64,000 nucleotides of DNA, taken from positions 1 through 64,000 of the forward strand of contig CAJVYQ010000027.1 of assembly GCA_913009825.1 (NCBI GenBank), written 5' to 3'. Shown in pieces: positions 1 to 64,000 of the stretch. This DNA comes from an uncultured Deferribacteres bacterium (lineage in GTDB: Bacteria; Zhuqueibacterota; JdFR-76; DREG01). The number at the start of each line of letters is the position of its first letter. The first letter of the stretch is position 1. The notes beneath the pieces were generated by a model. That model ran no database searches. It had not been told where the DNA came from and saw only the letters and a list, made by a program, of their open reading frames with translations. The position numbers and the translations under genes are program-made.

Positions 1-19
1 AAATTGAATTATCACTAAA

Positions 20-87
20 CCCCTCCTGGCCTCCCCTTATCAAGGGGAGGAAATTCCCCTCCTTGATAAGGAGGGGCAAGGGGAGGT
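20..87. repeat. Pyrimidine/purine inverted repeat upstream of murE
   Basis: Two arms built on CCCCTCC...AAGGGGAGG (20-50 and 57-87) are inverted copies of each other. Similar short CCCCTC/GAGGGG hairpins recur at 2092-2139. No coding potential is visible. It looks like one unit of a dispersed palindromic repeat family; function unknown. Confidence 0.6.
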
Positions 88-155
88 CGAAGAATCATAC
101 GTCTTCATATTTATGAATTCATGTACTAAGTTTTACAGCGTACTCCCTTTTTCTC

Positions 156-184
156 TTGAAAATATGAATTGAGATACATATATT
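156..184 (+). promoter_or_regulatory. Probable sigma-70-type promoter of murE
   Basis: A TTGAAA box at 156-161 is followed after 17 bases by TATATT at 179-184, placing a transcript start about 35-40 bases before the murE ATG. The match to the general bacterial consensus is good, but no further evidence for use exists in the sequence. Confidence 0.45.
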
Positions 185-228
185 TTGAAGTTTGTTCGTA
201 GAAATAACAAATAGAACGGAGCTAGAGA

Positions 229-1698
229 ATGACTTTTGAAAAAATGTTACGCGCACTGCCGGAGAAAAAGATCATTGGTGATGATCTGAGTTTTGAAGTG
301 AAGGGTGTTGTCTATGATCCTCTGCGGGTCGAAAAGGATTTTATTTTTGTCGCCATCGATATTTATACTCAATTGGACAAAATCGAAATTCCCGATGGTC
401 ACGATAAAATTCAGGAAGCGATTGAAAATGGCGCGCGGGCGGTATTGGTTCAAAGAGATATACACACGGCGCCGCATATCACAAAAATCATCGTTCCCGA
501 TTCCCGCTACGCGCTGGGAATACTGGCCAACGAATTTTACAACTATCCATCGCAAAAAATGAAACTGATCGGCATCACCGGCACCAACGGCAAAACCACC
601 ACCACCCACATTGTGGAAAGTATCTTTATTCCGGATTTCAAAATCGGTTTGATTGGCACACTGTATTACAAAATGAACGGAGAAATCCGCAAGTCGAAAG
701 ATACCACGCCGGAGCCGCCGGATTTGCAGGAAATTTTCAGCGAAATGGCACGGGAAAATTTTGATTACTGTGTGTTGGAAGCGTCGTCTCACGGCATCGA
801 TTTTCACCGGCTGGTGGGTTGTAATTTTAATGTGGCTGCTTTTACGAACCTTTCTCAGGATCATCTGGATTACCATCGAACCATGGAAAATTATCTGAAG
901 ACCAAATTAAAATTGTTCGGTTGGTTGCAGACGGATGATTTTGCAATCGTTAACGTGGATGATGGGGTTTCAGATCGTTTCATTGGGGCAACAAAGGCGA
1001 AGGTTATTACCTGCGGAATCGAGAATGATGCCGATGTGATGGCGAAGGATATTGAATGCCAGATTAACCGAACCGCTTTTACCTTATCGGTCCCGGGCGG
1101 TGAAGTGAAAATAAATGCCAAATTAGTCGGCCGGTTTAATGTGTATAATATGCTTGCGGCCGTGGCAATTGCGGTTTCGCAAAATATTTCTCTTGAAAAA
1201 ATCAAATCCGGTTTGGAGAAACCGATCCGGGTTTCCGGCCGGTTTGAATTAATGGATGCGGGACAACCGTTTTCCGTCGTTGTGGATTATGCACATACTC
1301 CCGACGGGTTGGAAAATGTTCTCAACCTGGCAAAAAGCTTACAACCGAAAAATCTCATCACGGTTTTTGGCTGCGGCGGTGACAGAGATCATGAAAAACG
1401 GCCATTGATGGGAAAAGTTGTCGCCGATTATTCCGATTATTTCATCGTTACGGCCGATAATCCGCGCGGAGAGAATCCGAAAAATATTGCCACTGATATT
1501 TTACCGGGAGTTACTCACAACAGGTTCGATCTGATTCCGGATCGGAAAGACGCCATTCGTGCGGCCATTTGCCGGGCAAAACCCGGCGATATCGTCATGA
1601 TTTTGGGGAAAGGTCATGAAACAACCCAGACGCTTAAAGACCGGACGATTGAATTCAATGATTATGAAGTTGCTGAAAAAATTTTGAAAAGTCTGTAG
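229..1698 (+). CDS. murE: UDP-N-acetylmuramoyl-L-alanyl-D-glutamate--2,6-diaminopimelate ligase (MurE)
   Basis: Cytoplasmic Mur ligase that adds the third residue of the peptidoglycan stem peptide, using ATP. The 489-residue length is normal for MurE. The ATP-binding loop GITGTNGKTTTTH lies near residue 115, followed by the central Mur ligase domain and the C-terminal domain. The motif DNPRGENP (about residue 405) matches the DNPR signature that in the family selects meso-diaminopimelate rather than lysine. The ATG at 229 has a CGGAG ribosome site at 217-221. It stands alone here: the next gene is 1.3 kb away across repeats, and any other mur genes lie outside the window. Confidence 0.95.
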   Translation: MTFEKMLRALPEKKIIGDDLSFEVKGVVYDPLRVEKDFIFVAIDIYTQLDKIEIPDGHDKIQEAIENGARAVLVQRDIHTAPHITKIIVPDSRYALGILANEFYNYPSQKMKLIGITGTNGKTTTTHIVESIFIPDFKIGLIGTLYYKMNGEIRKSKDTTPEPPDLQEIFSEMARENFDYCVLEASSHGIDFHRLVGCNFNVAAFTNLSQDHLDYHRTMENYLKTKLKLFGWLQTDDFAIVNVDDGVSDRFIGATKAKVITCGIENDADVMAKDIECQINRTAFTLSVPGGEVKINAKLVGRFNVYNMLAAVAIAVSQNISLEKIKSGLEKPIRVSGRFELMDAGQPFSVVVDYAHTPDGLENVLNLAKSLQPKNLITVFGCGGDRDHEKRPLMGKVVADYSDYFIVTADNPRGENPKNIATDILPGVTHNRFDLIPDRKDAIRAAICRAKPGDIVMILGKGHETTQTLKDRTIEFNDYEVAEKILKSL

Positions 1699-1838
1699 CG
1701 TTGCAGGGGCAGCGATATTGAAAAAAAATGCAACTTCTGAAAAGTCGATTGCAACCGATAACAGGTAATTGTATGCTCATTGAGGTAAAGTATAGCAAAA
1801 ATTAATATGAATGATCCGTTGGATATAATTAAATCATA

Positions 1839-1987
1839 AATTGAGCGATTCTAATGTCATTCCGTAGGAATCTTGCGGTTTAGTGCACAAAACTAACAAG
1901 ATTCTTTCCCGCCTGCGGTTCGTCGGGCAGGCAGAATGACAAAACTAGTTGGGTGGTTGTTTCAAGCGATGAATCGCTCAATTTAGA
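1839..1987 (+). repeat. MITE-like element family 1, long subtype, copy 1
   Basis: The element is bounded by inverted termini AATTGAGCGATTC / GAATCGCTCAATT and carries an internal GCCTGCGG...GGCAGGC hairpin. The 9-bp sequence TAAATCATA occurs immediately left (1830-1838) and right (1988-1996), as expected for a target duplication. Near-identical copies lie at 2487-2638 (inverted) and 23135-23281. It has no coding capacity, so it must be non-autonomous if mobile. Confidence 0.75.
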
Positions 1988-2209
1988 TAAATCATAATTC
2001 CATGCTTGCCGCAGTTCGACTGTATCCGATCACAGGTTTTCATTTCAAATTCTCCATAAAGTTGTCTCTTATGTGGTACACACCCTTGAATCCCCTCTCA
2101 AGAGGGGACTTAAAATCCCTCCGCCTTTTAGGTGGAGGGGACACTTTTTCCGTGGCGTTTCAATTCTGCAGCTTCTTGATTTCTAAGTTACAAAAATCTC
2201 ATTCTTTTT

Positions 2210-2408
2210 CAGTAATTTCCGGTTAGGTTTTTGCATGCTTGTGATTTACAAAGCTTGTCTCGTAGTAATAAACTATGGGACTAAAAATAGGAAGCATCCG
2301 CCTGAAGTGGACGCTTAAAAAGTAGGACGCTTTAGCGTTCTTTCTAATTTTAGCCTCGTGGTTTACCACGGGGCACTGTAGCGGCAAAAACCTAACCGGA
2401 AAGTACTG
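2210..2408 (+). mobile_element. MITE-like element family 2, copy a
   Basis: Ends are inverted: CAGTAATTTCCGGTTAGG at the left and CCTAACCGGAAAGTACTG at the right. The flanks ATTCTTTTT (left) and AATCTTTTT (right) form a 9-bp target duplication with one mismatch. The interior has GGACGCT/AGCGTCC-type hairpins and no open frame. Other copies are at 2800-2991 and 44800-44991. Confidence 0.7.
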
Positions 2409-2486
2409 AATCTTTTTACCGTTTCTGAAAACAGTTGCAATATTTGGAACAAATTTATATTTTTAAGGATAATTTTTTATGGTTAC

Positions 2487-2638
2487 CTAAATTGAGCGAT
2501 TCTTAGCTTGAAACAGCCACCCGAAGAGTTTTGTCATTCTGCCTGCCCGACGAACCGCAGGCGGGAAAGAATCTTATTAGTTCTGTGCACTAAACCAACA
2601 AGATTCCTACGGAATGACATAAGAATCGCTCAATTTAG
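2487..2638 (-). repeat. MITE-like element family 1, long subtype, copy 2 (inverted)
   Basis: The reverse complement of this segment is almost identical to 1839-1987, including the internal GCCTGCGGTTCGTCGGGC stretch and termini CTAAATTGAGCGATTC / GAATCGCTCAATTTAG. The two copies are inverted about 500 bases apart and could pair into a long stem in RNA or single-stranded DNA. A target duplication is not clear here. Confidence 0.7.
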
Positions 2639-2799
2639 GGGTTATTTTGTCGGTAAAATTTCAGGTTAAATAAAGTAAAATCATCTGTAAACTGTTTTTT
2701 TGCGAAACGATGAAAACCTCCGGGTTGGGAATATGAAAAATATCGCTTCTGTCAAATTTATTCATCATTTTTATTCTCTATTGAATAGTTACTCGGATT

Positions 2800-2991
2800 C
2801 AGTAGGTTCCGGTTAGGTTTTTGCCGCAACACAATCCCGAAGTAAAACTTCGGGGCTAAGGACAGAAAGGATCCGCCGAAAACGGATTCGTCCTGCTGTG
2901 TTGGCGCTATTTATAGCGCTTCCTATTCTAAGCCCCGTAGTTTATTACGGGGCAAATTACAAAGGTGCGAAAACCTAACCGGAAACTACTG
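2800..2991 (+). mobile_element. MITE-like element family 2, copy b, next to lpdA
   Basis: Inverted termini CAGTAGGTTCCGGTTAGG / CCTAACCGGAAACTACTG enclose hairpins such as CCGAAGTAAAACTTCGG and CCCCGTAGTTTATTACGGGG. ACTCGGATT on the left and ACTCGAATT on the right are a 9-bp duplication with one mismatch. Its right end lies 42 bases before the lpdA ATG, so the native upstream region of that operon has been pushed away or replaced. Confidence 0.75.
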
Positions 2992-3033
2992 ACTCGAATT
3001 CGAATTAAACCTCATATTGAAACGGAGTTATTT

Positions 3034-4440
3034 ATGGCGATCTCTTCACAATCTTTTGATCTGGCAATTCTGGGCGCCGGTCCGGGTGGTTATGTTGCGG
3101 CTATTCGGGCGGCTCAATTGGGTATGAGCGTCGCAGTGATCGAGCGGGATGAGATCGGCGGCGTTTGTTTGAATTGGGGCTGTATTCCGACAAAATCGTT
3201 GCTTCGGAATGCGGAAGTTTACCATCTGATTCGCAAAAGCGAAGAATTCGGCATAAAAATTTCCGGAATGGAAATTGATTTTGCCAAAGTGATTAAACGA
3301 AGCCGGCAGGTTTCAAATCGGTTGGTGAAAGGGGTTCAGTTTCTTTTTCGCAAAAACAATATCACATCCATCAAAGGGTTCGGAAAAATTACCCCGGCAA
3401 AAACTATCGAGATATTTAACGAAAATGGTCAAAATAGTCAGACGGTTAATGCGAAAAATATCATCTTTGCCACAGGAGCGCGTCCGCGTGAAATTCCGGG
3501 TGTGAAAATTGACGGGAAAAAAGTGATCAGCGCCAAAGAGGCCATGCTTTTAGCCTCTATTCCGGAATCGATGGTTATTATCGGCGCCGGCGCTATCGGT
3601 GTGGAATTTGCTTATTTTTACAATACATTTGGCACCAAAATTACGATGGTTGAAATGTTGCCACAAATCCTTCCCGTGGAGGATAAGGAAATATCTGCTA
3701 TTTTACAAAAGAATTTCAAAAAAGCTAAAATTGATATTTTAACCGAAACCAGAGTGAATTCCGTAACAGAAAAAGGAAAGCAGATTCAGGTTTCGGTATC
3801 CAATAAAGATGGCGAGCAGAAGCTGTCAGCCGATCTGGCGCTGGTTGCCATTGGTGTGCAGGGTAATGTGGAGAATATCGGTTTGGAAGAAATTGGCGTT
3901 GTCACTGAAAAAGGGTATATCAAGGTGGATGAGTCTTACCGGACAAATGTTTCCGGTTTATATGCCATCGGAGATATCATCGGCCCGCCCTGGCTTGCCC
4001 ATGTTGCTTCGGCGGAAGGGATTCATGTAGTGGAGAGCATCGCCGGCAAAAATCCCGCTGCCGTTGATTACAACAACATTCCCGGCTGCACCTATTGCAT
4101 GCCGCAGGTTGCCAGTATCGGCATGACGGAAGAGAAAGCAAAAGCAGCGGGTTATGAGCTGAAAATAGGCCGGTTTCCGTTCCGGGCTAACGGCAAGGCT
4201 CTTGCTTATGGAGATTATGAAGGACTGGTAAAATTGATTTTTGACGCTAAATACGGAGAGCTTTTAGGCGCCCATATCATCGGAGCAGAGGCGACGGAAA
4301 TGATTGCGGAACTTGGGGTTGCCAAATCACTGGAAACAACCTATCATGAAATCCACAAAACCATCCATGCTCATCCCACCATGTCGGAAGCGATTATGGA
4401 AGCTGCCGCCGATGCCGGGGAAGCGGCGATTCATATTTGA
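3034..4440 (+). CDS. lpdA: Dihydrolipoyl dehydrogenase (E3)
   Basis: FAD flavoprotein that reoxidises dihydrolipoyl groups of 2-oxo acid dehydrogenase complexes, passing electrons to NAD+. The 468-residue protein has the N-terminal FAD loop GAGPGGYVAAIRAAQLG, the redox disulfide motif GGVCLNWGCIPTK, a second nucleotide loop GAGAIGVEFA, and the C-terminal dimer domain with the catalytic HAHPTMSE histidine. ATG 3034 is chosen because it has ACGGAG at 3022-3027 and matches family N-termini. The same frame runs 23 codons further upstream, but that extension is repeat-derived. First gene of an E3-E1alpha-E1beta-E2 operon. Confidence 0.93.
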   Translation: MAISSQSFDLAILGAGPGGYVAAIRAAQLGMSVAVIERDEIGGVCLNWGCIPTKSLLRNAEVYHLIRKSEEFGIKISGMEIDFAKVIKRSRQVSNRLVKGVQFLFRKNNITSIKGFGKITPAKTIEIFNENGQNSQTVNAKNIIFATGARPREIPGVKIDGKKVISAKEAMLLASIPESMVIIGAGAIGVEFAYFYNTFGTKITMVEMLPQILPVEDKEISAILQKNFKKAKIDILTETRVNSVTEKGKQIQVSVSNKDGEQKLSADLALVAIGVQGNVENIGLEEIGVVTEKGYIKVDESYRTNVSGLYAIGDIIGPPWLAHVASAEGIHVVESIAGKNPAAVDYNNIPGCTYCMPQVASIGMTEEKAKAAGYELKIGRFPFRANGKALAYGDYEGLVKLIFDAKYGELLGAHIIGAEATEMIAELGVAKSLETTYHEIHKTIHAHPTMSEAIMEAAADAGEAAIHI

Positions 4441-4464
4441 TCAAAAAGAAGGAGAAAAAGATTG

Positions 4465-5484
4465 ATGGCTGTGAAAAAAGCCGGAAAAGAGAGAATAAAA
4501 TTTATAATCGAAGATCGGGAATATTTTGATCTTAATGATAAAAAAAAGATCGATCTCTATTATTACATGCAGGTTTGCCGTAAAGCGGAAGAGCAAATCA
4601 TTCGTCTTTACCGGCAGGGAAAAATTGTCGGCGGCGTTTTTACCGGCAGAGGTCTGGAGGCGATCACCATCGGCAGCGCCTATGCGCTGGAAGAGAGAGA
4701 CGGCCTCTTTCCAATTCACCGGGATATGGGCGCCCATTTTGTCAAAGGGCAGACGTTGAAAACCTTCTTTGCCCAGTATTTGGGCAGAGCAAACACGTCT
4801 TCCCGGGGGCGTGATGGCAATTTGCATCTGGGAATGCCGGAAAAGCATATTTATGGTACCATTAGTCATCTGGGCGCTATGATTCCGGTTGCAGTCGGAT
4901 ATGCTATGGGTGCAAAAATGCGGGGCGAGGACAGTGTTGCGCTCTCTTTTATCGGCGATGGTGGTTCAAATATCGGCGATTTTCATGAAGGATTGAATTT
5001 CGCCGCGGTGCACAAACTGGGTTTTATTCTGGTCATTGAAAACAACCAATACGCCTACAGCACACCGACGCAGGAGCAATATGCAGCCGATTATTTGGCC
5101 GATCGTGCTATCGGTTACGGTATGCATGGCGAAGTAGTTTACGGCAACAATGTGATGGCCGTGTACGAAGCGGTCGGAAAAGCGGTTGTCAGGGCGCGGA
5201 AAGGAGAGGGACCTTCCTTGATTGAAGCCCGCTCCATGCGCGTACGGGGACACTCGGAACATGACGACGCCTTTTATGTCCCCAAAGAATTGCTGCAGGA
5301 ATGGGTGAAAAGAGATCCCATCGAAAATTATGAGAAATATCTCTTGAGAAAGAAAATCATCACCAAAGTAAAAATTGAGAAGATGATCCGGGAAATTGAA
5401 GCGGAGATTCGGGAGGCGACAGAATATGCCGAACAAAGTCCGTTTCCCGAACCTGAAGATTGTATGCGCGATCTGTTTGCCTGA
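4465..5484 (+). CDS. pdhA: 2-oxo acid dehydrogenase E1 component, alpha subunit
   Basis: Thiamine-diphosphate-dependent decarboxylase subunit of a pyruvate or branched-chain 2-oxo acid dehydrogenase. The thiamine motif GDGGSNIGDFHEGLNFA...ENN lies at about residues 165-195, and the phosphorylation-loop-like region RVRGHSEHDD near 260. Length (339 residues) fits a separate alpha subunit. The ATG at 4465 follows AAGGAG (4449-4454) and lies 24 bases after lpdA. Pyruvate versus branched-chain substrate cannot be settled from sequence; the lone complex in the window and its own E3 favour pyruvate only weakly. Confidence 0.88.
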   Translation: MAVKKAGKERIKFIIEDREYFDLNDKKKIDLYYYMQVCRKAEEQIIRLYRQGKIVGGVFTGRGLEAITIGSAYALEERDGLFPIHRDMGAHFVKGQTLKTFFAQYLGRANTSSRGRDGNLHLGMPEKHIYGTISHLGAMIPVAVGYAMGAKMRGEDSVALSFIGDGGSNIGDFHEGLNFAAVHKLGFILVIENNQYAYSTPTQEQYAADYLADRAIGYGMHGEVVYGNNVMAVYEAVGKAVVRARKGEGPSLIEARSMRVRGHSEHDDAFYVPKELLQEWVKRDPIENYEKYLLRKKIITKVKIEKMIREIEAEIREATEYAEQSPFPEPEDCMRDLFA

Positions 5485-5511
5485 AATAAATGAAGGAGAA
5501 AAATAAATAAA

Positions 5512-6489
5512 ATGTCAGCTATCAGCTATCTCGAAGCCATACGGGAAGGAATGACGGAAGAGATGCGCCGCGATGAAAAAGTCTTCGTGATGGGCGAGGA
5601 TGTAGGCGTTTACGGCGGCGCTTTCAAAGTAACCAAGGGGATGATTGGCGAATTTGGTCCCCAACGGATTATGGATACGCCCATTTCCGAATCTGCCATT
5701 ATTGGTGTTGGCATTGGTGCGGCGATTCAGGGATTTCGCCCGATTTGTGAAATGCAATTTGCCGATTTTGTGACCTCTGGTTTCAACCAGATTGTGAATA
5801 ATGCAGCGACTTTTTATTGGCGCCAGGGCGTAAAAACACCTATGGTGATTCGCAATCCTTCCGGGGGTAATATTCACGGTGGTCCGTTCCATTCTTCCAA
5901 TCCTGAACCGTGGTTTTTCCGCACGCCGGGGTTGAAAGTCGTCGCTCCCGCTACTGCTTACGATGCAAAAGGTTTGATGAAGTCGGCTGTCAGGGACGAC
6001 AACGTTGTGCTCTATTTCGAAAATAAATATCTCTACCGCAGAATAAAAGAGGAGTTACCGCCGGAAGATTATATAGTTCCCATCGGTGAAGCAAAATTAG
6101 CGCGCGACGGCAATGAAGCGGTAATTATTACTTATGGCGCTCCGGTTCATGATTCCATTCAGGTTTGCGGGGAAATGAGCAAAGAAGAGGGTGTGGAAGT
6201 TGCCGTTCTGGATCTGCGCAGCCTGATGCCCTTTGACAAGGGAAAAATATTAACAATAGTCAAATCAACCAACCGTGTACTGATTGCACATGAACATCAA
6301 CTAACGGGCGGTATCGGAGGGGAACTTGCCGCTTTTATCAATGAAAATGCGTTTGAATATTTGGATGCGCCTGTCATGAGAGTAGCCGCTAAAGATATTC
6401 CAGTACCGTTCAGTCCGCCGTTGGAAGAATATTTCTTACCGACCAGAGATAAAATCAAGGCAAAACTGATTGAACTGCTGTCCTATTGA
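5512..6489 (+). CDS. pdhB: 2-oxo acid dehydrogenase E1 component, beta subunit
   Basis: Partner of the alpha subunit in the E1 heterotetramer; it supplies the pyrimidine-binding and C-terminal transketolase domains. The 325-residue length is typical. Recognisable stretches are MGEDVGVYGGAFKVTKG near residue 25, DTPISESAIIGVGIGAA near 60, and HEHQLTGGIGGELAAFI near 262. An AAGGAG site precedes ATG 5512, and the gene follows pdhA by 27 bases, so the two are surely co-transcribed and probably made in equal amounts. Confidence 0.9.
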   Translation: MSAISYLEAIREGMTEEMRRDEKVFVMGEDVGVYGGAFKVTKGMIGEFGPQRIMDTPISESAIIGVGIGAAIQGFRPICEMQFADFVTSGFNQIVNNAATFYWRQGVKTPMVIRNPSGGNIHGGPFHSSNPEPWFFRTPGLKVVAPATAYDAKGLMKSAVRDDNVVLYFENKYLYRRIKEELPPEDYIVPIGEAKLARDGNEAVIITYGAPVHDSIQVCGEMSKEEGVEVAVLDLRSLMPFDKGKILTIVKSTNRVLIAHEHQLTGGIGGELAAFINENAFEYLDAPVMRVAAKDIPVPFSPPLEEYFLPTRDKIKAKLIELLSY

Positions 6490-6529
6490 ACGAAAATTAT
6501 TTCAATAGAAACACAAAGGAAAACCCAGG

Positions 6530-7837
6530 ATGAGAATTGAAGTAACCATGCCGCAAATGGGCGAAAGTGTGGTGGAAGGCACCATTATCAAGTGGCTTAA
6601 AAATGTTGGCGATCCTGTTCAACATGATGAAACTTTGCTGGAGATCAGTACCGATAAAGTTGATTCGGAAATTCCCTCTCCCATTTCCGGTGTAATTGCT
6701 GAAATACTTTTTCCGGAAGGGGAAGCAGTAGAAGTGGGAAAGGTGATCGCCACTATCGAAACAGAGGCCGGTGCGGCTGCGGAAAAACCGGCGGAAACAT
6801 CCGTCACCGTCGAACCTCTGCCGGCGGTGGAAAAGAAAACAGAAAAAACAGAAATTTCTGAACCGCTGCAAACTCTGCCAAAACAGGCGGGAGATAGGGA
6901 GGGCAGACATTTTTTCTCTCCGCTGGTGCGCAAGATAGCGCAGGAAAATCAGGTGATGCCGGATGAATTAACACAAATTCAGGGCAGCGGCAAAAACGGC
7001 CGGGTTACTAAAGACGACTTGTTCGGTTATCTGCAGCGCCGTAGTGCAAAACCCATTGGCGCAGCGGTGCGGCAGGAACCTGTTATTCCTCCTGCTGCGG
7101 TGCTGCCGCAACCGGCAGCAGTTCCGGAATATGCAGATGAACGGGTTGAAGTGATCAAAATGGATCACATCCGTAAAGTGATTGCGGATCACATGGTGCT
7201 CAGTGTGCGAACTTCGCCGCACGTGGTTACTTTTGCCGAAGTGGATATGTCCCGGATTGTCCGGCTGCGCGAGCGGGTGAAAACGGAGTTCGAAAAGAAA
7301 AACGGGTTCAAATTAACCTATACCGCCTTTTTTGTTGAAGCTGCCTCTAAAGCGCTGAAGGAGTTTCCTTATCTGAATGCTTCCGTTGAGAACGATAAAA
7401 TTATTTTGAAAAAATATTACAATATTGGTGTTGCGGTAGCCGTCGGGCAAAAATTGATTGTGCCGGTGATCAAAGATGCCGATCTAAAAAATCTGACCGG
7501 TATTGCCAGATCCATGCATGAATTGGCCGAAAAAGCCCGGAATAAAAAATTATTTCCCGACGATGTTCAGGGGGGAACATTCTCCATTACCAATCCGGGA
7601 ATTTTTGGCAACACCGTTGGCGTTGCTATCATCAATCAACCGCAGGTAGCCATTTTGGATTGCGGCGCGGTTATAAAGCGCCCGGTGATTGTTGACGACG
7701 CAATCGCCATCCGGCCGGTTATGTGGATGTCGTTAAGTTATGATCATCGCATCATCGATGGTGCCATGGCTTCCATGTTCACCCGGAAAATTGTCAAATT
7801 GCTGGAAAATTATGACACAGAAACTCGCGGTTTATAA
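6530..7837 (+). CDS. pdhC: Dihydrolipoamide acyltransferase (E2) of the 2-oxo acid dehydrogenase complex
   Basis: Core enzyme that carries the acyl group on lipoate and transfers it to CoA. One N-terminal lipoyl domain has the lipoylated lysine in STDKVDSEI (Lys43). A Pro/Glu/Ala-rich linker follows, then the E1/E3-binding domain (FSPLVRKIAQENQV... about residues 126-165), a second linker, and the catalytic acyltransferase domain ending in SLSYDHRIIDGAM with the catalytic histidine. The DKVDSE lipoyl motif and single lipoyl domain resemble branched-chain-type E2 proteins as much as pyruvate E2, so substrate is open. Last gene of the operon. Confidence 0.9.
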   Translation: MRIEVTMPQMGESVVEGTIIKWLKNVGDPVQHDETLLEISTDKVDSEIPSPISGVIAEILFPEGEAVEVGKVIATIETEAGAAAEKPAETSVTVEPLPAVEKKTEKTEISEPLQTLPKQAGDREGRHFFSPLVRKIAQENQVMPDELTQIQGSGKNGRVTKDDLFGYLQRRSAKPIGAAVRQEPVIPPAAVLPQPAAVPEYADERVEVIKMDHIRKVIADHMVLSVRTSPHVVTFAEVDMSRIVRLRERVKTEFEKKNGFKLTYTAFFVEAASKALKEFPYLNASVENDKIILKKYYNIGVAVAVGQKLIVPVIKDADLKNLTGIARSMHELAEKARNKKLFPDDVQGGTFSITNPGIFGNTVGVAIINQPQVAILDCGAVIKRPVIVDDAIAIRPVMWMSLSYDHRIIDGAMASMFTRKIVKLLENYDTETRGL

Positions 7838-7881
7838 TTTTTCTTTTGCCGGGCCTGCCGGCATCGGGTAGGTCAATTTCT

Positions 7882-7947
7882 ATGTCCTTTCTGTTCTTAG
7901 CCCCGTGGTTCACCACGGGAAGATCTTGGAATTTAACCGGAGTGGTC
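7882..7947 (+). repeat. Degenerate right-end fragment of family 2 element
   Basis: The string TTCTTAGCCCCGTGGTTCAC followed by CACGGG and then TTTAACCGGAGTGG resembles the right third of the elements at 2800-2991 and 44800-44991. The left half is missing. Probably an old, decayed copy. Confidence 0.45.
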
Positions 7948-8014
7948 ATTTTTCATTCTAAAGGAAGATTGTGGTTCAATTGATAAAACCAATATTTTAT
8001 GGAGCCACCCGCGC

Positions 8015-8686
8015 ATGTATGCTAAACGTTACGTAGCCATGATCGGTGATATCATCGGTTCACGCCAACTCCCCGACAGGGCGCAAATTCAGTTGCGTCT
8101 GGAAAAGTTTCTAAGCCATATCAATGTGCGATTTTCGAAATTCATTGTAGCAAAATTTGTTATTACCATAGGCGACGAATTTCAGGGATTGGTTACCCGA
8201 AAGTTTCCATTACAAGAATTCCTGTGGTTGTTGAAACAGGAATTTGGTGAGGAACTTAAAATTCGTTTTGGCATTGGCCTGGGTGCTTTATCAACTGCTC
8301 TGCGCGAAGAAGCAATCGGTATGGATGGAGCCTGTTTCCATCATGCCCGCTCTGCTCTTAATCAGGCAAAAGAGATGGCCAAATTTGTGTTTTTTGCCGG
8401 CTTCGAAATGAACTATGCTCTGATGGTTTTGTTCGATTTTGTCCACGAAATCGAGGCAAACTGGACTCCAAGGCAGTGGGACGTTATCAAATTTTATTAC
8501 CGGGATAGAGATCAGCTTGCCGTTGCAGAAAAAATGGAAGTGTCGAAACAGGCGATTAATAAAATTATCAAAACGGCTCGATTTGATCTATACTATTCCG
8601 GCTGGGTCGGTATCATGCAATTGTTTTCTCACCGCAAAAATGTTCAGTCCGATTTTGATTTCAGTCAACCAAAACAGGTTGACTGA
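8015..8686 (+). CDS. SatD family protein with C-terminal helix-turn-helix
   Basis: The N-terminus (AMIGDIIGSRQLPDRAQIQ) and the ITIGDEFQGL segment are characteristic of the SatD family, named after a gene linked to acid tolerance in Streptococcus mutans; its biochemical role is not established. The C-terminal third (residues about 160-195, QLAVAEKMEVSKQAINKIIK) looks like a helix-turn-helix, so DNA binding is plausible. GGAG at 8001-8004 precedes the ATG. It is followed by a DUF3307 gene, a pairing I recognise from other bacteria. The last codons overlap the first palindrome of the downstream array. Confidence 0.78.
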   Translation: MYAKRYVAMIGDIIGSRQLPDRAQIQLRLEKFLSHINVRFSKFIVAKFVITIGDEFQGLVTRKFPLQEFLWLLKQEFGEELKIRFGIGLGALSTALREEAIGMDGACFHHARSALNQAKEMAKFVFFAGFEMNYALMVLFDFVHEIEANWTPRQWDVIKFYYRDRDQLAVAEKMEVSKQAINKIIKTARFDLYYSGWVGIMQLFSHRKNVQSDFDFSQPKQVD

Positions 8687-8742
8687 CGCCCGGTCAACCT
8701 ATTTTGGTTGACCGGCGCCCAGTCAACCGGAATTGGTTGACC
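8663..8742. repeat. Three tandem 22-nt palindromes with exact 29-bp period
   Basis: Six half-sites alternate: AGTCAACC 8663, GGTTGACT 8677, GGTCAACC 8692, GGTTGACC 8706, AGTCAACC 8721, GGTTGACC 8735. Each pair encloses a 6-base loop and pairs are separated by 7-base spacers (GACGCCC, GGCGCCC). The array starts inside the satD 3' end and stops 180 bases before the DUF3307 gene. It may be a set of protein-binding operators or three small RNA hairpins; the remaining bases 8743-8923 hold nothing recognisable. Confidence 0.85.
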
Positions 8743-8923
8743 GGATAAGGGGTTGAATCTATTATAACATGTTGTAATTAAACAAGTAATGCTTATTTAA
8801 TGTGTCTTGTAAAAATGGAAAATGTGGTAGCTGTTCAGGTGTTTGGTAAAATACTTCCGCTCCAATAAATAATCAAAAGAAAGCATCTAAAACAGCACAG
8901 AAAACGGGGAGTTAAATAGCCTG

Positions 8924-9730
8924 ATGTTGATAAAATCAATGATTCTTTTGGTTTTTGCTCACACGCTTGCAGATTATGTGTTCCAGTGGCCGGCGTTGGT
9001 GGAAAGGAAAAGGAGTGAGGACTTAAGAGCGTATTTTTTTCATGTGCTTGTGTTTTTTGTTTTTGCCGGTTTATTTACTTTTGCCTGGTTGGACTGGCGA
9101 TGGACTGTGGTTATAGCCGTATTAACCATTGTGCATGGGATTCAGGATTGGGTGAAAATTTTTTGGCAAAAAAAGAAACCTGCTATAGGTTTCTGGTTAG
9201 AAAGCGGTGATCTTGTGCTGCATTTAAGTATGATTGTCGGGGCGGTAATCCTGTTTGCTTCGTTTATACCCGAGGTTAATAAATCCTCCATTTTAAAAAC
9301 GATTTATGCACAAAATATATTTTTAGAAATTGCTTTGTACGGTTCGGCTTTTGCATTTATTATTCGCGGCGGTACGGCGTTGGTAAGATCGTTGCTGGAT
9401 CAGATTGGTAAAATGCCGCCGAAACAATCGCATCTTATCGGTTTTCTATCCGATTCCGAAGCGGAAGAAAGTACGAATGGGGGGGGGAAAGAATATAATG
9501 TTGGACGTGTTATCGGGAATTTGGAAAGGGCACTTTTGCTGATTTTTACAATTGCCGGTAATTATGCGGCCATCGGTTTCGTAATTGCCGCAAAATCGGT
9601 GGCCAGGTTTAAGGATCTGGAAGATCACAATTTTGCGGAATATTACCTGGTGGGTACATTGATAAGTACCTTTATTGCCATCATCACCGGATTGGTTGTT
9701 TTGAATGTGGAAAAACTCCTTAATTTGTAA
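8924..9730 (+). CDS. DUF3307 family integral membrane protein
   Basis: Membrane protein of about 268 residues with at least six hydrophobic segments. The N-terminal FAHTLADYVFQWPALVERK and HGIQDWVKIFW stretches match the DUF3307 pattern (conserved His/Asp/Gln in membrane helices). Function is unknown in the family; its recurrent neighbour is SatD, present here just upstream. A run of nine G residues (9479-9487) sits inside the coding region at the Asn-Gly-Gly-Gly-Lys stretch near residue 186, an unusual tract for this genome. GGGGAG at 8906-8911 is the likely ribosome site although the spacing is long. Confidence 0.75.
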   Translation: MLIKSMILLVFAHTLADYVFQWPALVERKRSEDLRAYFFHVLVFFVFAGLFTFAWLDWRWTVVIAVLTIVHGIQDWVKIFWQKKKPAIGFWLESGDLVLHLSMIVGAVILFASFIPEVNKSSILKTIYAQNIFLEIALYGSAFAFIIRGGTALVRSLLDQIGKMPPKQSHLIGFLSDSEAEESTNGGGKEYNVGRVIGNLERALLLIFTIAGNYAAIGFVIAAKSVARFKDLEDHNFAEYYLVGTLISTFIAIITGLVVLNVEKLLNL

Positions 9731-9833
9731 TTGGTTAGTGGCGCAATATTTTAACAGGTTGAACAGATTTATCAGGGCGAAACAGATACGGTGTTGCATG
9801 TTATTTTTGGTTGTTGGTTTTTGAAGGTATGGT

Positions 9834-10583
9834 TTGGAATATACACACTTCCTGCTGCTCTTTGGCGTCGGCACAGTAGCCGGGTTTATTAATGTAATGG
9901 CCGGCGGCGGGTCGTCCATCACGCTGCCGGCCTTGATTTTTCTGGGTTTGGATGGTGCCCTGGCCAACGGTACTAACCGGATCGCCATTTTCATTCAGAA
10001 TATTTTTGCGATCTCCTCATTTCGGCAAAAAAAGGTTCATCAATTTAAAAACAGTTTTTTGTTAGCATTATGGACACTACCGGGTGCTGTGGTCGGCGCT
10101 CTGGTAGCAGTCAGAATCAGTGATGAATGGTTCCGGGATATTCTGGCTGTGGTGATGCTGGGTATTGTGGTCTCCATGTTTTTTACGCCGGCCGGAAAAA
10201 GTGGCAGGCAAAATGTTGTTTTACAGAAAAAACCGTTTTTAATCTATCCGGTCTTGCTGGCCATTGGATTTTATGGCGGGTTCTTGCAGGTGGGTGTGGG
10301 ATTTCTCTTTATGGCTTCGTTCTATCACATCCTTAAATTGAACCTGGTTCATGTGAATATGCACAAAGTATTTATCATCTTTATGTACACCATTCCGGCG
10401 CTGGCGATTTTTATTTATTCGGGAAATGTAAATTGGGGGTTTGGACTGAGTCTTGCCGCCGGCAATGCGTTTGGCGGATGGTGGTCAGCTCAATTAGCCG
10501 TTAAAAAAGGCGACAGGTTCATTCGCATCATTTTGGCTGTTGCCATTCTGATCATGGCGTTAAAACTGTTCCAACTGTTTTAA
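9834..10583 (+). CDS. TauE/SafE-family membrane exporter
   Basis: A 249-residue integral membrane protein of the TauE/SafE (DUF81) family, generally linked to export of sulfite, sulfoacetate or other organic anions; the substrate here is unknown. The N-terminal GTVAGFINVMAGGGSSITLPAL and the second-half repeat AIGFYGGFLQVGVGFLFMASF are the two inverted family motifs. TTG at 9834 is chosen as start because GAAGG lies 6 bases upstream and the nearby ATG (9829) is out of frame. It is followed after 32 bases by a HAD protein gene. Confidence 0.82.
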   Translation: MEYTHFLLLFGVGTVAGFINVMAGGGSSITLPALIFLGLDGALANGTNRIAIFIQNIFAISSFRQKKVHQFKNSFLLALWTLPGAVVGALVAVRISDEWFRDILAVVMLGIVVSMFFTPAGKSGRQNVVLQKKPFLIYPVLLAIGFYGGFLQVGVGFLFMASFYHILKLNLVHVNMHKVFIIFMYTIPALAIFIYSGNVNWGFGLSLAAGNAFGGWWSAQLAVKKGDRFIRIILAVAILIMALKLFQLF

Positions 10584-10615
10584 AGCAAATATTTTACATT
10601 CGAAGGGAAGAATCA

Positions 10616-11086
10616 ATGATTGAAATGGATATTCCGGGTTACAAAAAAATTAGTCTGAAAAATTTAGTGCTGGATCATAACGGCACATTGGCCTGTGACG
10701 GTATTCTTTTGGACGGCGTAAAACAAAAACTTATCGAGTTGTCGGAACAATTGACCATCCATGTATTGACAGCGGATACTTTTGGCAACGTGCAGCGGCA
10801 ATTGCAGTATATTCCCTGCAAACTGTCCATATTACCGGTTGCACAACAGGACTTGGCTAAAATGAATTATGTGCAGGAATTGGGTGCGGAGGGCTGTGTC
10901 TGCATCGGCAATGGCAGGAATGATCGCAGGATGTTGCAGGCGGCGGAACTGGGAATTGTCGTGATCCAGGAGGAAGGCGCAGCTTCCGTAACCGTTCAAT
11001 CTGCCGATGTTGTGTGCCGGGATATTTATTCCGCTTTCGATCTGCTCACCAATCCGCTGCGGTTAAAAGCAACGCTGCGCGCCTGA
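10616..11086 (+). CDS. Soluble P-type-ATPase-like HAD family protein
   Basis: Small 156-residue HAD fold protein resembling the soluble 'P-type ATPase' group (COG4087 type). Motif I is LVLDHNGTLACDG with the nucleophile Asp; the threonine of motif II lies in VLTADTFGNV; and the C-terminal metal site is CIGNGRNDRRMLQAAELGI. No membrane segments are present, so it is a stand-alone phosphatase-like domain. Substrate unknown. A GAAGGGAAG ribosome site precedes ATG 10616. It lies in a short cluster with the TauE-like exporter and the GIY-YIG protein. Confidence 0.8.
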   Translation: MIEMDIPGYKKISLKNLVLDHNGTLACDGILLDGVKQKLIELSEQLTIHVLTADTFGNVQRQLQYIPCKLSILPVAQQDLAKMNYVQELGAEGCVCIGNGRNDRRMLQAAELGIVVIQEEGAASVTVQSADVVCRDIYSAFDLLTNPLRLKATLRA

Positions 11087-11097
11087 TTTTTAGAAAC

Positions 11098-11463
11098 ATG
11101 AATTCTCCTCTCCAAACTTATCAGCTTTTCATCCTGGTTGAAAAAGAGATGCGGCTTCAAATCGGGAAATTGGGTGTTTTTACATTTCCCGCCGGGCATT
11201 ACGTTTATACAGGCAGCGCCAAAAGAAATATGGCTGCAAGAATAAAACGTCATTATTCCGTTCAGAAAAAGATAAAATGGCACATCGATTATCTCTTAGC
11301 CGCCGCAGGTGTCGGCATTGTACGTGTGGAAAAATTCAGTGAAGGGGAATGCCGGATCAATCAGAAAACAGACGGAATCATTCCGGCGCCGGGATTTGGC
11401 GCATCCGACTGCCGGGAGGGTTGCATCAGTCATCTTAAATATGTGGGAACGGATGCTTTTTAA
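11098..11463 (+). CDS. GIY-YIG nuclease-like protein, DUF123 type
   Basis: The 121-residue product has the GIY-YIG-like motif GHYVYTGSAKRNM (about residue 35), the RIKRHY helix, WHIDYLL, and the C-terminal GFGASDC..GCISHL cysteine/histidine cluster typical of the DUF123 branch. This branch is often fused or adjacent to endonuclease III in other organisms; a DNA-processing role is inferred. ATG 11098 is preferred: the 28 upstream codons in the same frame overlap the previous gene and are not conserved-looking. The 3' end overlaps the next start by 11 bases. Confidence 0.75.
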   Translation: MNSPLQTYQLFILVEKEMRLQIGKLGVFTFPAGHYVYTGSAKRNMAARIKRHYSVQKKIKWHIDYLLAAAGVGIVRVEKFSEGECRINQKTDGIIPAPGFGASDCREGCISHLKYVGTDAF

Positions 11464-12202
11464 AGATCACTTCTCTCCTCAAGCCGCCGGGTACGCAAAA
11501 TACAGGCCTGTTTATCCGGCCGAATTGTTTGCCTTTTTGGCGAATCTGCGGGATGAAAAAGAAGTTGCCTGGGATTGCGGTGCCGGCAATGGACAGGCAG
11601 CGATCGGATTGGCGCCGTATTTTAAAATTGTGATTGCAAGCGATGCAAGCAGAAATCAGGTAGTTCGAGCGATTCGGCACAAAAAAGTTCACTTTTGTCT
11701 GATGCCGGGCGAAAATGCGGCGATTCATTCCCGGCAAGTCGATCTGTTGGTTGTGTCACAGGCGGTTCACTGGTTTCAATTTGCCCAATTCTACTCAGAA
11801 GCAAAACGTGTTCTGAAATCGAACGGAATTATTGCGATTTGGAGTTACGGGTTGCCTCGCACCAATGGAAAAATGAACCCGGTAGTCGACCATCTGTATT
11901 CCGAAATATTAGGAACTTACTGGCCGCCGGAACGAAAATTTATCGATTTACAGTACAAAACTATTCCGTTCCCGTTCATAGAGGTTCAGGCTTCTCAAAT
12001 AGAGATGCAGACGATCTGGAATTTCAGTCATTTCATTGGTTATCTGAATACATGGTCGGCCGTGCAAAATTTTAAAATGAAGCATAAAATAAATCCGGTT
12101 GATCGGATTAAAAAGGAATTAAACGAATCCTGGGGAGCTGAAAATGAAGAAAATATTTTGCATTGGCCGCTGTATTTACGGATCGGGAAAAAAACAGGAT
12201 AA
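11453..12202 (+). CDS. Class I SAM-dependent methyltransferase
   Basis: About 249 residues with an N-terminal FSPQAAGYAKYRPVYPAELF segment typical of small-molecule methyltransferases, and the SAM-binding loop WDCGAGNGQAAIGLAPYF near residue 40. The post-I acidic residue is in IVIASDAS, followed by the VDLLVVSQAVHWF motif. Substrate unknown. The frame is open upstream to 11309, but homology starts only near MLFKDHFSPQ. ATG 11453 or the in-frame ATG 11441 are both possible. Overlap with the DUF123 gene indicates translational coupling. Its stop is 10 bases before the promoter of the ilv leader. Confidence 0.8.
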   Translation: MLFKDHFSPQAAGYAKYRPVYPAELFAFLANLRDEKEVAWDCGAGNGQAAIGLAPYFKIVIASDASRNQVVRAIRHKKVHFCLMPGENAAIHSRQVDLLVVSQAVHWFQFAQFYSEAKRVLKSNGIIAIWSYGLPRTNGKMNPVVDHLYSEILGTYWPPERKFIDLQYKTIPFPFIEVQASQIEMQTIWNFSHFIGYLNTWSAVQNFKMKHKINPVDRIKKELNESWGAENEENILHWPLYLRIGKKTG

Positions 12203-12211
12203 TTATTTCTC

Positions 12212-12240
12212 TTGACATTGACGATATTATTTATTAAAAT
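12212..12240 (+). promoter_or_regulatory. Strong sigma-70-type promoter of the ilv-leu operon
   Basis: TTGACA (12212-12217) is followed after exactly 17 bases by TAAAAT (12235-12240). Transcription would begin near 12247, giving about 40 bases of 5' untranslated RNA before the leader peptide ATG at 12289. Confidence 0.7.
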
Positions 12241-12288
12241 GAACGCCAATATTTTGAAACCGGGTGTTATTAATAAATAGAAGAACGG

Positions 12289-12456
12289 ATGCAAACAAAC
12301 TCATCTACAATCTCAAACTTCTTTTTGAGTATTTCCCCGATACTCAATGCAGGTGAGCTGCGTCTGAACATTTTGTCAATTTTGATCCGCGGTTTAATTT
12401 TATTACTCCTCCTTATTTTATTGTTGGGAATTATTTCCGGGTTAATTATACGCTAA
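12289..12456 (+). CDS. Leu/Ile-rich leader peptide of the ilv-leu operon
   Basis: A 55-codon frame between a strong promoter and ilvD. The last 28 codons contain 12 Leu and 9 Ile codons, including the run LILLLLLILLLGII, and no Val. This composition directly upstream of ilvDBNC-leuACDB matches leader peptides that sense charged tRNA for the pathway end products. AGAACGG just upstream is a modest ribosome site. Inference: ribosome stalling in the Leu/Ile run when either amino acid is scarce changes the fold of the following RNA. Alternative: a small hydrophobic membrane peptide, which the RNA structure that follows makes less likely. Confidence 0.75.
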   Translation: MQTNSSTISNFFLSISPILNAGELRLNILSILIRGLILLLLLILLLGIISGLIIR

Positions 12457-12460
12457 CAAC

Positions 12461-12573
12461 CCCGGAGGTTTTTCCTACAACACAAATCACACATCTTTAG
12501 CAACCCAATCTTCAAAAAAACTTCAACGTAGGAAAGACCTCCGGGAGAGAACCGTTTATTTTTAGAGGTCTGT
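12461..12573 (+). promoter_or_regulatory. Mutually exclusive RNA stems controlling the ilvD ribosome site
   Basis: Stem A pairs 12461-12478 with 12528-12545 over 18 bp (one G-U), starting 4 bases after the leader stop codon. Stem B pairs AGACCTC 12535-12541 with GAGGTCT 12565-12571; the latter contains the ilvD ribosome site (GAGG, 12565-12568). The two stems share 12535-12541, so they cannot coexist. No strong U-run follows stem A (only TTTATTTTT at 12555-12563). Read literally this is translational attenuation: stem A frees, and stem B blocks, the ilvD start. A transcription-termination role is less well supported. Confidence 0.6.
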
Positions 12574-14253
12574 ATGAGAAGCGACAGCATTAAAAAAGGT
12601 TTTGAACGCGCGCCGCACCGCAGTTTACTGAAGGCTTGCGGTGTGACCGGCAGTGATTTTGCCAAACCCTTCATTGGTATCTGTAATTCTTTTATCGAAA
12701 TTATTCCGGGGCATGTTCATCTGCAGGAATTCGGCAGGATTGTAAAGGAAGAAGTCCAAAAAGCAGGCGGCGTTCCTTTCGAATTTAATACAATCGGCGT
12801 CGACGACGGTATTGCCATGGGCCATGCGGGAATGAAATACTCCCTGCCAAGCCGCGAGCTCATCGCCGATTCGGTGGAAACCGTTGCCCAGGCTCACCAA
12901 TTAGACGGCCTGATCTGCATGCCCAATTGTGATAAAATTGTGCCCGGCATGATTATGGGAGCGCTGCGCGTGAACATCCCCACTATTTTCATCAGCGGCG
13001 GCGCCATGGCGGCCGGAAAAACACCCGGCGGCAAAATAGTCGATCTGATTTCGGTTTTTGAAGGCGTCGGAGAATACAAAATCGGTAAAATTGATGCCGC
13101 CGAACTGAAAGAACTGGAAGATTACGGTTGTCCCACGTACGGTTCCTGTTCCGGTATGTTCACCGCAAATTCCATGAATTGTCTCCTGGAAGCGCTGGGA
13201 CTGGCGTTACCCGGAAACGGCACCGTTCTGGCAATTTCAGAAAAGCGGAAGGAATTACTCCGGCAGGCGGCGGTTCAGATTATGAAACTTATCGAAGTTG
13301 ACTTGAAACCCCGGGATATTGTTACACCGGAAGCAATCGATAATGCTTTTGTCCTGGATATGGCTATGGGCGGATCGACCAATACGGTACTGCACACGCT
13401 GGCCATCGCCCATGAAGCGGGGATCGACTATCCCATGTCACGGATCAACGAAATTGCCGGGAGAGTACCCCATCTTTGTAAAGTGTCTCCATCGTCTCAT
13501 TGGCACATTGAAGATGTGGACCGGGCCGGCGGTATTTCTGCGATTCTGAAAGAAGCAGGCAAAAAACAGGGCGTTCTGAATAAGGACCAGAAATCCGTTA
13601 CTTTGCAAACGATTGAACAAAATATCGCCGACGCTGAAATTAAGGACGAGGAGGTGATCAGAAAGATAGAAGATCCGTACGATGAAAAGGGAGGACTGGC
13701 AATTCTGTTCGGCAACCTGGCCCCCGACGGGGCGGTTGTGAAAACCGGTGCGGTTGAGAAAAAGATGCTGCGACACCGGGGCCCGGCCGTTATTTTCGAT
13801 TCTCAGGAATTGGCGGTAGACGGTATTCTGAACGGAAAAGTGAAAGCGGGCGATGTGGTTGTCATTCGCTATGAGGGGCCAAAAGGCGGTCCGGGTATGC
13901 AGGAGATGCTGGCGCCGACGGCAAATATTATGGGCATGGGATTAGGCGACAAGGTTGCTTTGATCACGGACGGGCGATTTTCCGGCGGCACCCGCGGCGC
14001 CTGTATCGGCCATGTTTCGCCGGAAGCGGCGGCGGGAGGCCCCATCGGCCTGCTGCAAAACGGTGATATGATTTCCATCGATATTCCCGGGAATAAATTG
14101 CATGTGGAACGATCGGATGCTGAGTTGGAGAAAAGAAGAGCGGACTGGCAGCAGCCGAAATTTTCAATGGATTCCGCCTGGTTAAAACGATATGCGGCTT
14201 TGGTAACTTCCGCAAATACAGGTGCAGTTTTAAGAACCGGTTTCGATCAGTAA
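12574..14253 (+). CDS. ilvD: Dihydroxy-acid dehydratase
   Basis: Iron-sulfur enzyme that dehydrates 2,3-dihydroxy-isovalerate and 2,3-dihydroxy-3-methylvalerate, the third step of Val and Ile synthesis. The 559-residue protein shows the cluster cysteines in [13 protein letters not shown] and [15 protein letters not shown], and the ALPGNGT segment. Its ribosome site GAGG at 12565-12568 can be hidden in a hairpin with upstream RNA (see leader region). First structural gene of the eight-gene branched-chain operon; ilvB follows after 19 bases. Confidence 0.96.
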
Positions 14254-14272
14254 ATCCGGAAAGGAGTGAGCG

Positions 14273-16042
14273 ATGGAGCGAGCTATAGTTAATAAAGCTG
14301 AAAATCCCGATGAAAAACCAAATTCCACCGAGACCGGCTTCCCGGTTCAACCGGAAAATGAAAAAATGTCCGGCGGGGAAATTTTAATTTGCGCTCTGCT
14401 GGATGAAGGTGTGGACACAATTTTCGGTTTTCCCGGTGGCGTTTTGCTGCACATTTATGATGTCATTTACCACAAACCGGAGTTGAGACATATTCTGATC
14501 AAACATGAACAGGGCGGCACCCACGCTGCCGACGGTTACGCCAGAGCCACCGGAAAAGCCGGCGTTGTTCTGGTTACATCCGGTCCGGGTGCGACAAACA
14601 CGGTTACCGGGATTGCCACCGCATTCATGGATTCCATTCCTTTGATTATACTTACGGGGCAGGTCCCTTTCGCTATGATGGGCAACGATGCTTTTCAGGA
14701 AGCGGATATCATCGGCGTGACCCGTCCGATCACCAAACACAGTTATCTGGTGAGGGATGTAAACGAATTGGGTCGTGTGGTTCAGGAAGCTTTTCATATC
14801 GCTACTACCGGCAAACCAGGGCCGGTATTGATCGATCTTCCCAAGGATATGGTTGCGCAAAAAGGGTATTACAATCGTTTGAAAAAAATGAAAATCAGGG
14901 GTTACAATCCGGTGAAAAACGGTCATTTCCACCAGATTGTGAAAGCGGCAGATGCGATTAACAAGGCGAAAAAACCGGTGTTTTATGTAGGCGGCGGTGT
15001 GAATTTTGGCAACGCATCCGCGGAATTGACTGAATTGGTGGAGAAGAGCAACATCCCGGTGACCACCACTCTCATGGGTCTGGGCGCTGTGCGTAGTGAT
15101 CATCCGCTGAATTTGGGTATGTTGGGCATGCACGGTACCTGGGCGGCAAACATGGCGGTGAGTGAGTGCGATCTGCTCATTGCCGTCGGTTCCCGTTTTG
15201 ACGACCGGGTTACGGGCAGGCTGAACGGTTTTTCGGTGAAATCAAAAAAAATTCATATCGATATCGATCCCGCCAGCATTTCAAAAAATGTTACGGTTGA
15301 CATACCGATTGTGGGAGATGTGAAAAATGTGCTGCCTAAATTGACCGAACTGGTTGAAAGGCCGGATATCTCCGCATGGCTGCAAAAGCTGGATAGCTGG
15401 AAAGAAGCACATCCGTTGAAATATGCCCATCGCGATGATACGATTATGCCACAGTATGTAATTGAGAAAATCTCGGAAATTACTAATGGCGACGCGATTG
15501 TTGTCACGGATGTGGGACAGCATCAGATGTGGACGGCGCAGTTTTATAAATTCAACCGGCCCCGTTCCCTGCTTTCTTCCGGCGGACTGGGGACAATGGG
15601 ATACGGATTTCCGGCCGCGGTTGGCGCCGCAGTGGGCAGACCTGACCGTAAGGTTTTTTGTATTGCCGGTGATGGCGGTTTTCAAATGACCTCCATGGAA
15701 TTGGCCACGGCTGTGAAATACAAAATTCCGGTAAAGCTGGCCATCATTAACAATTCTTTTCTGGGTATGGTCAGGCAATGGCAGCAACTATTTTTTGATA
15801 AAAGATATTCTCACACCTATTTGAAAGACAGCAACCCCGATTTTGTGAAACTTGCGGAAAGTTACGGTGCTACCGCTTTTCGTATTCAACGTCCCAGGGA
15901 GGTTGTCCCCACTCTGCAAAAAGCGATGGAGATAAAAAACGGACCGGTAGTGATGGATTTTATTGTGGCTAAAGAAGCAAATGTTTTCCCAATGGTTCCC
16001 GCCGGCGCCGCTTTGTATGAAATGATCGAAGATGAAAATTGA
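14273..16042 (+). CDS. ilvB: Acetolactate synthase, catalytic (large) subunit
   Basis: Thiamine-diphosphate and FAD enzyme making 2-acetolactate or 2-aceto-2-hydroxybutyrate. Residues 1-35 are a short non-conserved extension; the catalytic glutamate lies in LIKHEQGGTHAADGYARATG, and the thiamine motif GDGGFQMTSMELATAVK...NNSFLGMVRQWQ near residue 465-505. Length 589 is normal. AAGGAG lies before ATG 14273. The regulatory subunit gene ilvN follows directly, so feedback inhibition by valine is expected from the family. Confidence 0.96.
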   Translation: MERAIVNKAENPDEKPNSTETGFPVQPENEKMSGGEILICALLDEGVDTIFGFPGGVLLHIYDVIYHKPELRHILIKHEQGGTHAADGYARATGKAGVVLVTSGPGATNTVTGIATAFMDSIPLIILTGQVPFAMMGNDAFQEADIIGVTRPITKHSYLVRDVNELGRVVQEAFHIATTGKPGPVLIDLPKDMVAQKGYYNRLKKMKIRGYNPVKNGHFHQIVKAADAINKAKKPVFYVGGGVNFGNASAELTELVEKSNIPVTTTLMGLGAVRSDHPLNLGMLGMHGTWAANMAVSECDLLIAVGSRFDDRVTGRLNGFSVKSKKIHIDIDPASISKNVTVDIPIVGDVKNVLPKLTELVERPDISAWLQKLDSWKEAHPLKYAHRDDTIMPQYVIEKISEITNGDAIVVTDVGQHQMWTAQFYKFNRPRSLLSSGGLGTMGYGFPAAVGAAVGRPDRKVFCIAGDGGFQMTSMELATAVKYKIPVKLAIINNSFLGMVRQWQQLFFDKRYSHTYLKDSNPDFVKLAESYGATAFRIQRPREVVPTLQKAMEIKNGPVVMDFIVAKEANVFPMVPAGAALYEMIEDEN

Positions 16043-16057
16043 TTTTGGGAGAATCGA

Positions 16058-16546
16058 ATGAAACACACTATTTCCGTAACTTTTGAACACAGTTTTAACA
16101 CCCTTTCCCGGATTGCCGGTTTGTTCAGCGGCAGGGGATTTAATATCGACAGTATCAGCTTGGGCACCGCTGAAAAAGAGGGCCTCGCGCGCATGACGCT
16201 GACAACCCGGGGAGATGAGCGGATTATCGAGCAGATTACCAAACAATTGAATAAACTGATCAACATAATCAAAGTAGTGGATTTAACATTCGAACCGTTT
16301 GTAGAGCGTGAATTAGCCCTGATTAAAGTTTCTGCGTCGCCGTCTGTGCGCATGGAAATTATGCAGATTGTCTCCATCTTCCGGGCGAAAATTATCGATA
16401 TCAGCCCCAAAAGTTTAACCATTGAGCTGACCGGCAGCGCGGATAAGGTAAATGCTTCCATCAGCATGCTGAAACCGTTTGGTATTATTGAAACGGCACG
16501 TACCGGTTCTGTGGCCTTGCGCAGAGAATTTCAGGGAAAAACTTAA
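16058..16546 (+). CDS. ilvN: Acetolactate synthase, regulatory (small) subunit
   Basis: The 162-residue partner of IlvB. The N-terminal ACT domain is clear (HTISVTFEHSFNTLSRIAGLFSGRGFNIDS), followed by the C-terminal regulatory domain (ALIKVSASPSVRMEIMQIVSIFRAKIIDIS). It stimulates the catalytic subunit and confers end-product inhibition in the family. A GGGAGAA ribosome site precedes ATG 16058, 15 bases after ilvB. Confidence 0.95.
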   Translation: MKHTISVTFEHSFNTLSRIAGLFSGRGFNIDSISLGTAEKEGLARMTLTTRGDERIIEQITKQLNKLINIIKVVDLTFEPFVERELALIKVSASPSVRMEIMQIVSIFRAKIIDISPKSLTIELTGSADKVNASISMLKPFGIIETARTGSVALRREFQGKT

Positions 16547-16553
16547 AATAAAC

Positions 16554-16586
16554 AAACCTTCCAGGTTTTTAAAACCTGGAAGGTTT
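16554..16586. repeat. Palindrome between ilvN and ilvC
   Basis: AAACCTTCCAGGTTTT and its inverted copy AAAACCTGGAAGGTTT form a nearly perfect hairpin 8 bases after the ilvN stop, with partial further copies of GGAAGGTTT / GGAAAGTTT downstream (16597-16625). It could reduce readthrough or stabilise the upstream messenger. It could equally be a dispersed palindromic repeat. No U-run beyond TTT. Confidence 0.6.
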
Positions 16587-16656
16587 ATACCGAGTTGGAA
16601 GGTTTGTGCCGGGCTGGAAAGTTTTACTTAATTCAGAATATGAAAGGAAATGAAGT

Positions 16657-17646
16657 ATGAAACTCTATTATGACAAAGATGCAGATTTAAACTTGCTTGC
16701 CCAAAAAACGGTGGCCGTTTTGGGATACGGCAGCCAGGGACATGCCCACGCGCTCAATCTTAAAGAGAACGGCGTAGATGTTGTGGTTGGTTTGCGCAAG
16801 GAAAGTTCTTCGTGGGAAAAAGTGGAGAAAGCCGGGTTAAAAGTGATGACAACGGCCGAAGCTGCCGTCGCGGGGCAGATTATTATGATGTTACTGCCCG
16901 ACCAAAGTCAGGTTGCGGCCTATGAAAAAGATGTTGTTTCTCATCTGAAACCGGGGAAAGCGTTGGTTTTCGCGCACGGATTCAATATCCACTTTAATCA
17001 GATTGTCCCTCCGGAAGATGTGGATGTTTTTATGATTGCTCCCAAAGGTCCCGGCCATTTGGTGAGAAGAGTATTTACCGAGGGTGGCGGTGTTCCCTGC
17101 CTGATTGCCGTCCATCAGAATGCCACCGGAAAGGCTAAAGAAATAGCGTTGGCTTATGCAAAAGGGATCGGCGGGACCAGAGCGGGCGTCATCGAAACGA
17201 CCTTTGAAGAAGAAACCGAGACGGATCTGTTCGGAGAACAGGCTGTTCTCTGCGGCGGTGTTTCCGAATTGATCAAAGCGGGATTCGGGACTTTGGTTGA
17301 AGCAGGATATCAACCGGAAATTGCCTATTTTGAATGTTTACATGAACTCAAATTAATTGTCGATCTGTTCTACGAAGGTGGTTTGGCCGGCATGTACTAT
17401 TCGGTTAGTGATACGGCTGAATACGGCGGCATGACACGCGGCCCCAAAGTGGTGAATAAAGAAACAAAACAGCGGATGAAAGAACTTTTAGCGGATATCC
17501 AAAGCGGTGACTTTGCCAAAGACTGGATTTTGGAAAATCAGGCAGGTCGCCCGGTGCTGAATGCCAGCCGCAGGCAGCATGAAGAACTACAATTGGAAAA
17601 AGTGGGTAAACAGCTTCGGGAGATGATGAGCTGGATTAAAAAGTGA
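16657..17646 (+). CDS. ilvC: Ketol-acid reductoisomerase, class I
   Basis: NAD(P)H-dependent isomeroreductase, second step of Val/Ile synthesis. The 329-residue length is that of the short class I enzyme. The Rossmann loop is [19 protein letters not shown], and the cofactor loop GLRKESSSW has the Arg and Ser residues usually associated with NADPH. The catalytic HGF.IH motif and metal glutamates ([18 protein letters not shown], and [12 protein letters not shown]) are present. AAGGAAATGAAG precedes the ATG. Confidence 0.96.
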
Positions 17647-17684
17647 TTGGCTGCCGGCGAGACATAAAATCGCAAAAAATATAA

Positions 17685-17843
17685 ATTTTTGATACCACGC
17701 TCCGTGACGAAACCGGCACTAAACTTAGTGTAATCATCGGTTCAAACCCGGAAGTTTATTCCCGGAGAACAGTTGGCGTTTCAGAAAATATCGTAGAAGC
17801 AAGCAGTTGGGCGTTGTCGGATAGCTTTGCCTATTTTTGTTGA
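17685..17843 (+). pseudogene. Remnant of a citramalate synthase-type gene (cimA), internally deleted
   Basis: In one frame the segment reads IFDTTLRDE, the N-terminal catalytic signature of LeuA/CimA enzymes. It then jumps directly to TGTKLSVIIGS... and [22 protein letters not shown], which resembles the extreme C-terminus of R-citramalate synthases (TVGVS.NIIEASW.AL.D). A stop codon TAA (17682-17684) lies just before, and TGA at 17841 ends it. About 450 central codons are missing. The fragment fills the 211-base ilvC-leuA gap, so a cimA gene once lay in the operon. Its loss implies isoleucine precursor now comes from threonine or elsewhere. Confidence 0.72.
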
Positions 17844-17857
17844 AACAGGAGGGTAAA

Positions 17858-19402
17858 ATGGAAAAACAGATTTTAATTTTCGACACCACATTACGGGACG
17901 GGGAACAGGCGCCGGGATTCAGCATGAATCTTGATGAAAAACTTCGCTTAGCCCTCCAATTGGAAAAATTGTGTGTTGATGTTATCGAAGCCGGTTTTCC
18001 CATCGCTTCGGAAGGCGATTTTCTGGCGGTGCGTGAAATTGCCGGTCGTGTGCAGAATTGTAAAATTGCCGGATTGTGCCGGACAAAGAAACTGGATATC
18101 GACCGGGCCTGGGAGGCGTTGAAAAATGCGCAGCATCCCCGGATTCATACATTCATTGCCACTTCGGATATCCATCTGAAACATAAGCTGCGCATGAGCC
18201 GGGAACAGGTTTTAGCGGCGGCGGTCGAAGCGGTTCGATATGCCAAATCTCTCACAGATGATGTGGAATTCTCCGCGGAGGATGCGGTGCGCAGCGATCC
18301 CGATTATCTTTGTCGGGTTGTTGAAGTTGTCATTGATGCGGGCGCAACAGTGGTAAATATTCCCGATACGGTGGGTTACGCTATTCCCGCTGAATTTGGC
18401 AGATTGATTCGTACTATCAGCCAACGTGTTCCCAATATCGAAAAAACAATTCTCAGTGTGCACTGCCATAACGATCTTGGCATGGCGGTGGCAAATTCCA
18501 TATCCGCTATCGAAAACGGCGCGCGCCAGGTGGAATGTACCATAAACGGCATTGGCGAACGTGCCGGGAACGCCGCTCTGGAAGAGATTGTGATGACTCT
18601 TCATACTCGACGCAACCATTTTTGTTTGGCCACCGGCATCAAAACTCAGGAAATCTATTCGACCAGCAAATTACTGACTCGTTTAACCGGTATGCAGGTG
18701 CAGCGCAACAAAGCCATTGTCGGGGCGAATGCTTTCGCCCACGAGGCCGGCATCCATCAACACGGGGTGATGAACAATGCGATGACCTATGAAATTATGA
18801 CGCCGGAATCGGTCGGTGTACCGCAAAGCATGTTGGTTTTGGGTAAACATTCCGGCCGGCATGCGCTGGAAAAACGGTATAAAGAATTGGGCTATTCTTT
18901 GTCCGAAGCGGAATTAAACGCAGTTTATGAAGCTTTCACGCATCTGGCAGATAAAAAGAAAGCCATTTACGATGCCGATCTCATTGCCATTCTTCAGGAT
19001 AGAGAGGATGAAGTTCCTGAAACGTATTCTTTTGAAAAGATGCACGTGATTTCCGGCTCACAATTGACGCCTACAGCCACAATCCGGCTTAAACATGGCG
19101 ATGAGATGGTAGAGGACTCTTCGGTAGGAGACGGACCGGTAGATGCAGTTTTTAATGCTATCGACCGAATCGCCGGTGTGCAGGGACGTTTACTCTCCTA
19201 TTCATTGAATTCCATCAGCCGGGGCCGGGACGCTTTGGGAGAAGTGTTGCTGCAAATTGAGCGCGACGGTGCCTCTTATGTGGGAAAAGCTGCCAGCACG
19301 GATGTGGTTGAAGCCAGTGCAAAAGCTTATTTGAAGGCCGTGAACCGGGCAATTAATAATGGTAAAATCGGAGATGGAAATCAAAGTCGTTCAGTTCTAT
19401 GA
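17858..19402 (+). CDS. leuA: 2-isopropylmalate synthase
   Basis: Condenses acetyl-CoA with 2-oxoisovalerate, first committed step of leucine synthesis. The 514-residue protein has the TIM-barrel start [17 protein letters not shown], the metal-binding [25 protein letters not shown], and the C-terminal LeuA regulatory domain ([17 protein letters not shown]... to [17 protein letters not shown]), implying leucine feedback. AGGAGGG (17847-17853) precedes ATG 17858, and the ribosome site lies immediately after the cimA remnant stop. Confidence 0.95.
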
Positions 19403-19954
19403 AAAAACGTAACATTTTAGTTCTTTGAAAAATGGTAGCGAATGCCTCGGAAGTAGAATTAGGCTAAAACCGTTTGATGGTTGTTGCTTATTTAAATCCA
19501 CGATCTTGGCGAAGCCATCTGCCCTAGGCGGAAATCGTGGCTATGAAGTGCTTCCTCTCTTTTCATTGCCACGAGCTTTAGCTCGTGGAACGGTTCGATC
19601 ATCAACTTTTTCAGGGCTTCAGCCCAAAAAGCCGGGAAGCTAACATTGAGGCTCGAAATGCAAATCTTTTTTGACTTATCAATTTTCAAAGGAATAAAAT
19701 GTTACAATAATTTTAGAACAATTTCAATGTCTCTGCGTTCTCTGCGCCTCTGCGTTAGAAATCAAACCCACTGAAACGCAGAGGATGCAGATTTTTCAAA
19801 GAACTAATTTATTATGAAAAAACAAATTGATTTATCATCCCCAAATGTTTTTAACGGCCTGTCTGCAGCAGGTAGGCCGCTTAAATCATGCGGGAATGGC
19901 AGTTTTACGTACCGCTTAAAAGAAGTAAAAAGTAAAAAAACAGGAAAAAGCAAC
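19403..19954. other. Repeat-filled gap inside the leu cluster
   Basis: No gene is supported between leuA and leuC. The gap contains a perfect CCACGAGCTTTAGCTCGTGG palindrome near 19569-19588, a degenerate CCACGATCTTGG...AAATCGTGG pair around 19498-19540, and CTCTGCGTT...AACGCAGAGG inverted stretches (19733-19787), all of types seen elsewhere in the window. Frames such as 19814-19954 in phase with leuC look non-conserved. Whether leuC is on the same transcript as leuA is therefore uncertain. Confidence 0.65.
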
Positions 19955-21244
19955 ATGACAATTACCGAGAAAATTTTAGCGAAACATGCCGGTAAGATAA
20001 AAGTTGAACCGGGAGAAAATATTTGGGTTGATGTGGATATCCTGCTGACGCATGATGTCTGCGGCCCGCCGACGTTTGCCATTTTCAAACAGCAGTTTGG
20101 CATAGATGCAAAAGTCTGGGATCCGGAGAAAGTGGTAATAATTCCCGATCATTACATTTTCACTTCCGATCCGTGCGCAAAGAGAAATGTTGAGATCCTT
20201 CGTGATTTTGTTAGCGAACAGAATCTGCCTCATTTTTATGATGTGGGCGCTGAAATGTATAAAGGCGTCTGCCACGTGGCGCTGCCGGAAGAGGGGTTCG
20301 CGCTCCCCGGCCAGGTTCTGTTCGGTACCGATTCCCATACCAGTACGGCCGGCGCTTTCGGAGAGTTTGCCACGGGTATTGGCAACACGGATGCAGCTTT
20401 CATTCTGGGAACGGGAAAATTATGGGTAAAAGTTCCCGAAACCATGAAATTTATCATCGATGGTGAAATACCGTCCTATGTGATGGCCAAAGATATTATT
20501 CTGAAAATCATCGGCGATATTGGCGTGGACGGCGCTGCCTATCGCACCATGGAGTTTGCCGGCTCCGGTGTCGAAGCTATGGATATGGAAAGTCGTATGA
20601 CGTTAACCAACATGGTTATCGAAGCCGGCGGGAAGAACGGCATCATCGAGCCGGATGAAACCACTTTCGCCTATCTGACAAAACGAACTCAGCGCAGCTA
20701 TGAACCGGTCACGGAAGATAAAAATGCCCGTTTTCATAGTGTGACCCGTTACACATCGGAACAACTGCTGCCGATGGTAGCCAAACCTCATTCGCCGGGC
20801 AATACGGCTCCCGCCCGGGAACTGCGGAAAACCAAACTGAATCGTGCTTATATCGGTTCCTGCACCGGCGGCAAATTGTCCGATTTTTATGCCGCTGCCC
20901 GGATACTGAAAGGGCGGGAGGTTACAATCGCTACTTATACCGTTCCGGCAACTACAGAAGTGAGCGCCGGTTTGAAATCGACCCGGATTGATGAACAGAG
21001 CTTGTGGGAGATTTTTGAGAATACCGGTTGCAAAATCGGACCTCCGTCCTGTGCCGCCTGTCTGGGCGGCCCTGCAGATACGTTCGGACGTCTGAATCAG
21101 GCGGAAGTCTGCATCTCAACAACCAACCGGAATTTTCCGGGGAGAATGGGTTCGAAGCAGTCGCAGGTTTATCTGGCTTCGCCATACACGGTCGCGGCTT
21201 CGGCGCTAACGGGTCAAATTACAGATCCGGAAGATTATTTGTGA
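19955..21244 (+). CDS. leuC: 3-isopropylmalate dehydratase, large subunit
   Basis: Iron-sulfur aconitase-family subunit that with LeuD isomerises 2- to 3-isopropylmalate. The 429-residue length is that of the shorter LeuC/HacA-type subunit. Motifs: DVDILLTHDVCGPPTF, FGTDSHTSTAGAFGEFATGIG, the cluster ligands in YIGSCTGGKLSDF and PPSCAACLGGP, and FPGRMGSKQSQVYLASP. ATG 19955 begins MTITEKILAKHAG, the usual family N-terminus; the 47 upstream in-frame codons are rejected. AGGAAA is a weak ribosome site. Confidence 0.93.
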   Translation: MTITEKILAKHAGKIKVEPGENIWVDVDILLTHDVCGPPTFAIFKQQFGIDAKVWDPEKVVIIPDHYIFTSDPCAKRNVEILRDFVSEQNLPHFYDVGAEMYKGVCHVALPEEGFALPGQVLFGTDSHTSTAGAFGEFATGIGNTDAAFILGTGKLWVKVPETMKFIIDGEIPSYVMAKDIILKIIGDIGVDGAAYRTMEFAGSGVEAMDMESRMTLTNMVIEAGGKNGIIEPDETTFAYLTKRTQRSYEPVTEDKNARFHSVTRYTSEQLLPMVAKPHSPGNTAPARELRKTKLNRAYIGSCTGGKLSDFYAAARILKGREVTIATYTVPATTEVSAGLKSTRIDEQSLWEIFENTGCKIGPPSCAACLGGPADTFGRLNQAEVCISTTNRNFPGRMGSKQSQVYLASPYTVAASALTGQITDPEDYL

Positions 21245-21395
21245 TGCAGATAGCTTTACCTGTATCGAGTGGTTGCTGCTGTCAAACCGGTTTTCACTGC
21301 TTAGTGTAATCTCCCGGTTGGTGATTCAGCGAATCACCCTACGGATACTCGATGCAGCCCTTAATTGATGAAGCAGAACAAGCTGAGGGGAAAAT

Positions 21396-21953
21396 ATGAG
21401 TAGTATAATAAAAGGAAAAGCGTTCGTTTTGGGAGACGATATCGATACGGATCAGATCATTCCGGCGGAATATCTGGTTTATCGTCCGGACGATGCGGAG
21501 GAAAGTAAAAACTACGGCCGGTACGCTTTATCGGGAGTTCCTTCCGCCAAATCCGGTTTGCCGGCAGGCAACATCCCTTTTGTGGCGGAAGATGGGTGCG
21601 AATCGGACTATCGGATCATTGTAGCCGGAAAAAATTTTGGCTGCGGTTCATCACGGGAACATGCGCCGTTCGCTTTGCAGAAAGCCGGAGTGCAGGCGGT
21701 TGTTGCAACTTCGTACGCTCGCATTTTTTACCGTAATGTCATCGACGGCGGTTTTTTAACGCCTTTTGAAAGTAAAATGGATATATCGATCAGGATAAAA
21801 ACGGGAGATGTTGTGGAAATTGATTTTAATCAGTTTAAACTGTTCAACCGTACAACACAAGAAGAATATAGTTTAATACCGCTTGGCGAAGTAGCGGCAA
21901 TCGTTCAGGCGGGCGGCCTTTTTGAATATGCAAGAATCAACAAAATGGTATGA
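21396..21953 (+). CDS. leuD: 3-isopropylmalate dehydratase, small subunit
   Basis: Swivel-domain partner of LeuC. The 185-residue product begins with [21 protein letters not shown] and contains the substrate-recognition loop [22 protein letters not shown], both hallmarks of LeuD. GAGGGG at 21385-21390 precedes ATG 21396. A 151-base gap separates it from leuC and contains a TCTCCCGGTTGG..TGATTCAGCGAATCACC hairpin region; the leuB start follows 13 bases downstream. Confidence 0.94.
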
Positions 21954-21966
21954 AAGGAGAAAAAAA

Positions 21967-23127
21967 ATGAGAAAGAGAATTGTGTTTCTTCCCGGCGACG
22001 GTGTCGGCGAAGAAGTCAGTCGCGGAGCCATGAAGGTTCTGCGCCATGTGGCGGAAGAATACGAGCTTGAAATTGAAAGCCGGGAATTTGCCATCGGCGG
22101 CGCTTGTCTGGACAAGCATGGCATTCCTGTTCAGGAGGAGACAATTGCAGCCTGTAAGAACGCCGATGCTGTTTTTTTAGGCGCTGTCGGCGGTCCCGAA
22201 TGGGATAAGAATCCCGCTGAATTACGTCCGGAAATTGCGCTGCTGCGTTTACGAAAAGAATTGGCTTTGTTTACCAACCTGAGACCGGTAAAAGTATTTT
22301 CCCCTCTTGCCGGCGCATCTTCACTGAAGCCGGAATATGTCCAGGGAGTAGATCTGCTGGTGGTGAGGGAACTAACCGGCGGCATCTATTTTGGCCAACC
22401 GAAATTTACCGAATCTATTGATAACGGGGAAAGAGCGGTGGATACAATGGCGTACTCTACTCCGGAAATTGAACGGATTGCCCGGGTCGCTTTTGAGGCA
22501 GCGATGAAACGGCGCAAAAAAGTTACTTCGGTGGACAAAGCGAATATTCTCGTCACGTCCCGGCTTTGGCGAAAAACAGTCACCCGGATTGCCGAAGATT
22601 ATCCGCACGTTGAACTGGAACATCTGTTGGTGGATAACTGCGCCATGCAGTTAGTGAAAAATCCGCGGCAGTTCGATGTGATTCTGACCGGAAATATGTT
22701 CGGCGATGTTCTGAGTGATGAAGCCTCCATGCTCACCGGTTCTTTGGGGATGCTGCCTTCTGCAAGTCTGGGAACCGGTGTGGGATTGTATGAACCGGTT
22801 CACGGTTCTGCGCCGGACATTGCCGGTAAAAATATCGCCAATCCGCTGGCGGCGATCGCTTCCGTAGCGCTCATGTTTCACTATTCGTTCAATATGGAAA
22901 ATGCCGCGCAGACCATTGAAAAGGCCATCGAAAAAGTTCTTAAAGTCGGGTTCCGAACTGCCGATTTGACGATGAATGGTCATGAAAGTGTGTCAACATC
23001 TGAAATGACCGATGAAGTGATCAGGAAAATCGATGCGCAAAAAAATGATTCCGCAGCACAAAATTTAAGCGCCGGGAACGGTAAAGTGTATTGGCTATTG
23101 GAAACCATGTCTTTGGAAACATCTTAA
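21967..23127 (+). CDS. leuB: 3-isopropylmalate dehydrogenase
   Basis: NAD-dependent oxidative decarboxylase of the isocitrate/isopropylmalate dehydrogenase family. The N-terminus is [19 protein letters not shown]; the substrate/metal motifs are [24 protein letters not shown] and [27 protein letters not shown]; the C-terminal cofactor segment is [21 protein letters not shown]. The last about 30 residues ([20 protein letters not shown]...) are longer than usual and look unstructured. AAAGGAG precedes ATG 21967. Last gene of the operon; a family 1 MITE begins 8 bases after the stop. Confidence 0.94.
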
Positions 23128-23134
23128 CAGTACT

Positions 23135-23281
23135 TAAATTGAGCGATTCTCACGCTCATTCAGTAGGAATCTTGTTGGTTTTGTGCACAGAATTAACAAG
23201 ATTCTTCCCCGCCTGCGGTCGGGCAGGCAGAATGACAAAACTCGTTGGTGGATAGTTTAAGCTTGGAATCGCTCAATTTAG
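23135..23281 (+). repeat. MITE-like element family 1, long subtype, copy 3
   Basis: Same termini (TAAATTGAGCGATTC / GAATCGCTCAATTTAG) and same interior as 1839-1987, with a shortened GCCTGCGGTCGGGCAGGC hairpin. It separates leuB from the his promoter (23313-23341) and may serve as the end of the leu transcript. Confidence 0.7.
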
Positions 23282-23312
23282 GTAGGATATATTGAAAAAA
23301 ATCAATTTTCTC

Positions 23313-23341
23313 TTGACTCTTATTTGTAGCTTTCCTATTAT
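23313..23341 (+). promoter_or_regulatory. Probable promoter of the his operon
   Basis: TTGACT (23313-23318), a 17-base spacer, and TATTAT (23336-23341). Transcription would start near 23348, about 155 bases before the His leader peptide. A second TATAAT (23395-23400) lacks a well-spaced -35 box. Confidence 0.6.
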
Positions 23342-23348
23342 ACAGAGG

Positions 23349-23470
23349 CTGAACGAAAAGTATCTAAATTGTACATCGAACATCTTGTTTGAATTATAAT
23401 CTTATCGAAAAGTAGGGAACTAAACAGTTTATAAAACAAGCAAGATGCGTGTTTTCCACTTTTCGTTCAG
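23349..23470. repeat. Inverted repeat in the his 5' untranslated region
   Basis: CTGAACGAAAAGT (23349-23361) and its perfect inverse ACTTTTCGTTCAG (23458-23470) bracket about 96 bases that also contain an internal ATCGAAAAGTAG copy. It lies between the promoter and the leader peptide. It could be a small MITE or an RNA stem; no other copy was noticed in the window. Confidence 0.6.
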
Positions 23471-23502
23471 ACACTATACACAAATAAATTTTGAGAAATA
23501 TT

Positions 23503-23565
23503 ATGGATTATACGAAACGATATCATCACCATCATCATCACGTTAAGGTGAAGCTCAACCTTTAA
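23503..23565 (+). CDS. hisL: Histidine operon leader peptide
   Basis: A 20-residue peptide, MDYTKRY followed by six consecutive His codons (CAT CAC CAT CAT CAT CAC) and VKVKLNL. It lies upstream of hisG and is followed by an intrinsic terminator at 23599-23646. This is the textbook layout of ribosome-mediated attenuation: stalling at His codons when charged tRNA-His is scarce lets the polymerase read through. The frame is too short for normal gene finding. The upstream ribosome site is weak (TGAGAAA). Confidence 0.92.
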   Translation: MDYTKRYHHHHHHVKVKLNL

Positions 23566-23598
23566 CTTCGGTGGTATGGTGCGTTTGCGATAGCAATG

Positions 23599-23646
23599 TC
23601 CCCGGGTTCAAAGGTGAGCAATCACCGGAATCCGGGGATTTTTTTT
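23599..23646 (+). terminator. his attenuator terminator
   Basis: TCCCCGGGTTC (23599-23609) pairs with GAATCCGGGGA (23628-23638), 11 bp with one G-U. Inside is a second hairpin GGTGA-GCAA-TCACC (23613-23626), and eight T residues follow (23639-23646). A candidate competing pairing is TTCGGTG (23567-23573) with CACC-G-GAA (23623-23630), which would break the terminator. Confidence 0.88.
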
Positions 23647-23724
23647 GATCCTTCCTCTCCTCATTCCGGTAAATTCACCTTTGCTCCCACAGTAAAAATT
23701 ACATTCACTTTACGGAGGTATTTT

Positions 23725-24594
23725 ATGAAGATCCGATTGGGCTTGCCCAAAGGCAGTCTGCAGAATAGTACGTTTGATCTATTGCAACACGCCGGATTTC
23801 AGTTCTATTTGAATGGTAGAAATTATTTTCCCGAATGCGACGATCCTGAAATAGAAGCCATATTGCTGCGAGCTCAGGAAATAGCAAAATATGTGGAAAA
23901 CGGTGTTTTAGACGCCGGCTTAACCGGCAAAGACTGGATTGTTGAAAGCGACGCCGATGTAGTTGAAGTGTGTGAATTGATTTATGCAAAGAGCAGTTTC
24001 CGTCCGGTAAAATGGGTTTTGGGGGTTCCGGAAAATTCGTCCATTCAATCCGTGCAGGATTTACAGGGTAAGCGCATTGCCACAGAGGCGGTTAACCTTA
24101 CCAAAAAATATTTGGCGAAAAACGGTGTGTCGGCAAGCGTTGAGTTCTCCTGGGGCGCTACGGAGGTGAAAGCGCCAAAACTTGTAGACGCCATTGTAGA
24201 GCTTACAGAAACCGGTAGTTCGCTTCGTGAAAACCATTTACGAATTGTGGAAACCATTCTGGAATCGACGACGAGATTTATTGCCAATAAAACCGGTTAC
24301 CGGGATGAATTGAAAAAAAAGAAAATAGATGATATGGCCCTTTTACTCCAGGGGGCGATCCGGGCAAAAGAAAAAGTCGGCCTCAAATTCAATATTCTGC
24401 GGAAATCGGTTGAAATTCTGAGAGCTTTTTTGCCGGCCATGAAACAGCCCACCATATCACCCTTGCTCGATTCCGATTGGGTGGCGCTGGAAATCATAGT
24501 AAATGAACGGGTTGTGCGCGAGATTATTCCCACGTTGAAGGAATACGGCGCCGGAGATATCATCGAATATCCGTTGAACAAGGTGATCCCATGA
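23725..24594 (+). CDS. hisG: ATP phosphoribosyltransferase, long form
   Basis: First enzyme of histidine synthesis. The 289-residue length and the C-terminal ACT-like domain ([41 protein letters not shown]) identify the long, HisZ-independent form, which is feedback inhibited by histidine. The N-terminus [21 protein letters not shown] and [11 protein letters not shown] are typical. GGAGG (23714-23718) precedes ATG 23725. The upstream frame reaching 23596 runs through the attenuator and is rejected. Confidence 0.95.
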
Positions 24595-25904
24595 AAAACG
24601 AAATGATGGAAATCCCTTGTTATTCATCTTCCCAATCTTATCTGCGGGATAGTGCGCAGACTGTATTCGAAGACAAGCAACTCAGAGATCAGGTTGCCCG
24701 GATTATTGCGGATGTTCGGCGCTCCGGTGACAAAGCCCTGCTGCAAATGACGGAAAAATATGACGGAGTCGCCAGGGAGACTGTGAGAATTTCCAGAAAA
24801 GAATTGGAAAACAGCCGGGCCGTCGATGAAGAGACGATGGCCCTGCTCCGGTCGGCGGCGGATCATATTCGTTGTTTTCATCAGAAAGAACTGGAACAGG
24901 TGAACGACTGGCATCTCTCTTTTGCCGGCGGAAAAGTCGGGCAGAAAATCGTTCCGCTTCAGCGTGCCGGCATGTATGTTCCGGGAGGCAGCGCGGTTTA
25001 TCCTTCTTCCGTTTTGATGAATCTCATCCCGGCCCGGGTAGCGGGTGTGAAAGAAATTATATTGGTTTCACCTCCCCAAAGCGATACAGGTTTGATGAAC
25101 CCTTTGATTATTGCCGCTGCCTCTCTGCTTGGCGTGGATGAAGTATATGCAGCCGGCGGCGCGCAGGCCATTGCAGCGCTGGCTTACGGCACGGAAACAA
25201 TTCGTCCGGTGGATAAAATCATCGGCCCGGGAAACCGTTATGTAGCGGAAGCAAAGCGGCAGGTATTCGGTAAAGTCGGCATCGATTCCGTCGCCGGCCC
25301 CAGCGAAATTGTAATTTTAGCCGATGAAACCGCCAATCCCGTTTTTATCGCTGCGGATTTACTTTCTCAGGCGGAACATGATGAACATGCCCGGGCGATG
25401 CTAATTTCCACAGAGGAAGAAATCATTACGCAAACAAAATTGGAATTGAGGCGGCAGTTGGCCGGACTATCCAGACGTTCCATTGCACGGGCAGCTTTAC
25501 AAAAAAGAGGAGCGCTCATCCTAGTGAATCATCTAACGGAGGGGATTGATCTGGTGAATAAAATTGCGCCGGAACATCTGTTACTGCAAATTGTGCAGCC
25601 GGAACGGGCGATGGAAAATATTATCCATGCAGGAGCGGTCTTTCTGGGGCATTTTACTCCGGAATCCGTTGGTGATTATTGGGCAGGTAGTAATCATGTT
25701 TTGCCGACTAACGGCGGCGCCAGGTTTTCCTCTGCCCTCTCGGTGCGGGATTTCTTGCGCTGGATATCAATTGTTCAGTACGATGAAAATAAGTTGCTCG
25801 GGGAGAGTGAAAAAATTGTCCGCTTCGCTCATTTGGAAGGTTTGGCTGCCCATGCCAATGCAGTACTCTGTCGATTAACTATGAAACGGGAGAACCGAGA
25901 ATGA
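24591..25904 (+). CDS. hisD: Histidinol dehydrogenase
   Basis: Zinc- and NAD-dependent enzyme for the last two steps of histidine synthesis. The 437 residues include [49 protein letters not shown], and the zinc/catalytic segments [14 protein letters not shown] and PEHL. ATG 24591 overlaps the hisG stop (ATGA), so translation is coupled. Confidence 0.96.
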
Positions 25905-27007
25905 ACCGGTTGAGTATGATAAAGCAGTGCGTGAGGGATAAAAAATCCTATCTTTTACCACAGATAGATTATCGGATTAAAATGAATCAGAATGAAAATC
26001 CGTATGACCTGCCGTCTGAAATAAAAGTCAAAATTACGGATGTGATAAAAGGCCGGCCCTGGAATCGATATCCGGAATTGAGATCGATGAATTTGAGAGA
26101 AAAGTTTGCTCGTTTATTGGCGTTGCCGGCGGAAAATGTGTTGGTTGGCAACGGTTCCAATGAAATATTGTTAGCGGTTATGATGACTCTTCTGGAGCCG
26201 GGAAAACGAATGGTTACCATCTCCCCGACATTTTCTCTTTATGCTCATTACGGCGAAATTCTGGGCGCCGGTGTTACGGTTTTGCCGTTACAAGAAAACT
26301 TTCAATTCCCGGTTCAGGAATTGATCTCATTCTCTCAGAATCCGGATGTGGTTTTAACTGTGCTCTGTTCGCCCAACAATCCCACCGGTAATTCTATCGA
26401 TAGCGAAGATTTAATTGAAATAGTAAAAGAGGCGGCGGGTTTTGTTTTGGTTGATGAAGCCTATTTCGATTTCTGTGAACAGGATTTCAGCAGTTTACTC
26501 AAAAAGTTTCCGAATCTAATTTTAACCCGGACATTTTCAAAAGCGCGGGCTTTTTCGTTCGGCCGATTTGGCTATGGCCTGGCCGCCAAAGAATTAGTGC
26601 ATGAGATTTATAAAGTTTTGCTTCCTTATAATTTGAACGGTTTCTCCGAACTGGCGGCTTCCCTGCTAATGGAAAACAGCCAATTGCTGCAGCCCGCCGT
26701 GGCTGCAATGATTGAACAGAGAAAACGGCTGTCTGCTGAATTAAAAAAAATCCCGGGAATAGAAACATTTCCCACGGAAGCCAACTTTATTTTAGTGAAA
26801 TGCGGGTTCGATAGCCGGCGAATGGTTGATAAATTAATCGACAGGGGTATCCTGGTACGCGATGTTTCATTTTATCCCGGCTTGCGGGACCATTTGCGGA
26901 TATCGGTTGGCACACCGGAAGAAAATAAAATCCTGTTACAAAACATTTTGGCAATCGCCGATTCGGAATATTCCGCTAACGGAAAAGGAAGGGAACCGGA
27001 AAAATGA
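25901..27007 (+). CDS. hisC: Histidinol-phosphate aminotransferase
   Basis: PLP fold-type I transaminase converting imidazole-acetol phosphate to histidinol phosphate. Motifs over 368 residues: KMNQNENPYDLP, the phosphate-binding NGSNEIL, CSPNNPTGNSID, VLVDEAYFDF, and the PLP lysine in RTFSKARAFSFGRFGYG. ATGA overlap with hisD. It is directly followed (overlapping) by a HAD phosphatase gene that probably acts on its product. Confidence 0.94.
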   Translation: MNRLSMIKQCVRDKKSYLLPQIDYRIKMNQNENPYDLPSEIKVKITDVIKGRPWNRYPELRSMNLREKFARLLALPAENVLVGNGSNEILLAVMMTLLEPGKRMVTISPTFSLYAHYGEILGAGVTVLPLQENFQFPVQELISFSQNPDVVLTVLCSPNNPTGNSIDSEDLIEIVKEAAGFVLVDEAYFDFCEQDFSSLLKKFPNLILTRTFSKARAFSFGRFGYGLAAKELVHEIYKVLLPYNLNGFSELAASLLMENSQLLQPAVAAMIEQRKRLSAELKKIPGIETFPTEANFILVKCGFDSRRMVDKLIDRGILVRDVSFYPGLRDHLRISVGTPEENKILLQNILAIADSEYSANGKGREPEK

Positions 27008-27915
27008 TCAGACTTTCGCCCGCGGTTCAAAAAAACAGGAACAGATTTGATCTTATTATTTTTGATATCGATGGTATATTGATCGATACCGGCCGGTCTT
27101 TTCCCATGGCGATTATGCAATCCATTGCCAAATATGGAGAATTGGCGGGTATCCCTGACTTGGAGCAGCCATCACAGCAGGATATTGCCATGTTTAAAAC
27201 CGTCCCCGGTTTTAACAATGATTGGGACCTGGATGAAGGTCTGCTCCTCTTTTTTTTGCAGCAAAACATTTTGCCCGTTCCGTTAGATCTGACAACATTC
27301 ATCGCCGAAACGGCCAAAGCGGGAACAGGTCTGGAAGGGATTAAAAACTGGCTGTTCACGTTGCCGTCCATTTTTTATCAAAAAATATTTTCCAGGTACC
27401 GTCCTCATCTGATCCGCAAGTTAGCGATGGAATATTACGCCGGGGAACAATATTGCGAATATCTTTATGGCATCAAGCCGGAATTCGGTGTAAAAAGCGG
27501 GGCTTTACAAGCGGAAAAGGTGCTGGTTGACTGTGAGCTTTTCCGGCGAATTTCCCAAACCCACACAATAGGCTTTTATTCCGGCAGAAATGAGCGGGAA
27601 TTTGAATTAGTGAAACCCAAAATCGGCGCCGAAAATATTGCCAATCAATTTATCGTCTATGCCGCAACCGGCCGGCCGGCAAAGCCGGATCCGATTCCCC
27701 TGCTTAATATGGCTCGTCTGTGTAATGCAGATGGTATTATTTTCATCGGCGATTCGTTTGATGATTATCAGACGGTCATCAATTTTAACCGTTACTATCC
27801 TGAAATCCAATGTGAATTTGTCCAGGTAATAAACCGGGGAAAACCGTTTGCCGGAGATATCTCCATCGTAGAAAACGTCAATCAATTATTACATTTTTTA
27901 GAGGAGGATAAATGA
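27004..27915 (+). CDS. HAD superfamily phosphatase, candidate histidinol-phosphatase
   Basis: 303-residue HAD protein with motif I FDIDGILIDT (nucleophile Asp and general acid Asp), motif II serine in GFYSGRNERE, the motif III lysine in GRPAKPDP, and motif IV FIGDSFDDYQTV. It overlaps both hisC (ATGA) and hisB. The neighbouring HisB lacks a phosphatase domain, so the pathway needs a separate histidinol-phosphate phosphatase; this protein is the obvious candidate. It resembles the TIGR01548-type HAD group rather than the short HisB-N phosphatase. The enzyme assignment is inference from context. Confidence 0.72.
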   Translation: MIRLSPAVQKNRNRFDLIIFDIDGILIDTGRSFPMAIMQSIAKYGELAGIPDLEQPSQQDIAMFKTVPGFNNDWDLDEGLLLFFLQQNILPVPLDLTTFIAETAKAGTGLEGIKNWLFTLPSIFYQKIFSRYRPHLIRKLAMEYYAGEQYCEYLYGIKPEFGVKSGALQAEKVLVDCELFRRISQTHTIGFYSGRNEREFELVKPKIGAENIANQFIVYAATGRPAKPDPIPLLNMARLCNADGIIFIGDSFDDYQTVINFNRYYPEIQCEFVQVINRGKPFAGDISIVENVNQLLHFLEEDK

Positions 27916-28499
27916 TGCGGCGCAAAGAAATCCTGCGTAAAACCAATGAAACCCGGATAAGGGTATCTATGAATTTAGACGGCACCGGGAAATCTGCCAT
28001 TGAAACCGGCGTCGGATTTCTGGATCATCTGCTTGCTTTATTTGCATTCCATGCCGGCATTGATCTGGAAATTGAAGCTGCCGGCGATTTGCAGACGGAC
28101 GATCATCATATTGTCGAGGACATTGGCATTGTGATGGGACAGGTTTTAAGGGCGCTCGCAGATGATAAAAAGGGATTAGCGCGTTACGGTTATTTCCTAT
28201 TGCCCATGGATGAAGTTTTGGCCCGGTCGGTTATCGATTTGAGCGGACGCGCTTATCTGGTGTTTGCGGCAGAATTCAGGCGGGAAAATATTGGCGCGCT
28301 GGCAACGGAAAATATAGAAGAATTTTTTAAAGCCCTGGTGCGGGAAGCGGAATTAACGCTTCATTTGGAAATTTTGCGCCCCGGCAACGACCATCATCAG
28401 GCAGAGGCACTCTTCAAATGTTTTGGCCGGGCTTTGCAAACCGCCGTTGCAAAAGAGAAAAACGGAAGAATCCCATCTACAAAAGGGATGCCGGAATAG
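27912..28499 (+). CDS. hisB: Imidazoleglycerol-phosphate dehydratase (monofunctional)
   Basis: Manganese enzyme of 195 residues, the length of the dehydratase domain alone. Both metal-binding repeats are present: GFLDHLLALFAFHAGIDL with TDDHHIVEDIGI, and GNDHHQAEALFKCFGRALQTA. There is no N-terminal HAD phosphatase domain as in the bifunctional enterobacterial protein. ATG 27912 overlaps the HAD gene stop; an adjacent ATG at 27915 is equally possible. Confidence 0.95.
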   Translation: MMRRKEILRKTNETRIRVSMNLDGTGKSAIETGVGFLDHLLALFAFHAGIDLEIEAAGDLQTDDHHIVEDIGIVMGQVLRALADDKKGLARYGYFLLPMDEVLARSVIDLSGRAYLVFAAEFRRENIGALATENIEEFFKALVREAELTLHLEILRPGNDHHQAEALFKCFGRALQTAVAKEKNGRIPSTKGMPE

Positions 28500-28506
28500 G
28501 AGTGAA

Positions 28507-29115
28507 ATGACAAAAGTTACGATTATCGATTATGGTGTCGGGAATATTGCCAGCCTTAAAAACGCTTTCGCTGCTCTGGCAATTTCTGCCGACCTTTCCG
28601 CCGAAACAAAAGATATTTTGAGGGCGGAGCGACTTATTTTACCGGGTGTCGGTGCGTTTGCCACGGCTATGAGCAAGCTTAAAAACCGGCGCATAGACGA
28701 TCTGATCAAAAAAAAAGCGCAGGACGGCACTCCCATTTTGGGTATTTGCCTGGGGATGCAATTATTATTCACGGCAAGCGATGAACAGGGAAACCGGCCG
28801 GGACTTAATTTGATTGACGGGTGTGTTCAACATTTTGGTACAGGATTAAAAATTCCGCACATGGGCTGGAACCGGATTGAATTTGCCCGTGATGCTTCGT
28901 TATTTAGTGATCTGAATACGTCGCCGTACTTTTATTTTGTGCATTCTTATTATTGTTTGCCGACTGAAGGAACAGACAGTATCGCAACTTGCATGTACGG
29001 TTTTCCTTTTTGCGCAGCCATTAACCGGGATAACATTTGGGGAGTACAATTTCATCCGGAAAAAAGCCGGAAAGACGGACTGCAGCTTTTGCGAAATTTT
29101 GTCACCAAAACATAG
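28507..29115 (+). CDS. hisH: Imidazole glycerol phosphate synthase, glutaminase subunit
   Basis: Class I glutamine amidotransferase that feeds ammonia to HisF. The 202-residue protein shows IIDYGVGNIASLKNA, the nucleophile Cys in GICLGMQLLF, and the His/Glu pair in VQFHPEKS. ATG 28507 has AGGAG just upstream and matches the family start; the frame extends further into hisB but that part is not conserved. Confidence 0.95.
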   Translation: MTKVTIIDYGVGNIASLKNAFAALAISADLSAETKDILRAERLILPGVGAFATAMSKLKNRRIDDLIKKKAQDGTPILGICLGMQLLFTASDEQGNRPGLNLIDGCVQHFGTGLKIPHMGWNRIEFARDASLFSDLNTSPYFYFVHSYYCLPTEGTDSIATCMYGFPFCAAINRDNIWGVQFHPEKSRKDGLQLLRNFVTKT

Positions 29116-29124
29116 GAGAGAAAG

Positions 29125-29856
29125 ATGCAAATTATTCCTGCCATCGATATTCGACAAGGGCAATGTATTCGGTTACGCCAAGGAGACCCCGGGGCTCAAA
29201 TAAGTTATAATTTTTCTCCCGTCCGGATGGCGCAAAAATTTTATCAGGCCGGCGCCAAGAAAATTCATATCGTCGACCTGGATTGCGTCTTTACCGGCAA
29301 ATCGGAAAATGAAAAGACAGTCCGGCAGATTCTTGAGGAAGTGCCTGTTGCAGTTGAATTGGGCGGCGGCATTCGTTCCCTGCGGCGGATAGAAGAATGG
29401 CTGCAATGGGGCGTACATCAGGTGATTTTGGGCACTGTCGCTGTTGAACAGCCGGAGTTGGTTACGGAGGCAATCAAACAATTTTGTAACCACCGGATTA
29501 TTGTGGGAATTGACAGCCGGAATGGGAAAACTGCGGTACGGGGTTGGCAATCCGTTACAGAAATCGCCGCTACGGATGTTGCCTTAAAAATGGTGGCTTC
29601 GGGCGTACAGCGTTTTATCTTCACGGATATTGCCAGGGACGGCATGCTCGCCGGACCTAATCTTACTGCTTTACGGGAGTTTGCCGAATCCGTCCCGGCT
29701 GCAATTACCGCTTCCGGCGGTGTGCGCAGCTTTCATGATATTGAGATACTTCAGCAAGAAGCCCCCCGCAACGTGGAAAGTGTGATTGTGGGCAAAGCCA
29801 TTTACGAGGATCACTTCGATTTGGCGGAGGCAATTAAAAATGGAAATAATAGATAA
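29125..29856 (+). CDS. hisA: ProFAR isomerase
   Basis: (Beta/alpha)8-barrel isomerase, 243 residues. It has the catalytic Asp in PAIDIRQGQCIRL, GGGIRSLRRIEEWL, the second Asp in VGIDSRNGKTAVRGW, and the phosphate-binding TASGGVRSFHD. AGGAGAG precedes the ATG, 9 bases after hisH. Confidence 0.95.
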   Translation: MQIIPAIDIRQGQCIRLRQGDPGAQISYNFSPVRMAQKFYQAGAKKIHIVDLDCVFTGKSENEKTVRQILEEVPVAVELGGGIRSLRRIEEWLQWGVHQVILGTVAVEQPELVTEAIKQFCNHRIIVGIDSRNGKTAVRGWQSVTEIAATDVALKMVASGVQRFIFTDIARDGMLAGPNLTALREFAESVPAAITASGGVRSFHDIEILQQEAPRNVESVIVGKAIYEDHFDLAEAIKNGNNR

Positions 29857-30628
29857 AATGACGTTAACAAAACGAATCATCCCATGCCTTGATATTAAAA
29901 ATAACCGGGTGGTGAAGGGGATCCATTTTAAATCGCTTACGGACGCAGGCGATCCGGTTGAACTGGCCGCAAGGTATGAAGCGGAAGGTGCGGATGAACT
30001 GGTTTTTCTGGATATCACCGCATCTCAGGAAAAGCGCAAACTGATGGCCGGTTTGGCTGCAAAAATCGCAAAAAAAATATTCATCCCTTTCACGATCGGC
30101 GGCGGTATTCAATCGGTGGCCGACATGGATACCGTGCTGCATCACGGCGCCGACAAAATTGCCGTCAATACTGCGGCGGTGCGGAATCCTGAACTTATCC
30201 GGGAAGGAGCCCGGCATTTTGGTTCTCAATGTATTGTTTTGGCAGTGGATGTGAAAAAAACCGGCCGCGAAAAATGGAGTGTTTTCATCTATGGCGGTAA
30301 AAAGAAAACGGATCTGGATGCGCTTCATTGGGTGAAGCAGGCAGTTGATCTCGGCGCCGGTGAAATCCTGCTGACCAGTATGGATAGCGACGGGACTAAA
30401 GACGGTTTTGACCTGCGGATTACCCGGCAGGTCAGCGAGCAGGTGCCTGTTCCCGTCATTGCATCCGGCGGCGGCGGAAAACCGGAGCATTTTTACGCCG
30501 CCATTCAATGGGGCAAAGCCGATGCGGTTTTGGCTGCTTCTGTGTTTCACTACGACACGATAAAAATCAAAGAATTAAAGGAATATCTTCATCAGAACGG
30601 CATCCCTGTACGGAGGTTTGATGATTGA
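29840..30628 (+). CDS. hisF: Imidazole glycerol phosphate synthase, cyclase subunit
   Basis: Barrel partner of HisH. Motifs: [20 protein letters not shown] with the catalytic Asp, [25 protein letters not shown] with the second Asp, [15 protein letters not shown], and [14 protein letters not shown] 29840 has GGAGG 10 bases upstream and overlaps hisA; ATG 29858 gives the canonical N-terminus (MTLTKR) and 256 residues but has a weak ribosome site. Either could be used. Confidence 0.95.
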
Positions 30629-30944
30629 TTTAAATAAAATTAAATTTGATGAGCGCGGCCTGATTCCCGCTGTAATTCAGGATGTACACAACAATGAAGT
30701 CCTGATGGTGGCATATATGAACCGGGAGAGCCTGAACATTACGCTGACGGAAAAACGAACCTGTTTCTTCTCCCGCTCACGACAGAAATTATGGCGCAAA
30801 GGAGAAACCAGCGGCCATATCCAAAAAGTGAAACAGATTTTGGCGGATTGTGATCTAGATTGTCTGGTGGTTAAAGTGGAACAGGTAGGCGCCGCCTGCC
30901 ATACCAACCGAAGAAGCTGTTTTTTAAATCCGGTGTTAGACTGA
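30621..30944 (+). CDS. hisI: Phosphoribosyl-AMP cyclohydrolase
   Basis: Zinc enzyme of the third histidine step, 107 residues, with [18 protein letters not shown] and the metal ligands [26 protein letters not shown]. Only the cyclohydrolase domain is present; the HisE pyrophosphatase domain often fused at the C-terminus is missing and no hisE is found in the window. GGAGG (30612-30616) and overlap with the hisF end indicate coupling. Last gene of the his operon. Confidence 0.94.
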
Positions 30945-32504
30945 CCCGGGCAGGACTGTTTGCGCCGGCAGGGAATGACTTGTTTAAACTCATTTAATAT
31001 TGAAAAGGCACAGTTTTTCAAAAAACTAAAATGTTACGATTTTTGGAAATGGTGTTTTAGAGATCATTAGCATAATGCGTCGTATTTCTAAAATAAAGGT
31101 AACTTTTCAGGAAGAGTGAGGATACACTGCGGAAGTGAAACAACAGAAACCCAATTTGAGAACTTGTAACTCAAGTTTCGCATTTATAATAATTCAGGTA
31201 TTGTAACTTGTCAGGATCCGAAAAATACAGTTGTCCGGAATATCTTTTGTTCCATTCTTCGATGTTAATCATCTTGTACATAAAACAAGTATCCGTATGT
31301 TTCCGGGACAATCCCTGTTCATTGATTTATATCCTGTGAGCCCTGAAAGGGCGGAATATACCAGCCCGGGGCAACGCCCCCGGGGGGAAAAAAAACGGGG
31401 TCAAGCCCTGAAGGGGCGAAATACAAAATTCAAATGAACAGATCGTACCGGCACAGGCAAATATTCCGCCCTTTCAGGGCTTGTTATTCTTTTTCCTCTT
31501 TCCCCCCCGGGGCGTTGCCCCGGGCTAGTGTACGTCACCCCGTTGGGGTGATTGAAAAAGCGTCATTTAAATTTAAAATAAAAGGGATGATCCTGAAACT
31601 ATTTTTGTAACTATTCAGCTCACGTCTGTCTGACACAGGCAGAAAACACACGAAACAATCGAAAGATCTCATCTAACTTTTTTCCTGTTTTTTTTTTGAG
31701 TCTTTCGCGGGCTGCCTGAGTAGTGACAATACCGTAACAGAGGGTGTTTAAACAGAGCTTTTGCAAATTAACAAATGACAATTTAAAATGTTAAAAATCC
31801 TAATATTCTTAGTCAAATACACTAATTGGTGAAAATATTTTTATAAATATCAGCCCCAACTAATGGAAACTATTGGAAAACACCTTCTGATTTATGACAA
31901 CGTAACCTATTAATTATTAAGTAATAAGGTTGTTTTGTTTAAACAGCCTTTAACACTTTAGTTTTTTGAACAAATCCGCTTCCTTTGCGTTCTCTGCGTC
32001 TCTGCGTTTTAAAGCGCCTGTTTTTTTAACGCAGAGACACGGAGGGCGCAGAGGAATTGAAAAAATCGTCTGCCTGTTCAGCCCGCGAATTACACGAAAT
32101 CATACGAATAGGACAAAATAGTTAACGATTCGCGTTTTTTAGCGATATTAGCGGGCAACCTGAATAGTTACCTGTTTTTTAATAAGAACCCGATTTGTGC
32201 TTTTTGGGAAAACAGGCTAATTTCTATAAAATATAAGATATTATCTACAACTAAAAAATTGGGCATGTATTGTTTTTTTCAAATTCTATAAGTGCGAAAC
32301 TTAAGTAAATTATGTTTGCCACCTGATTGTCTTTCATTTTTATGAGAGGAGGGGATAAAACAGTGCGATAGAAATTCTTCTCGTGAGAATATAAAATAGC
32401 CAAAATATTTGGGGAAAGAAATTCCGTCTTGCAAATTCCAAATATATTCTGTAAATTTCATCCGTTTTGTTGTTGAACCTTTAGAAAAGCGAGAATGAAT
32501 TCCG
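30945..32504. other. 1.5-kb non-coding, repeat-bearing gap
   Basis: No credible gene. A 68-codon frame (31231-31437) runs through repeat sequence and is not called. The gap contains a large inverted repeat (31339-31525), CTCTGCG/CGCAGAG inverted stretches (31981-32058), and decayed TTCGCG...TAGCG strings (near 32124-32155) that recur near 52302-52323. AT content is high from 31740 to 32280. Nothing else recognised. Confidence 0.65.
31339..31525. repeat. Large inverted repeat with CCCTGAAAGGGCGG arms
   Basis: The left arm has AGCCCTGAAAGGGCGGAATA then CAGCCCGGGGCAACGCCCC. The right arm has the inverse, ATTCCGCCCTTTCAGGGCT (31463-31481) and GGGGCGTTGCCCCGGGCT (31509-31526). A further AGCCCTGAAGGGGCGAAATA lies at 31404 and a CACCCCGTTGGGGTG hairpin at 31537-31551. 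Dispersed palindromic repeat of unknown function. Confidence 0.65.
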
Positions 32505-34577
32505 ATGGATGAAACCGTAATAAAAGATTTACGTGCCAGAACACTATCCGAAACTCTTTCCTATTACATTGACCGTTTTAAAATGGCGGAACACTCTTTT
32601 ATGGTGATCGTTGCGGTTATCATCGGTTTGGTTACCGGGTACGGTGCATTGGGCCTGCGCTATCTGATTCATCTGATTCAGGTTGTTTCGACTACTCACC
32701 TGAAATATTCTCTGGAGATGCTGGCTGCGCTTCCCTGGTACCAAAAACTGTTGATGCCCGCTATTGGCGGTTTATTGGTAGGGCCTATTGTTACGTTTTT
32801 TTCCAAGGAGGTTAAAGGTCATGGTGTGCCGGAGGTGATGGAGAGCATCATTTTACGCAACGGCATGATCCGGCCGCGGGTGGTGCTGGCAAAAATAGTA
32901 GCCAGTTCCATCTGTATCGGTTCCGGCGGTTCTTCCGGCCGTGAAGGACCTATTGTCCAGATCGGTTCCGCCGTCGGTTCCACGCTGGGACAATGGCTGC
33001 AGGTTTCGCCGGAAAAGATGCGCACGCTGGTTGCAGCCGGCGGCGCCGGCGGAATTGCAGCGGCTTTCAACGCGCCCGTCGCCGGCGCTCTCTTTGCCAT
33101 TGAAATTATTTTTGGCGATTTCGGCGTTATGCAGTTCAGTCCCATTGTCATTGCGTCTGTTACTTCCACGGTGGTTTCACGGCACTATTTGGGCGATTTT
33201 CCAGCATTTATTGTCCCTCACTATTCACTGGTTTCACCCTGGGAATTGTTTTTTTACGCCGGCATGGGTATTCTGGCCGGAATTGCAGGACTTTCTTTCA
33301 TCAGACTGCTTTATAAGCTGGAAGATGTTTTTGATAACTGGTCCTCATTTCCCGATTATTTGAAACCTTTGGTTGGCGGTCTCCTTGTCGGCGGCATGGG
33401 GATTGTCTTTCCAGCCATTTATGGTGTCGGTTACGAGGGAATTAATGCCGCTCTTATCGGCAACCTTTCCTGGGAATTCTTGCTGATTTTACTGGTGATG
33501 AAAATTTTAGCCACTTCTCTTACATTGGGTTCGGGTGGATCGGGTGGTATTTTTGCGCCTTCTCTGTTTATGGGAGCTATGATCGGCGGCGCAGTCGGTA
33601 CGCTGGTGCACCAGTTTTTCCCGACGATCACCGCCACATCCGGTGCGTATTCCCTGGTGGGCATGGGCGCACTTGTCGGCGCGGTTACACATGCACCCAT
33701 CACGGCTATCATCATCATTTTCGAAATGACCAACGATTACACCATCATCCTGCCGCTCATGATTGCTACCATCATCGCCGTTGTTTTTACCACCAAAATG
33801 CAGGAAGAATCGATCTACACGTTAAAATTGGTGCGGCGCGGCATCAAACTATTTCAGGGGAAAGAGATCAATGTTCTTAAATCGATAACGGTTCAGGATG
33901 TTTACAAAACGGAACTGGACAAAATCAAATACAATCAGAAAATTCAGGAAATTATTCCTCTTGTCGTCAACAGCGATCATGAGATCTATTGCGTTATTGA
34001 TGAAAAGGATCAATTCATCAGCTATATCACCATGGCCAGTATTCGTAATGTTTTGGAAGATCCGGCCGCTGTGCAGAATATTGTGGTGGCTTACGATCTG
34101 ATTGTACCCAAACCCCGGTTTGTTACACCGGAAACCAACCTCGACGATGTAATGAAAACATTCGGTCATGTGCGCATCGGTGAAGTTCCGGTAGTGGATG
34201 CACAGAATCACAAGAAATTATTGGGCTATCTGAGCCGGCGAGATGTCATCGATGCATATAATAAGGAGTTGGCGCGACGTGAGCTTACACTGGGACTGAA
34301 ACGGGCATATTCATCACTGGCGCTCTCCGATATTACCGAGGTGGTGGACGATTATTTTATGGTTGAGCTGGCAGCGCCGCGGAAGTTCGTGGGAAAAAGC
34401 CTTATTCAGATTGATATGCGCAATAATTACCGCGTGCAGATTATTCTGATCAAACGGACGGGCACAGATGGCAAGGAGATGAGAATTGTCCCGGATGCCA
34501 ATTACACCATCAACGAAAAGGATTTTCTGATTCTGATGGGCCGGCAGAAAGATCTGGAACGGGTGCGGAAATTGTGA
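32505..34577 (+). CDS. ClC-family anion channel/transporter with CBS and TrkA-C-like domains
   Basis: 690-residue inner-membrane protein. Residues about 25-445 are the ClC core with GHGVPEV (position of the usual GSGIP), GSGGSSGREGPIVQIGSAVGS with the external gating Glu, and GSGGSGGIFAPSLFMGA. Two CBS domains follow (about 465-590), then a TrkA-C/RCK-C-like domain (about 605-690, LAAPRKFVGKSLIQIDMRNNYRVQIILIKR). The inner segment NAPVAGALFAIEIIFG has Ile where proton-coupled ClC exchangers carry the second Glu. Regulation by nucleotides through CBS is likely from the family. The ribosome site is weak; followed by its own terminator. Confidence 0.88.
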   Translation: MDETVIKDLRARTLSETLSYYIDRFKMAEHSFMVIVAVIIGLVTGYGALGLRYLIHLIQVVSTTHLKYSLEMLAALPWYQKLLMPAIGGLLVGPIVTFFSKEVKGHGVPEVMESIILRNGMIRPRVVLAKIVASSICIGSGGSSGREGPIVQIGSAVGSTLGQWLQVSPEKMRTLVAAGGAGGIAAAFNAPVAGALFAIEIIFGDFGVMQFSPIVIASVTSTVVSRHYLGDFPAFIVPHYSLVSPWELFFYAGMGILAGIAGLSFIRLLYKLEDVFDNWSSFPDYLKPLVGGLLVGGMGIVFPAIYGVGYEGINAALIGNLSWEFLLILLVMKILATSLTLGSGGSGGIFAPSLFMGAMIGGAVGTLVHQFFPTITATSGAYSLVGMGALVGAVTHAPITAIIIIFEMTNDYTIILPLMIATIIAVVFTTKMQEESIYTLKLVRRGIKLFQGKEINVLKSITVQDVYKTELDKIKYNQKIQEIIPLVVNSDHEIYCVIDEKDQFISYITMASIRNVLEDPAAVQNIVVAYDLIVPKPRFVTPETNLDDVMKTFGHVRIGEVPVVDAQNHKKLLGYLSRRDVIDAYNKELARRELTLGLKRAYSSLALSDITEVVDDYFMVELAAPRKFVGKSLIQIDMRNNYRVQIILIKRTGTDGKEMRIVPDANYTINEKDFLILMGRQKDLERVRKL

Positions 34578-34613
34578 TAATGAAAAATTGGTCTGAATAT
34601 TTTTAAGTGAATT

Positions 34614-34696
34614 CTCCCGCAGATTTGCCAGGGTTTACTTCTCTGAACAGGAATATCCGCATCTTGTATCAAAAATAACCTGCGGGGGAGTTTTTT
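34614..34696 (+). terminator. Probable intrinsic terminator after the ClC gene
   Basis: CTCCCGCAG (34614-34622) can pair with CTGCGGGGGAG (34680-34690) with a two-base bulge, followed by TTTTTT (34691-34696). The loop of about 57 bases is long, so strength is uncertain. Confidence 0.55.
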
Positions 34697-34808
34697 ATCA
34701 TGTAGTGTATTTTGAAAGTTATTAATACATTTTACAGGATTGATCAAAAAGTTTGGACGTTTTCTGTAGTAAATCAACAAACATATAAATAACTCAAAGA
34801 ATAGGAGC

Positions 34809-35068
34809 ATGTCAACCAAACGGTACATAATCTGTCCCCATTGTCATCAAAAAATAGAATTGCAGGCCAATCCCTACCCGATGGTCGATATCATCATCGA
34901 AGTTTTTGATGGGAAAAAGTTACCGGCATCGTTTTGATCGGGCGAAAAAATGAGCCGTTTGGCTGGGCTTATCCCCGGCAGCTTCATCGATTATGGTGAG
35001 AGCACCGAGGATGCGGCGGTGCGGGAAGCAAAAGAGAAATCAATTTGGCTGTAACGCTGAAATACCTG
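34809..35068 (+). pseudogene. NUDIX hydrolase pseudogene, 5' part
   Basis: Begins with AGGAG and ATG: MSTKRYIICPHCHQKIEL, a zinc-ribbon-like start found before some NUDIX domains, then PMVDIIIEVFDGKK. A frameshift near 34920 leads to GIVLIGRKNEPFGWA; another near 34968 leads to PGSFIDYGESTEDAAVREAKEK (NUDIX box, split between here and the next words by the same frame); a third near 35038 leads to NLAVTLKYL. The coding sense stops at 35068, where an insert begins, and resumes at 36240. At least three frameshifts show it is not functional. Confidence 0.8.
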
Positions 35069-35111
35069 TTATGCATTTAAGTGTTTTAATAATAAATAAA
35101 AGGAGTATCAT

Positions 35112-36149
35112 GTGGCCAAAATTATGATTTTTATCGATGGTACGTGGCTATATTCCAACCAAAATAATTTGTCTAAGAGATATGGGAACAATTTCCGTTT
35201 AGATTATGGAAAGTTACCCTTAGTTTTAGGTGAACAAATCTCTAAAGCATTAGGCAACAAGGAAGTTGATATTGTTCGTACACATCTTTTTGGTTCAAAT
35301 GCAGTTAATTATGACCCCCAAGATGAATATTTGGTTCGACAACGCCAAGATTTTTTCGATTTGTTGAAAGAAGAATACCATTACGAGGTTGAAGTTTATC
35401 CAATTAATTATAGAGGCAATAGATTACGAAGAAGAGACCGTGATGAAAACAATGATTTTCATCCTCAGGAAAAATGTGTTGATATAGCATTAGCAGCAAG
35501 TATGTTTTATTTTGCAGCAATTCCCTATGCTTATGATATTTGTATTGCCGTATTAGGTGATAGGGATTTTATGCCGTCACTTAAGCAAATAAGGCGTTTA
35601 GGTAAACGTGTTGCAATTGCGAGTTTAAAAGAAAGTTGTGCTAATGAATATTATGATCCCAAAGATGTTCAACGATTAAAGGATTTTGATATAATTTGGA
35701 TTGGTGAATATCTTGATAAATTAGAATTGCAAATCTCAAAAAGGCGAGTTGAATGTAAATCTGAATTTCATGAAGGTGATAGATTTGTTTATACTGATGA
35801 ATTTATAAGAAAAGGGCAAAAATATTATTGTGATAAATGTAGAGAAAAATTTAAAAAAGATAAATATGAACAGTTAAAATATATCGGGAAACCTAAGCTT
35901 GAAGAAATAGATATCGATCATCTTAATAACCGAATAGGTAAAATAAAGAAGATTTTCCCTGAGAGGGGGTTTGGATTTATCGAAGCCCAAGATGGTGATT
36001 ATTATTTTCATTACACCGATATAACCGGCGAAAAATTTTTTAAGGAAATATCAGAACAAGAAGATGTTATATTTGATGTAGTAATAGCTCCGGATAAAAA
36101 TTCAGAAACAAATAACGGAAAAGCAGTAAATATAAGATTTGATGCCTGA
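35112..36149 (+). CDS. NYN-domain (PIN-like) protein with Cys pair and C-terminal cold-shock domain
   Basis: 345 residues, AT-rich. The N-terminal 200 residues form a NYN/LabA-like nuclease fold: IMIFIDGTWLYSNQN (first Asp), QEKCVDIALAASM, and AVLGDRDFMPSLKQIRRLGKRV, which supply the expected acidic metal-binding residues. Residues about 220-255 hold cysteines (VECKSEF, YYCDKCREKF) in a possible zinc finger. Residues 275-344 are a cold-shock-like OB fold with KIKKIFPERGFGFIEAQDGDYYFHYTDI. RNA cleavage is inferred. GTG 35112 is preferred (AGGAG six bases upstream); the ATG two bases earlier is out of frame. The stop codon overlaps the attC-like site. Confidence 0.82.
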   Translation: MAKIMIFIDGTWLYSNQNNLSKRYGNNFRLDYGKLPLVLGEQISKALGNKEVDIVRTHLFGSNAVNYDPQDEYLVRQRQDFFDLLKEEYHYEVEVYPINYRGNRLRRRDRDENNDFHPQEKCVDIALAASMFYFAAIPYAYDICIAVLGDRDFMPSLKQIRRLGKRVAIASLKESCANEYYDPKDVQRLKDFDIIWIGEYLDKLELQISKRRVECKSEFHEGDRFVYTDEFIRKGQKYYCDKCREKFKKDKYEQLKYIGKPKLEEIDIDHLNNRIGKIKKIFPERGFGFIEAQDGDYYFHYTDITGEKFFKEISEQEDVIFDVVIAPDKNSETNNGKAVNIRFDA

Positions 36150-36239
36150 CAAACGGCTCAAACCGGACACGAGCACGCGGGCATGAATTAGCGATTTGAA
36201 AGTTCTCCCGGCGTGCCTGTGCCGTTTAGCCGCAGTCCG
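36144..36239 (+). other. attC-like recombination site
   Basis: GCCTGAC (36144-36150), near RYYYAAC, overlaps the ORF stop. A hairpin follows with arms 36154-36181 and 36207-36232: CGGCT/AGCCG, AAA/TTT, CGG/CCG, ACA/TGT, CACGC/GCGTG and GGG/CCC. Two unpaired C bases (36159, 36163) lie on the left arm, resembling the extrahelical bases of attC sites. The site ends in G36239, followed by TTGGGT. In the circular cassette the right core would be GTTATGC. Length of about 96 bases is in the normal attC range; the two core spacers (3 and 6 bases) are uneven. Confidence 0.62.
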
Positions 36240-36461
36240 TTGGGTGTCTATTCCAAACCGGACCGGGACCCGCGACGCTAGACCATTTCCTCGGTTTTTG
36301 TTGCCGCCGCATTCGGGAAACCCATTGCCGGGGATAATGCCAAAAATCCGGCGGTTTTTCGTCCGGAAATCCTTCCCGTAAAATTGACTTTCGATCACGG
36401 AGAAATTCTCCGGGATTATTTCAAAAAGCAGATCTTTGCAGCCCACGCAATACACAAATAA
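36240..36461 (+). pseudogene. NUDIX hydrolase pseudogene, 3' part
   Basis: Continues the gene interrupted at 35068: LGVYSKPDRDPRR, an in-frame TAG, then TISSVFVAAAFGKPIAGDNA and FRPEILPVKLTFDHGEILRD, ending at TAA 36459-36461. YS.P.RDPR..TIS.VFVA and the LTFDH..IL.DY end are typical of the C-terminal half of ADP-ribose-pyrophosphatase-like NUDIX proteins. The stop codon shows decay after, or independent of, the insertion. Confidence 0.78.
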
Positions 36462-36972
36462 AAAAAATAAGTCCACGAAACATCAGCCTCTGGCGGACAG
36501 GTACGAAATACGCGGAATATGTTTTTGACAGCAAAAACTTTGCGATTTGTAAAATTTCAGTCCTTTAAAATATCTCCCCGAGGAATCTTCCCGAAAGCTA
36601 CTCATCCAAAGAACGATAAGATCAACAAATTTTATCCGATTATTCATGAGAAGCTTTCGGGAATATATTGAAGATAATTGACTTTTTTGAACCGTAATCC
36701 CGCAATTTTCAAAAGACTAAAATGCTACTGTGGCTTTATTGTGTGTATCGCAAGTGAGGCAAACAGTTACTAAAGAGTATAGTAATCGTCTTTCATCATT
36801 CGCGTCAATTTGTGTTATCTGCGGACAAACAAAAGGGGTGCAAAATTTTTTAATCTTGTTAGCCATCTCCAAAATATTACAACCGAAAAGCCGCTTCATT
36901 CTTTCCAAAAAGACTTGATTCTCTACAGCGATTTGATTATGTTTTTTTACTTTGGTATGAAAGGAGAAATTC
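36462..36972. other. Non-coding gap
   Basis: No gene recognised on either strand. It contains a GAAAGCT/AGCTTTC inverted pair (near 36592 and 36652) and AT-rich sequence. AAGGAG at 36961-36966 is the ribosome site of the following degraded gene. Confidence 0.5.
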
Positions 36973-37509
36973 ATCTTAATAAGTGGTAAGTTAAAATTTC
37001 TGCGCTTAACTTTTTTATTTCTGTTTTTGTCAATACAGGCTGCAGGAGTCGGCGCTGCCAATGAGACAGATACATTGTTAATTGTGTTTACGGCAAACAA
37101 CAATGGTCAGTTACTGGATTGCGGCTGCTCAGTAGGTGTTGCCGGCGGTTTGCCCAGAAGGTTGACAGCGGTGAAACGCCTGCGGGAAAAATTTAAAAAT
37201 ATGCTGCTGATCGACGGCGGGGCTTTTTTAGGCACGGCCGACAGGCAGTTGCAGAACTACACAGTTATTCAGGCGTACCAAAAATTTGGCTACGACGCCG
37301 TCACATTAGGCGATCAGGAATTCTGGAACGGCGAGGCATTCTTTGCAAAGAAGGTGCTCACCGGTAATCTGCCGGTACTGTGTTCCAATCTTGAGGGGAA
37401 TTTTTCATTATCACTTTTTCTGATAAAGAAAGCGAAAAAAATAGGAATTTACGCTTTTTTACATCCCGGTGCGTTTGTTTTTTTTCCCTCCGGCAAAGAT
37501 GGAAATTAA
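36973..37509 (+). pseudogene. Truncated secreted metallophosphatase (5'-nucleotidase-like)
   Basis: The frame encodes a signal peptide (KLKFLRLTFLFLFLSIQAAG) and the N-terminal part of a UshA/SoxB-type metallophosphoesterase: FTANNNGQLLDCGCSVGVAGG, LLIDGGAFLG, and YDAVTLGDQEFWNG. Only about 160-178 of the expected 400 or more residues remain, ending GAFVFFPSGKDGN. The position expected for the start (36973, six bases after AAGGAG) is ATC, not ATG; TTG 37027 lies after the signal core. Missing start and lost C-terminal half suggest a pseudogene. A family 1 MITE follows. Confidence 0.62.
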
Positions 37510-37553
37510 TTTTACATTGAGCCGTGCGCAAATGAAAAGTTGATTTGCTAAGA

Positions 37554-37682
37554 CCTGAATTGAGCGATTGTAGGGCGATTCGCTGAATCGCCAGTCTGAT
37601 TTCTATGGATTTTACACTAATAAATGAAAACCCGTTTGGTATTTAAAACGAGATTATAAATGGCTGAATCGCTCGATTTAGG
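37554..37682 (+). repeat. MITE-like element family 1, short subtype, copy 4
   Basis: Termini CCTGAATTGAGCGATTG / AATCGCTCGATTTAGG. The interior differs from the long subtype and shares GTAGGGCGATTC and ACCCGTTTGGTA with 49152-49255. It ends just before the mltG coding region. Confidence 0.65.
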
Positions 37683-37702
37683 CTTTGTAACAATTTCTCT
37701 TT

Positions 37703-38845
37703 TTGAATGGATTTTTAAGGTTATTTTTCCCGCATCATTTAAACGGGAGTAACAGAGAAAAGAAGCTTTCGTTTCGGCGCTTAATAAGTAAAGGGTACCG
37801 TTTTTTGCGAAAATTAGTCATCTTTATTTCAACGATTTTGTTTTTTGTAGTTTTTACTGCAGGCGTTATCGGCTACTTGCTTTACGGGCCAAACAGCGAA
37901 TCGACGTTTCACCGGCAAAAAGTAGTCGTGATTAAAAAGGGCATGAATGTGAACGCCATCAGCAGACTTTTGCAGACGAAAGGTGTGATTTCTCATACAG
38001 GCAGTTTTATCCTTGCCGCAAAAATATTGGGAATCGCCAATGATCTGAAGGCCGGGAGGTACGACTTCAAGGATATTAAAAATAATATTACCATCCTGCG
38101 TGCGATTCATGCAGGAAAAGTAAGCAGTATTCGCGTTACTCTGCCGGAAGGATTACCGGCAAAAAAAATTGTTTCCATTTTAAGTAAAAAATTGGCGGTT
38201 GATTCTGTGAAACTTATGAGATATATTAATGATTCAGCTTTTGTTCATTCTTTGCAGGTCCCGGCTCCGTCATTGGAAGGTTTTCTTTTTCCTGAAACTT
38301 ATGATTTTTTTTGGCAACAGGATGAAGCGGATATCCTGAAAAAACAAGTGGCGTATTTTTTTAAAATTGTGAATGATTCTTTGCAAATGAAAATGAAAGA
38401 AGAAGGTTTAACGCTGCTGCAGGCTGTTACACTGGCATCGTTAATTCAAGGGGAGGCGATGGTGGAAGATGAGATGCCGTTGATTTCTGCCGTTTATCAT
38501 AATCGTTTGCAAAACAAGATGTTACTGCAGGCAGATCCCACGTTGCAGTACATCATTTCCGATGGCCCCAGAAGATTGACCAATGCGGATAAACGGATCG
38601 ATTCACCGTACAACACGTACAGGTATCCGGGGTTGCCGCCGGGACCCATTAACAATCCGGGTATAGCAGCCATCAAAGCGGCTCTTTATCCGGCAAATCT
38701 ACCGTATCTTTATTTTGTCGCCACCGGTGATGGCACGCATGCTTTCAGCCGTACTTTACAGGAGCATTTGCGGGCAAAACAGCAGTTTGACCGGCTGCGG
38801 CGCAATTATTATCGAAAATTGAAATTGGAAAAGGGAAATCATTGA
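37703..38845 (+). CDS. mltG: Endolytic murein transglycosylase MltG
   Basis: Single-pass inner-membrane protein that cuts nascent glycan strands and helps set their length. A basic N-terminus and one membrane helix (LVIFISTILFFVVFTAGVIGYLLYG) are followed by a LysM-like segment (VVVIKKGMNVNAISRLL) and the YceG domain: PEGLPAKKIVSIL, LEGFLFPETYDF, ASLIQGEAMVEDEMPLISAVYHNRL with the catalytic Glu, and ADPTLQYI. The start is unclear: TTG 37703 has no ribosome site; TTG 37805 has AAAGGG nine bases upstream. A MITE ends 20 bases before 37703. The stop overlaps the helicase start. Confidence 0.9.
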   Translation: MNGFLRLFFPHHLNGSNREKKLSFRRLISKGYRFLRKLVIFISTILFFVVFTAGVIGYLLYGPNSESTFHRQKVVVIKKGMNVNAISRLLQTKGVISHTGSFILAAKILGIANDLKAGRYDFKDIKNNITILRAIHAGKVSSIRVTLPEGLPAKKIVSILSKKLAVDSVKLMRYINDSAFVHSLQVPAPSLEGFLFPETYDFFWQQDEADILKKQVAYFFKIVNDSLQMKMKEEGLTLLQAVTLASLIQGEAMVEDEMPLISAVYHNRLQNKMLLQADPTLQYIISDGPRRLTNADKRIDSPYNTYRYPGLPPGPINNPGIAAIKAALYPANLPYLYFVATGDGTHAFSRTLQEHLRAKQQFDRLRRNYYRKLKLEKGNH

Positions 38846-41037
38846 TGTTAGATGGCAGGAATTTAAATACGGATCAAATAGTAGATAGTTTGAATGATGT
38901 CCAGCGTGCCGCCGTGCAATCTGCTCCCGGGCCCATTCTGGTTTTAGCAGGGGCAGGCAGCGGAAAAACCCGGGTATTGATTCATCGCATTGCTTTTCTG
39001 ATGGTCCATTTCCAGGTTCTTCCGGAAAAAATTTTGGCGGTCACATTCACCAATAAAGCGGCGAATGAGATGAAAAGCCGTTTGAAAAATTTGCTGAATA
39101 CCGATTTTCATCATTTGTGGGTGGGCACATTTCATTCTATTTTTTCCCGTATTTTACGCCGGGAAAGCGCGTATACCGGCTTCGGACGAAATTTTGTGAT
39201 CTATGATTCCGATGACCAGTTGCGTATCATCAAAAAAATTATGGACGAGCTGCATTATTCGCAAAAAGAACACAACCCAAGAATGATTCGCGGCAGAATC
39301 AGCCGGTTGAAAAATGAAATGATCTCTCCGGACGTATTCAAAGAGCGGATCGAGGATTTTTTTGATGAGGTGTTGTACAAGGTTTACCTTTATTATATCG
39401 GTTTTCTGAAGAGCAATAACGGTATGGATTTTGACGATCTGATCACCATGCCGGTAAAAATGTTTCGTGAGCATCCACAGGTTCTGGAAAAATATCAAAC
39501 CCTTTTTGAACATATTTTAGTGGATGAGTTTCAGGATACCAATATTGCACAGAATGAATTGGTGGTGCAATTGGGCGCTGTACACCGGAACGTGTTTTTG
39601 GTAGGGGATGATGATCAGTCCATCTACCGCTGGCGCGGCGCCGAAGTGAAAAATATCCTCAATTTTGAAAAATTTTTCCCCGGATGCCAAACGTTCCGTC
39701 TTGAACAAAATTACCGGTCGACGAAAAATATTCTGGAAGCCGCGTATTCGGTGGTTAAGAATAATCGTTATCGTAAAGAAAAACGGCTTTGGACCGAAAA
39801 AGAACGGGGTGAATCGTTGGTGCTCATCGAAGCGGTGGATGAAAACGATGAAGGCGGCAAAATTGTCAATCGCATCCACCATGAAATCAGCCATAACAAG
39901 CGCAATTTTAGTGATTTTGTGGTCTTGTATCGTACTAACGCTCAATCCAGAGCCATCGAAGATGCCCTGCGGCGGAACGCAATTTCTTACATTATCATCG
40001 GCGGCACAAAATTTTATGAACGAAAAGAGATTAAAGATTTCCTTGCCTATCTGCGGGTTATCGACAATCCGCAGGATGATGTCAGCCTGTCGCGTATCCT
40101 CAATGTTCCCGCCCGGGGAATCGGCTCGGTAACCCAGGCCAAACTGCAAAAATATACCGCAGGCAAGCAGATTTCACTGTCGCAGACTTTGTTGGAAGTG
40201 GATAATATTCCCGAAATATCTCACCGTCTGCGGGAAAGGCTGAAAGCATTTGGTAAGTTGTTTGAAAAATATCGTTCCCTGTTGAGTGAACTGAATTTTG
40301 ATGAACTGGCCCGCGTACTCAATGATGAGATCGGGTTTCTCCGCCTGTACAAAGAGGACGGTTCCATCGAGGCGATGAACCGGTATGATAATGTGATGGA
40401 GCTGCTCTCGGCAATTTCGCATTTTTGTGATAACCGGGAGGATCCGTCTCTGTCTCCTTTCCTGGAAGAAGTTGCCCTGCTCACGGATATCGATACCTGG
40501 AACGATCAGTCCAATGCGGTCACTTTGATGACGCTGCACAGCGCGAAAGGGTTGGAATTTCCTGTGGTTTTTATCTCCGGACTGGAAGAAGGGTTGTTTC
40601 CGTTGGGCAGAAGCAAAGATGACCCGGAAGATTTTGAAGAGGAACGCCGCCTGTTTTATGTCGGTCTCACCCGCGCCAAAGAGAAAGTGTATCTTTCCTG
40701 GTCGGAATCACGCCGCCGTTTTACGGAGGGGTACTACAATCAAATATCATCGTTTGTGGATGAAATCGACCCGCAATATCTGGAAATACTGGTGCCGAAA
40801 GTTAAAAGGAGCTATCCATCGTACACTAAACCGGTAGAACAAGTTGTCCCCGATCACGAGGAGGAGAGCCAGGAGACGCCCATTTATGTCGGCTGCCAGG
40901 TTTATCATGAAACCTTCGGTTCGGGAAAAGTGACGGGAATTGAGGGACAGGGAAACAAGATGAAAATTCGGGTAAAATTCGAGGAGGTCGGCGAAAAGAA
41001 ATTACTGTACCGCTACGCACAATTGGAGATTTTGTAA
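38845..41037 (+). CDS. ATP-dependent 3'-5' DNA helicase, UvrD/PcrA type
   Basis: Superfamily 1 helicase of 730 residues for repair and replication restart. Motifs: Walker A LAGAGSGKTRVLIHRI, AVTFTNKAANEMKSRL, Walker B ILVDEFQDTN, VGDDDQSIYRWRGAE, QNYRS, TLMTLHSAKGLEFPVVF, and EERRLFYVGLTRAKEKV. The C-terminal YVGCQVYHETFGSGKVTGIEG resembles the Tudor-like tail of PcrA. ATG 38845 overlaps the mltG stop by one base. Confidence 0.94.
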   Translation: MLDGRNLNTDQIVDSLNDVQRAAVQSAPGPILVLAGAGSGKTRVLIHRIAFLMVHFQVLPEKILAVTFTNKAANEMKSRLKNLLNTDFHHLWVGTFHSIFSRILRRESAYTGFGRNFVIYDSDDQLRIIKKIMDELHYSQKEHNPRMIRGRISRLKNEMISPDVFKERIEDFFDEVLYKVYLYYIGFLKSNNGMDFDDLITMPVKMFREHPQVLEKYQTLFEHILVDEFQDTNIAQNELVVQLGAVHRNVFLVGDDDQSIYRWRGAEVKNILNFEKFFPGCQTFRLEQNYRSTKNILEAAYSVVKNNRYRKEKRLWTEKERGESLVLIEAVDENDEGGKIVNRIHHEISHNKRNFSDFVVLYRTNAQSRAIEDALRRNAISYIIIGGTKFYERKEIKDFLAYLRVIDNPQDDVSLSRILNVPARGIGSVTQAKLQKYTAGKQISLSQTLLEVDNIPEISHRLRERLKAFGKLFEKYRSLLSELNFDELARVLNDEIGFLRLYKEDGSIEAMNRYDNVMELLSAISHFCDNREDPSLSPFLEEVALLTDIDTWNDQSNAVTLMTLHSAKGLEFPVVFISGLEEGLFPLGRSKDDPEDFEEERRLFYVGLTRAKEKVYLSWSESRRRFTEGYYNQISSFVDEIDPQYLEILVPKVKRSYPSYTKPVEQVVPDHEEESQETPIYVGCQVYHETFGSGKVTGIEGQGNKMKIRVKFEEVGEKKLLYRYAQLEIL

Positions 41038-41038
41038 A

Positions 41039-44000
41039 ATGAACCCATTAAAAATGATGAAATGGATTTTGATTCTCTGTGCCGTTATTGTGCTCGGTAA
41101 CGCTGCCGCTGTTCCGGGACAGGAGTCCGAAGCGGTCAGGCAGTATCAGTATGCCAAAAGACTGATGGAAGACGGCCTCAACGATTTGGCCGTAACCCAG
41201 TTCGAGGAATACATTCGTCTCTATCCGGACAGTCCCAATCTGCCGGAAGCGCAATTTCTGATGGCATCACTGCTGCGCAAAATCGGCCGGTTTCCGGAAT
41301 CTTCCCGTGCATTCCGCTTTCTCTTAGTGAAATACCCGGAGTATCCCCGTTGTGATGAAGCCCTTTACACCATCGCCCAAAATTATATCAGCAGCGGCGA
41401 AGTAAAAAAAAGCATTGAAATATTTGAAAGGTTCTCACTGTTTTACCCCAAAAGCGCGCGGGCGCCGGCTGCCTATTTGCAGGCGGGCATTCTCTGGTAC
41501 AATCTGAACGATCTGGTTCGGGCGGAAGAAGATTGGCTGCGGCTGATTCAGGAATATCCGCAATCTCAAACGGTTCAAACTGCACGGCTCAAACTGTCTG
41601 CGCTGTATTTTAAAAAGCGGGATTTTAAAGCGGCTCAGGCGCAAATCGACCGGATTTTGGCTGTCAATCCCAAGGGGGAGCTGCTGGCCAAAGTGATTCT
41701 GCTCAAAGCGCAGGTTCTGGCGCAGCAGTATCGCCTGAATGAAGCGGAACAACTGTTTGCACAGGCAGGTAAATTGAAACTTTCGCCGGCCAACCGGGTG
41801 CGGGTTAAGCTGGCTTATGCCGGGTATCTCATGGAAACGAGTCATCCTGATCCGGCGCAAAAAGAGCTGCAGCCGCTCATGACGGATGTCCTGCAAAATG
41901 CACTAAGAGATTCGCTTCAACTTGCCTGGATTCGGTCGGAATATGCCCTGCGGCATGACCAGGCTGTTCTGACCGGAATCAACCAAAACCAGCACACATT
42001 TCAGGACAGCGCTTTGTTAATTCCGCTGCTTGAACTGGGCATCAACAGCGCGGTACGCAGCGAAAACCACTCTTTTGCCATCGATTTTCTCAAAAAACGC
42101 CTGTCATTTGAAAAGCTGGACAGATCCGATAAACCGTTGATCAAGCAATATTATTTGCAGTTGTTGCACGAACTGCGTGCGGCAAACCTCATTGCCGACG
42201 CCCTGCAGCATGGCAAAATGATTTTAACCTGGGATTGGCAGGATTGGGATTTCACCGACCAGGTGCGATTTGATTTGGCGCAAATTTACCGCAACGAATT
42301 GGCCCAGCCGCGGCAGGCGCTGTTCTATTACGAGCAAATTCTGGCGCCTTCCCATAAAAGCAAATTGTCCGATGATACCGCCTTTTACATGGCGCTTTGT
42401 TATGAAGCCCTGGCGGATGAAAAACAGGCTGTGAGCATTTTGCGTAATTTTAGTAATGTATTTCCGGGCAGCCCGTTTATTGAAAGGATCACTAAAAAGC
42501 TTGAATATATGCAAAATTACAAACCGAATATTGCTGCCGGTGAGTACTCCCGGTTATCGGTGCATTTATCTTCTTTGTTGCTGGACGGCGACAAAGAGGG
42601 TGCGGTTTTTGCCATGATTCAACAACTGTTTAGTGATTTCAAGGATTACCGCGGCGCTATTCAACTGATTAAATTGGCAACGACAAAAAAATTGTTATCT
42701 GACAAGCGTGACCAACTCGATCGTATGCTCGGTCAGTCTTTTTACCGGCTGGCAAGGATAGACCGGGACAGCACCGTTGCCGCCGCTCATCTGGACAGCG
42801 CCAGAACCTGCCTGCTGCAATACCTGACTGCGACGGCCAATCCGGCCGAACAGATGCGGGTCGCTTTGTTGGTGCATGATATCGACCGGCGGAATAAACA
42901 ATTGACCACCATGGATTTTTTAGGTGAATATGATTTTCTTGCCAAATTGGTTGCAAGATTCAAAGGTACAGCCGGGATAGATGTTCTGCAGCTTCGTCTG
43001 GGGAAATTGTTACAGGATTATGGCAACCGGGCGGCAAAGGATTCGATCCGGTCCGCAATTGCCATTTACAGCGATATTCTGTCCGATTCCCTGGCGCAGA
43101 AAGATACTGCGGAAAGAAAACAGGTGAAATATTCCTTCAACCGGGTGTCTCCCCGGGAAGAAGCGATGTATTTCCGCAGTGAGGCTTATTTTATGCTGCA
43201 GGATACCAACAAAACGCTGGCCGATCTTGAGACTTATCAGGTAAACTATCCGACGGGAGAATACATTTTCTCCGTTTTTGAACGGGAGGCAAAGACCCTT
43301 GCTCATAAGGGGGAATGGCAGCAGGCGGAAGCAAAGTTCAATCAAATGGTGCAAAAATTTTATTACATGCCGGAAATAGATGCCGCCAATATGGAGTTGG
43401 CCGGGATCAGAATCCGGCTGCAACAGTACCAGGAGGCGATCAGGATTCTGCAACCGTTGCGAGGACAGCCGGAAGCATTGTATTTACTGGGTTTTGCCCA
43501 TCAAATGAACGGTACGTTATTGGACGCCGGGAAATTTTACAATCTGTATCTCAATCGTTATCCGGCGGGAAAACATGTGCCCGATGTCTACCTGAATCTG
43601 GCGAAAATGGCCGCGGAACATCAGCAAAAAAATGAAGCCGCCTACTACAACGACCTGTTCCTGCGCAAATTTCCACAGGACCCGCGCAGTTTTGCCGTGC
43701 TGACCTCCCTGGCGGATGAAAAATTTACCGCCGGTGATTACAAATCAGCTTATGAGCAGTATGGAACACTGCTGAAAACAATGCCGGATGATGTAGGTTT
43801 ACAAAAGAAACACATTATTTGTCTGGTTCGCATAGGAAAAATTAGTGCGGCGAATAAAGCCATGAAGGTTTTCAAAAAGAAATACAACGATCCCAAAGAA
43901 GAAATGGCTGAGATACAATATGAAATTGCCAACTCTTATCTGACACAGAAATTTTTTAAAATTGCGGAAAAAAGTTTAAAAAGTGTGGCGTCTAAATATA

Positions 44001-44740
44001 AAAATACCCAATATGCCGTTTACGCCCGGTACAGTTTGGGAAAATTGAAATTGATCACCAACCACACGGAAGAAGGGTTGGATATTCTTACCAAAATTCC
44101 CGCCAAATACAAAGGAAATCCGGCGTTGCCGGAGGTGTATTTAACGCTGGGAGATTTCTACTACAAAACAAAGCAGTTCGGCAACGCTTTGTCCGCGCTG
44201 GATAAAGTGCTGAAAAACAATCCGTCCGAACCGATCGAAATCACCACGAGGAAGTATCTCATCAAAATTTTGAAAGACGTGGCGCAGAACGAATCCCGTC
44301 TTATTGCTTTGCGGCATTTCCTGAAAAAATATCCCCGTGACCGGGATGCGTTTCATTATCAGATCGAATTAGGCATCACCTATTTCAATTTAAATGAATA
44401 TGACCGCGCAATCTCCCAGTTGCGTTCCCTGCTGCCCAAAGCAAACAATGATGACGAGGCTGAAATTCGCTATTGGATTGCCAAAAGTTATTTTAATTGG
44501 GGGCAGTTTCGCAAAGCGATTTCGGAATATCTGAAACTCACCTACCTGACCAAACCGACCAAGTTGCCCTGGCATGTAACGGCGGAATATGAGTCCGGTT
44601 TGGCTTACATGAAACTGAGTGAGTGGGACAGAGCCAGGGAGCTGTTTAAAAATATTGTAAAAAAAGAGGGCGCCGGCAGTGATTTTGGCCGTTTCGCTCT
44701 GTTGAAATTGCAGGAAGTGGATCAGATGCAGAAAAATTAA
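41039..44740 (+). CDS. Large exported tetratricopeptide-repeat protein
   Basis: 1233 residues with an N-terminal signal peptide (MMKWILILCAVIVLGNAAAVPGQ) and TPR-like helical repeats along the whole length, for example YAKRLMEDGLNDLAVTQFEEYIRLYP, EALYTIAQNYISSGEVKKSIEIFERF, and ARYSLGKLKLITNHTEEGLDIL. Some resemble YbgF/BamD-type repeats. Likely a periplasmic or outer-membrane-associated scaffold; no catalytic domain seen. It begins one base after the helicase stop, with GGAG (41026-41029) as ribosome site, so it is in the mltG-helicase operon. Specific function unknown. Confidence 0.85.
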   Translation: MNPLKMMKWILILCAVIVLGNAAAVPGQESEAVRQYQYAKRLMEDGLNDLAVTQFEEYIRLYPDSPNLPEAQFLMASLLRKIGRFPESSRAFRFLLVKYPEYPRCDEALYTIAQNYISSGEVKKSIEIFERFSLFYPKSARAPAAYLQAGILWYNLNDLVRAEEDWLRLIQEYPQSQTVQTARLKLSALYFKKRDFKAAQAQIDRILAVNPKGELLAKVILLKAQVLAQQYRLNEAEQLFAQAGKLKLSPANRVRVKLAYAGYLMETSHPDPAQKELQPLMTDVLQNALRDSLQLAWIRSEYALRHDQAVLTGINQNQHTFQDSALLIPLLELGINSAVRSENHSFAIDFLKKRLSFEKLDRSDKPLIKQYYLQLLHELRAANLIADALQHGKMILTWDWQDWDFTDQVRFDLAQIYRNELAQPRQALFYYEQILAPSHKSKLSDDTAFYMALCYEALADEKQAVSILRNFSNVFPGSPFIERITKKLEYMQNYKPNIAAGEYSRLSVHLSSLLLDGDKEGAVFAMIQQLFSDFKDYRGAIQLIKLATTKKLLSDKRDQLDRMLGQSFYRLARIDRDSTVAAAHLDSARTCLLQYLTATANPAEQMRVALLVHDIDRRNKQLTTMDFLGEYDFLAKLVARFKGTAGIDVLQLRLGKLLQDYGNRAAKDSIRSAIAIYSDILSDSLAQKDTAERKQVKYSFNRVSPREEAMYFRSEAYFMLQDTNKTLADLETYQVNYPTGEYIFSVFEREAKTLAHKGEWQQAEAKFNQMVQKFYYMPEIDAANMELAGIRIRLQQYQEAIRILQPLRGQPEALYLLGFAHQMNGTLLDAGKFYNLYLNRYPAGKHVPDVYLNLAKMAAEHQQKNEAAYYNDLFLRKFPQDPRSFAVLTSLADEKFTAGDYKSAYEQYGTLLKTMPDDVGLQKKHIICLVRIGKISAANKAMKVFKKKYNDPKEEMAEIQYEIANSYLTQKFFKIAEKSLKSVASKYKNTQYAVYARYSLGKLKLITNHTEEGLDILTKIPAKYKGNPALPEVYLTLGDFYYKTKQFGNALSALDKVLKNNPSEPIEITTRKYLIKILKDVAQNESRLIALRHFLKKYPRDRDAFHYQIELGITYFNLNEYDRAISQLRSLLPKANNDDEAEIRYWIAKSYFNWGQFRKAISEYLKLTYLTKPTKLPWHVTAEYESGLAYMKLSEWDRARELFKNIVKKEGAGSDFGRFALLKLQEVDQMQKN

Positions 44741-44799
44741 ACCGGGTAACCGCAATTGGAACTTGTGTTTTGCCCTGTCGTTGAAAAAATAGTTGAATT

Positions 44800-44991
44800 C
44801 AGTAGTTTCCGGTTAGGTTTTTACCGCAATGCCACCCCGAAGTAAAACTTCGGCACTAAGAATAGTAAGGACGCTGAAGTGCCCTGTGTCGTAAGCGTCA
44901 TTTATGACGCTTCCTATTCTTAGCCTGATGGTTTACCATCAGGTGAGCTTTGTTATTTGCAGGGTTGCAAGAACTTGACCGGAAACTACTG
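44800..44991 (+). mobile_element. MITE-like element family 2, copy c
   Basis: Termini CAGTAGTTTCCGGTTAGG / TTGACCGGAAACTACTG. Perfect 9-bp target duplication AGTTGAATT on both sides (44791-44799 and 44992-45000). The interior hairpins CCGAAGTAAAACTTCGG and CCTGATGGTTTACCATCAGG match the pattern of copy b. No coding capacity. Confidence 0.82.
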
Positions 44992-45054
44992 AGTTGAATT
45001 GCATTATTTCAGGTTTTAAGAATGATGGCATCGTTCAACCGAAGGAGATTCAAT

Positions 45055-45744
45055 ATGTCCAGGATAATTTTTGCCGGTTTGCTAATTGTGTTGTTGGCCT
45101 CAACCGGATTTGCTCAAAAAAAAGTGATCAAAGCCAAACCGGAAGAAGAACAGCGTAAAAAAGAGGCGGTAGTAAAAAAAAGAAAAGAAGAATTGAGAAA
45201 AAGAATATTGCGCAGTAAACTACAGCGACCGCCATTGACCAATGCCGGCGGCGCCGGCGTTCATGTCCTCGACAACAGATATATGGGTTTCAGCGGCGAA
45301 TACGGCAGGCTTTATCGCAACGCAGGCTGGTCAATCAGGTTTTCTTATTACACGGTTCCCAGCGACCAGTTTTATTTTGATCCTTATTATTGGCAATTTG
45401 TGCAGAGAGACCGCGGTTCCATGTTGATGCTGGCGTTTAACAGCAAAATTTTGCTGCCTATCCTCAGAAATCAACCCAATATGAGCCCGTTTTGGACTAT
45501 TGGTGCAGGGCCTGTTTTAGGAATTCAGACAGATTGGAACAGGCAGTTCCCCGGTAGTGTGATTCATGCCTACTCGATTGGGGGATACACGGTGTATATT
45601 GGCCCTGGAATGGATTACTTTTTGGGCGATTGGTTTATGAACTTTAATATTCACTATCAACTGCTGCGGTTCACAAAACCTATTTTTGGCAAAGATAATT
45701 TTGATGGTTTCTCCTTTTCCATCGGTTTTGGCAAAGTGTTTTAA
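45055..45744 (+). CDS. Putative outer-membrane beta-barrel protein
   Basis: 229 residues: signal peptide (MSRIIFAGLLIVLLASTGFAQ), a highly charged segment rich in Lys, Glu and Arg (residues 22-60, likely coiled or linker), then an aromatic, glycine-rich part with alternating beta-strand pattern (WSIRFSYYTVPSDQFYFDPY, PFWTIGAGPVLGIQTDW, DWFMNFNIHYQLLRF) ending FSFSIGFGKVF with a terminal Phe, as in many outer-membrane proteins. GAAGGAG precedes ATG 45055. No family recognised; a MITE lies 63 bases upstream. Confidence 0.65.
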   Translation: MSRIIFAGLLIVLLASTGFAQKKVIKAKPEEEQRKKEAVVKKRKEELRKRILRSKLQRPPLTNAGGAGVHVLDNRYMGFSGEYGRLYRNAGWSIRFSYYTVPSDQFYFDPYYWQFVQRDRGSMLMLAFNSKILLPILRNQPNMSPFWTIGAGPVLGIQTDWNRQFPGSVIHAYSIGGYTVYIGPGMDYFLGDWFMNFNIHYQLLRFTKPIFGKDNFDGFSFSIGFGKVF

Positions 45745-45887
45745 ACTAAAACCTTCTGAATTTTTGCAATTCAATTAAGGTGTTTCATGAATCCCGAAAT
45801 AAAGGACACAATAACACCTGAGAACCTATTATCGGGCAACCGACGTATATTTTGCTTCATCTTTTCCCCCACAAAAGGAGGTGAAAA

Positions 45888-48137
45888 ATGAAAAAGCAAG
45901 CTAAATTAATCGACAATCCGCAGTTAGCCGTTCCGTTCACTTTATTGTTCATCTTTCTTCTGATTATAGTATTTCCGATCCGGATTTTTGCCCAGGGCTG
46001 GATCATTCCGGAAAGGCCGCCCCGCATCCGGGAATCTTTCAATTTTGTGTTGGAAAGTCAGCATATCGAAGCCAAACTGGTTGAGCAGGTAGCCGGTTAC
46101 ACGGTAAAACAGGATTTTCGCAACCGGAGTGACAGACGGATAGAAGGCATTTTTTACTTCCCACTGCCAAAAGGCAGTCAGATTACGGATTTTACTTATG
46201 AAGTGAACGGAAAGAAAATGAAGGGGGAACTGTTAGAAAAAGAAAAGGCACGCGCGATTTACATGAAAATTGTCAACCGGATGCGCGACCCCGCTTTGTT
46301 GGAATTTATGCATCAGGACCTGTTCCGCGCCGGTATTTTCCCGGTACCCGCGGGTGAAAAGTGCAGCATCCAACTCAAATTCACCCAAATTTTGCCGCGG
46401 CAGGATCCATTTTACCTGCTTGACTATCCGCTGTTCCAAAAACGGATTGGCCGTTCAATCAAACCATTTGCCGCAGATGCCGCTTTGACAATCCATCTCA
46501 CATTGAGCAGTGAAAAAGGAATTCAGCAGATCTATTCTCCCAGCCATCAGGTTGATATTGTCCGCAAAGATCAGCAGCATGCGGAGATCAGCTTCGAAGG
46601 AAAGATCAGGGAGATTGGCAATAATCGTTTACAACTGTTCTACCAATTGGGCGCTGATGAAGTCGGTCTCTCGCTTTTAAGTTACCGTAAGGAAAATGAA
46701 GACGGTTTTTTCCTTTTGATTGCTTCGCCGGCGTTAAACCCGGATGTGAAGAAAAGACAGCCTAAAGATGTGCTGTTTGTGCTGGATGTCTCCGGCAGCA
46801 TGGCGCAAAATAATAAAATTGGCCAGGCCAGAGATGCGTTAATTTACTGTTTGAACCGATTGAACCCGGACGACCGCTTCAATGTGATTCCGTTTAGTAC
46901 GGTTGCAACCCCTTTCCGGGATTCGCTGCAGCCTGTGGATGCGCGAAAAGAAGCGGTGGATTTTGTCGGCAAGCTGGAAGCGAAAGGGGGCACCAATATT
47001 TTTGATGCTCTCTCCGTTGCTTTACGGCAAAATCAAAATCCGGAGCGGTTATTCACCATCATCTTTCTCACTGACGGATTGCCGACGGTAGGTATCCAGG
47101 ATGAAAATGAGATTGTGCAAAAATTAACCGGCCTGAACCGGAATAATGTGCGTATTTTCAGCTTCGGTGTTGGTTACGATGTGAATACTTATCTCATCGA
47201 CCAGATCGCCGCGGAGACCAATGCGGTTGCCGATTATGTGAAACCTGATGAAAATATAGAAACGGTAGTTTCCTCCTTTTACGAAAAAATAGCATCGCCG
47301 GTGCTGACCGGGATTTCTCTCAAATGGCAGGGTGTAAATGTGAAGGAAGTTTATCCTCGAAAGATGCCGGATCTGTTCAAAGGCAGTGAAATAACTGCAC
47401 TGGGACGCTATTCTTCTCCCGGCTCCGGAGAGATGATTTTGACAGGGAAACGGGAAAATGAATCCTTTCAGTATGCGGCCAATATTGAATTGAGTCGGGA
47501 TAATGTTGAAAACAGTTTCATCCCGACCCTGTGGGCTGCCAGGAAAATCGGTTTTCTGTTAGGTGAAATGCGCAGAAACGGGGAAAACAAGGAATTGAAG
47601 GATGAAGTAGTACGCCTGAGTAAGCAATACGGCATCGTTACACCGTACACCTCCTATCTGGCACAGACAGATGAAGCCATCGTTTCGGTTCCCCGGCGTT
47701 CGGCTCCGGGGCGCATGTATCGCTACATGCCGCTTGGCAAAAATAAAGATCAGATTGCGAACCGGTCGGCAAATGCATTCCTTTCCGTCACCGGCAGGGA
47801 GGCGGTGGAAGCCAGCGAAATGGTTCAGGATCTGAAGGTGCAGGATGTGGTCAGTCAAAATCAGAATGAAAGTATCCGCATTGTCAACGGCCGGACCTTT
47901 GTTTTTGCGGATGATTTCTGGCGGGAAAAAGATGCACAGCAAAAGCTGCCGGTGCTTCATATCAAATATGGCAGCAGCGCTTATTTTGCTCTTCTCGAAT
48001 TAGAGCCGGACCTGCTGCAGATTTTAACATTGGGGGAAAAAGTAGAATTTTCATTGGCAAATCACCTCGTCCGCATCGATGAAGAAGGCGAAAGCGGATG
48101 GACCAAACAACAATTGAAAAAGAAGCTGAATTTGTGA
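45888..48137 (+). CDS. VIT and von Willebrand A domain protein
   Basis: 749-residue exported or membrane-anchored protein. Hydrophobic signal/anchor at residues 14-36; VIT domain about 45-175 (VEQVAGYTVKQDFRNRSDRRIEGIFYFPLPKG, LEKEKARAIYM); VWA domain from about 295 with a complete MIDAS motif DVSGSMAQN and FLTDGLPTVG; C-terminal beta-rich part. This arrangement is like inter-alpha-trypsin inhibitor heavy chains and bacterial VIT-VWA proteins, probably for protein binding at the cell surface. A strong AAAGGAGGTG lies before ATG 45888. Confidence 0.85.
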   Translation: MKKQAKLIDNPQLAVPFTLLFIFLLIIVFPIRIFAQGWIIPERPPRIRESFNFVLESQHIEAKLVEQVAGYTVKQDFRNRSDRRIEGIFYFPLPKGSQITDFTYEVNGKKMKGELLEKEKARAIYMKIVNRMRDPALLEFMHQDLFRAGIFPVPAGEKCSIQLKFTQILPRQDPFYLLDYPLFQKRIGRSIKPFAADAALTIHLTLSSEKGIQQIYSPSHQVDIVRKDQQHAEISFEGKIREIGNNRLQLFYQLGADEVGLSLLSYRKENEDGFFLLIASPALNPDVKKRQPKDVLFVLDVSGSMAQNNKIGQARDALIYCLNRLNPDDRFNVIPFSTVATPFRDSLQPVDARKEAVDFVGKLEAKGGTNIFDALSVALRQNQNPERLFTIIFLTDGLPTVGIQDENEIVQKLTGLNRNNVRIFSFGVGYDVNTYLIDQIAAETNAVADYVKPDENIETVVSSFYEKIASPVLTGISLKWQGVNVKEVYPRKMPDLFKGSEITALGRYSSPGSGEMILTGKRENESFQYAANIELSRDNVENSFIPTLWAARKIGFLLGEMRRNGENKELKDEVVRLSKQYGIVTPYTSYLAQTDEAIVSVPRRSAPGRMYRYMPLGKNKDQIANRSANAFLSVTGREAVEASEMVQDLKVQDVVSQNQNESIRIVNGRTFVFADDFWREKDAQQKLPVLHIKYGSSAYFALLELEPDLLQILTLGEKVEFSLANHLVRIDEEGESGWTKQQLKKKLNL

Positions 48138-49030
48138 ACTCTATTTCTCGGAAAGACTACAGTTTTTTAATTGACAAAGCGCTGGAAGAAGATCTGCATG
48201 AGCAAGGGGATATTACCTCCCAATCCATTTTCAGCAGCGAAACCGGTACGGCCGCTATCGTTGCCAAACAAGTCGGAATTTTAGCCGGTGCAGAAATAGC
48301 CCGTCAGGTTTTTTTAGCTGTGGACAGCCGGTTGGAAATTCAGATTTTAAAGAAAGATGGGGAGAAATTCAGCAACGGGGAAACCGTTTTTACCATCTCC
48401 GGTTTGGTTCTTTCCATGCTACAGGCCGAAAGAACCGCCCTCAATTTTCTTGGCAGACTGAGCGGCATCGCCACACTTACCGGTAAATTTGTGGCAAAAA
48501 TTGCCGGCAGCGGCTGTAAAATTCTGGATACCAGAAAAACCACACCCGGGTGGCGGAAACCGGAAAAATATGCGGTGAAAATGGGCGGCGGTACAAACCA
48601 CCGCATCGGGCTTTATGACATGGTTCTCATTAAGGATAATCATATCGCCGCCGCTCGTGGCATCACGCCTGCGGTAAAAAAGGTGCGGGATTATTTGCGA
48701 AAAAAAAATATATCGGCGCCCATCGAAGTGGAAGTTACCGATCTGCGGCAGTTAAAAGAGGCGATTTCGCTGCAAGTGAACCGGATTATGCTGGATAACA
48801 TGACACCGGAAATGATGCGACAGGCGGTAGAAATTTGCGGCAAACAAATTCCACTGGAAGCCTCGGGTAATGTCAATTTAAATACCGTTGTGCAGATTGC
48901 TTCCGCCGGTGTGGATTATATCTCCGTCGGCGCACTCACCCATTCCGCTCCCCGCGCGGATTTTTCCATGAAAATGCTGTCTTCCAATCATTCGCCGAAG
49001 TATTTTGATTCTGTTGGTTCAGGAGTTTAA
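48098..49030 (+). CDS. nadC: Nicotinate-nucleotide diphosphorylase (carboxylating)
   Basis: Quinolinate phosphoribosyltransferase of de novo NAD synthesis, about 310 residues. Motifs: EEDLHEQGDITSQSIF, LNFLGRLSGIATLTGKFV, ILDTRKTTPGWRKPEKYAVKMGGGTNHRIGLYD, IKDNHI, EVEVTDL, LDNM, and the C-terminal EASGNVNLNTV...ISVGALTHS. ATG 48098 overlaps the VIT/VWA gene by 40 bases; GTG 48134 would give a GTGA coupling instead and keeps the whole conserved region. No other NAD genes are nearby. Confidence 0.93.
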   Translation: MDQTTIEKEAEFVNSISRKDYSFLIDKALEEDLHEQGDITSQSIFSSETGTAAIVAKQVGILAGAEIARQVFLAVDSRLEIQILKKDGEKFSNGETVFTISGLVLSMLQAERTALNFLGRLSGIATLTGKFVAKIAGSGCKILDTRKTTPGWRKPEKYAVKMGGGTNHRIGLYDMVLIKDNHIAAARGITPAVKKVRDYLRKKNISAPIEVEVTDLRQLKEAISLQVNRIMLDNMTPEMMRQAVEICGKQIPLEASGNVNLNTVVQIASAGVDYISVGALTHSAPRADFSMKMLSSNHSPKYFDSVGSGV

Positions 49031-49151
49031 CTTCTGCCCAGGCCAAACACTGCTGGTTCAGGAGTTGTACTCCTGAGCCCATTCCACCTGTCATCATCCC
49101 ATCTCAACTTTTCATTGCGTCCCCCGCTTTAAATATTTATATTTTACTTCG

Positions 49152-49255
49152 ACCTGAATTGAGCGATTGTAGGGCGATTCGGAATTTACATTAAAACCAT
49201 CAACCCGTTTGGTAGCAGTAACAAACTTAAAAACAAAAGAATCGCTCAATTCAGG
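49152..49255 (+). repeat. MITE-like element family 1, short subtype, copy 5
   Basis: Termini CCTGAATTGAGCGATTG / AATCGCTCAATTCAGG with TTCGA directly on both sides. Shares GTAGGGCGATTC and ACCCGTTTGGTA with copy 4 but is about 25 bases shorter. Confidence 0.65.
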
Positions 49256-49342
49256 TTCGATTTATCACGGATAAGTTGTAAGCAGTTACAGTGTTGCCGG
49301 AAGAGTAAAGGTTTAAAAAATTGTGCTTAACGTGAAATATCC

Positions 49343-49488
49343 TTTAGCCACCAGGACACAGAGGCACCAAGTTATAAAAAATAATGAATAAAAATGAAAT
49401 TTAGGAATAAACGACATAAAACTGAGTTTGAAATCAAATTTGCTTTTAATTTATTGCTCCTTTGTGTCTTGGTGCCTTGGTGGCTAAA
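49343..49488. repeat. Inverted repeat upstream of mtaB
   Basis: TTTAGCCACCAGGACACAGA (49343-49362) continuing to CACCAAG, and near 49461-49488 the inverse CTTGGTGCCTTGGTGGCTAAA preceded by TTTGTGTC, enclose about 90 AT-rich bases. A related GCCACGAAGACACAAAG stretch occurs at 54038-54054. No gene inside. Confidence 0.6.
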
Positions 49489-49545
49489 ATTTATGAATAA
49501 CTCAGGTTATGAACATCCGAGAATGTGAATACAAACAGAGCAAAA

Positions 49546-50829
49546 ATGAATAAAAAAGTATCTTTTTATACATTGGGCTGTCGCCTGAATCAGGCGGAAA
49601 CGGCCATTTTACAGCACAGTTTTGCCCGTGAAGGTTACGATGTGGTGGATTATCGCCAACCGGCTGATATCGTGGTAGTGAATACCTGCACTGTTACGGC
49701 AAACAGTGATGCCGATACGCGCAAAATTGTCAACAAAATCAACAGAGTGAATGGCGACGTCCAAATTGCTCTCGTCGGTTGTCAGGCGCAGGTGCAGAAG
49801 GAAAAACTGCTGTCGCTGCCCAATGTCCGCTGGGTGATCGGGAACGGGGAGAAAATGAATGCGGCTAATCATCTGCACAATGCCGGTGTAGACGAACCCC
49901 GGGTAATCGCTCCGGTTATTTCAAGGGAAAGTTTCACTATCCCCGTCGCCGGGATCGATCCCAAACACACACGCGCCAATCTTAAAATTCAGGACGGCTG
50001 CGATTTTTTCTGCTCCTTTTGTGAAATTCCTTACGCACGCGGCAGGGCCAGAAGTCGTCGGTTTGAGGATATCTTCATCGAAGCCCGTGAACTGGTGAAA
50101 GCCGGTCACCGGGAACTGGTACTCACCGGCATCAATGTCGGCACCTACCGGTATGAAGCAAAAAATCTCGTAGATGTAATTGCCGGACTTGAAAATATCC
50201 GGGGACTGAAACGCATCCGCATATCATCAATCGAACCGACGACAATTGCGAAAGCCGTTCTTTCCGGAATGGTTCAGAAAGGAAAGCTCTGCCGCTATTT
50301 GCACATCCCGCTGCAATCCGGCAGCGATGATATCCTGCAAAAAATGAATCGAAATTATTCGGTTGCGAAATTTTTGGAATTTTTACGGCAGGCGCACAAT
50401 CAGGTGGAAAACATCTGTCTGGGTACCGACGTGATTGTCGGTTTCCCCGGTGAAACGGACGAACATTTTCAGCAAACGGAAGACCTGCTCCGCGAGTTGC
50501 CGTTCGCTTATTTTCACGTGTTCAGCTATTCGGATCGTCACCGGGCGCTAAGCAGGAAGTTGGCTGTAAAAGTGGCTCGTCCGGTTATCGAGCGGCGAAG
50601 CAGGAGACTGCGTGAATTAAGCGTCAGAAAAAGAAGAACATATTTTGAAAATCTAATCGGGCTCACCGAAACGGTTCTATTTGAACAAAAGAAAAAGGGT
50701 TATTGGACGGGGTTAACCGATACATACGTACGGGTCAAAGTGAAATATAACGGCGATTTGCAAAACCGGATACTGCCGGTTCAATTGCAAGCGGTCGATG
50801 GCCAAACCATGACGGGAAAATTAGTATGA
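49546..50829 (+). CDS. mtaB: tRNA t6A37 methylthiotransferase MtaB
   Basis: Radical SAM enzyme converting t6A to ms2t6A at position 37 of ANN-decoding tRNAs. UPF0004 domain: FYTLGCRLNQAETAIL, NTCTVTANSDADTRKI, and the auxiliary cluster cysteine in ALVGCQAQV. Radical SAM triad: CDFFCSFCEIPYARGRARSR. C-terminal TRAM region. The GCRLNQAE start, as opposed to GCQMNEYD in the next gene, separates MtaB from MiaB. ATG 49546 is preferred over GTG 49525. Overlaps miaB by ATGA. Confidence 0.92.
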   Translation: MNKKVSFYTLGCRLNQAETAILQHSFAREGYDVVDYRQPADIVVVNTCTVTANSDADTRKIVNKINRVNGDVQIALVGCQAQVQKEKLLSLPNVRWVIGNGEKMNAANHLHNAGVDEPRVIAPVISRESFTIPVAGIDPKHTRANLKIQDGCDFFCSFCEIPYARGRARSRRFEDIFIEARELVKAGHRELVLTGINVGTYRYEAKNLVDVIAGLENIRGLKRIRISSIEPTTIAKAVLSGMVQKGKLCRYLHIPLQSGSDDILQKMNRNYSVAKFLEFLRQAHNQVENICLGTDVIVGFPGETDEHFQQTEDLLRELPFAYFHVFSYSDRHRALSRKLAVKVARPVIERRSRRLRELSVRKRRTYFENLIGLTETVLFEQKKKGYWTGLTDTYVRVKVKYNGDLQNRILPVQLQAVDGQTMTGKLV

Positions 50830-52148
50830 AAGTTTATCTAGAAACGTACGGCTGCCAGATGAATGAATACGATACGGAGATTGTGAAAGCCGTGCTTCTG
50901 GAAGCAGATTACGAATTAACGGATTCCACTGAAGATGCGGAAATTCTGCTGTTGAACACTTGTTCCGTGCGGGAGCATGCCAATCGCAAAGTATTCGGCC
51001 GGGTTCACAGCCTGCACCATCAGCGGAACGGCATCCGGGCCAGAATCGGAATTCTGGGATGCATGGCGACCAACTTTCGCCAGGATTTGCTGCACGGTTC
51101 GAATTTGCCCATCGATTTTATCGCCGGACCGGACAGTTATAAGCGGCTGCCGCAGTTGATTGAAAAATCACTGCGGGAGGGTGAGAAATTCTACGATGTA
51201 ACCCTCTCCGAATTTGAAACGTATTCCGATGTCTACCCGGTGCGGGAAAAGGGGGTGAACGCCTGGATTGCCGTGATGCGCGGCTGCGATAATTTCTGCA
51301 CGTTTTGCGTGGTTCCATACACACGGGGACGGGAACGGAGCCGGGCGCCGGAAAACATTGCTGCCGAAGTCAAAAGACTGGCTGGGGAAAGATTCCGGCA
51401 GGTTACTTTGTTGGGGCAAAATGTCAATTCTTACAATTATGAAGGTGTAGATTTTACCCATCTGCTGGAAAAAGTGAGTGAGGTTGACGGAATTGAAAGA
51501 ATCCGCTTCACTTCTCCCCATCCAAAAGATTTTCCCCGCCGGTTGCTGCACGTGATGGCGGAAAATCCAAAGGTGTGTAAACAGATCCATCTGCCGTTAC
51601 AGGCGGGAAGTAACCGGATTTTGGATTTGATGAATAGAACGTACACCCGGGAAGAGTTTATGCATCTTGTGGATGAAATCCGCGCTCATTATGCCGATAT
51701 GGTGTTGACCACGGATATCATTGTCGGATTTCCTACGGAAAACGATGTGGATTTTGCCGGCACTATCTCCGTCATGGAATCTGTTCAATTCGATTCCGCT
51801 TTCATTTTCAAATATTCCGAACGTCCCAAAACCATTGCCCAACGCAAATTCCCCGACGACATTCCTGAAGAAGTGAAAACCGAGCGGATTGTCCGTTTGA
51901 ATGAATTACAGAGGGAACATTCTTTGCTGAAAAACCGGGCGCACATCGGCCGGATTCATGAAGTGCTCATTGAAGATGAAACGACAAAAAAATCTGCGGA
52001 CGATTTTCAGGGCCGCAATGACGGCAATAAAATTGTCATTTTCCCGAAGGGAGAATACAGAACCGGTCAGTTTATAAATGTTAAAATTGAATCCGTCACA
52101 CCCCATGTTTTAAAGGGGAATGCAGTGAATGTGCTTGAAAATAGATGA
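50826..52148 (+). CDS. miaB: tRNA-2-methylthio-N6-dimethylallyladenosine synthase MiaB
   Basis: Radical SAM methylthiotransferase acting on i6A37 of UNN-decoding tRNAs. Motifs over 440 residues: ETYGCQMNEYDTEIV, NTCSVREHANRKVFGRV, GILGCMATN, CDNFCTFCVVPYTRGRERSR, LLGQNVNSYNYEG, HLPLQAGSNRILDLMNRTYTRE, and the C-terminal TRAM domain. Directly follows mtaB with a four-base overlap, giving a two-gene operon for both position-37 methylthiolations. Confidence 0.94.
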   Translation: MKVYLETYGCQMNEYDTEIVKAVLLEADYELTDSTEDAEILLLNTCSVREHANRKVFGRVHSLHHQRNGIRARIGILGCMATNFRQDLLHGSNLPIDFIAGPDSYKRLPQLIEKSLREGEKFYDVTLSEFETYSDVYPVREKGVNAWIAVMRGCDNFCTFCVVPYTRGRERSRAPENIAAEVKRLAGERFRQVTLLGQNVNSYNYEGVDFTHLLEKVSEVDGIERIRFTSPHPKDFPRRLLHVMAENPKVCKQIHLPLQAGSNRILDLMNRTYTREEFMHLVDEIRAHYADMVLTTDIIVGFPTENDVDFAGTISVMESVQFDSAFIFKYSERPKTIAQRKFPDDIPEEVKTERIVRLNELQREHSLLKNRAHIGRIHEVLIEDETTKKSADDFQGRNDGNKIVIFPKGEYRTGQFINVKIESVTPHVLKGNAVNVLENR

Positions 52149-52352
52149 TTTGGTTTATCTGTATCCTATTTTTTATATGATCCCCAAAATTGAGAGGGAT
52201 TTTTTCCCGGCCCAAAAAATGAATTTACACTGAAATGTTTTTTTACTGAATGATCCTGTTGGAACTTAATTTGGTAGTAAGAAAAACAAAACCGTCGCTA
52301 TTCGCGAAATTAGCGTGATTCGCAGTTAGAGCATCTTTCTCCCGGAGGTACC

Positions 52353-54023
52353 ACGGAAAATCTCAATATTCCGGCTTTATTAGCGATTACACCGATTCTG
52401 ACTGCGGCTTTTTTGTTGGTTGGCTTACGCTGGCCGGCAAAAAAAACCATGCCGGTTGTTTATATTTTGGCTTTCTTCATCGCGTTTTTTGCCTGGAAAA
52501 ACAGTGTCATCCATCTGCTCGCCTCCACCATTCAGGGACTCTTCATCACTTTCGATATTCTCTACATCATTTTTGGCGCCCTTCTTCTGCTGAATTTCCT
52601 GAAACACACCGGGGCGATCACCACTATCCGCGCCGGTTTTTCCGGAATCAGTAATGACCGCAGAGTGCAGGTGATTCTGCTGGCCTGGCTGTTTGGCTCT
52701 TTCATCGAAGGCTCATCCGGTTTCGGCACACCGGCGGCAATTGTTGCACCGCTTTTGGTTGCCCTGGGTTTTCCGGCTCTGGCGGCCGTCATGATCGGCA
52801 TGATGATTCAGAGCACACCGGTCACCTTTGGCGCCGTTGGCACGCCCATTCTGATTGGCGTAAAAGGAGGGTTGGAAAACCCCGAACTGCTTGCCAAATT
52901 AACTGCCGCCGGTCTGAGTTTTGACCAATATTTACGCGTCATCTCCGCCCAGGCGGCGATTCTGCACGGCATCGTCGGCACATTGATACCGCTGTTCATG
53001 ATCATGATGATGACCCGCTTCTTTGGCAGAAACAGATCCTGGCGCGAAGGGCTTTCCATCGCTCCTTTTGCCCTGTTTGGCGGGTTGGCGTTCACGGTTC
53101 CCTACACCCTGACCGGAATTTTCCTGGGACCGGAATTTCCCACTCTTTTAGGCGCGCTGGCCGGTTTGGCCATTGTCGCTTTTGCCGCCCATAAAAAATT
53201 TTTACTTCCCGAAGATGTGTGGGATTTTGCACCGGCCCCGGAGTGGCCGTCCGGCTGGATGGGTACGATCGAAATCAAACTGGATTCGCTGGCGAAAAAA
53301 TCCATGTCTCTTTGGCAGGCCTGGCTTCCTTATGTTTTGGTCGCTTTCTTTCTGGTTCTCTCCAGACTGCCGCAACTGCCGTTAGGGAAGTATTTGAAAG
53401 CCGTATCGATCAAATGGGCGAATATATTTGACAGCGGCATCACGGCAAGTTCACAGCCATTTTATTTGCCGGGAACGATCCTTGCCTTCGTGGTTTTTCT
53501 CACCTTTATTCTGTACAGGGCGAAATGGTCCGATTTAAAAAAGGCGCTGTCGGAATCGAGCCGTGTGTTGTTGGGCGCCGGTTTCGTGCTGATCTTCACG
53601 GTACCGATGGTGCGAATTTACATAAATTCCGGCATGAATAGTGTGGATATCCCCGGCATGCCCGTGGCGATGGCAAAATGGGTCGCCGCAAATGTGGGAG
53701 CGGTGTGGCCGTTTTTTGCCCCGTTTATCGGCGCGTTGGGCGCCTTCATCGCCGGCAGCAACACGGTTAGTAACCTGATGTTCAGCATGTTTCAGCACAG
53801 TGTAGCGGAGAGCCTGCTGATCTCCACAAGTCTGGTCGTTGCCCTCCAGGCAGTCGGCGCGGCTGCGGGAAATATGATTGCTATTCACAATGTGGTTGCT
53901 GCATCGGCCACGGTCGGTTTGTTGGGACAGGAAGGAATCACTTTGCGAAAAACTATTTTGCCAACTATATACTATCTGGTGTGTGTGGGATTATTGGGAT
54001 TAGCAGGGATCTATTTGCTCTGA
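52353..54023 (+). CDS. lctP: L-lactate permease (LctP family)
   Basis: Integral membrane lactate/proton symporter with about 12-14 helices. Homology-like sequence begins at [20 protein letters not shown] and continues with [40 protein letters not shown], and [21 protein letters not shown]. The codon in the expected start position (52353, four bases after GGAGG) is ACG; no ATG, GTG or TTG lies between the upstream stop at 52311 and a TTG at 52413, which would delete the first helix. Either ACG is used or the start has mutated. Confidence 0.85.
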
Positions 54024-54765
54024 TTTGAAAATTCATTCGCCACGAAGACACAAAGCTGTCATAAGTGAAATGTTCATTGGTTTTATTTAGATTAATGGTT
54101 CTTAGTTTGTTTTCGCTTTAATCTTTTTATCCCGAAGGGCTATTGAAAATAGCCCCGACATTCATGTCGGGGTCCGATTTTAAAATTTACAATATGTTGA
54201 TAAATCAAGATAAGTGTTGAATTTAGATTTATTTTTCCTTATTTTCAAATCACCGTTCTGTGAAATCAAAAGATAAACAACAAAAACGTTCATTAAATAA
54301 GTATAATATTGCATTAAAACAATTATTCGTAAAAGATTTATTTTTTTTCCAATTCAACCGATTCATAGTAATATAGTAACTATTCAGGCATGCTCTATAA
54401 TACTAACTGTAATCACGCTCTGACTCCCTGCCCGCAGCAGGCAGGCGCTCAGCATGGCTTTCAAGGCCAGTCTGAACCCTTCGTCAAGCTCAGGATAAAC
54501 TTAGTCGAAGGCTTATCTCCCATCAGGAAATCGGCATACCTGAATATTTACATAATATATATGAATGACCATTTGAAATTAATTCAATCTTAATTTTACG
54601 GGTGGTAGAGTTCAACCCTCTGTTTGCAGCAGGCACTCACGATGGCTTTTTTAAGAGATCGGTTTGAGCCTTCGGTAAACTCAGGATAAACTCAGTCGAA
54701 GACTGATTGGTGTCCTGTTTTAACCGGTCGTTCGTATAGTCTGATATGACAGGTCTATCCTGCTA
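54024..54765. other. Repeat-bearing gap between lctP and the HD-GYP gene
   Basis: No gene recognised. It contains AGCCCCGACATTCATGTCGGGG-like hairpin sequence near 54151-54172 (possible transcript end of lctP), and two related stretches of about 100 bases (about 54417-54515 and 54607-54702). These share GCAGCAGGCA, GATGGCTTT/CATGGCTTT and AACTCAGGATAAACTCAGTC-like sequence; a shorter relative lies at 60327-60380. Confidence 0.6.
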
Positions 54766-55938
54766 ATGCTGAATAAGGATTGGAAAAGCCGCATGGATTA
54801 TTTATCTCTAAAAAAGCATCCTAAAACCATCCCGGAACATTTTTCGGAAGACAAAAAGATAAACCTGCTTGTCGTTGATGACGAACCGGCAATCTGTGAG
54901 GTTGTACAGCAGTATTTCCAGTTTAACGGATATAGCTGTGATACGGCAACGCATGTGAAAAATGCGCTTGACTTTTTGAATGTCGGACCGTATGATTTGG
55001 TTATTACCGATATCAGGATGCCTGATCTGGACGGAACATACCTATTGAAAGAGATTATGAAAAATTATCCGGATACAGCCGTTATCATGATGACGGGCGT
55101 TGATGATATCATGCAGGCTGTTGAATGTTTGAAGATCGGCGCCTATGATTACATTCCCAAACCGTTCGATCTGGATGAACTGAATGTTGCTGTAGACAGG
55201 GCCCTGGAAAGAAGAAATCTATTGAGAGAAAGGCGTACCTACAAAGAACTGTTGGAAGGCAAAGTGCATGAACGGACACTGGAACTGGTGCGCGCTTATG
55301 ATGAAATTGAAAAAACGTATCAACGCACGCTGGAGACACTGGTTTCTGCCCTGGATCTGCGCGAGAAAAGCACGGCGGGGCACTCAAAACGTTCTGTGGA
55401 ATACACTCGTTTATTGGCTCAACAGTTGAAGATACGGGGGAAAAAAATTATAAATATTACCCGTGGCGCTCTTCTGCACGATGTGGGAAAAATTGGTATC
55501 CCCGATGTCATTTTACTAAAACCAGGCACCTTTTCCGATGATGAATGGAAATTGATGCGCAAACATCCCGAAATCGGTTATGAGATGTTGAAGGATATCA
55601 AATTTCTGGAAGGCGCTATGGATATTGTCCTCTATCATCATGAACGCTGGGATGGTAAAGGCTATCCCAAAAGTTTAAAGGGAAATAATATTCCCATCGG
55701 CGCGCGTATTTTTGCGGTGATCGATGCTTTCGATGCTATCACAAGTAAAAGGGTGTACCGGGATGCCCGGAGTTTTGAAAAAGCGAGGGAGATCATCTGG
55801 GAAAATGTCGATACACAATTCGATCCGGATGTAGTGGAAGCATTTTCGAAAATACCATTGGAAAAACTAGAGATAGTCTATCAGATTTCCATCATAAAAG
55901 ATATAAACAGCTTAAGTGTGCCCAAAGTCTCAATTTAA
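54766..55938 (+). CDS. Response regulator with HD-GYP phosphodiesterase domain
   Basis: 390 residues. The receiver domain (about 32-150) has VVDDEPAICEVV, the phospho-acceptor Asp in LVITDIRMPDLDG, MMTG and the Lys in IPKPFD. A coiled linker (RRTYKELLEGKVHERTLELVRAYDEIEKTY) leads to an HD-GYP domain (about 190-375) with GALLHDVGKIGIPD, YHHERWDGKGYP and DAFDAITSKRVYR. Predicted to hydrolyse cyclic di-GMP in response to a sensor kinase that is not in the window. ATG 54766 or 54793 could start translation; neither has a strong ribosome site. Confidence 0.9.
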   Translation: MLNKDWKSRMDYLSLKKHPKTIPEHFSEDKKINLLVVDDEPAICEVVQQYFQFNGYSCDTATHVKNALDFLNVGPYDLVITDIRMPDLDGTYLLKEIMKNYPDTAVIMMTGVDDIMQAVECLKIGAYDYIPKPFDLDELNVAVDRALERRNLLRERRTYKELLEGKVHERTLELVRAYDEIEKTYQRTLETLVSALDLREKSTAGHSKRSVEYTRLLAQQLKIRGKKIINITRGALLHDVGKIGIPDVILLKPGTFSDDEWKLMRKHPEIGYEMLKDIKFLEGAMDIVLYHHERWDGKGYPKSLKGNNIPIGARIFAVIDAFDAITSKRVYRDARSFEKAREIIWENVDTQFDPDVVEAFSKIPLEKLEIVYQISIIKDINSLSVPKVSI

Positions 55939-56319
55939 TTTTTTATCTGTCTGAACCGCAGCAAAATTTCCTATTTTTTCGTTGCGGCCGGTATCGGGAA
56001 TATCCGTCGCAATTTTTTAAAATCCTTGCATCATAATTTATTTTATTAGTATATTTCACTCTGCGATAAATGGTAAAAATGTGTGGTGAATATGAATACA
56101 GGATTCAGTTTTCCATAGCCGGATGGTTCTGAAATTTGTTCTTTTAGAAGTTGTGACTCATGATGAGTCATACTGGATTTGTGTAATTCACTGGTTAATA
56201 AGGCGCTTGGCTCTGGTATGAATTTTGCAAAATCGGGAAAAATGATACTAAATCCTCAAAAAGTGCCGATAATATGTTAAAGGCCGAAAATATCAAAGGA
56301 AACGGGTAAAATCTTGAAT
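55939..56319. other. Non-coding gap with a 17-bp palindrome
   Basis: No gene recognised. TGACTCAT-G-ATGAGTCA (56154-56170) is a perfect inverted repeat around one central base, a candidate regulator-binding site upstream of the LysM transglycosylase gene. The rest is AT-rich without clear signals. Confidence 0.5.
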
Positions 56320-58341
56320 ATGAATCTGATGCTGAACCGGTTGCGGGTTGTCTTTTTTCTTGTTGTTTTTATGTATCCGGCTATGCTGGTATCTTCTACT
56401 ATCTCCTACACATCAACGAAAAAATTTCCTCTCCCCGGGGAGCTTGAGCCTGCTGTAAAATTTTGGATTAAAGTTTACACCGAATACAATACCAATGAAT
56501 ATATTTTACATGACGCCCACAATCTCCTGGCAATCTACGAAGTAGTAAAATTTAGTGAACTGCATCGGGAAAAGATGGATTTACCACAGACCCGGTCACA
56601 AAAAAATAAATTAATGAAAAAGCGTAATCATTATAGAGCTATTTTACAAAAACTTGCCTCTTCAAAAACAAAATTAGATCAGTTAAACAGCGAAGAAAAA
56701 CGGATATTTGATCTTTTCGGTGGGACAAAGAATAGAAGTGTTTTCCGGATAGCGGCAAAAAATATCAGAATGCAAAAGGGTCAGAGAAACCGTTTCTACA
56801 ATGGATTGGTTCTCTCCGGCCGCTACATGTCGTACATAAAAGAAATTTTCCGGAAACACAATCTCCCGCAAGAACTCACCATGCTGCCGCATGTTGAATC
56901 CTCTTTCAATTACCGCGCTTATTCTTCGGCAGGTGCTGCCGGGCTATGGCAGTTCACCAGGAGAACAGGGCGCCGATTTATGAAAATTTCCTATGAAATA
57001 GATGAAAGATTGGACCCTATCCTGGCTTCCGAGGCGGCGGCAAAATTGATGCAGGAGAATTATCAGACATTGGGTTCCTGGCCGCTGGCGATCACCGCCT
57101 ATAATCACGGCATGGCGGGTATGAAACGGGCAAAACGAAAGCTGCACACTTCCGATATTGCAAAAATTGTTGCAAAATACCGCAGCCGTTATTTCAAATT
57201 CGCTTCCCGTAATTTCTATTGCGAATTTCTGGCGGCCCTTCATATCGCTCAAAATTACAAAAAATATTTTGGTGAAATAAAATTTGATCCGCCGATTCAA
57301 TATAAAGAATTTATTTTGCCCCATTATGTAAAATATGCAACCGTCGCTCAATATTTGCATTTGGAGCAGGATGAATTGAAAAAGTATAATCCGGCATTGA
57401 GAAATCCTATATTTAAGGGTACAAAATATATCCCCCAAAATTACAAATTGCGGGTTCCCATTTATTTGAATGTCGACCAACTTTATGCTCAAATTCCCGG
57501 TAAAGAACTCTTTGTCGCTCAGAAACGCTCCCAGTGGTACCGGGTGAGAAGAGGAGATACGCTGAGTACAATAGCCCGCCGTAATCGAACTTCCATTCCT
57601 GCCATTATGGCGATGAACAATTTACGCAGCCGAAACAGGATCAGGGTAGGAAAAATTTTACGACTCCCGGATGAAATTAAAATGCAAAAATTGAATAAAG
57701 CCGAAGAAACATTGGTTGCATCGCTTCCTTCCGCTAAAGAGAACGAAAAGATAGAAAAAGAGACGGTGGAAACAGTAAAACCTGCTAAAGCGATAGCGCC
57801 GGATGTCGTGAGTAATAAACCCAAAGCGGTAGTGCAGCCTAAACCTGTTATCGATCTGAATCTTCCGGCTGCCGGTGCTTCCGTTTCTGTATTGCCGGAA
57901 ATTGAATTGGTGAAAAATTCTAATCCCCCGGTTGGCTATTTGCGTGTCGAACCGGAGGAGACCTTGGGCCATTATGCCGACTGGCTGAAAATATCCACGC
58001 AGAGAATCAGGGATTGGAATGATCTGGCTTATGGCAACAGTATCCGCCTGGGACAAAGAATAAAACTGGTGTTTAACAATGTAACCCTCCTGGAGTTTGC
58101 TACATCCCGCCTGGAATATCACCGCGCCGTTGAGGAAGATTTCTTTAACAATTACCAGGTTTTGGGAACCAGGACCCATAAAATCAACAGGGGAGAAAAT
58201 ATCTGGTACCTTTGCAACTATCTGTATAACTTGCCGTTATGGCTGATCCAAAGCTACAATAGCGATCTTGATTTTAACAGATTGAAACCCGGCGATTTGA
58301 TCCTGATTCCGGATGTTGTGGAAATCCGGTCTAATTCATGA
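56320..58341 (+). CDS. mltD: MltD-like membrane-bound lytic murein transglycosylase with LysM repeats
   Basis: Exported glycan-cleaving enzyme of about 673 residues. Signal peptide (VVFFLVVFMYPAMLVSS); helical region; SLT domain about 175-300 with the catalytic Glu in LPHVESSFNYRAYSSAGAAGLWQFT and AITAYNHGMAGM. LysM domains: WYRVRRGDTLSTIARRNRTS (near 408), a divergent VEPEETLGHYADWL (near 547) and HKINRGENIWYLCNYLYNLP (near 623). A Lys/Pro/Val-rich linker lies between the first two. ATG 56320 is preferred to the TTG two codons earlier. Confidence 0.9.
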   Translation: MNLMLNRLRVVFFLVVFMYPAMLVSSTISYTSTKKFPLPGELEPAVKFWIKVYTEYNTNEYILHDAHNLLAIYEVVKFSELHREKMDLPQTRSQKNKLMKKRNHYRAILQKLASSKTKLDQLNSEEKRIFDLFGGTKNRSVFRIAAKNIRMQKGQRNRFYNGLVLSGRYMSYIKEIFRKHNLPQELTMLPHVESSFNYRAYSSAGAAGLWQFTRRTGRRFMKISYEIDERLDPILASEAAAKLMQENYQTLGSWPLAITAYNHGMAGMKRAKRKLHTSDIAKIVAKYRSRYFKFASRNFYCEFLAALHIAQNYKKYFGEIKFDPPIQYKEFILPHYVKYATVAQYLHLEQDELKKYNPALRNPIFKGTKYIPQNYKLRVPIYLNVDQLYAQIPGKELFVAQKRSQWYRVRRGDTLSTIARRNRTSIPAIMAMNNLRSRNRIRVGKILRLPDEIKMQKLNKAEETLVASLPSAKENEKIEKETVETVKPAKAIAPDVVSNKPKAVVQPKPVIDLNLPAAGASVSVLPEIELVKNSNPPVGYLRVEPEETLGHYADWLKISTQRIRDWNDLAYGNSIRLGQRIKLVFNNVTLLEFATSRLEYHRAVEEDFFNNYQVLGTRTHKINRGENIWYLCNYLYNLPLWLIQSYNSDLDFNRLKPGDLILIPDVVEIRSNS

Positions 58342-58774
58342 TTCTCGGTCGATGGCCATCAGTGTTACCGAATTCAATCCGATCAATTCCGTTTTGACCT
58401 GAAGATGAGTGAGAACGGTCTCTTTTTGTATGGCTTCATTCTTATTTTTGCAGGATTTTCGCTTCCGCACGGTTCAATTAAAAAGTTACCGAACGTGACC
58501 CCCTGCAAATTTTTCTAAGAAAATAGTTGATTCTTTGTTTCTTTTCTGTAAATTCTTTTTAATTTGATTCTCTGAAACCAGGCCGACGGACGTCTCATTC
58601 TATTCACATCATAAGGGTGAGTGAAACAGCTCATCTGAAAAATTAATAGAAATCTGAATAGGGCCCGGAAATCTAAGGGTTTCATTGAAGTAAGAAAAAC
58701 TTCTGAGGATTTCAAATTACAACTATTAGGATCTGAACTTGAAATTTCTTGAGAGAGTTTGACGGGAGGCAACT
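58342..58774. other. Non-coding gap
   Basis: No gene or repeat recognised in the 433 bases between the transglycosylase and namZ. The promoter of namZ presumably lies here, but no well-spaced consensus boxes stand out. Confidence 0.4.
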
Positions 58775-60025
58775 ATGTTTCGTGCAAAATATTTCAATTT
58801 ATCCTTTTTGCTTCTTTTCCTTTTTTTATTTATCCGCTGCAGCACAGAGCAGCAACCGGTATTCTCCGGTCTTGATGTTTTGATTCGGGAGAAACAGGAT
58901 ATTATTCGGGGAAAACGTGTCGGCATAATCACCAACCAGACGGCGATAACCAAAGATAAACAGCATATTGTGGACGCGTTAACGGCACTTCCCCGGGTTA
59001 ATATTACCGCGCTGTTTGCCCCGGAACATGGCATCCGCGGAGATCGGGAGGGTGGCGAATATATCGATTCGTATATTGATTCTCTCACCGGGATAAAAGT
59101 TTACAGCTTGTACGGGAAGAGCAGAAAACCTGCCGGTACTATGCTGGACAGCATCGACGTACTGCTTTTTGATATTCAGGATATCGGGGCACGGTTTTAT
59201 ACTTATATCAGCACGATGGGGCTGGCCATGGAAGCGGCTGCCGAGAGAGGAATCCCGTTTGTTGTATTGGATCGTCCGAATCCTATCACCGGTGAAATTG
59301 TGGAAGGTCCGGTTCTGCAACCTTCGGTGAAGAGTTTCGTCGGCAGATATCCAATCCCAATCCGCCACGGAATGACGGTTGGTGAATTGGCCGAAATGAT
59401 CAACGGTGAAGGTTGGCTAAAGAATGGGGTTCATGCAGCATTAACTGTCGTTCCTGTTAAAAATTGGCACCGGTTACAATGGTTCGATCAAACCGGGTTA
59501 CCCTGGGTGAAAACATCTCCCAATATGCCCAATCTTGAGTCGGCCACGCTGTATCCCGGTATGGGACTATTAGAAGGGATTAATATTTCTGAAGGAAGAG
59601 GGACTGACGAGCCGTTTGTAAAAATAGGCGCCCCCTGGTTCGAACCTGAAAAAATGCTGCACGAATTGTCCGGTATCTGGGTTTATGGGGTAAAATTACA
59701 GCCTATTCAGTTTTTTCCGGTTTCCATGCCGGATGCAACGCTTCATCCCGAATACGAAAACGAACAGTGCAAAGGATTTCGCATCGATGTTTATGACCGG
59801 AATGTATTTCGCGCCGTTTCTTTTGCTGTTTACCTGATCTGTACAGCGGAAAAATTATATCCGGATCAGATTCTGTTCACCAGGGGATTCGATCGCCTCG
59901 CCGGAAACATGAATCTTAAACAACAAATAATAAACGGTACACCGGCAAAAGTAATTATCGCCGGCTGGGAAAACGAAATAGAGAATTTCAAACAGATGCG
60001 GCAAAAATATTTGCTGTACAAGTGA
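58775..60025 (+). CDS. namZ: DUF1343/NamZ family exo-beta-N-acetylmuramidase, secreted
   Basis: 416 residues with a hydrophobic signal (LSFLLLFLFLFIRC) whose Cys could be a lipobox, though Arg at the -1 position is unusual. The DUF1343 body has KRVGIITNQTAITKDKQH, the active-site-like LFAPEHGIRGDREGGE, VYSLYGKSRKPAGTML, DVLLFDIQDIGARFYTYISTM, and TSPNMPNLESATLYPGMGLLEG. Characterised members release MurNAc from the non-reducing end of peptidoglycan fragments, so cell-wall recycling or feeding is likely. GGGAGG precedes ATG 58775. Confidence 0.88.
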   Translation: MFRAKYFNLSFLLLFLFLFIRCSTEQQPVFSGLDVLIREKQDIIRGKRVGIITNQTAITKDKQHIVDALTALPRVNITALFAPEHGIRGDREGGEYIDSYIDSLTGIKVYSLYGKSRKPAGTMLDSIDVLLFDIQDIGARFYTYISTMGLAMEAAAERGIPFVVLDRPNPITGEIVEGPVLQPSVKSFVGRYPIPIRHGMTVGELAEMINGEGWLKNGVHAALTVVPVKNWHRLQWFDQTGLPWVKTSPNMPNLESATLYPGMGLLEGINISEGRGTDEPFVKIGAPWFEPEKMLHELSGIWVYGVKLQPIQFFPVSMPDATLHPEYENEQCKGFRIDVYDRNVFRAVSFAVYLICTAEKLYPDQILFTRGFDRLAGNMNLKQQIINGTPAKVIIAGWENEIENFKQMRQKYLLYK

Positions 60026-60465
60026 AACATAAAGACGATGTTGTATTTTCGATCATGATATTTTAAAAATGGCGTAACTACCACTACAGCGCAAGATAAA
60101 CTACTGATGACTATCTTATCCAATCATATCATTCTGAAAGAATCTTGTTAGACAGGCAATTAAATTAAGAAAATACTATCTACAGCTTTGTCCTTACAAA
60201 ATTCCTGTTGAATGACATGTTGTGTTCGTTATTGTTAAAAACATTTACTGACCGCAATATATCATTTTGAAAGTTGCGCTGTTGTGCTACTCAGTTATGT
60301 TCAAACTTTCAACATAATAAACGCTTCGACTCTCCGCTTGAGGCGGATGGCCTGTCCAGCTTGGGCGTAGTCGAAGGCTTAAGGTGCTAATAAAAAAGCA
60401 TAGCTGAGTAGTTACAAAATGGCAACATTTCAGAGGATCGACATTTTTAAAGAAAGGGATTCAAA
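60026..60465. other. Non-coding gap with a short repeat fragment
   Basis: No gene recognised. A fragment at 60327-60380 (GCTTCGACTCTCCGC ... GGGCGTAGTCGAAGGCTT) resembles the repeats in the gap 54024-54765. AT-rich otherwise; no clear promoter. Confidence 0.45.
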
Positions 60466-61344
60466 TTGTTGGAAGGAATATTTATCGCCGCAGTAACTCC
60501 GTTTAAAAATGATCAAGTAGATTTTGCCGCATTAAAACAGAACCTGCAAACCTGGTGCAAAACGGATATATCCGGTATTTTGGCGCTGGGTTCTACCAGT
60601 GAATTTGTCTTTTTGAACACGGAAGAAAAAATCAGAATTATTGCTGCGGCCAGGAACATAATGCCGCCTGAAAAAACTTTAATTGCCGGTATCGGCTGCG
60701 AATCCGTTGCGGAAACAGTGCGACTGGGCCATGCCGCCGCTGAGTTGGGAGTGAAATTTCTCATTGCCGTCAATCCGCATTATTATAAACCTCAGTTGAA
60801 GGAAGATGTATTACGGCGTTATTTTACCGAAGTGGCGGAACGGGTCACTGTGCCGCTGTTGATTTACAATATCCCAAAATTTACCGGTATCCACCTGTCC
60901 CTCGATTTGATCCGTCAGCTAGCCGAACATGAAAACATCATCGGCATTAAAGACAGTTCCGGTAATCTGGAGCAATATTTAGGCCTGATGGAATTGAATC
61001 ATTTTAAAGTTTTTACAGGTGATCTCAACAGTTTGGTGCAAACAACCTTGATGGGCGTGGATGGCGGCATTTTCGCTTTAGCAAATGCCGTTCCGCAGCA
61101 AATCTGTGATGTTTTTAAACTGGTGAAACAGGATCATGCACGGGAGGCCATAAAAATCCACCGGGCTGCAATGAAACTGGCGCGAAGCGCTATCGGTGAT
61201 TTTGGCCTGGCCGGACTCAAAAAATTGCTGCAATTAATGGGTTACGCCGGCGGCCAGCCAAGATTGCCGTTTGCCGAAGTTTCAACAGATGACGCTGCAA
61301 AGATAAAACAGGCTTATGAACGTTTCCGAAAAGAAATGGAATAG
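60466..61344 (+). CDS. Dihydrodipicolinate synthase family aldolase
   Basis: Pyruvate-dependent class I aldolase barrel, 292 residues: FIAAVTPFKNDQVDF, LLIYNIPKFTG with the catalytic Tyr, and the Schiff-base Lys in IIGIKDSSGN. Placement facing hom favours lysine synthesis (DapA). However, the loop normally GTTGE is GSTSEFVFL, which looks closer to the GSNGEF of 4-hydroxy-2-oxoglutarate aldolase-like members. Substrate therefore uncertain. TTG 60466 (or 60469) follows AAAGGGA. Converges with the aldehyde dehydrogenase gene 12 bases away. Confidence 0.8.
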   Translation: MLEGIFIAAVTPFKNDQVDFAALKQNLQTWCKTDISGILALGSTSEFVFLNTEEKIRIIAAARNIMPPEKTLIAGIGCESVAETVRLGHAAAELGVKFLIAVNPHYYKPQLKEDVLRRYFTEVAERVTVPLLIYNIPKFTGIHLSLDLIRQLAEHENIIGIKDSSGNLEQYLGLMELNHFKVFTGDLNSLVQTTLMGVDGGIFALANAVPQQICDVFKLVKQDHAREAIKIHRAAMKLARSAIGDFGLAGLKKLLQLMGYAGGQPRLPFAEVSTDDAAKIKQAYERFRKEME

Positions 61345-61356
61345 AGATGCTTCTTT

Positions 61357-62769
61357 TCACAAATTGAAACATACTACTTTCGGTTCGGTCATCTCCTGCA
61401 AGGCAAATTTAATTCCCTCACGACCCAGACCGCTTTTTTTCACTCCGCCAAATGGCATCAGATCGACACGGTAGTCCGTGGAATCATTGACTATGATACC
61501 TCCCACATCCAACTTTTTAATGGCTTCAAAAGCATTGTGGATATTTTTGGTGAAAATAGCGGCATGTAAACCGTAATCAACCGCATTGGCTTTTTTGATG
61601 CCCTCGTCCAGTGAATCGATGGGATAGAGGCAGACGACCGGGCCGAAAATTTCCTGACAATCCAATCTGGCCGATGGCGGAACGTTTTCAAGAACGGTTG
61701 GGGGAATCAGGCTTCCGCTGCGACTGCCGCCGGTGAGCAGAGTTGCTCCTTTTTTCGTTGCATCCCCAATCCAGTCCATCACCCGAATCGCTTCAGCTTC
61801 TGTGATCATAGGGCCCATGTCTGTAGCTTCATCTAATTGAAATCCGGTTTTGTACTGTTTGGTCCGGTTTACAAATTTCTCTTTATAGAAGTCGTAAATT
61901 GTTCGATGAATATAAACCCGCTGTACACCGATGCAGTTTTGCCCGACAGCCCAGAAAGCGCCGGAAACAGTAGATTCCACCGCCTGATCGATGTTGCAGT
62001 CGTCCAGTACAAGCACAGGTGAATTGGAGCCTAACTCCATGCCGATTTTTTTCAACCCGGCCAATTTGGCAATTTTTTCGCCGGCTTCCACACCACCCGT
62101 AAAAGAGATCATCCGCACCCGCTTGTCGGTAACCAGAGCGGAACCAATTTCATTTCCGTATCCGGTTACCACAGAGAGCACCTTTCCCGGCAGGCCGGCT
62201 GTTAGCAAAATTTCTGCTAATTTCAGAGCGGAGAGAGGTGTGACCGTTGCGGGCTTAAGAACCACTGCATTACCGCCGGCGATGGCCGGTCCCAATTTAT
62301 GAGCCACCAGATTTAACGGATCATTAAAAGGAGTAATTGCAACGATAATTCCGATTGGAAACCGGTAATAGTAACCAACACGATTTTCCGAACCTTCAGC
62401 GCTGTCAAAGGGGATTGTTTCTCCGTTGATTCTGCGCGCTTCCTCGGCAGAAATGGTTATTGTGTTGATCGCCCGTCCCACTTCTTTCCGGGCTTCTCGT
62501 ATGGTTTTGGAACCTTCCGTGGCAATTGTTTTGGCCAGTTCCTCAAATCGTTTCTGCATCAGTTCCGCTGCTTTTTTCAAGATGGAAATCCTTTGATGAA
62601 CGGGCATATCACGATTGATTTCGTATCCCTTCTGCGCAGCCGCGATAGCTTTGTTTACATCTTCTTTTGAACCGCGGGGAACCGTGTCGATCAGCTTGCC
62701 GTCATAAGGATTGACTACATCGATTTTTTCATTTTTATCGAACCATTCACCACCGATGAGCATTTTCAT
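61357..62769 (-). CDS. NAD(P)-dependent aldehyde dehydrogenase
   Basis: 470-residue ALDH superfamily enzyme. Motifs: ITPFNDPLNLVAHKLGPAIA, FTGGVEAGEKIA, the catalytic Glu in MELGSNSPVLV, the catalytic Cys in GQNCIGVQR, and EIFGPVVCLYP. General similarity is to lactaldehyde, phosphonoacetaldehyde and non-phosphorylating glyceraldehyde-3-phosphate dehydrogenases; substrate not determinable. CAGGAG precedes its ATG (62769). It lies 17 bases downstream of hom on the same strand, so is probably co-transcribed with it. Confidence 0.88.
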   Translation of the reverse strand: MKMLIGGEWFDKNEKIDVVNPYDGKLIDTVPRGSKEDVNKAIAAAQKGYEINRDMPVHQRISILKKAAELMQKRFEELAKTIATEGSKTIREARKEVGRAINTITISAEEARRINGETIPFDSAEGSENRVGYYYRFPIGIIVAITPFNDPLNLVAHKLGPAIAGGNAVVLKPATVTPLSALKLAEILLTAGLPGKVLSVVTGYGNEIGSALVTDKRVRMISFTGGVEAGEKIAKLAGLKKIGMELGSNSPVLVLDDCNIDQAVESTVSGAFWAVGQNCIGVQRVYIHRTIYDFYKEKFVNRTKQYKTGFQLDEATDMGPMITEAEAIRVMDWIGDATKKGATLLTGGSRSGSLIPPTVLENVPPSARLDCQEIFGPVVCLYPIDSLDEGIKKANAVDYGLHAAIFTKNIHNAFEAIKKLDVGGIIVNDSTDYRVDLMPFGGVKKSGLGREGIKFALQEMTEPKVVCFNL

Positions 62770-62786
62770 GATAAATTCTCCTGTTT

Positions 62787-63818
62787 CTACCTGTGGATTT
62801 CAAGAATATCGGTCAAAATGGAAAATCCGGTTTCTGTTTTTCCCGCGCCGGCACCTACTACCGTTATATCGCCCAGCAGATCGGTAGTAAACGTGATGGC
62901 ATTCATTGTACCGTTTACACCGGCGAGTGGGTGGGAAAGATCGATCTTCACCGGCCCAACGGATGCTATGATATGATCTCCATCTTTTTCAATCTCACCG
63001 ATCAATTTCCAGCGTTTGTTTTCCTGTTTTGCTGCGGCAATATCTTCCGGTGTAATGGTTGTGATACCGCGGCAGGGAATTTGCTCCGGCCTAATCTGTT
63101 CGCCCATCACCACATTTGCAAGGATGGTCACTTTAGCCAGCGCATCGAAGCCCTCCACGTCTGCGGTGGGGTCTGCTTCGGCGTAGCCCAGATTCTGGGC
63201 CTCTTGCAGCACATCCCGGTATGATCGTCCCGCTTCCATATTAGTCAAAACGAAATTTGTGGTGCCATTCAAAATACCGCGAATCGCCGTAATTTTATTG
63301 CCGGCCAATTCATTTCCGGCCAGATTTAAAACCGGCGTGCCGGACATCACGGTTCCTTCGATCAAAAACCGGACATTGTGTTGTGCGGCCAGTTTTGATA
63401 ATTCATGATAAAAAAGTGCGGCCGGTCCTTTATTACTGGTAACCACATGTTTCCCCGATTTTAAGGCTAACCGGCAATGGTCGGTGGCCGGTTGGCCTGT
63501 TTGAATATCGGTATATGTCATTTCGCAAACAATATCTGCGTTGCATTTTGCGATGGTCTCCAGTGCGTTCAATCCTTTCGTGACGTTACCGGAAGTTTGA
63601 TATTCTTCGATGGATTTGTCCTGATTCAGTAAATTCAGAACCGGTTTCATATCCAGTCCATCCGGTGAGTAGAGTGAACCTTTTTTCAAATCACTGATAG
63701 CAACAATTTCCCACTCAAAATTGTATTTGTTGTGTAAATATTCTTTTTTGGCTAAAAGGATATCACACAATCCCCGGCCTACCGTGCCAAAACCGATGAG
63801 AGCAAGTTTGGTTTTCAT
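62787..63818 (-). CDS. hom: Homoserine dehydrogenase
   Basis: NAD(P)H-dependent reduction of aspartate semialdehyde to homoserine, leading to Thr and Met. The 343-residue protein has the Rossmann loop LALIGFGTVGRGLCDIL, TSNKGPAAL, GTVMSGTPVLNLA, the catalytic GILNGTTNFVLTNME and AQNLGYAEADPTADVEGFDALAK. There is no C-terminal ACT domain, so it should not be feedback inhibited in the usual way. AAGGA precedes the ATG. It follows the sulfhydrylase-type gene by 27 bases. Confidence 0.93.
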   Translation of the reverse strand: MKTKLALIGFGTVGRGLCDILLAKKEYLHNKYNFEWEIVAISDLKKGSLYSPDGLDMKPVLNLLNQDKSIEEYQTSGNVTKGLNALETIAKCNADIVCEMTYTDIQTGQPATDHCRLALKSGKHVVTSNKGPAALFYHELSKLAAQHNVRFLIEGTVMSGTPVLNLAGNELAGNKITAIRGILNGTTNFVLTNMEAGRSYRDVLQEAQNLGYAEADPTADVEGFDALAKVTILANVVMGEQIRPEQIPCRGITTITPEDIAAAKQENKRWKLIGEIEKDGDHIIASVGPVKIDLSHPLAGVNGTMNAITFTTDLLGDITVVGAGAGKTETGFSILTDILEIHR

Positions 63819-63845
63819 GGTATTCCTTTCCGTAAAATGATGGCG

Positions 63846-64000
63846 CTACACCAATCCCGTTTTTTTTAGTCCTCTTTCGATCTGTTCAATTCGTGCCTGC
63901 AAGTTTCCCGTAAAACCGATGGCAATGCGTAGTAATCCGGGAGAAAGTCCCATCCTGTTCTGTTCTTCCGGGGAGATTTCCGATGAAGTAGAGGAACCGG
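63846..64000 (-). CDS. Cys/Met metabolism PLP-dependent enzyme (C-terminal end, partial)
   Basis: Only the last about 51 residues are inside the window. The minus strand reads SSTSSEISPEEQNRMGLSPG then LLRIAIGFTG..QARIEQIERGLKK and stops at 63846-63848. The S..EEQ...GLS.GL.R..IG pattern is the C-terminus of the cystathionine gamma-synthase / O-acyl-homoserine sulfhydrylase / methionine gamma-lyase family. The position directly upstream of hom suggests a role in homocysteine or methionine synthesis. Substrate cannot be told from this fragment. Confidence 0.75.
   Translation of the reverse strand, partial: GSSTSSEISPEEQNRMGLSPGLLRIAIGFTGNLQARIEQIERGLKKTGLV

Follow-up and report, generated by a model that had tools for sequence, protein, structure and literature searches.

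A 1171-bp integron gene cassette (positions 35069..36239, on the plus strand like all features of this locus) splits a NUDIX hydrolase gene in the window, i.e., the entire 64-kb stretch of DNA analyzed here. We are highly confident that a circular cassette, carrying a gene for a protein with an NYN and a cold-shock domain (NYN-CSD), was inserted by an integron integrase (IntI) at GTTGGGT, an attG-type secondary site of the chromosome that is not part of an integron, within the NUDIX gene. The crossover would have fallen between G and TT, with the attC site taking part as its folded bottom strand, and the most likely enzyme is the IntI whose gene lies on contig C88 of this assembly. The event would have left a split NUDIX gene and a solitary attC site with no integrase nearby. 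Insertion by IntI at a secondary site had been proposed in the initial annotation, and the attC site, the exact edges, the empty site in a relative, and the integrase gene and resident attC family elsewhere in the genome, all read from sequence, argue in its favor. More interesting than this single locus is the scatter of attC sites over the genome as a whole.

The coding sense of the NUDIX gene ends at CTG (35068) and restarts at 36240 with TTGGGTGTC. The left junction reads ...AAATACCTG/TTATGCATTT... (35068/35069) and the right junction ...GCAGTCCG/TTGGGTGTC... (36239/36240). The insert was removed by a script, and the joined flanks (529 nt) were aligned across 35068/36240 to NUDIX genes of relatives, as the initial annotation had suggested. 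The alignment with locus L063 of a genome of the same family (G002) covered 333 nt at 67% identity and was gapless at the join; that with L064 of a genome of the same phylum (G014) covered 212 nt at 69% identity. L063 harbors at 2186-2725 an intact NUDIX gene of 179 aa without the insert, and hence the empty site. We consider this gene the syntenic orthologue, since the same genes follow the NUDIX gene at its 3' side in both loci, namely, a protein beginning with FTANNNGQLLDCGC, an MltG-like protein and UvrD. In a frameshift-aware alignment (88/150 identities), a single frame (LKYLLGVYS) spanned the join. Relative to the empty site, the insert is exact at 1171 bp, with neither duplication nor loss of target sequence in the gapless alignment, which is the pattern sought for a secondary (attG) site. 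The sole ambiguity of its edges is the GTT common to both junctions, and the crossover thus lies within the GTT of GTTGGGT; GTT is the place of integron recombination. At the left junction (CTG/TTATGC, 35066..35074), TTATGC continues the cassette's own R' box in the circular form (GTTATGC), and an R' identical to that of this excised form is present in the resident attC site at L145 1717-1850. Since GTTRRRY occurs 86 times in the 64-kb window, both strands counted, an insertion point on this motif is rarely expected at random. Two repeats were observed in the vicinity. Just upstream of the NUDIX gene, 34640-34790 is a degraded copy of a repeat with approximately 25 copies in the genome, the better ones having inverted ends with AACTTTGGAAGTTT (MITE-like), and at 37553-37682 there is a 130-bp repeat with copies at 95 to 97% identity on contigs C11, C79 and C7.

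Both halves of the NUDIX pseudogene align to the intact L063 gene and are damaged away from the join. The 5' half (34808..35068) contains four frameshifts, near 34829, 34917, 34967 and 35040, and the 3' half (36240..36425) a stop codon at 36279. There are consequently 5 disabling changes in 150 NUDIX codons versus 0 in 345 cassette codons. This bears out the initial annotation as far as the decayed host gene and the intact cassette ORF are concerned. It does not establish the order of events that the annotation had assumed, with decay following insertion: the 5 versus 0 changes imply that either the NUDIX gene was dead before the insertion, as may have been the case, or the cassette ORF is under selection. 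The cassette ORF is co-oriented with the NUDIX gene; in our model, the NUDIX promoter would now drive its expression and selection would continue to maintain it.

The cassette terminates at its right end in an attC site (36144..36245), recognized in situ by a covariance model (R1) and by folds. It consists of R'' (GCCTGAC, 36144-36150), an L''/L' hairpin and R' (GTTGGGT, 36239-36245), of which the latter is formed together with the target and is the exact end of the site. R1 was built from 15 attC sites, 8 from plasmid integrons and 7 from arrays in other genomes, with the window excluded and the alignment registered by hand. It matched 36144-36245 over its full length (model positions 1-72 of 72) with 37.0 bits and an E value of 1.2e-6, the sole match at E<10 in the 64 kb. 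With filters switched off over 6 kb, a shorter piece was obtained (36155-36238, 13.8 bits), the full-length match being that of the default pipeline. A model search of this kind had been recommended in the initial annotation, which had read the terminal hairpin as that of an integron cassette, with extrahelical C bases in its left arm. We found one extrahelical C (position 16) and one A (position 24) in that arm, as in the attC site of L104, and R'' and R' pair at 7/7 positions, 3 of them as G-T. The R''/R' pairing, the L''/L' pairing and the left-arm extrahelical bases that mark a cassette attC are therefore all present. In the genome-wide R1 scan, the window site was not among the matches listed, probably because scoring covered 150 of 943 candidates, and the genome counts are lower bounds. 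The loop of the window attC aligned to that of a resident array attC (C18:71368-71470) with a score of 37, which none of 2000 dinucleotide shuffles reached (maximum 31), and to other attC sites with scores of 8 to 22. A second model (R2), built from 11 resident attC sites, does not call the window attC, which consequently differs from the commonest resident type, so that the cassette may have originated outside the resident array. An Rfam search of the window returned no matches. A simple R''/R' fold finder was dropped in favor of covariance models because it gave many chance matches on both strands. Aligning the attC sites with MAFFT alone ignored their structure, hence the registration by hand.

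The body of the cassette has a G+C content of 33%, compared with 44% in the flanks. Its left edge (G/TTATGC) is followed by a 43-nt leader with a GGAG ribosome site and by one intact ORF (35112..36149, 345 aa, GTG start), in agreement with the AT-rich single ORF close to the left edge noted in the initial annotation. The near-RYYYAAC box that the annotation had placed at the ORF stop is GCCTGAC, i.e., R'', with one mismatch. A single ORF starting near the left edge and stopping next to attC, within edges at G/TT of a GTT core common to both junctions, is the layout of an integron cassette. The encoded protein contains an NYN (PIN-like) nuclease domain (PF01936, E value of 2.2e-10), a Cys/His motif (C215, H220, C240 and C243, read off the homologue alignment) and a cold-shock domain (PF00313, E value of 2.4e-8). 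Residues D9, N16, D124, D150 and D152 are invariant across three homologues (55 to 59% identical), and we take the acidic residues among them to be the catalytic ones expected of a PIN/NYN nuclease. The product is probably an RNA-cutting enzyme. Its NYN part matches the PADLOC candidate-defense model HEC-09 (E value of 5.8e-7), and an anti-phage role is possible. The nearest relatives, at 55 to 59% identity, are encoded between ordinary genes in Desulfobacterales, whereas homologues in the relatives searched from its own phylum reach at most approximately 41% identity over the NYN part, which suggests that the gene arrived horizontally. Copies of the protein were not found in the plasmids or viral contigs searched, nor was a close copy of the cassette found in an array, and no attC site was detected near the homologues in Desulfobacterales (L115-L117) or in family f16 (L024-L029).

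The genome, a draft assembly of 123 contigs, was searched for intI and attC sites, as had also been proposed initially. An intact integron integrase gene was found on contig C88 (TIGR02249, 471 bits versus a cut-off of 265) and none in the 64-kb window; by gene content, the C88 gene would be the integrase acting in trans in an attG-type insertion. An attC site is located upstream of this gene, and the sequence following it is presumably the start of a group II intron. Contig C18 contains an array of attC repeats of 128 to 134 nt. Two contigs begin with near-identical truncated 5' ends of an integron integrase gene (L019 2-270 and L020 2-270). The attC sites at L017 13274-13391 and from L200 5917 onward are directly followed by the same sequence, which resembles a group II intron at its 5' end, and both run towards contig ends.

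Model R2 detected at least approximately 43 attC sites at E<1e-3 on 24 contigs of this genome, with the best 150 of >4000 candidates scored. Among 17 sites inspected at full length, the majority had recognizable R'' and R' boxes and a few were degenerate. In 415 kb of other DNA, the sole clear matches to R2 were true class 1 attC sites, and among 14 relatives, 10 had no sites and 4 had between 2 and 6 each. Approximately 10 clear single attC sites, the window included, lie among chromosomal genes (inspected in stretches of ~10 kb), and ~5 further ones are weaker or degenerate. Scattered loci of the resident type include L129-L131, L150, L152 and L183-L202, and several of these cassettes hold toxin-antitoxin genes. 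At C1:181499, a single attC site accompanies a HigB-like/HigA-like gene pair that lies upstream of an rlmB-like gene; at C43:33158, the cargo is a gene for a ParE-type toxin, flanked by mutS2 and dnaG; and at C33:5568, it is an antitoxin/PIN-like pair in front of fabH. These genes were named from their translations, and Pfam backs only the two toxins. At the first two of these loci, the inserted DNA is absent from relatives. The mutS2-dnaG spacing is 1.68 kb in this genome versus 16 nt in G004 and ~74 nt in G001, and the region upstream of rlmB measures 2.1 to 2.9 kb versus ~276 nt in G006 and ~241 nt in G002, although both inserts include other DNA too and their edges are not base-exact, unlike those in the window. 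A homologue (69 to 70%) of the HigBA-like cassette genes is found elsewhere in G002 (L209, C6:61169-62539), without a detectable attC site. According to the ORF tables, 9 of the 10 strong single sites, the window included, have the same orientation as the upstream gene, which hints at an orientation bias. We advance, tentatively and with the balance tipped slightly against it, the broader reading that in this lineage cassettes regularly escape from the integron. Dozens of them, many single (toxin-antitoxin pairs, a nuclease, non-coding ones), would have been dispersed across the chromosome by the resident IntI, mostly co-oriented with the upstream gene, and off-platform insertion would be a main way in which cassettes become fixed and expressed, not a rare accident.

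The small clusters of 2 to 4 attC sites found on C37, C53, C36 and C21 would fit a different history of the window locus, in which several cassettes or a mobile integron were inserted and all but one cassette was later lost. The window contains one attC site and no intI, and nothing is left over at its junctions when they are compared with the empty site, which makes this history improbable. The absence of a target duplication and the one terminal hairpin are features shared with a transposon or IS200/IS605-like hairpin-ended element. Such elements are recognized by a transposase or paired terminal hairpins, but the insert encodes no transposase, the NYN-CSD gene being its only ORF, the left end has no hairpin, and the right hairpin has the full attC architecture and was matched by an independent model; we regard this origin as highly implausible. 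Equally negligible is the idea that the NYN gene is native and that the NUDIX matches on its two sides are fortuitous or reflect another arrangement. In its favor, Desulfobacterales carry NYN-CSD genes on the chromosome and weakly related ones exist in the phylum, but the intact syntenic NUDIX gene of G002 without the insert refutes it, one reading frame runs across the join, and the relatives searched hold no homologue above ~41% identity over the NYN part. The initial annotation had named two outcomes as contrary to a cassette, namely, the lack of an attC match together with a native NYN gene, and orthologues with differently separated NUDIX halves; both were looked for and neither was found.

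Insertion of a single cassette by IntI at a secondary site thus remains our reading of the locus, and the genome around it is a natural example of cassettes leaking from an array into the chromosome. The spread of cassettes off integrons in nature has so far been judged mostly by laboratory assays and plasmid cases. Here, a site seen both occupied and, in its orthologue, empty is combined with a resident integrase and ~40 related attC sites in a single genome from an uncultured lineage, so that it becomes countable how often off-platform insertions happen in nature, where they land and what becomes of them. In the part of the literature covered, we met no description of a genome with so many scattered, often single attC sites.

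The view of the initial annotation that cassettes outside integrons are rarely documented does not hold, given plasmid cases, isolated single attC sites and work on attG sites. The window locus belongs to a known phenomenon, since both the insertion of cassettes at attG sites and solitary attC sites (SALINs) have already been described. Loot et al. (2024, Nat Microbiol 9:228) reportedly demonstrated by experiment in E. coli that cassettes are inserted into the genome at attG sites. The two cases share a cassette in a bacterial genome at a site that is neither attI nor attC, and they differ in that the former is an E. coli experiment, whereas the insertion in the window arose naturally and has an orthologue with the site empty. 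SALIN and CALIN are IntegronFinder terms for attC sites without a nearby integrase, SALIN denoting a single site (PMC12690207), and CALINs have been found at several loci in Xanthomonas (PMC12444791). The window attC likewise has no integrase nearby, but a CALIN needs at least 2 neighboring attC sites, whereas the window has one in 64 kb, backed by an empty site. Single sites are commonly omitted, the default threshold being two (PMC12690207, PMC12444791), and pipelines that discard them overlook real insertions. Secondary-site cases in RSF1010 and Acinetobacter are cited in PMC10127599. A close parallel is the dfrA14 cassette that lies within strA in plasmids (PMC11213556, citing Ojo et al. 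2002). As in the window, one complete cassette, attC included, interrupts a host gene at a secondary site outside an integron; that case concerns a plasmid, a resistance gene and a mobile-integron setting, whereas the insertion described here lies in the genome of an uncultured lineage, with an NYN-CSD cargo and a resident attC family.
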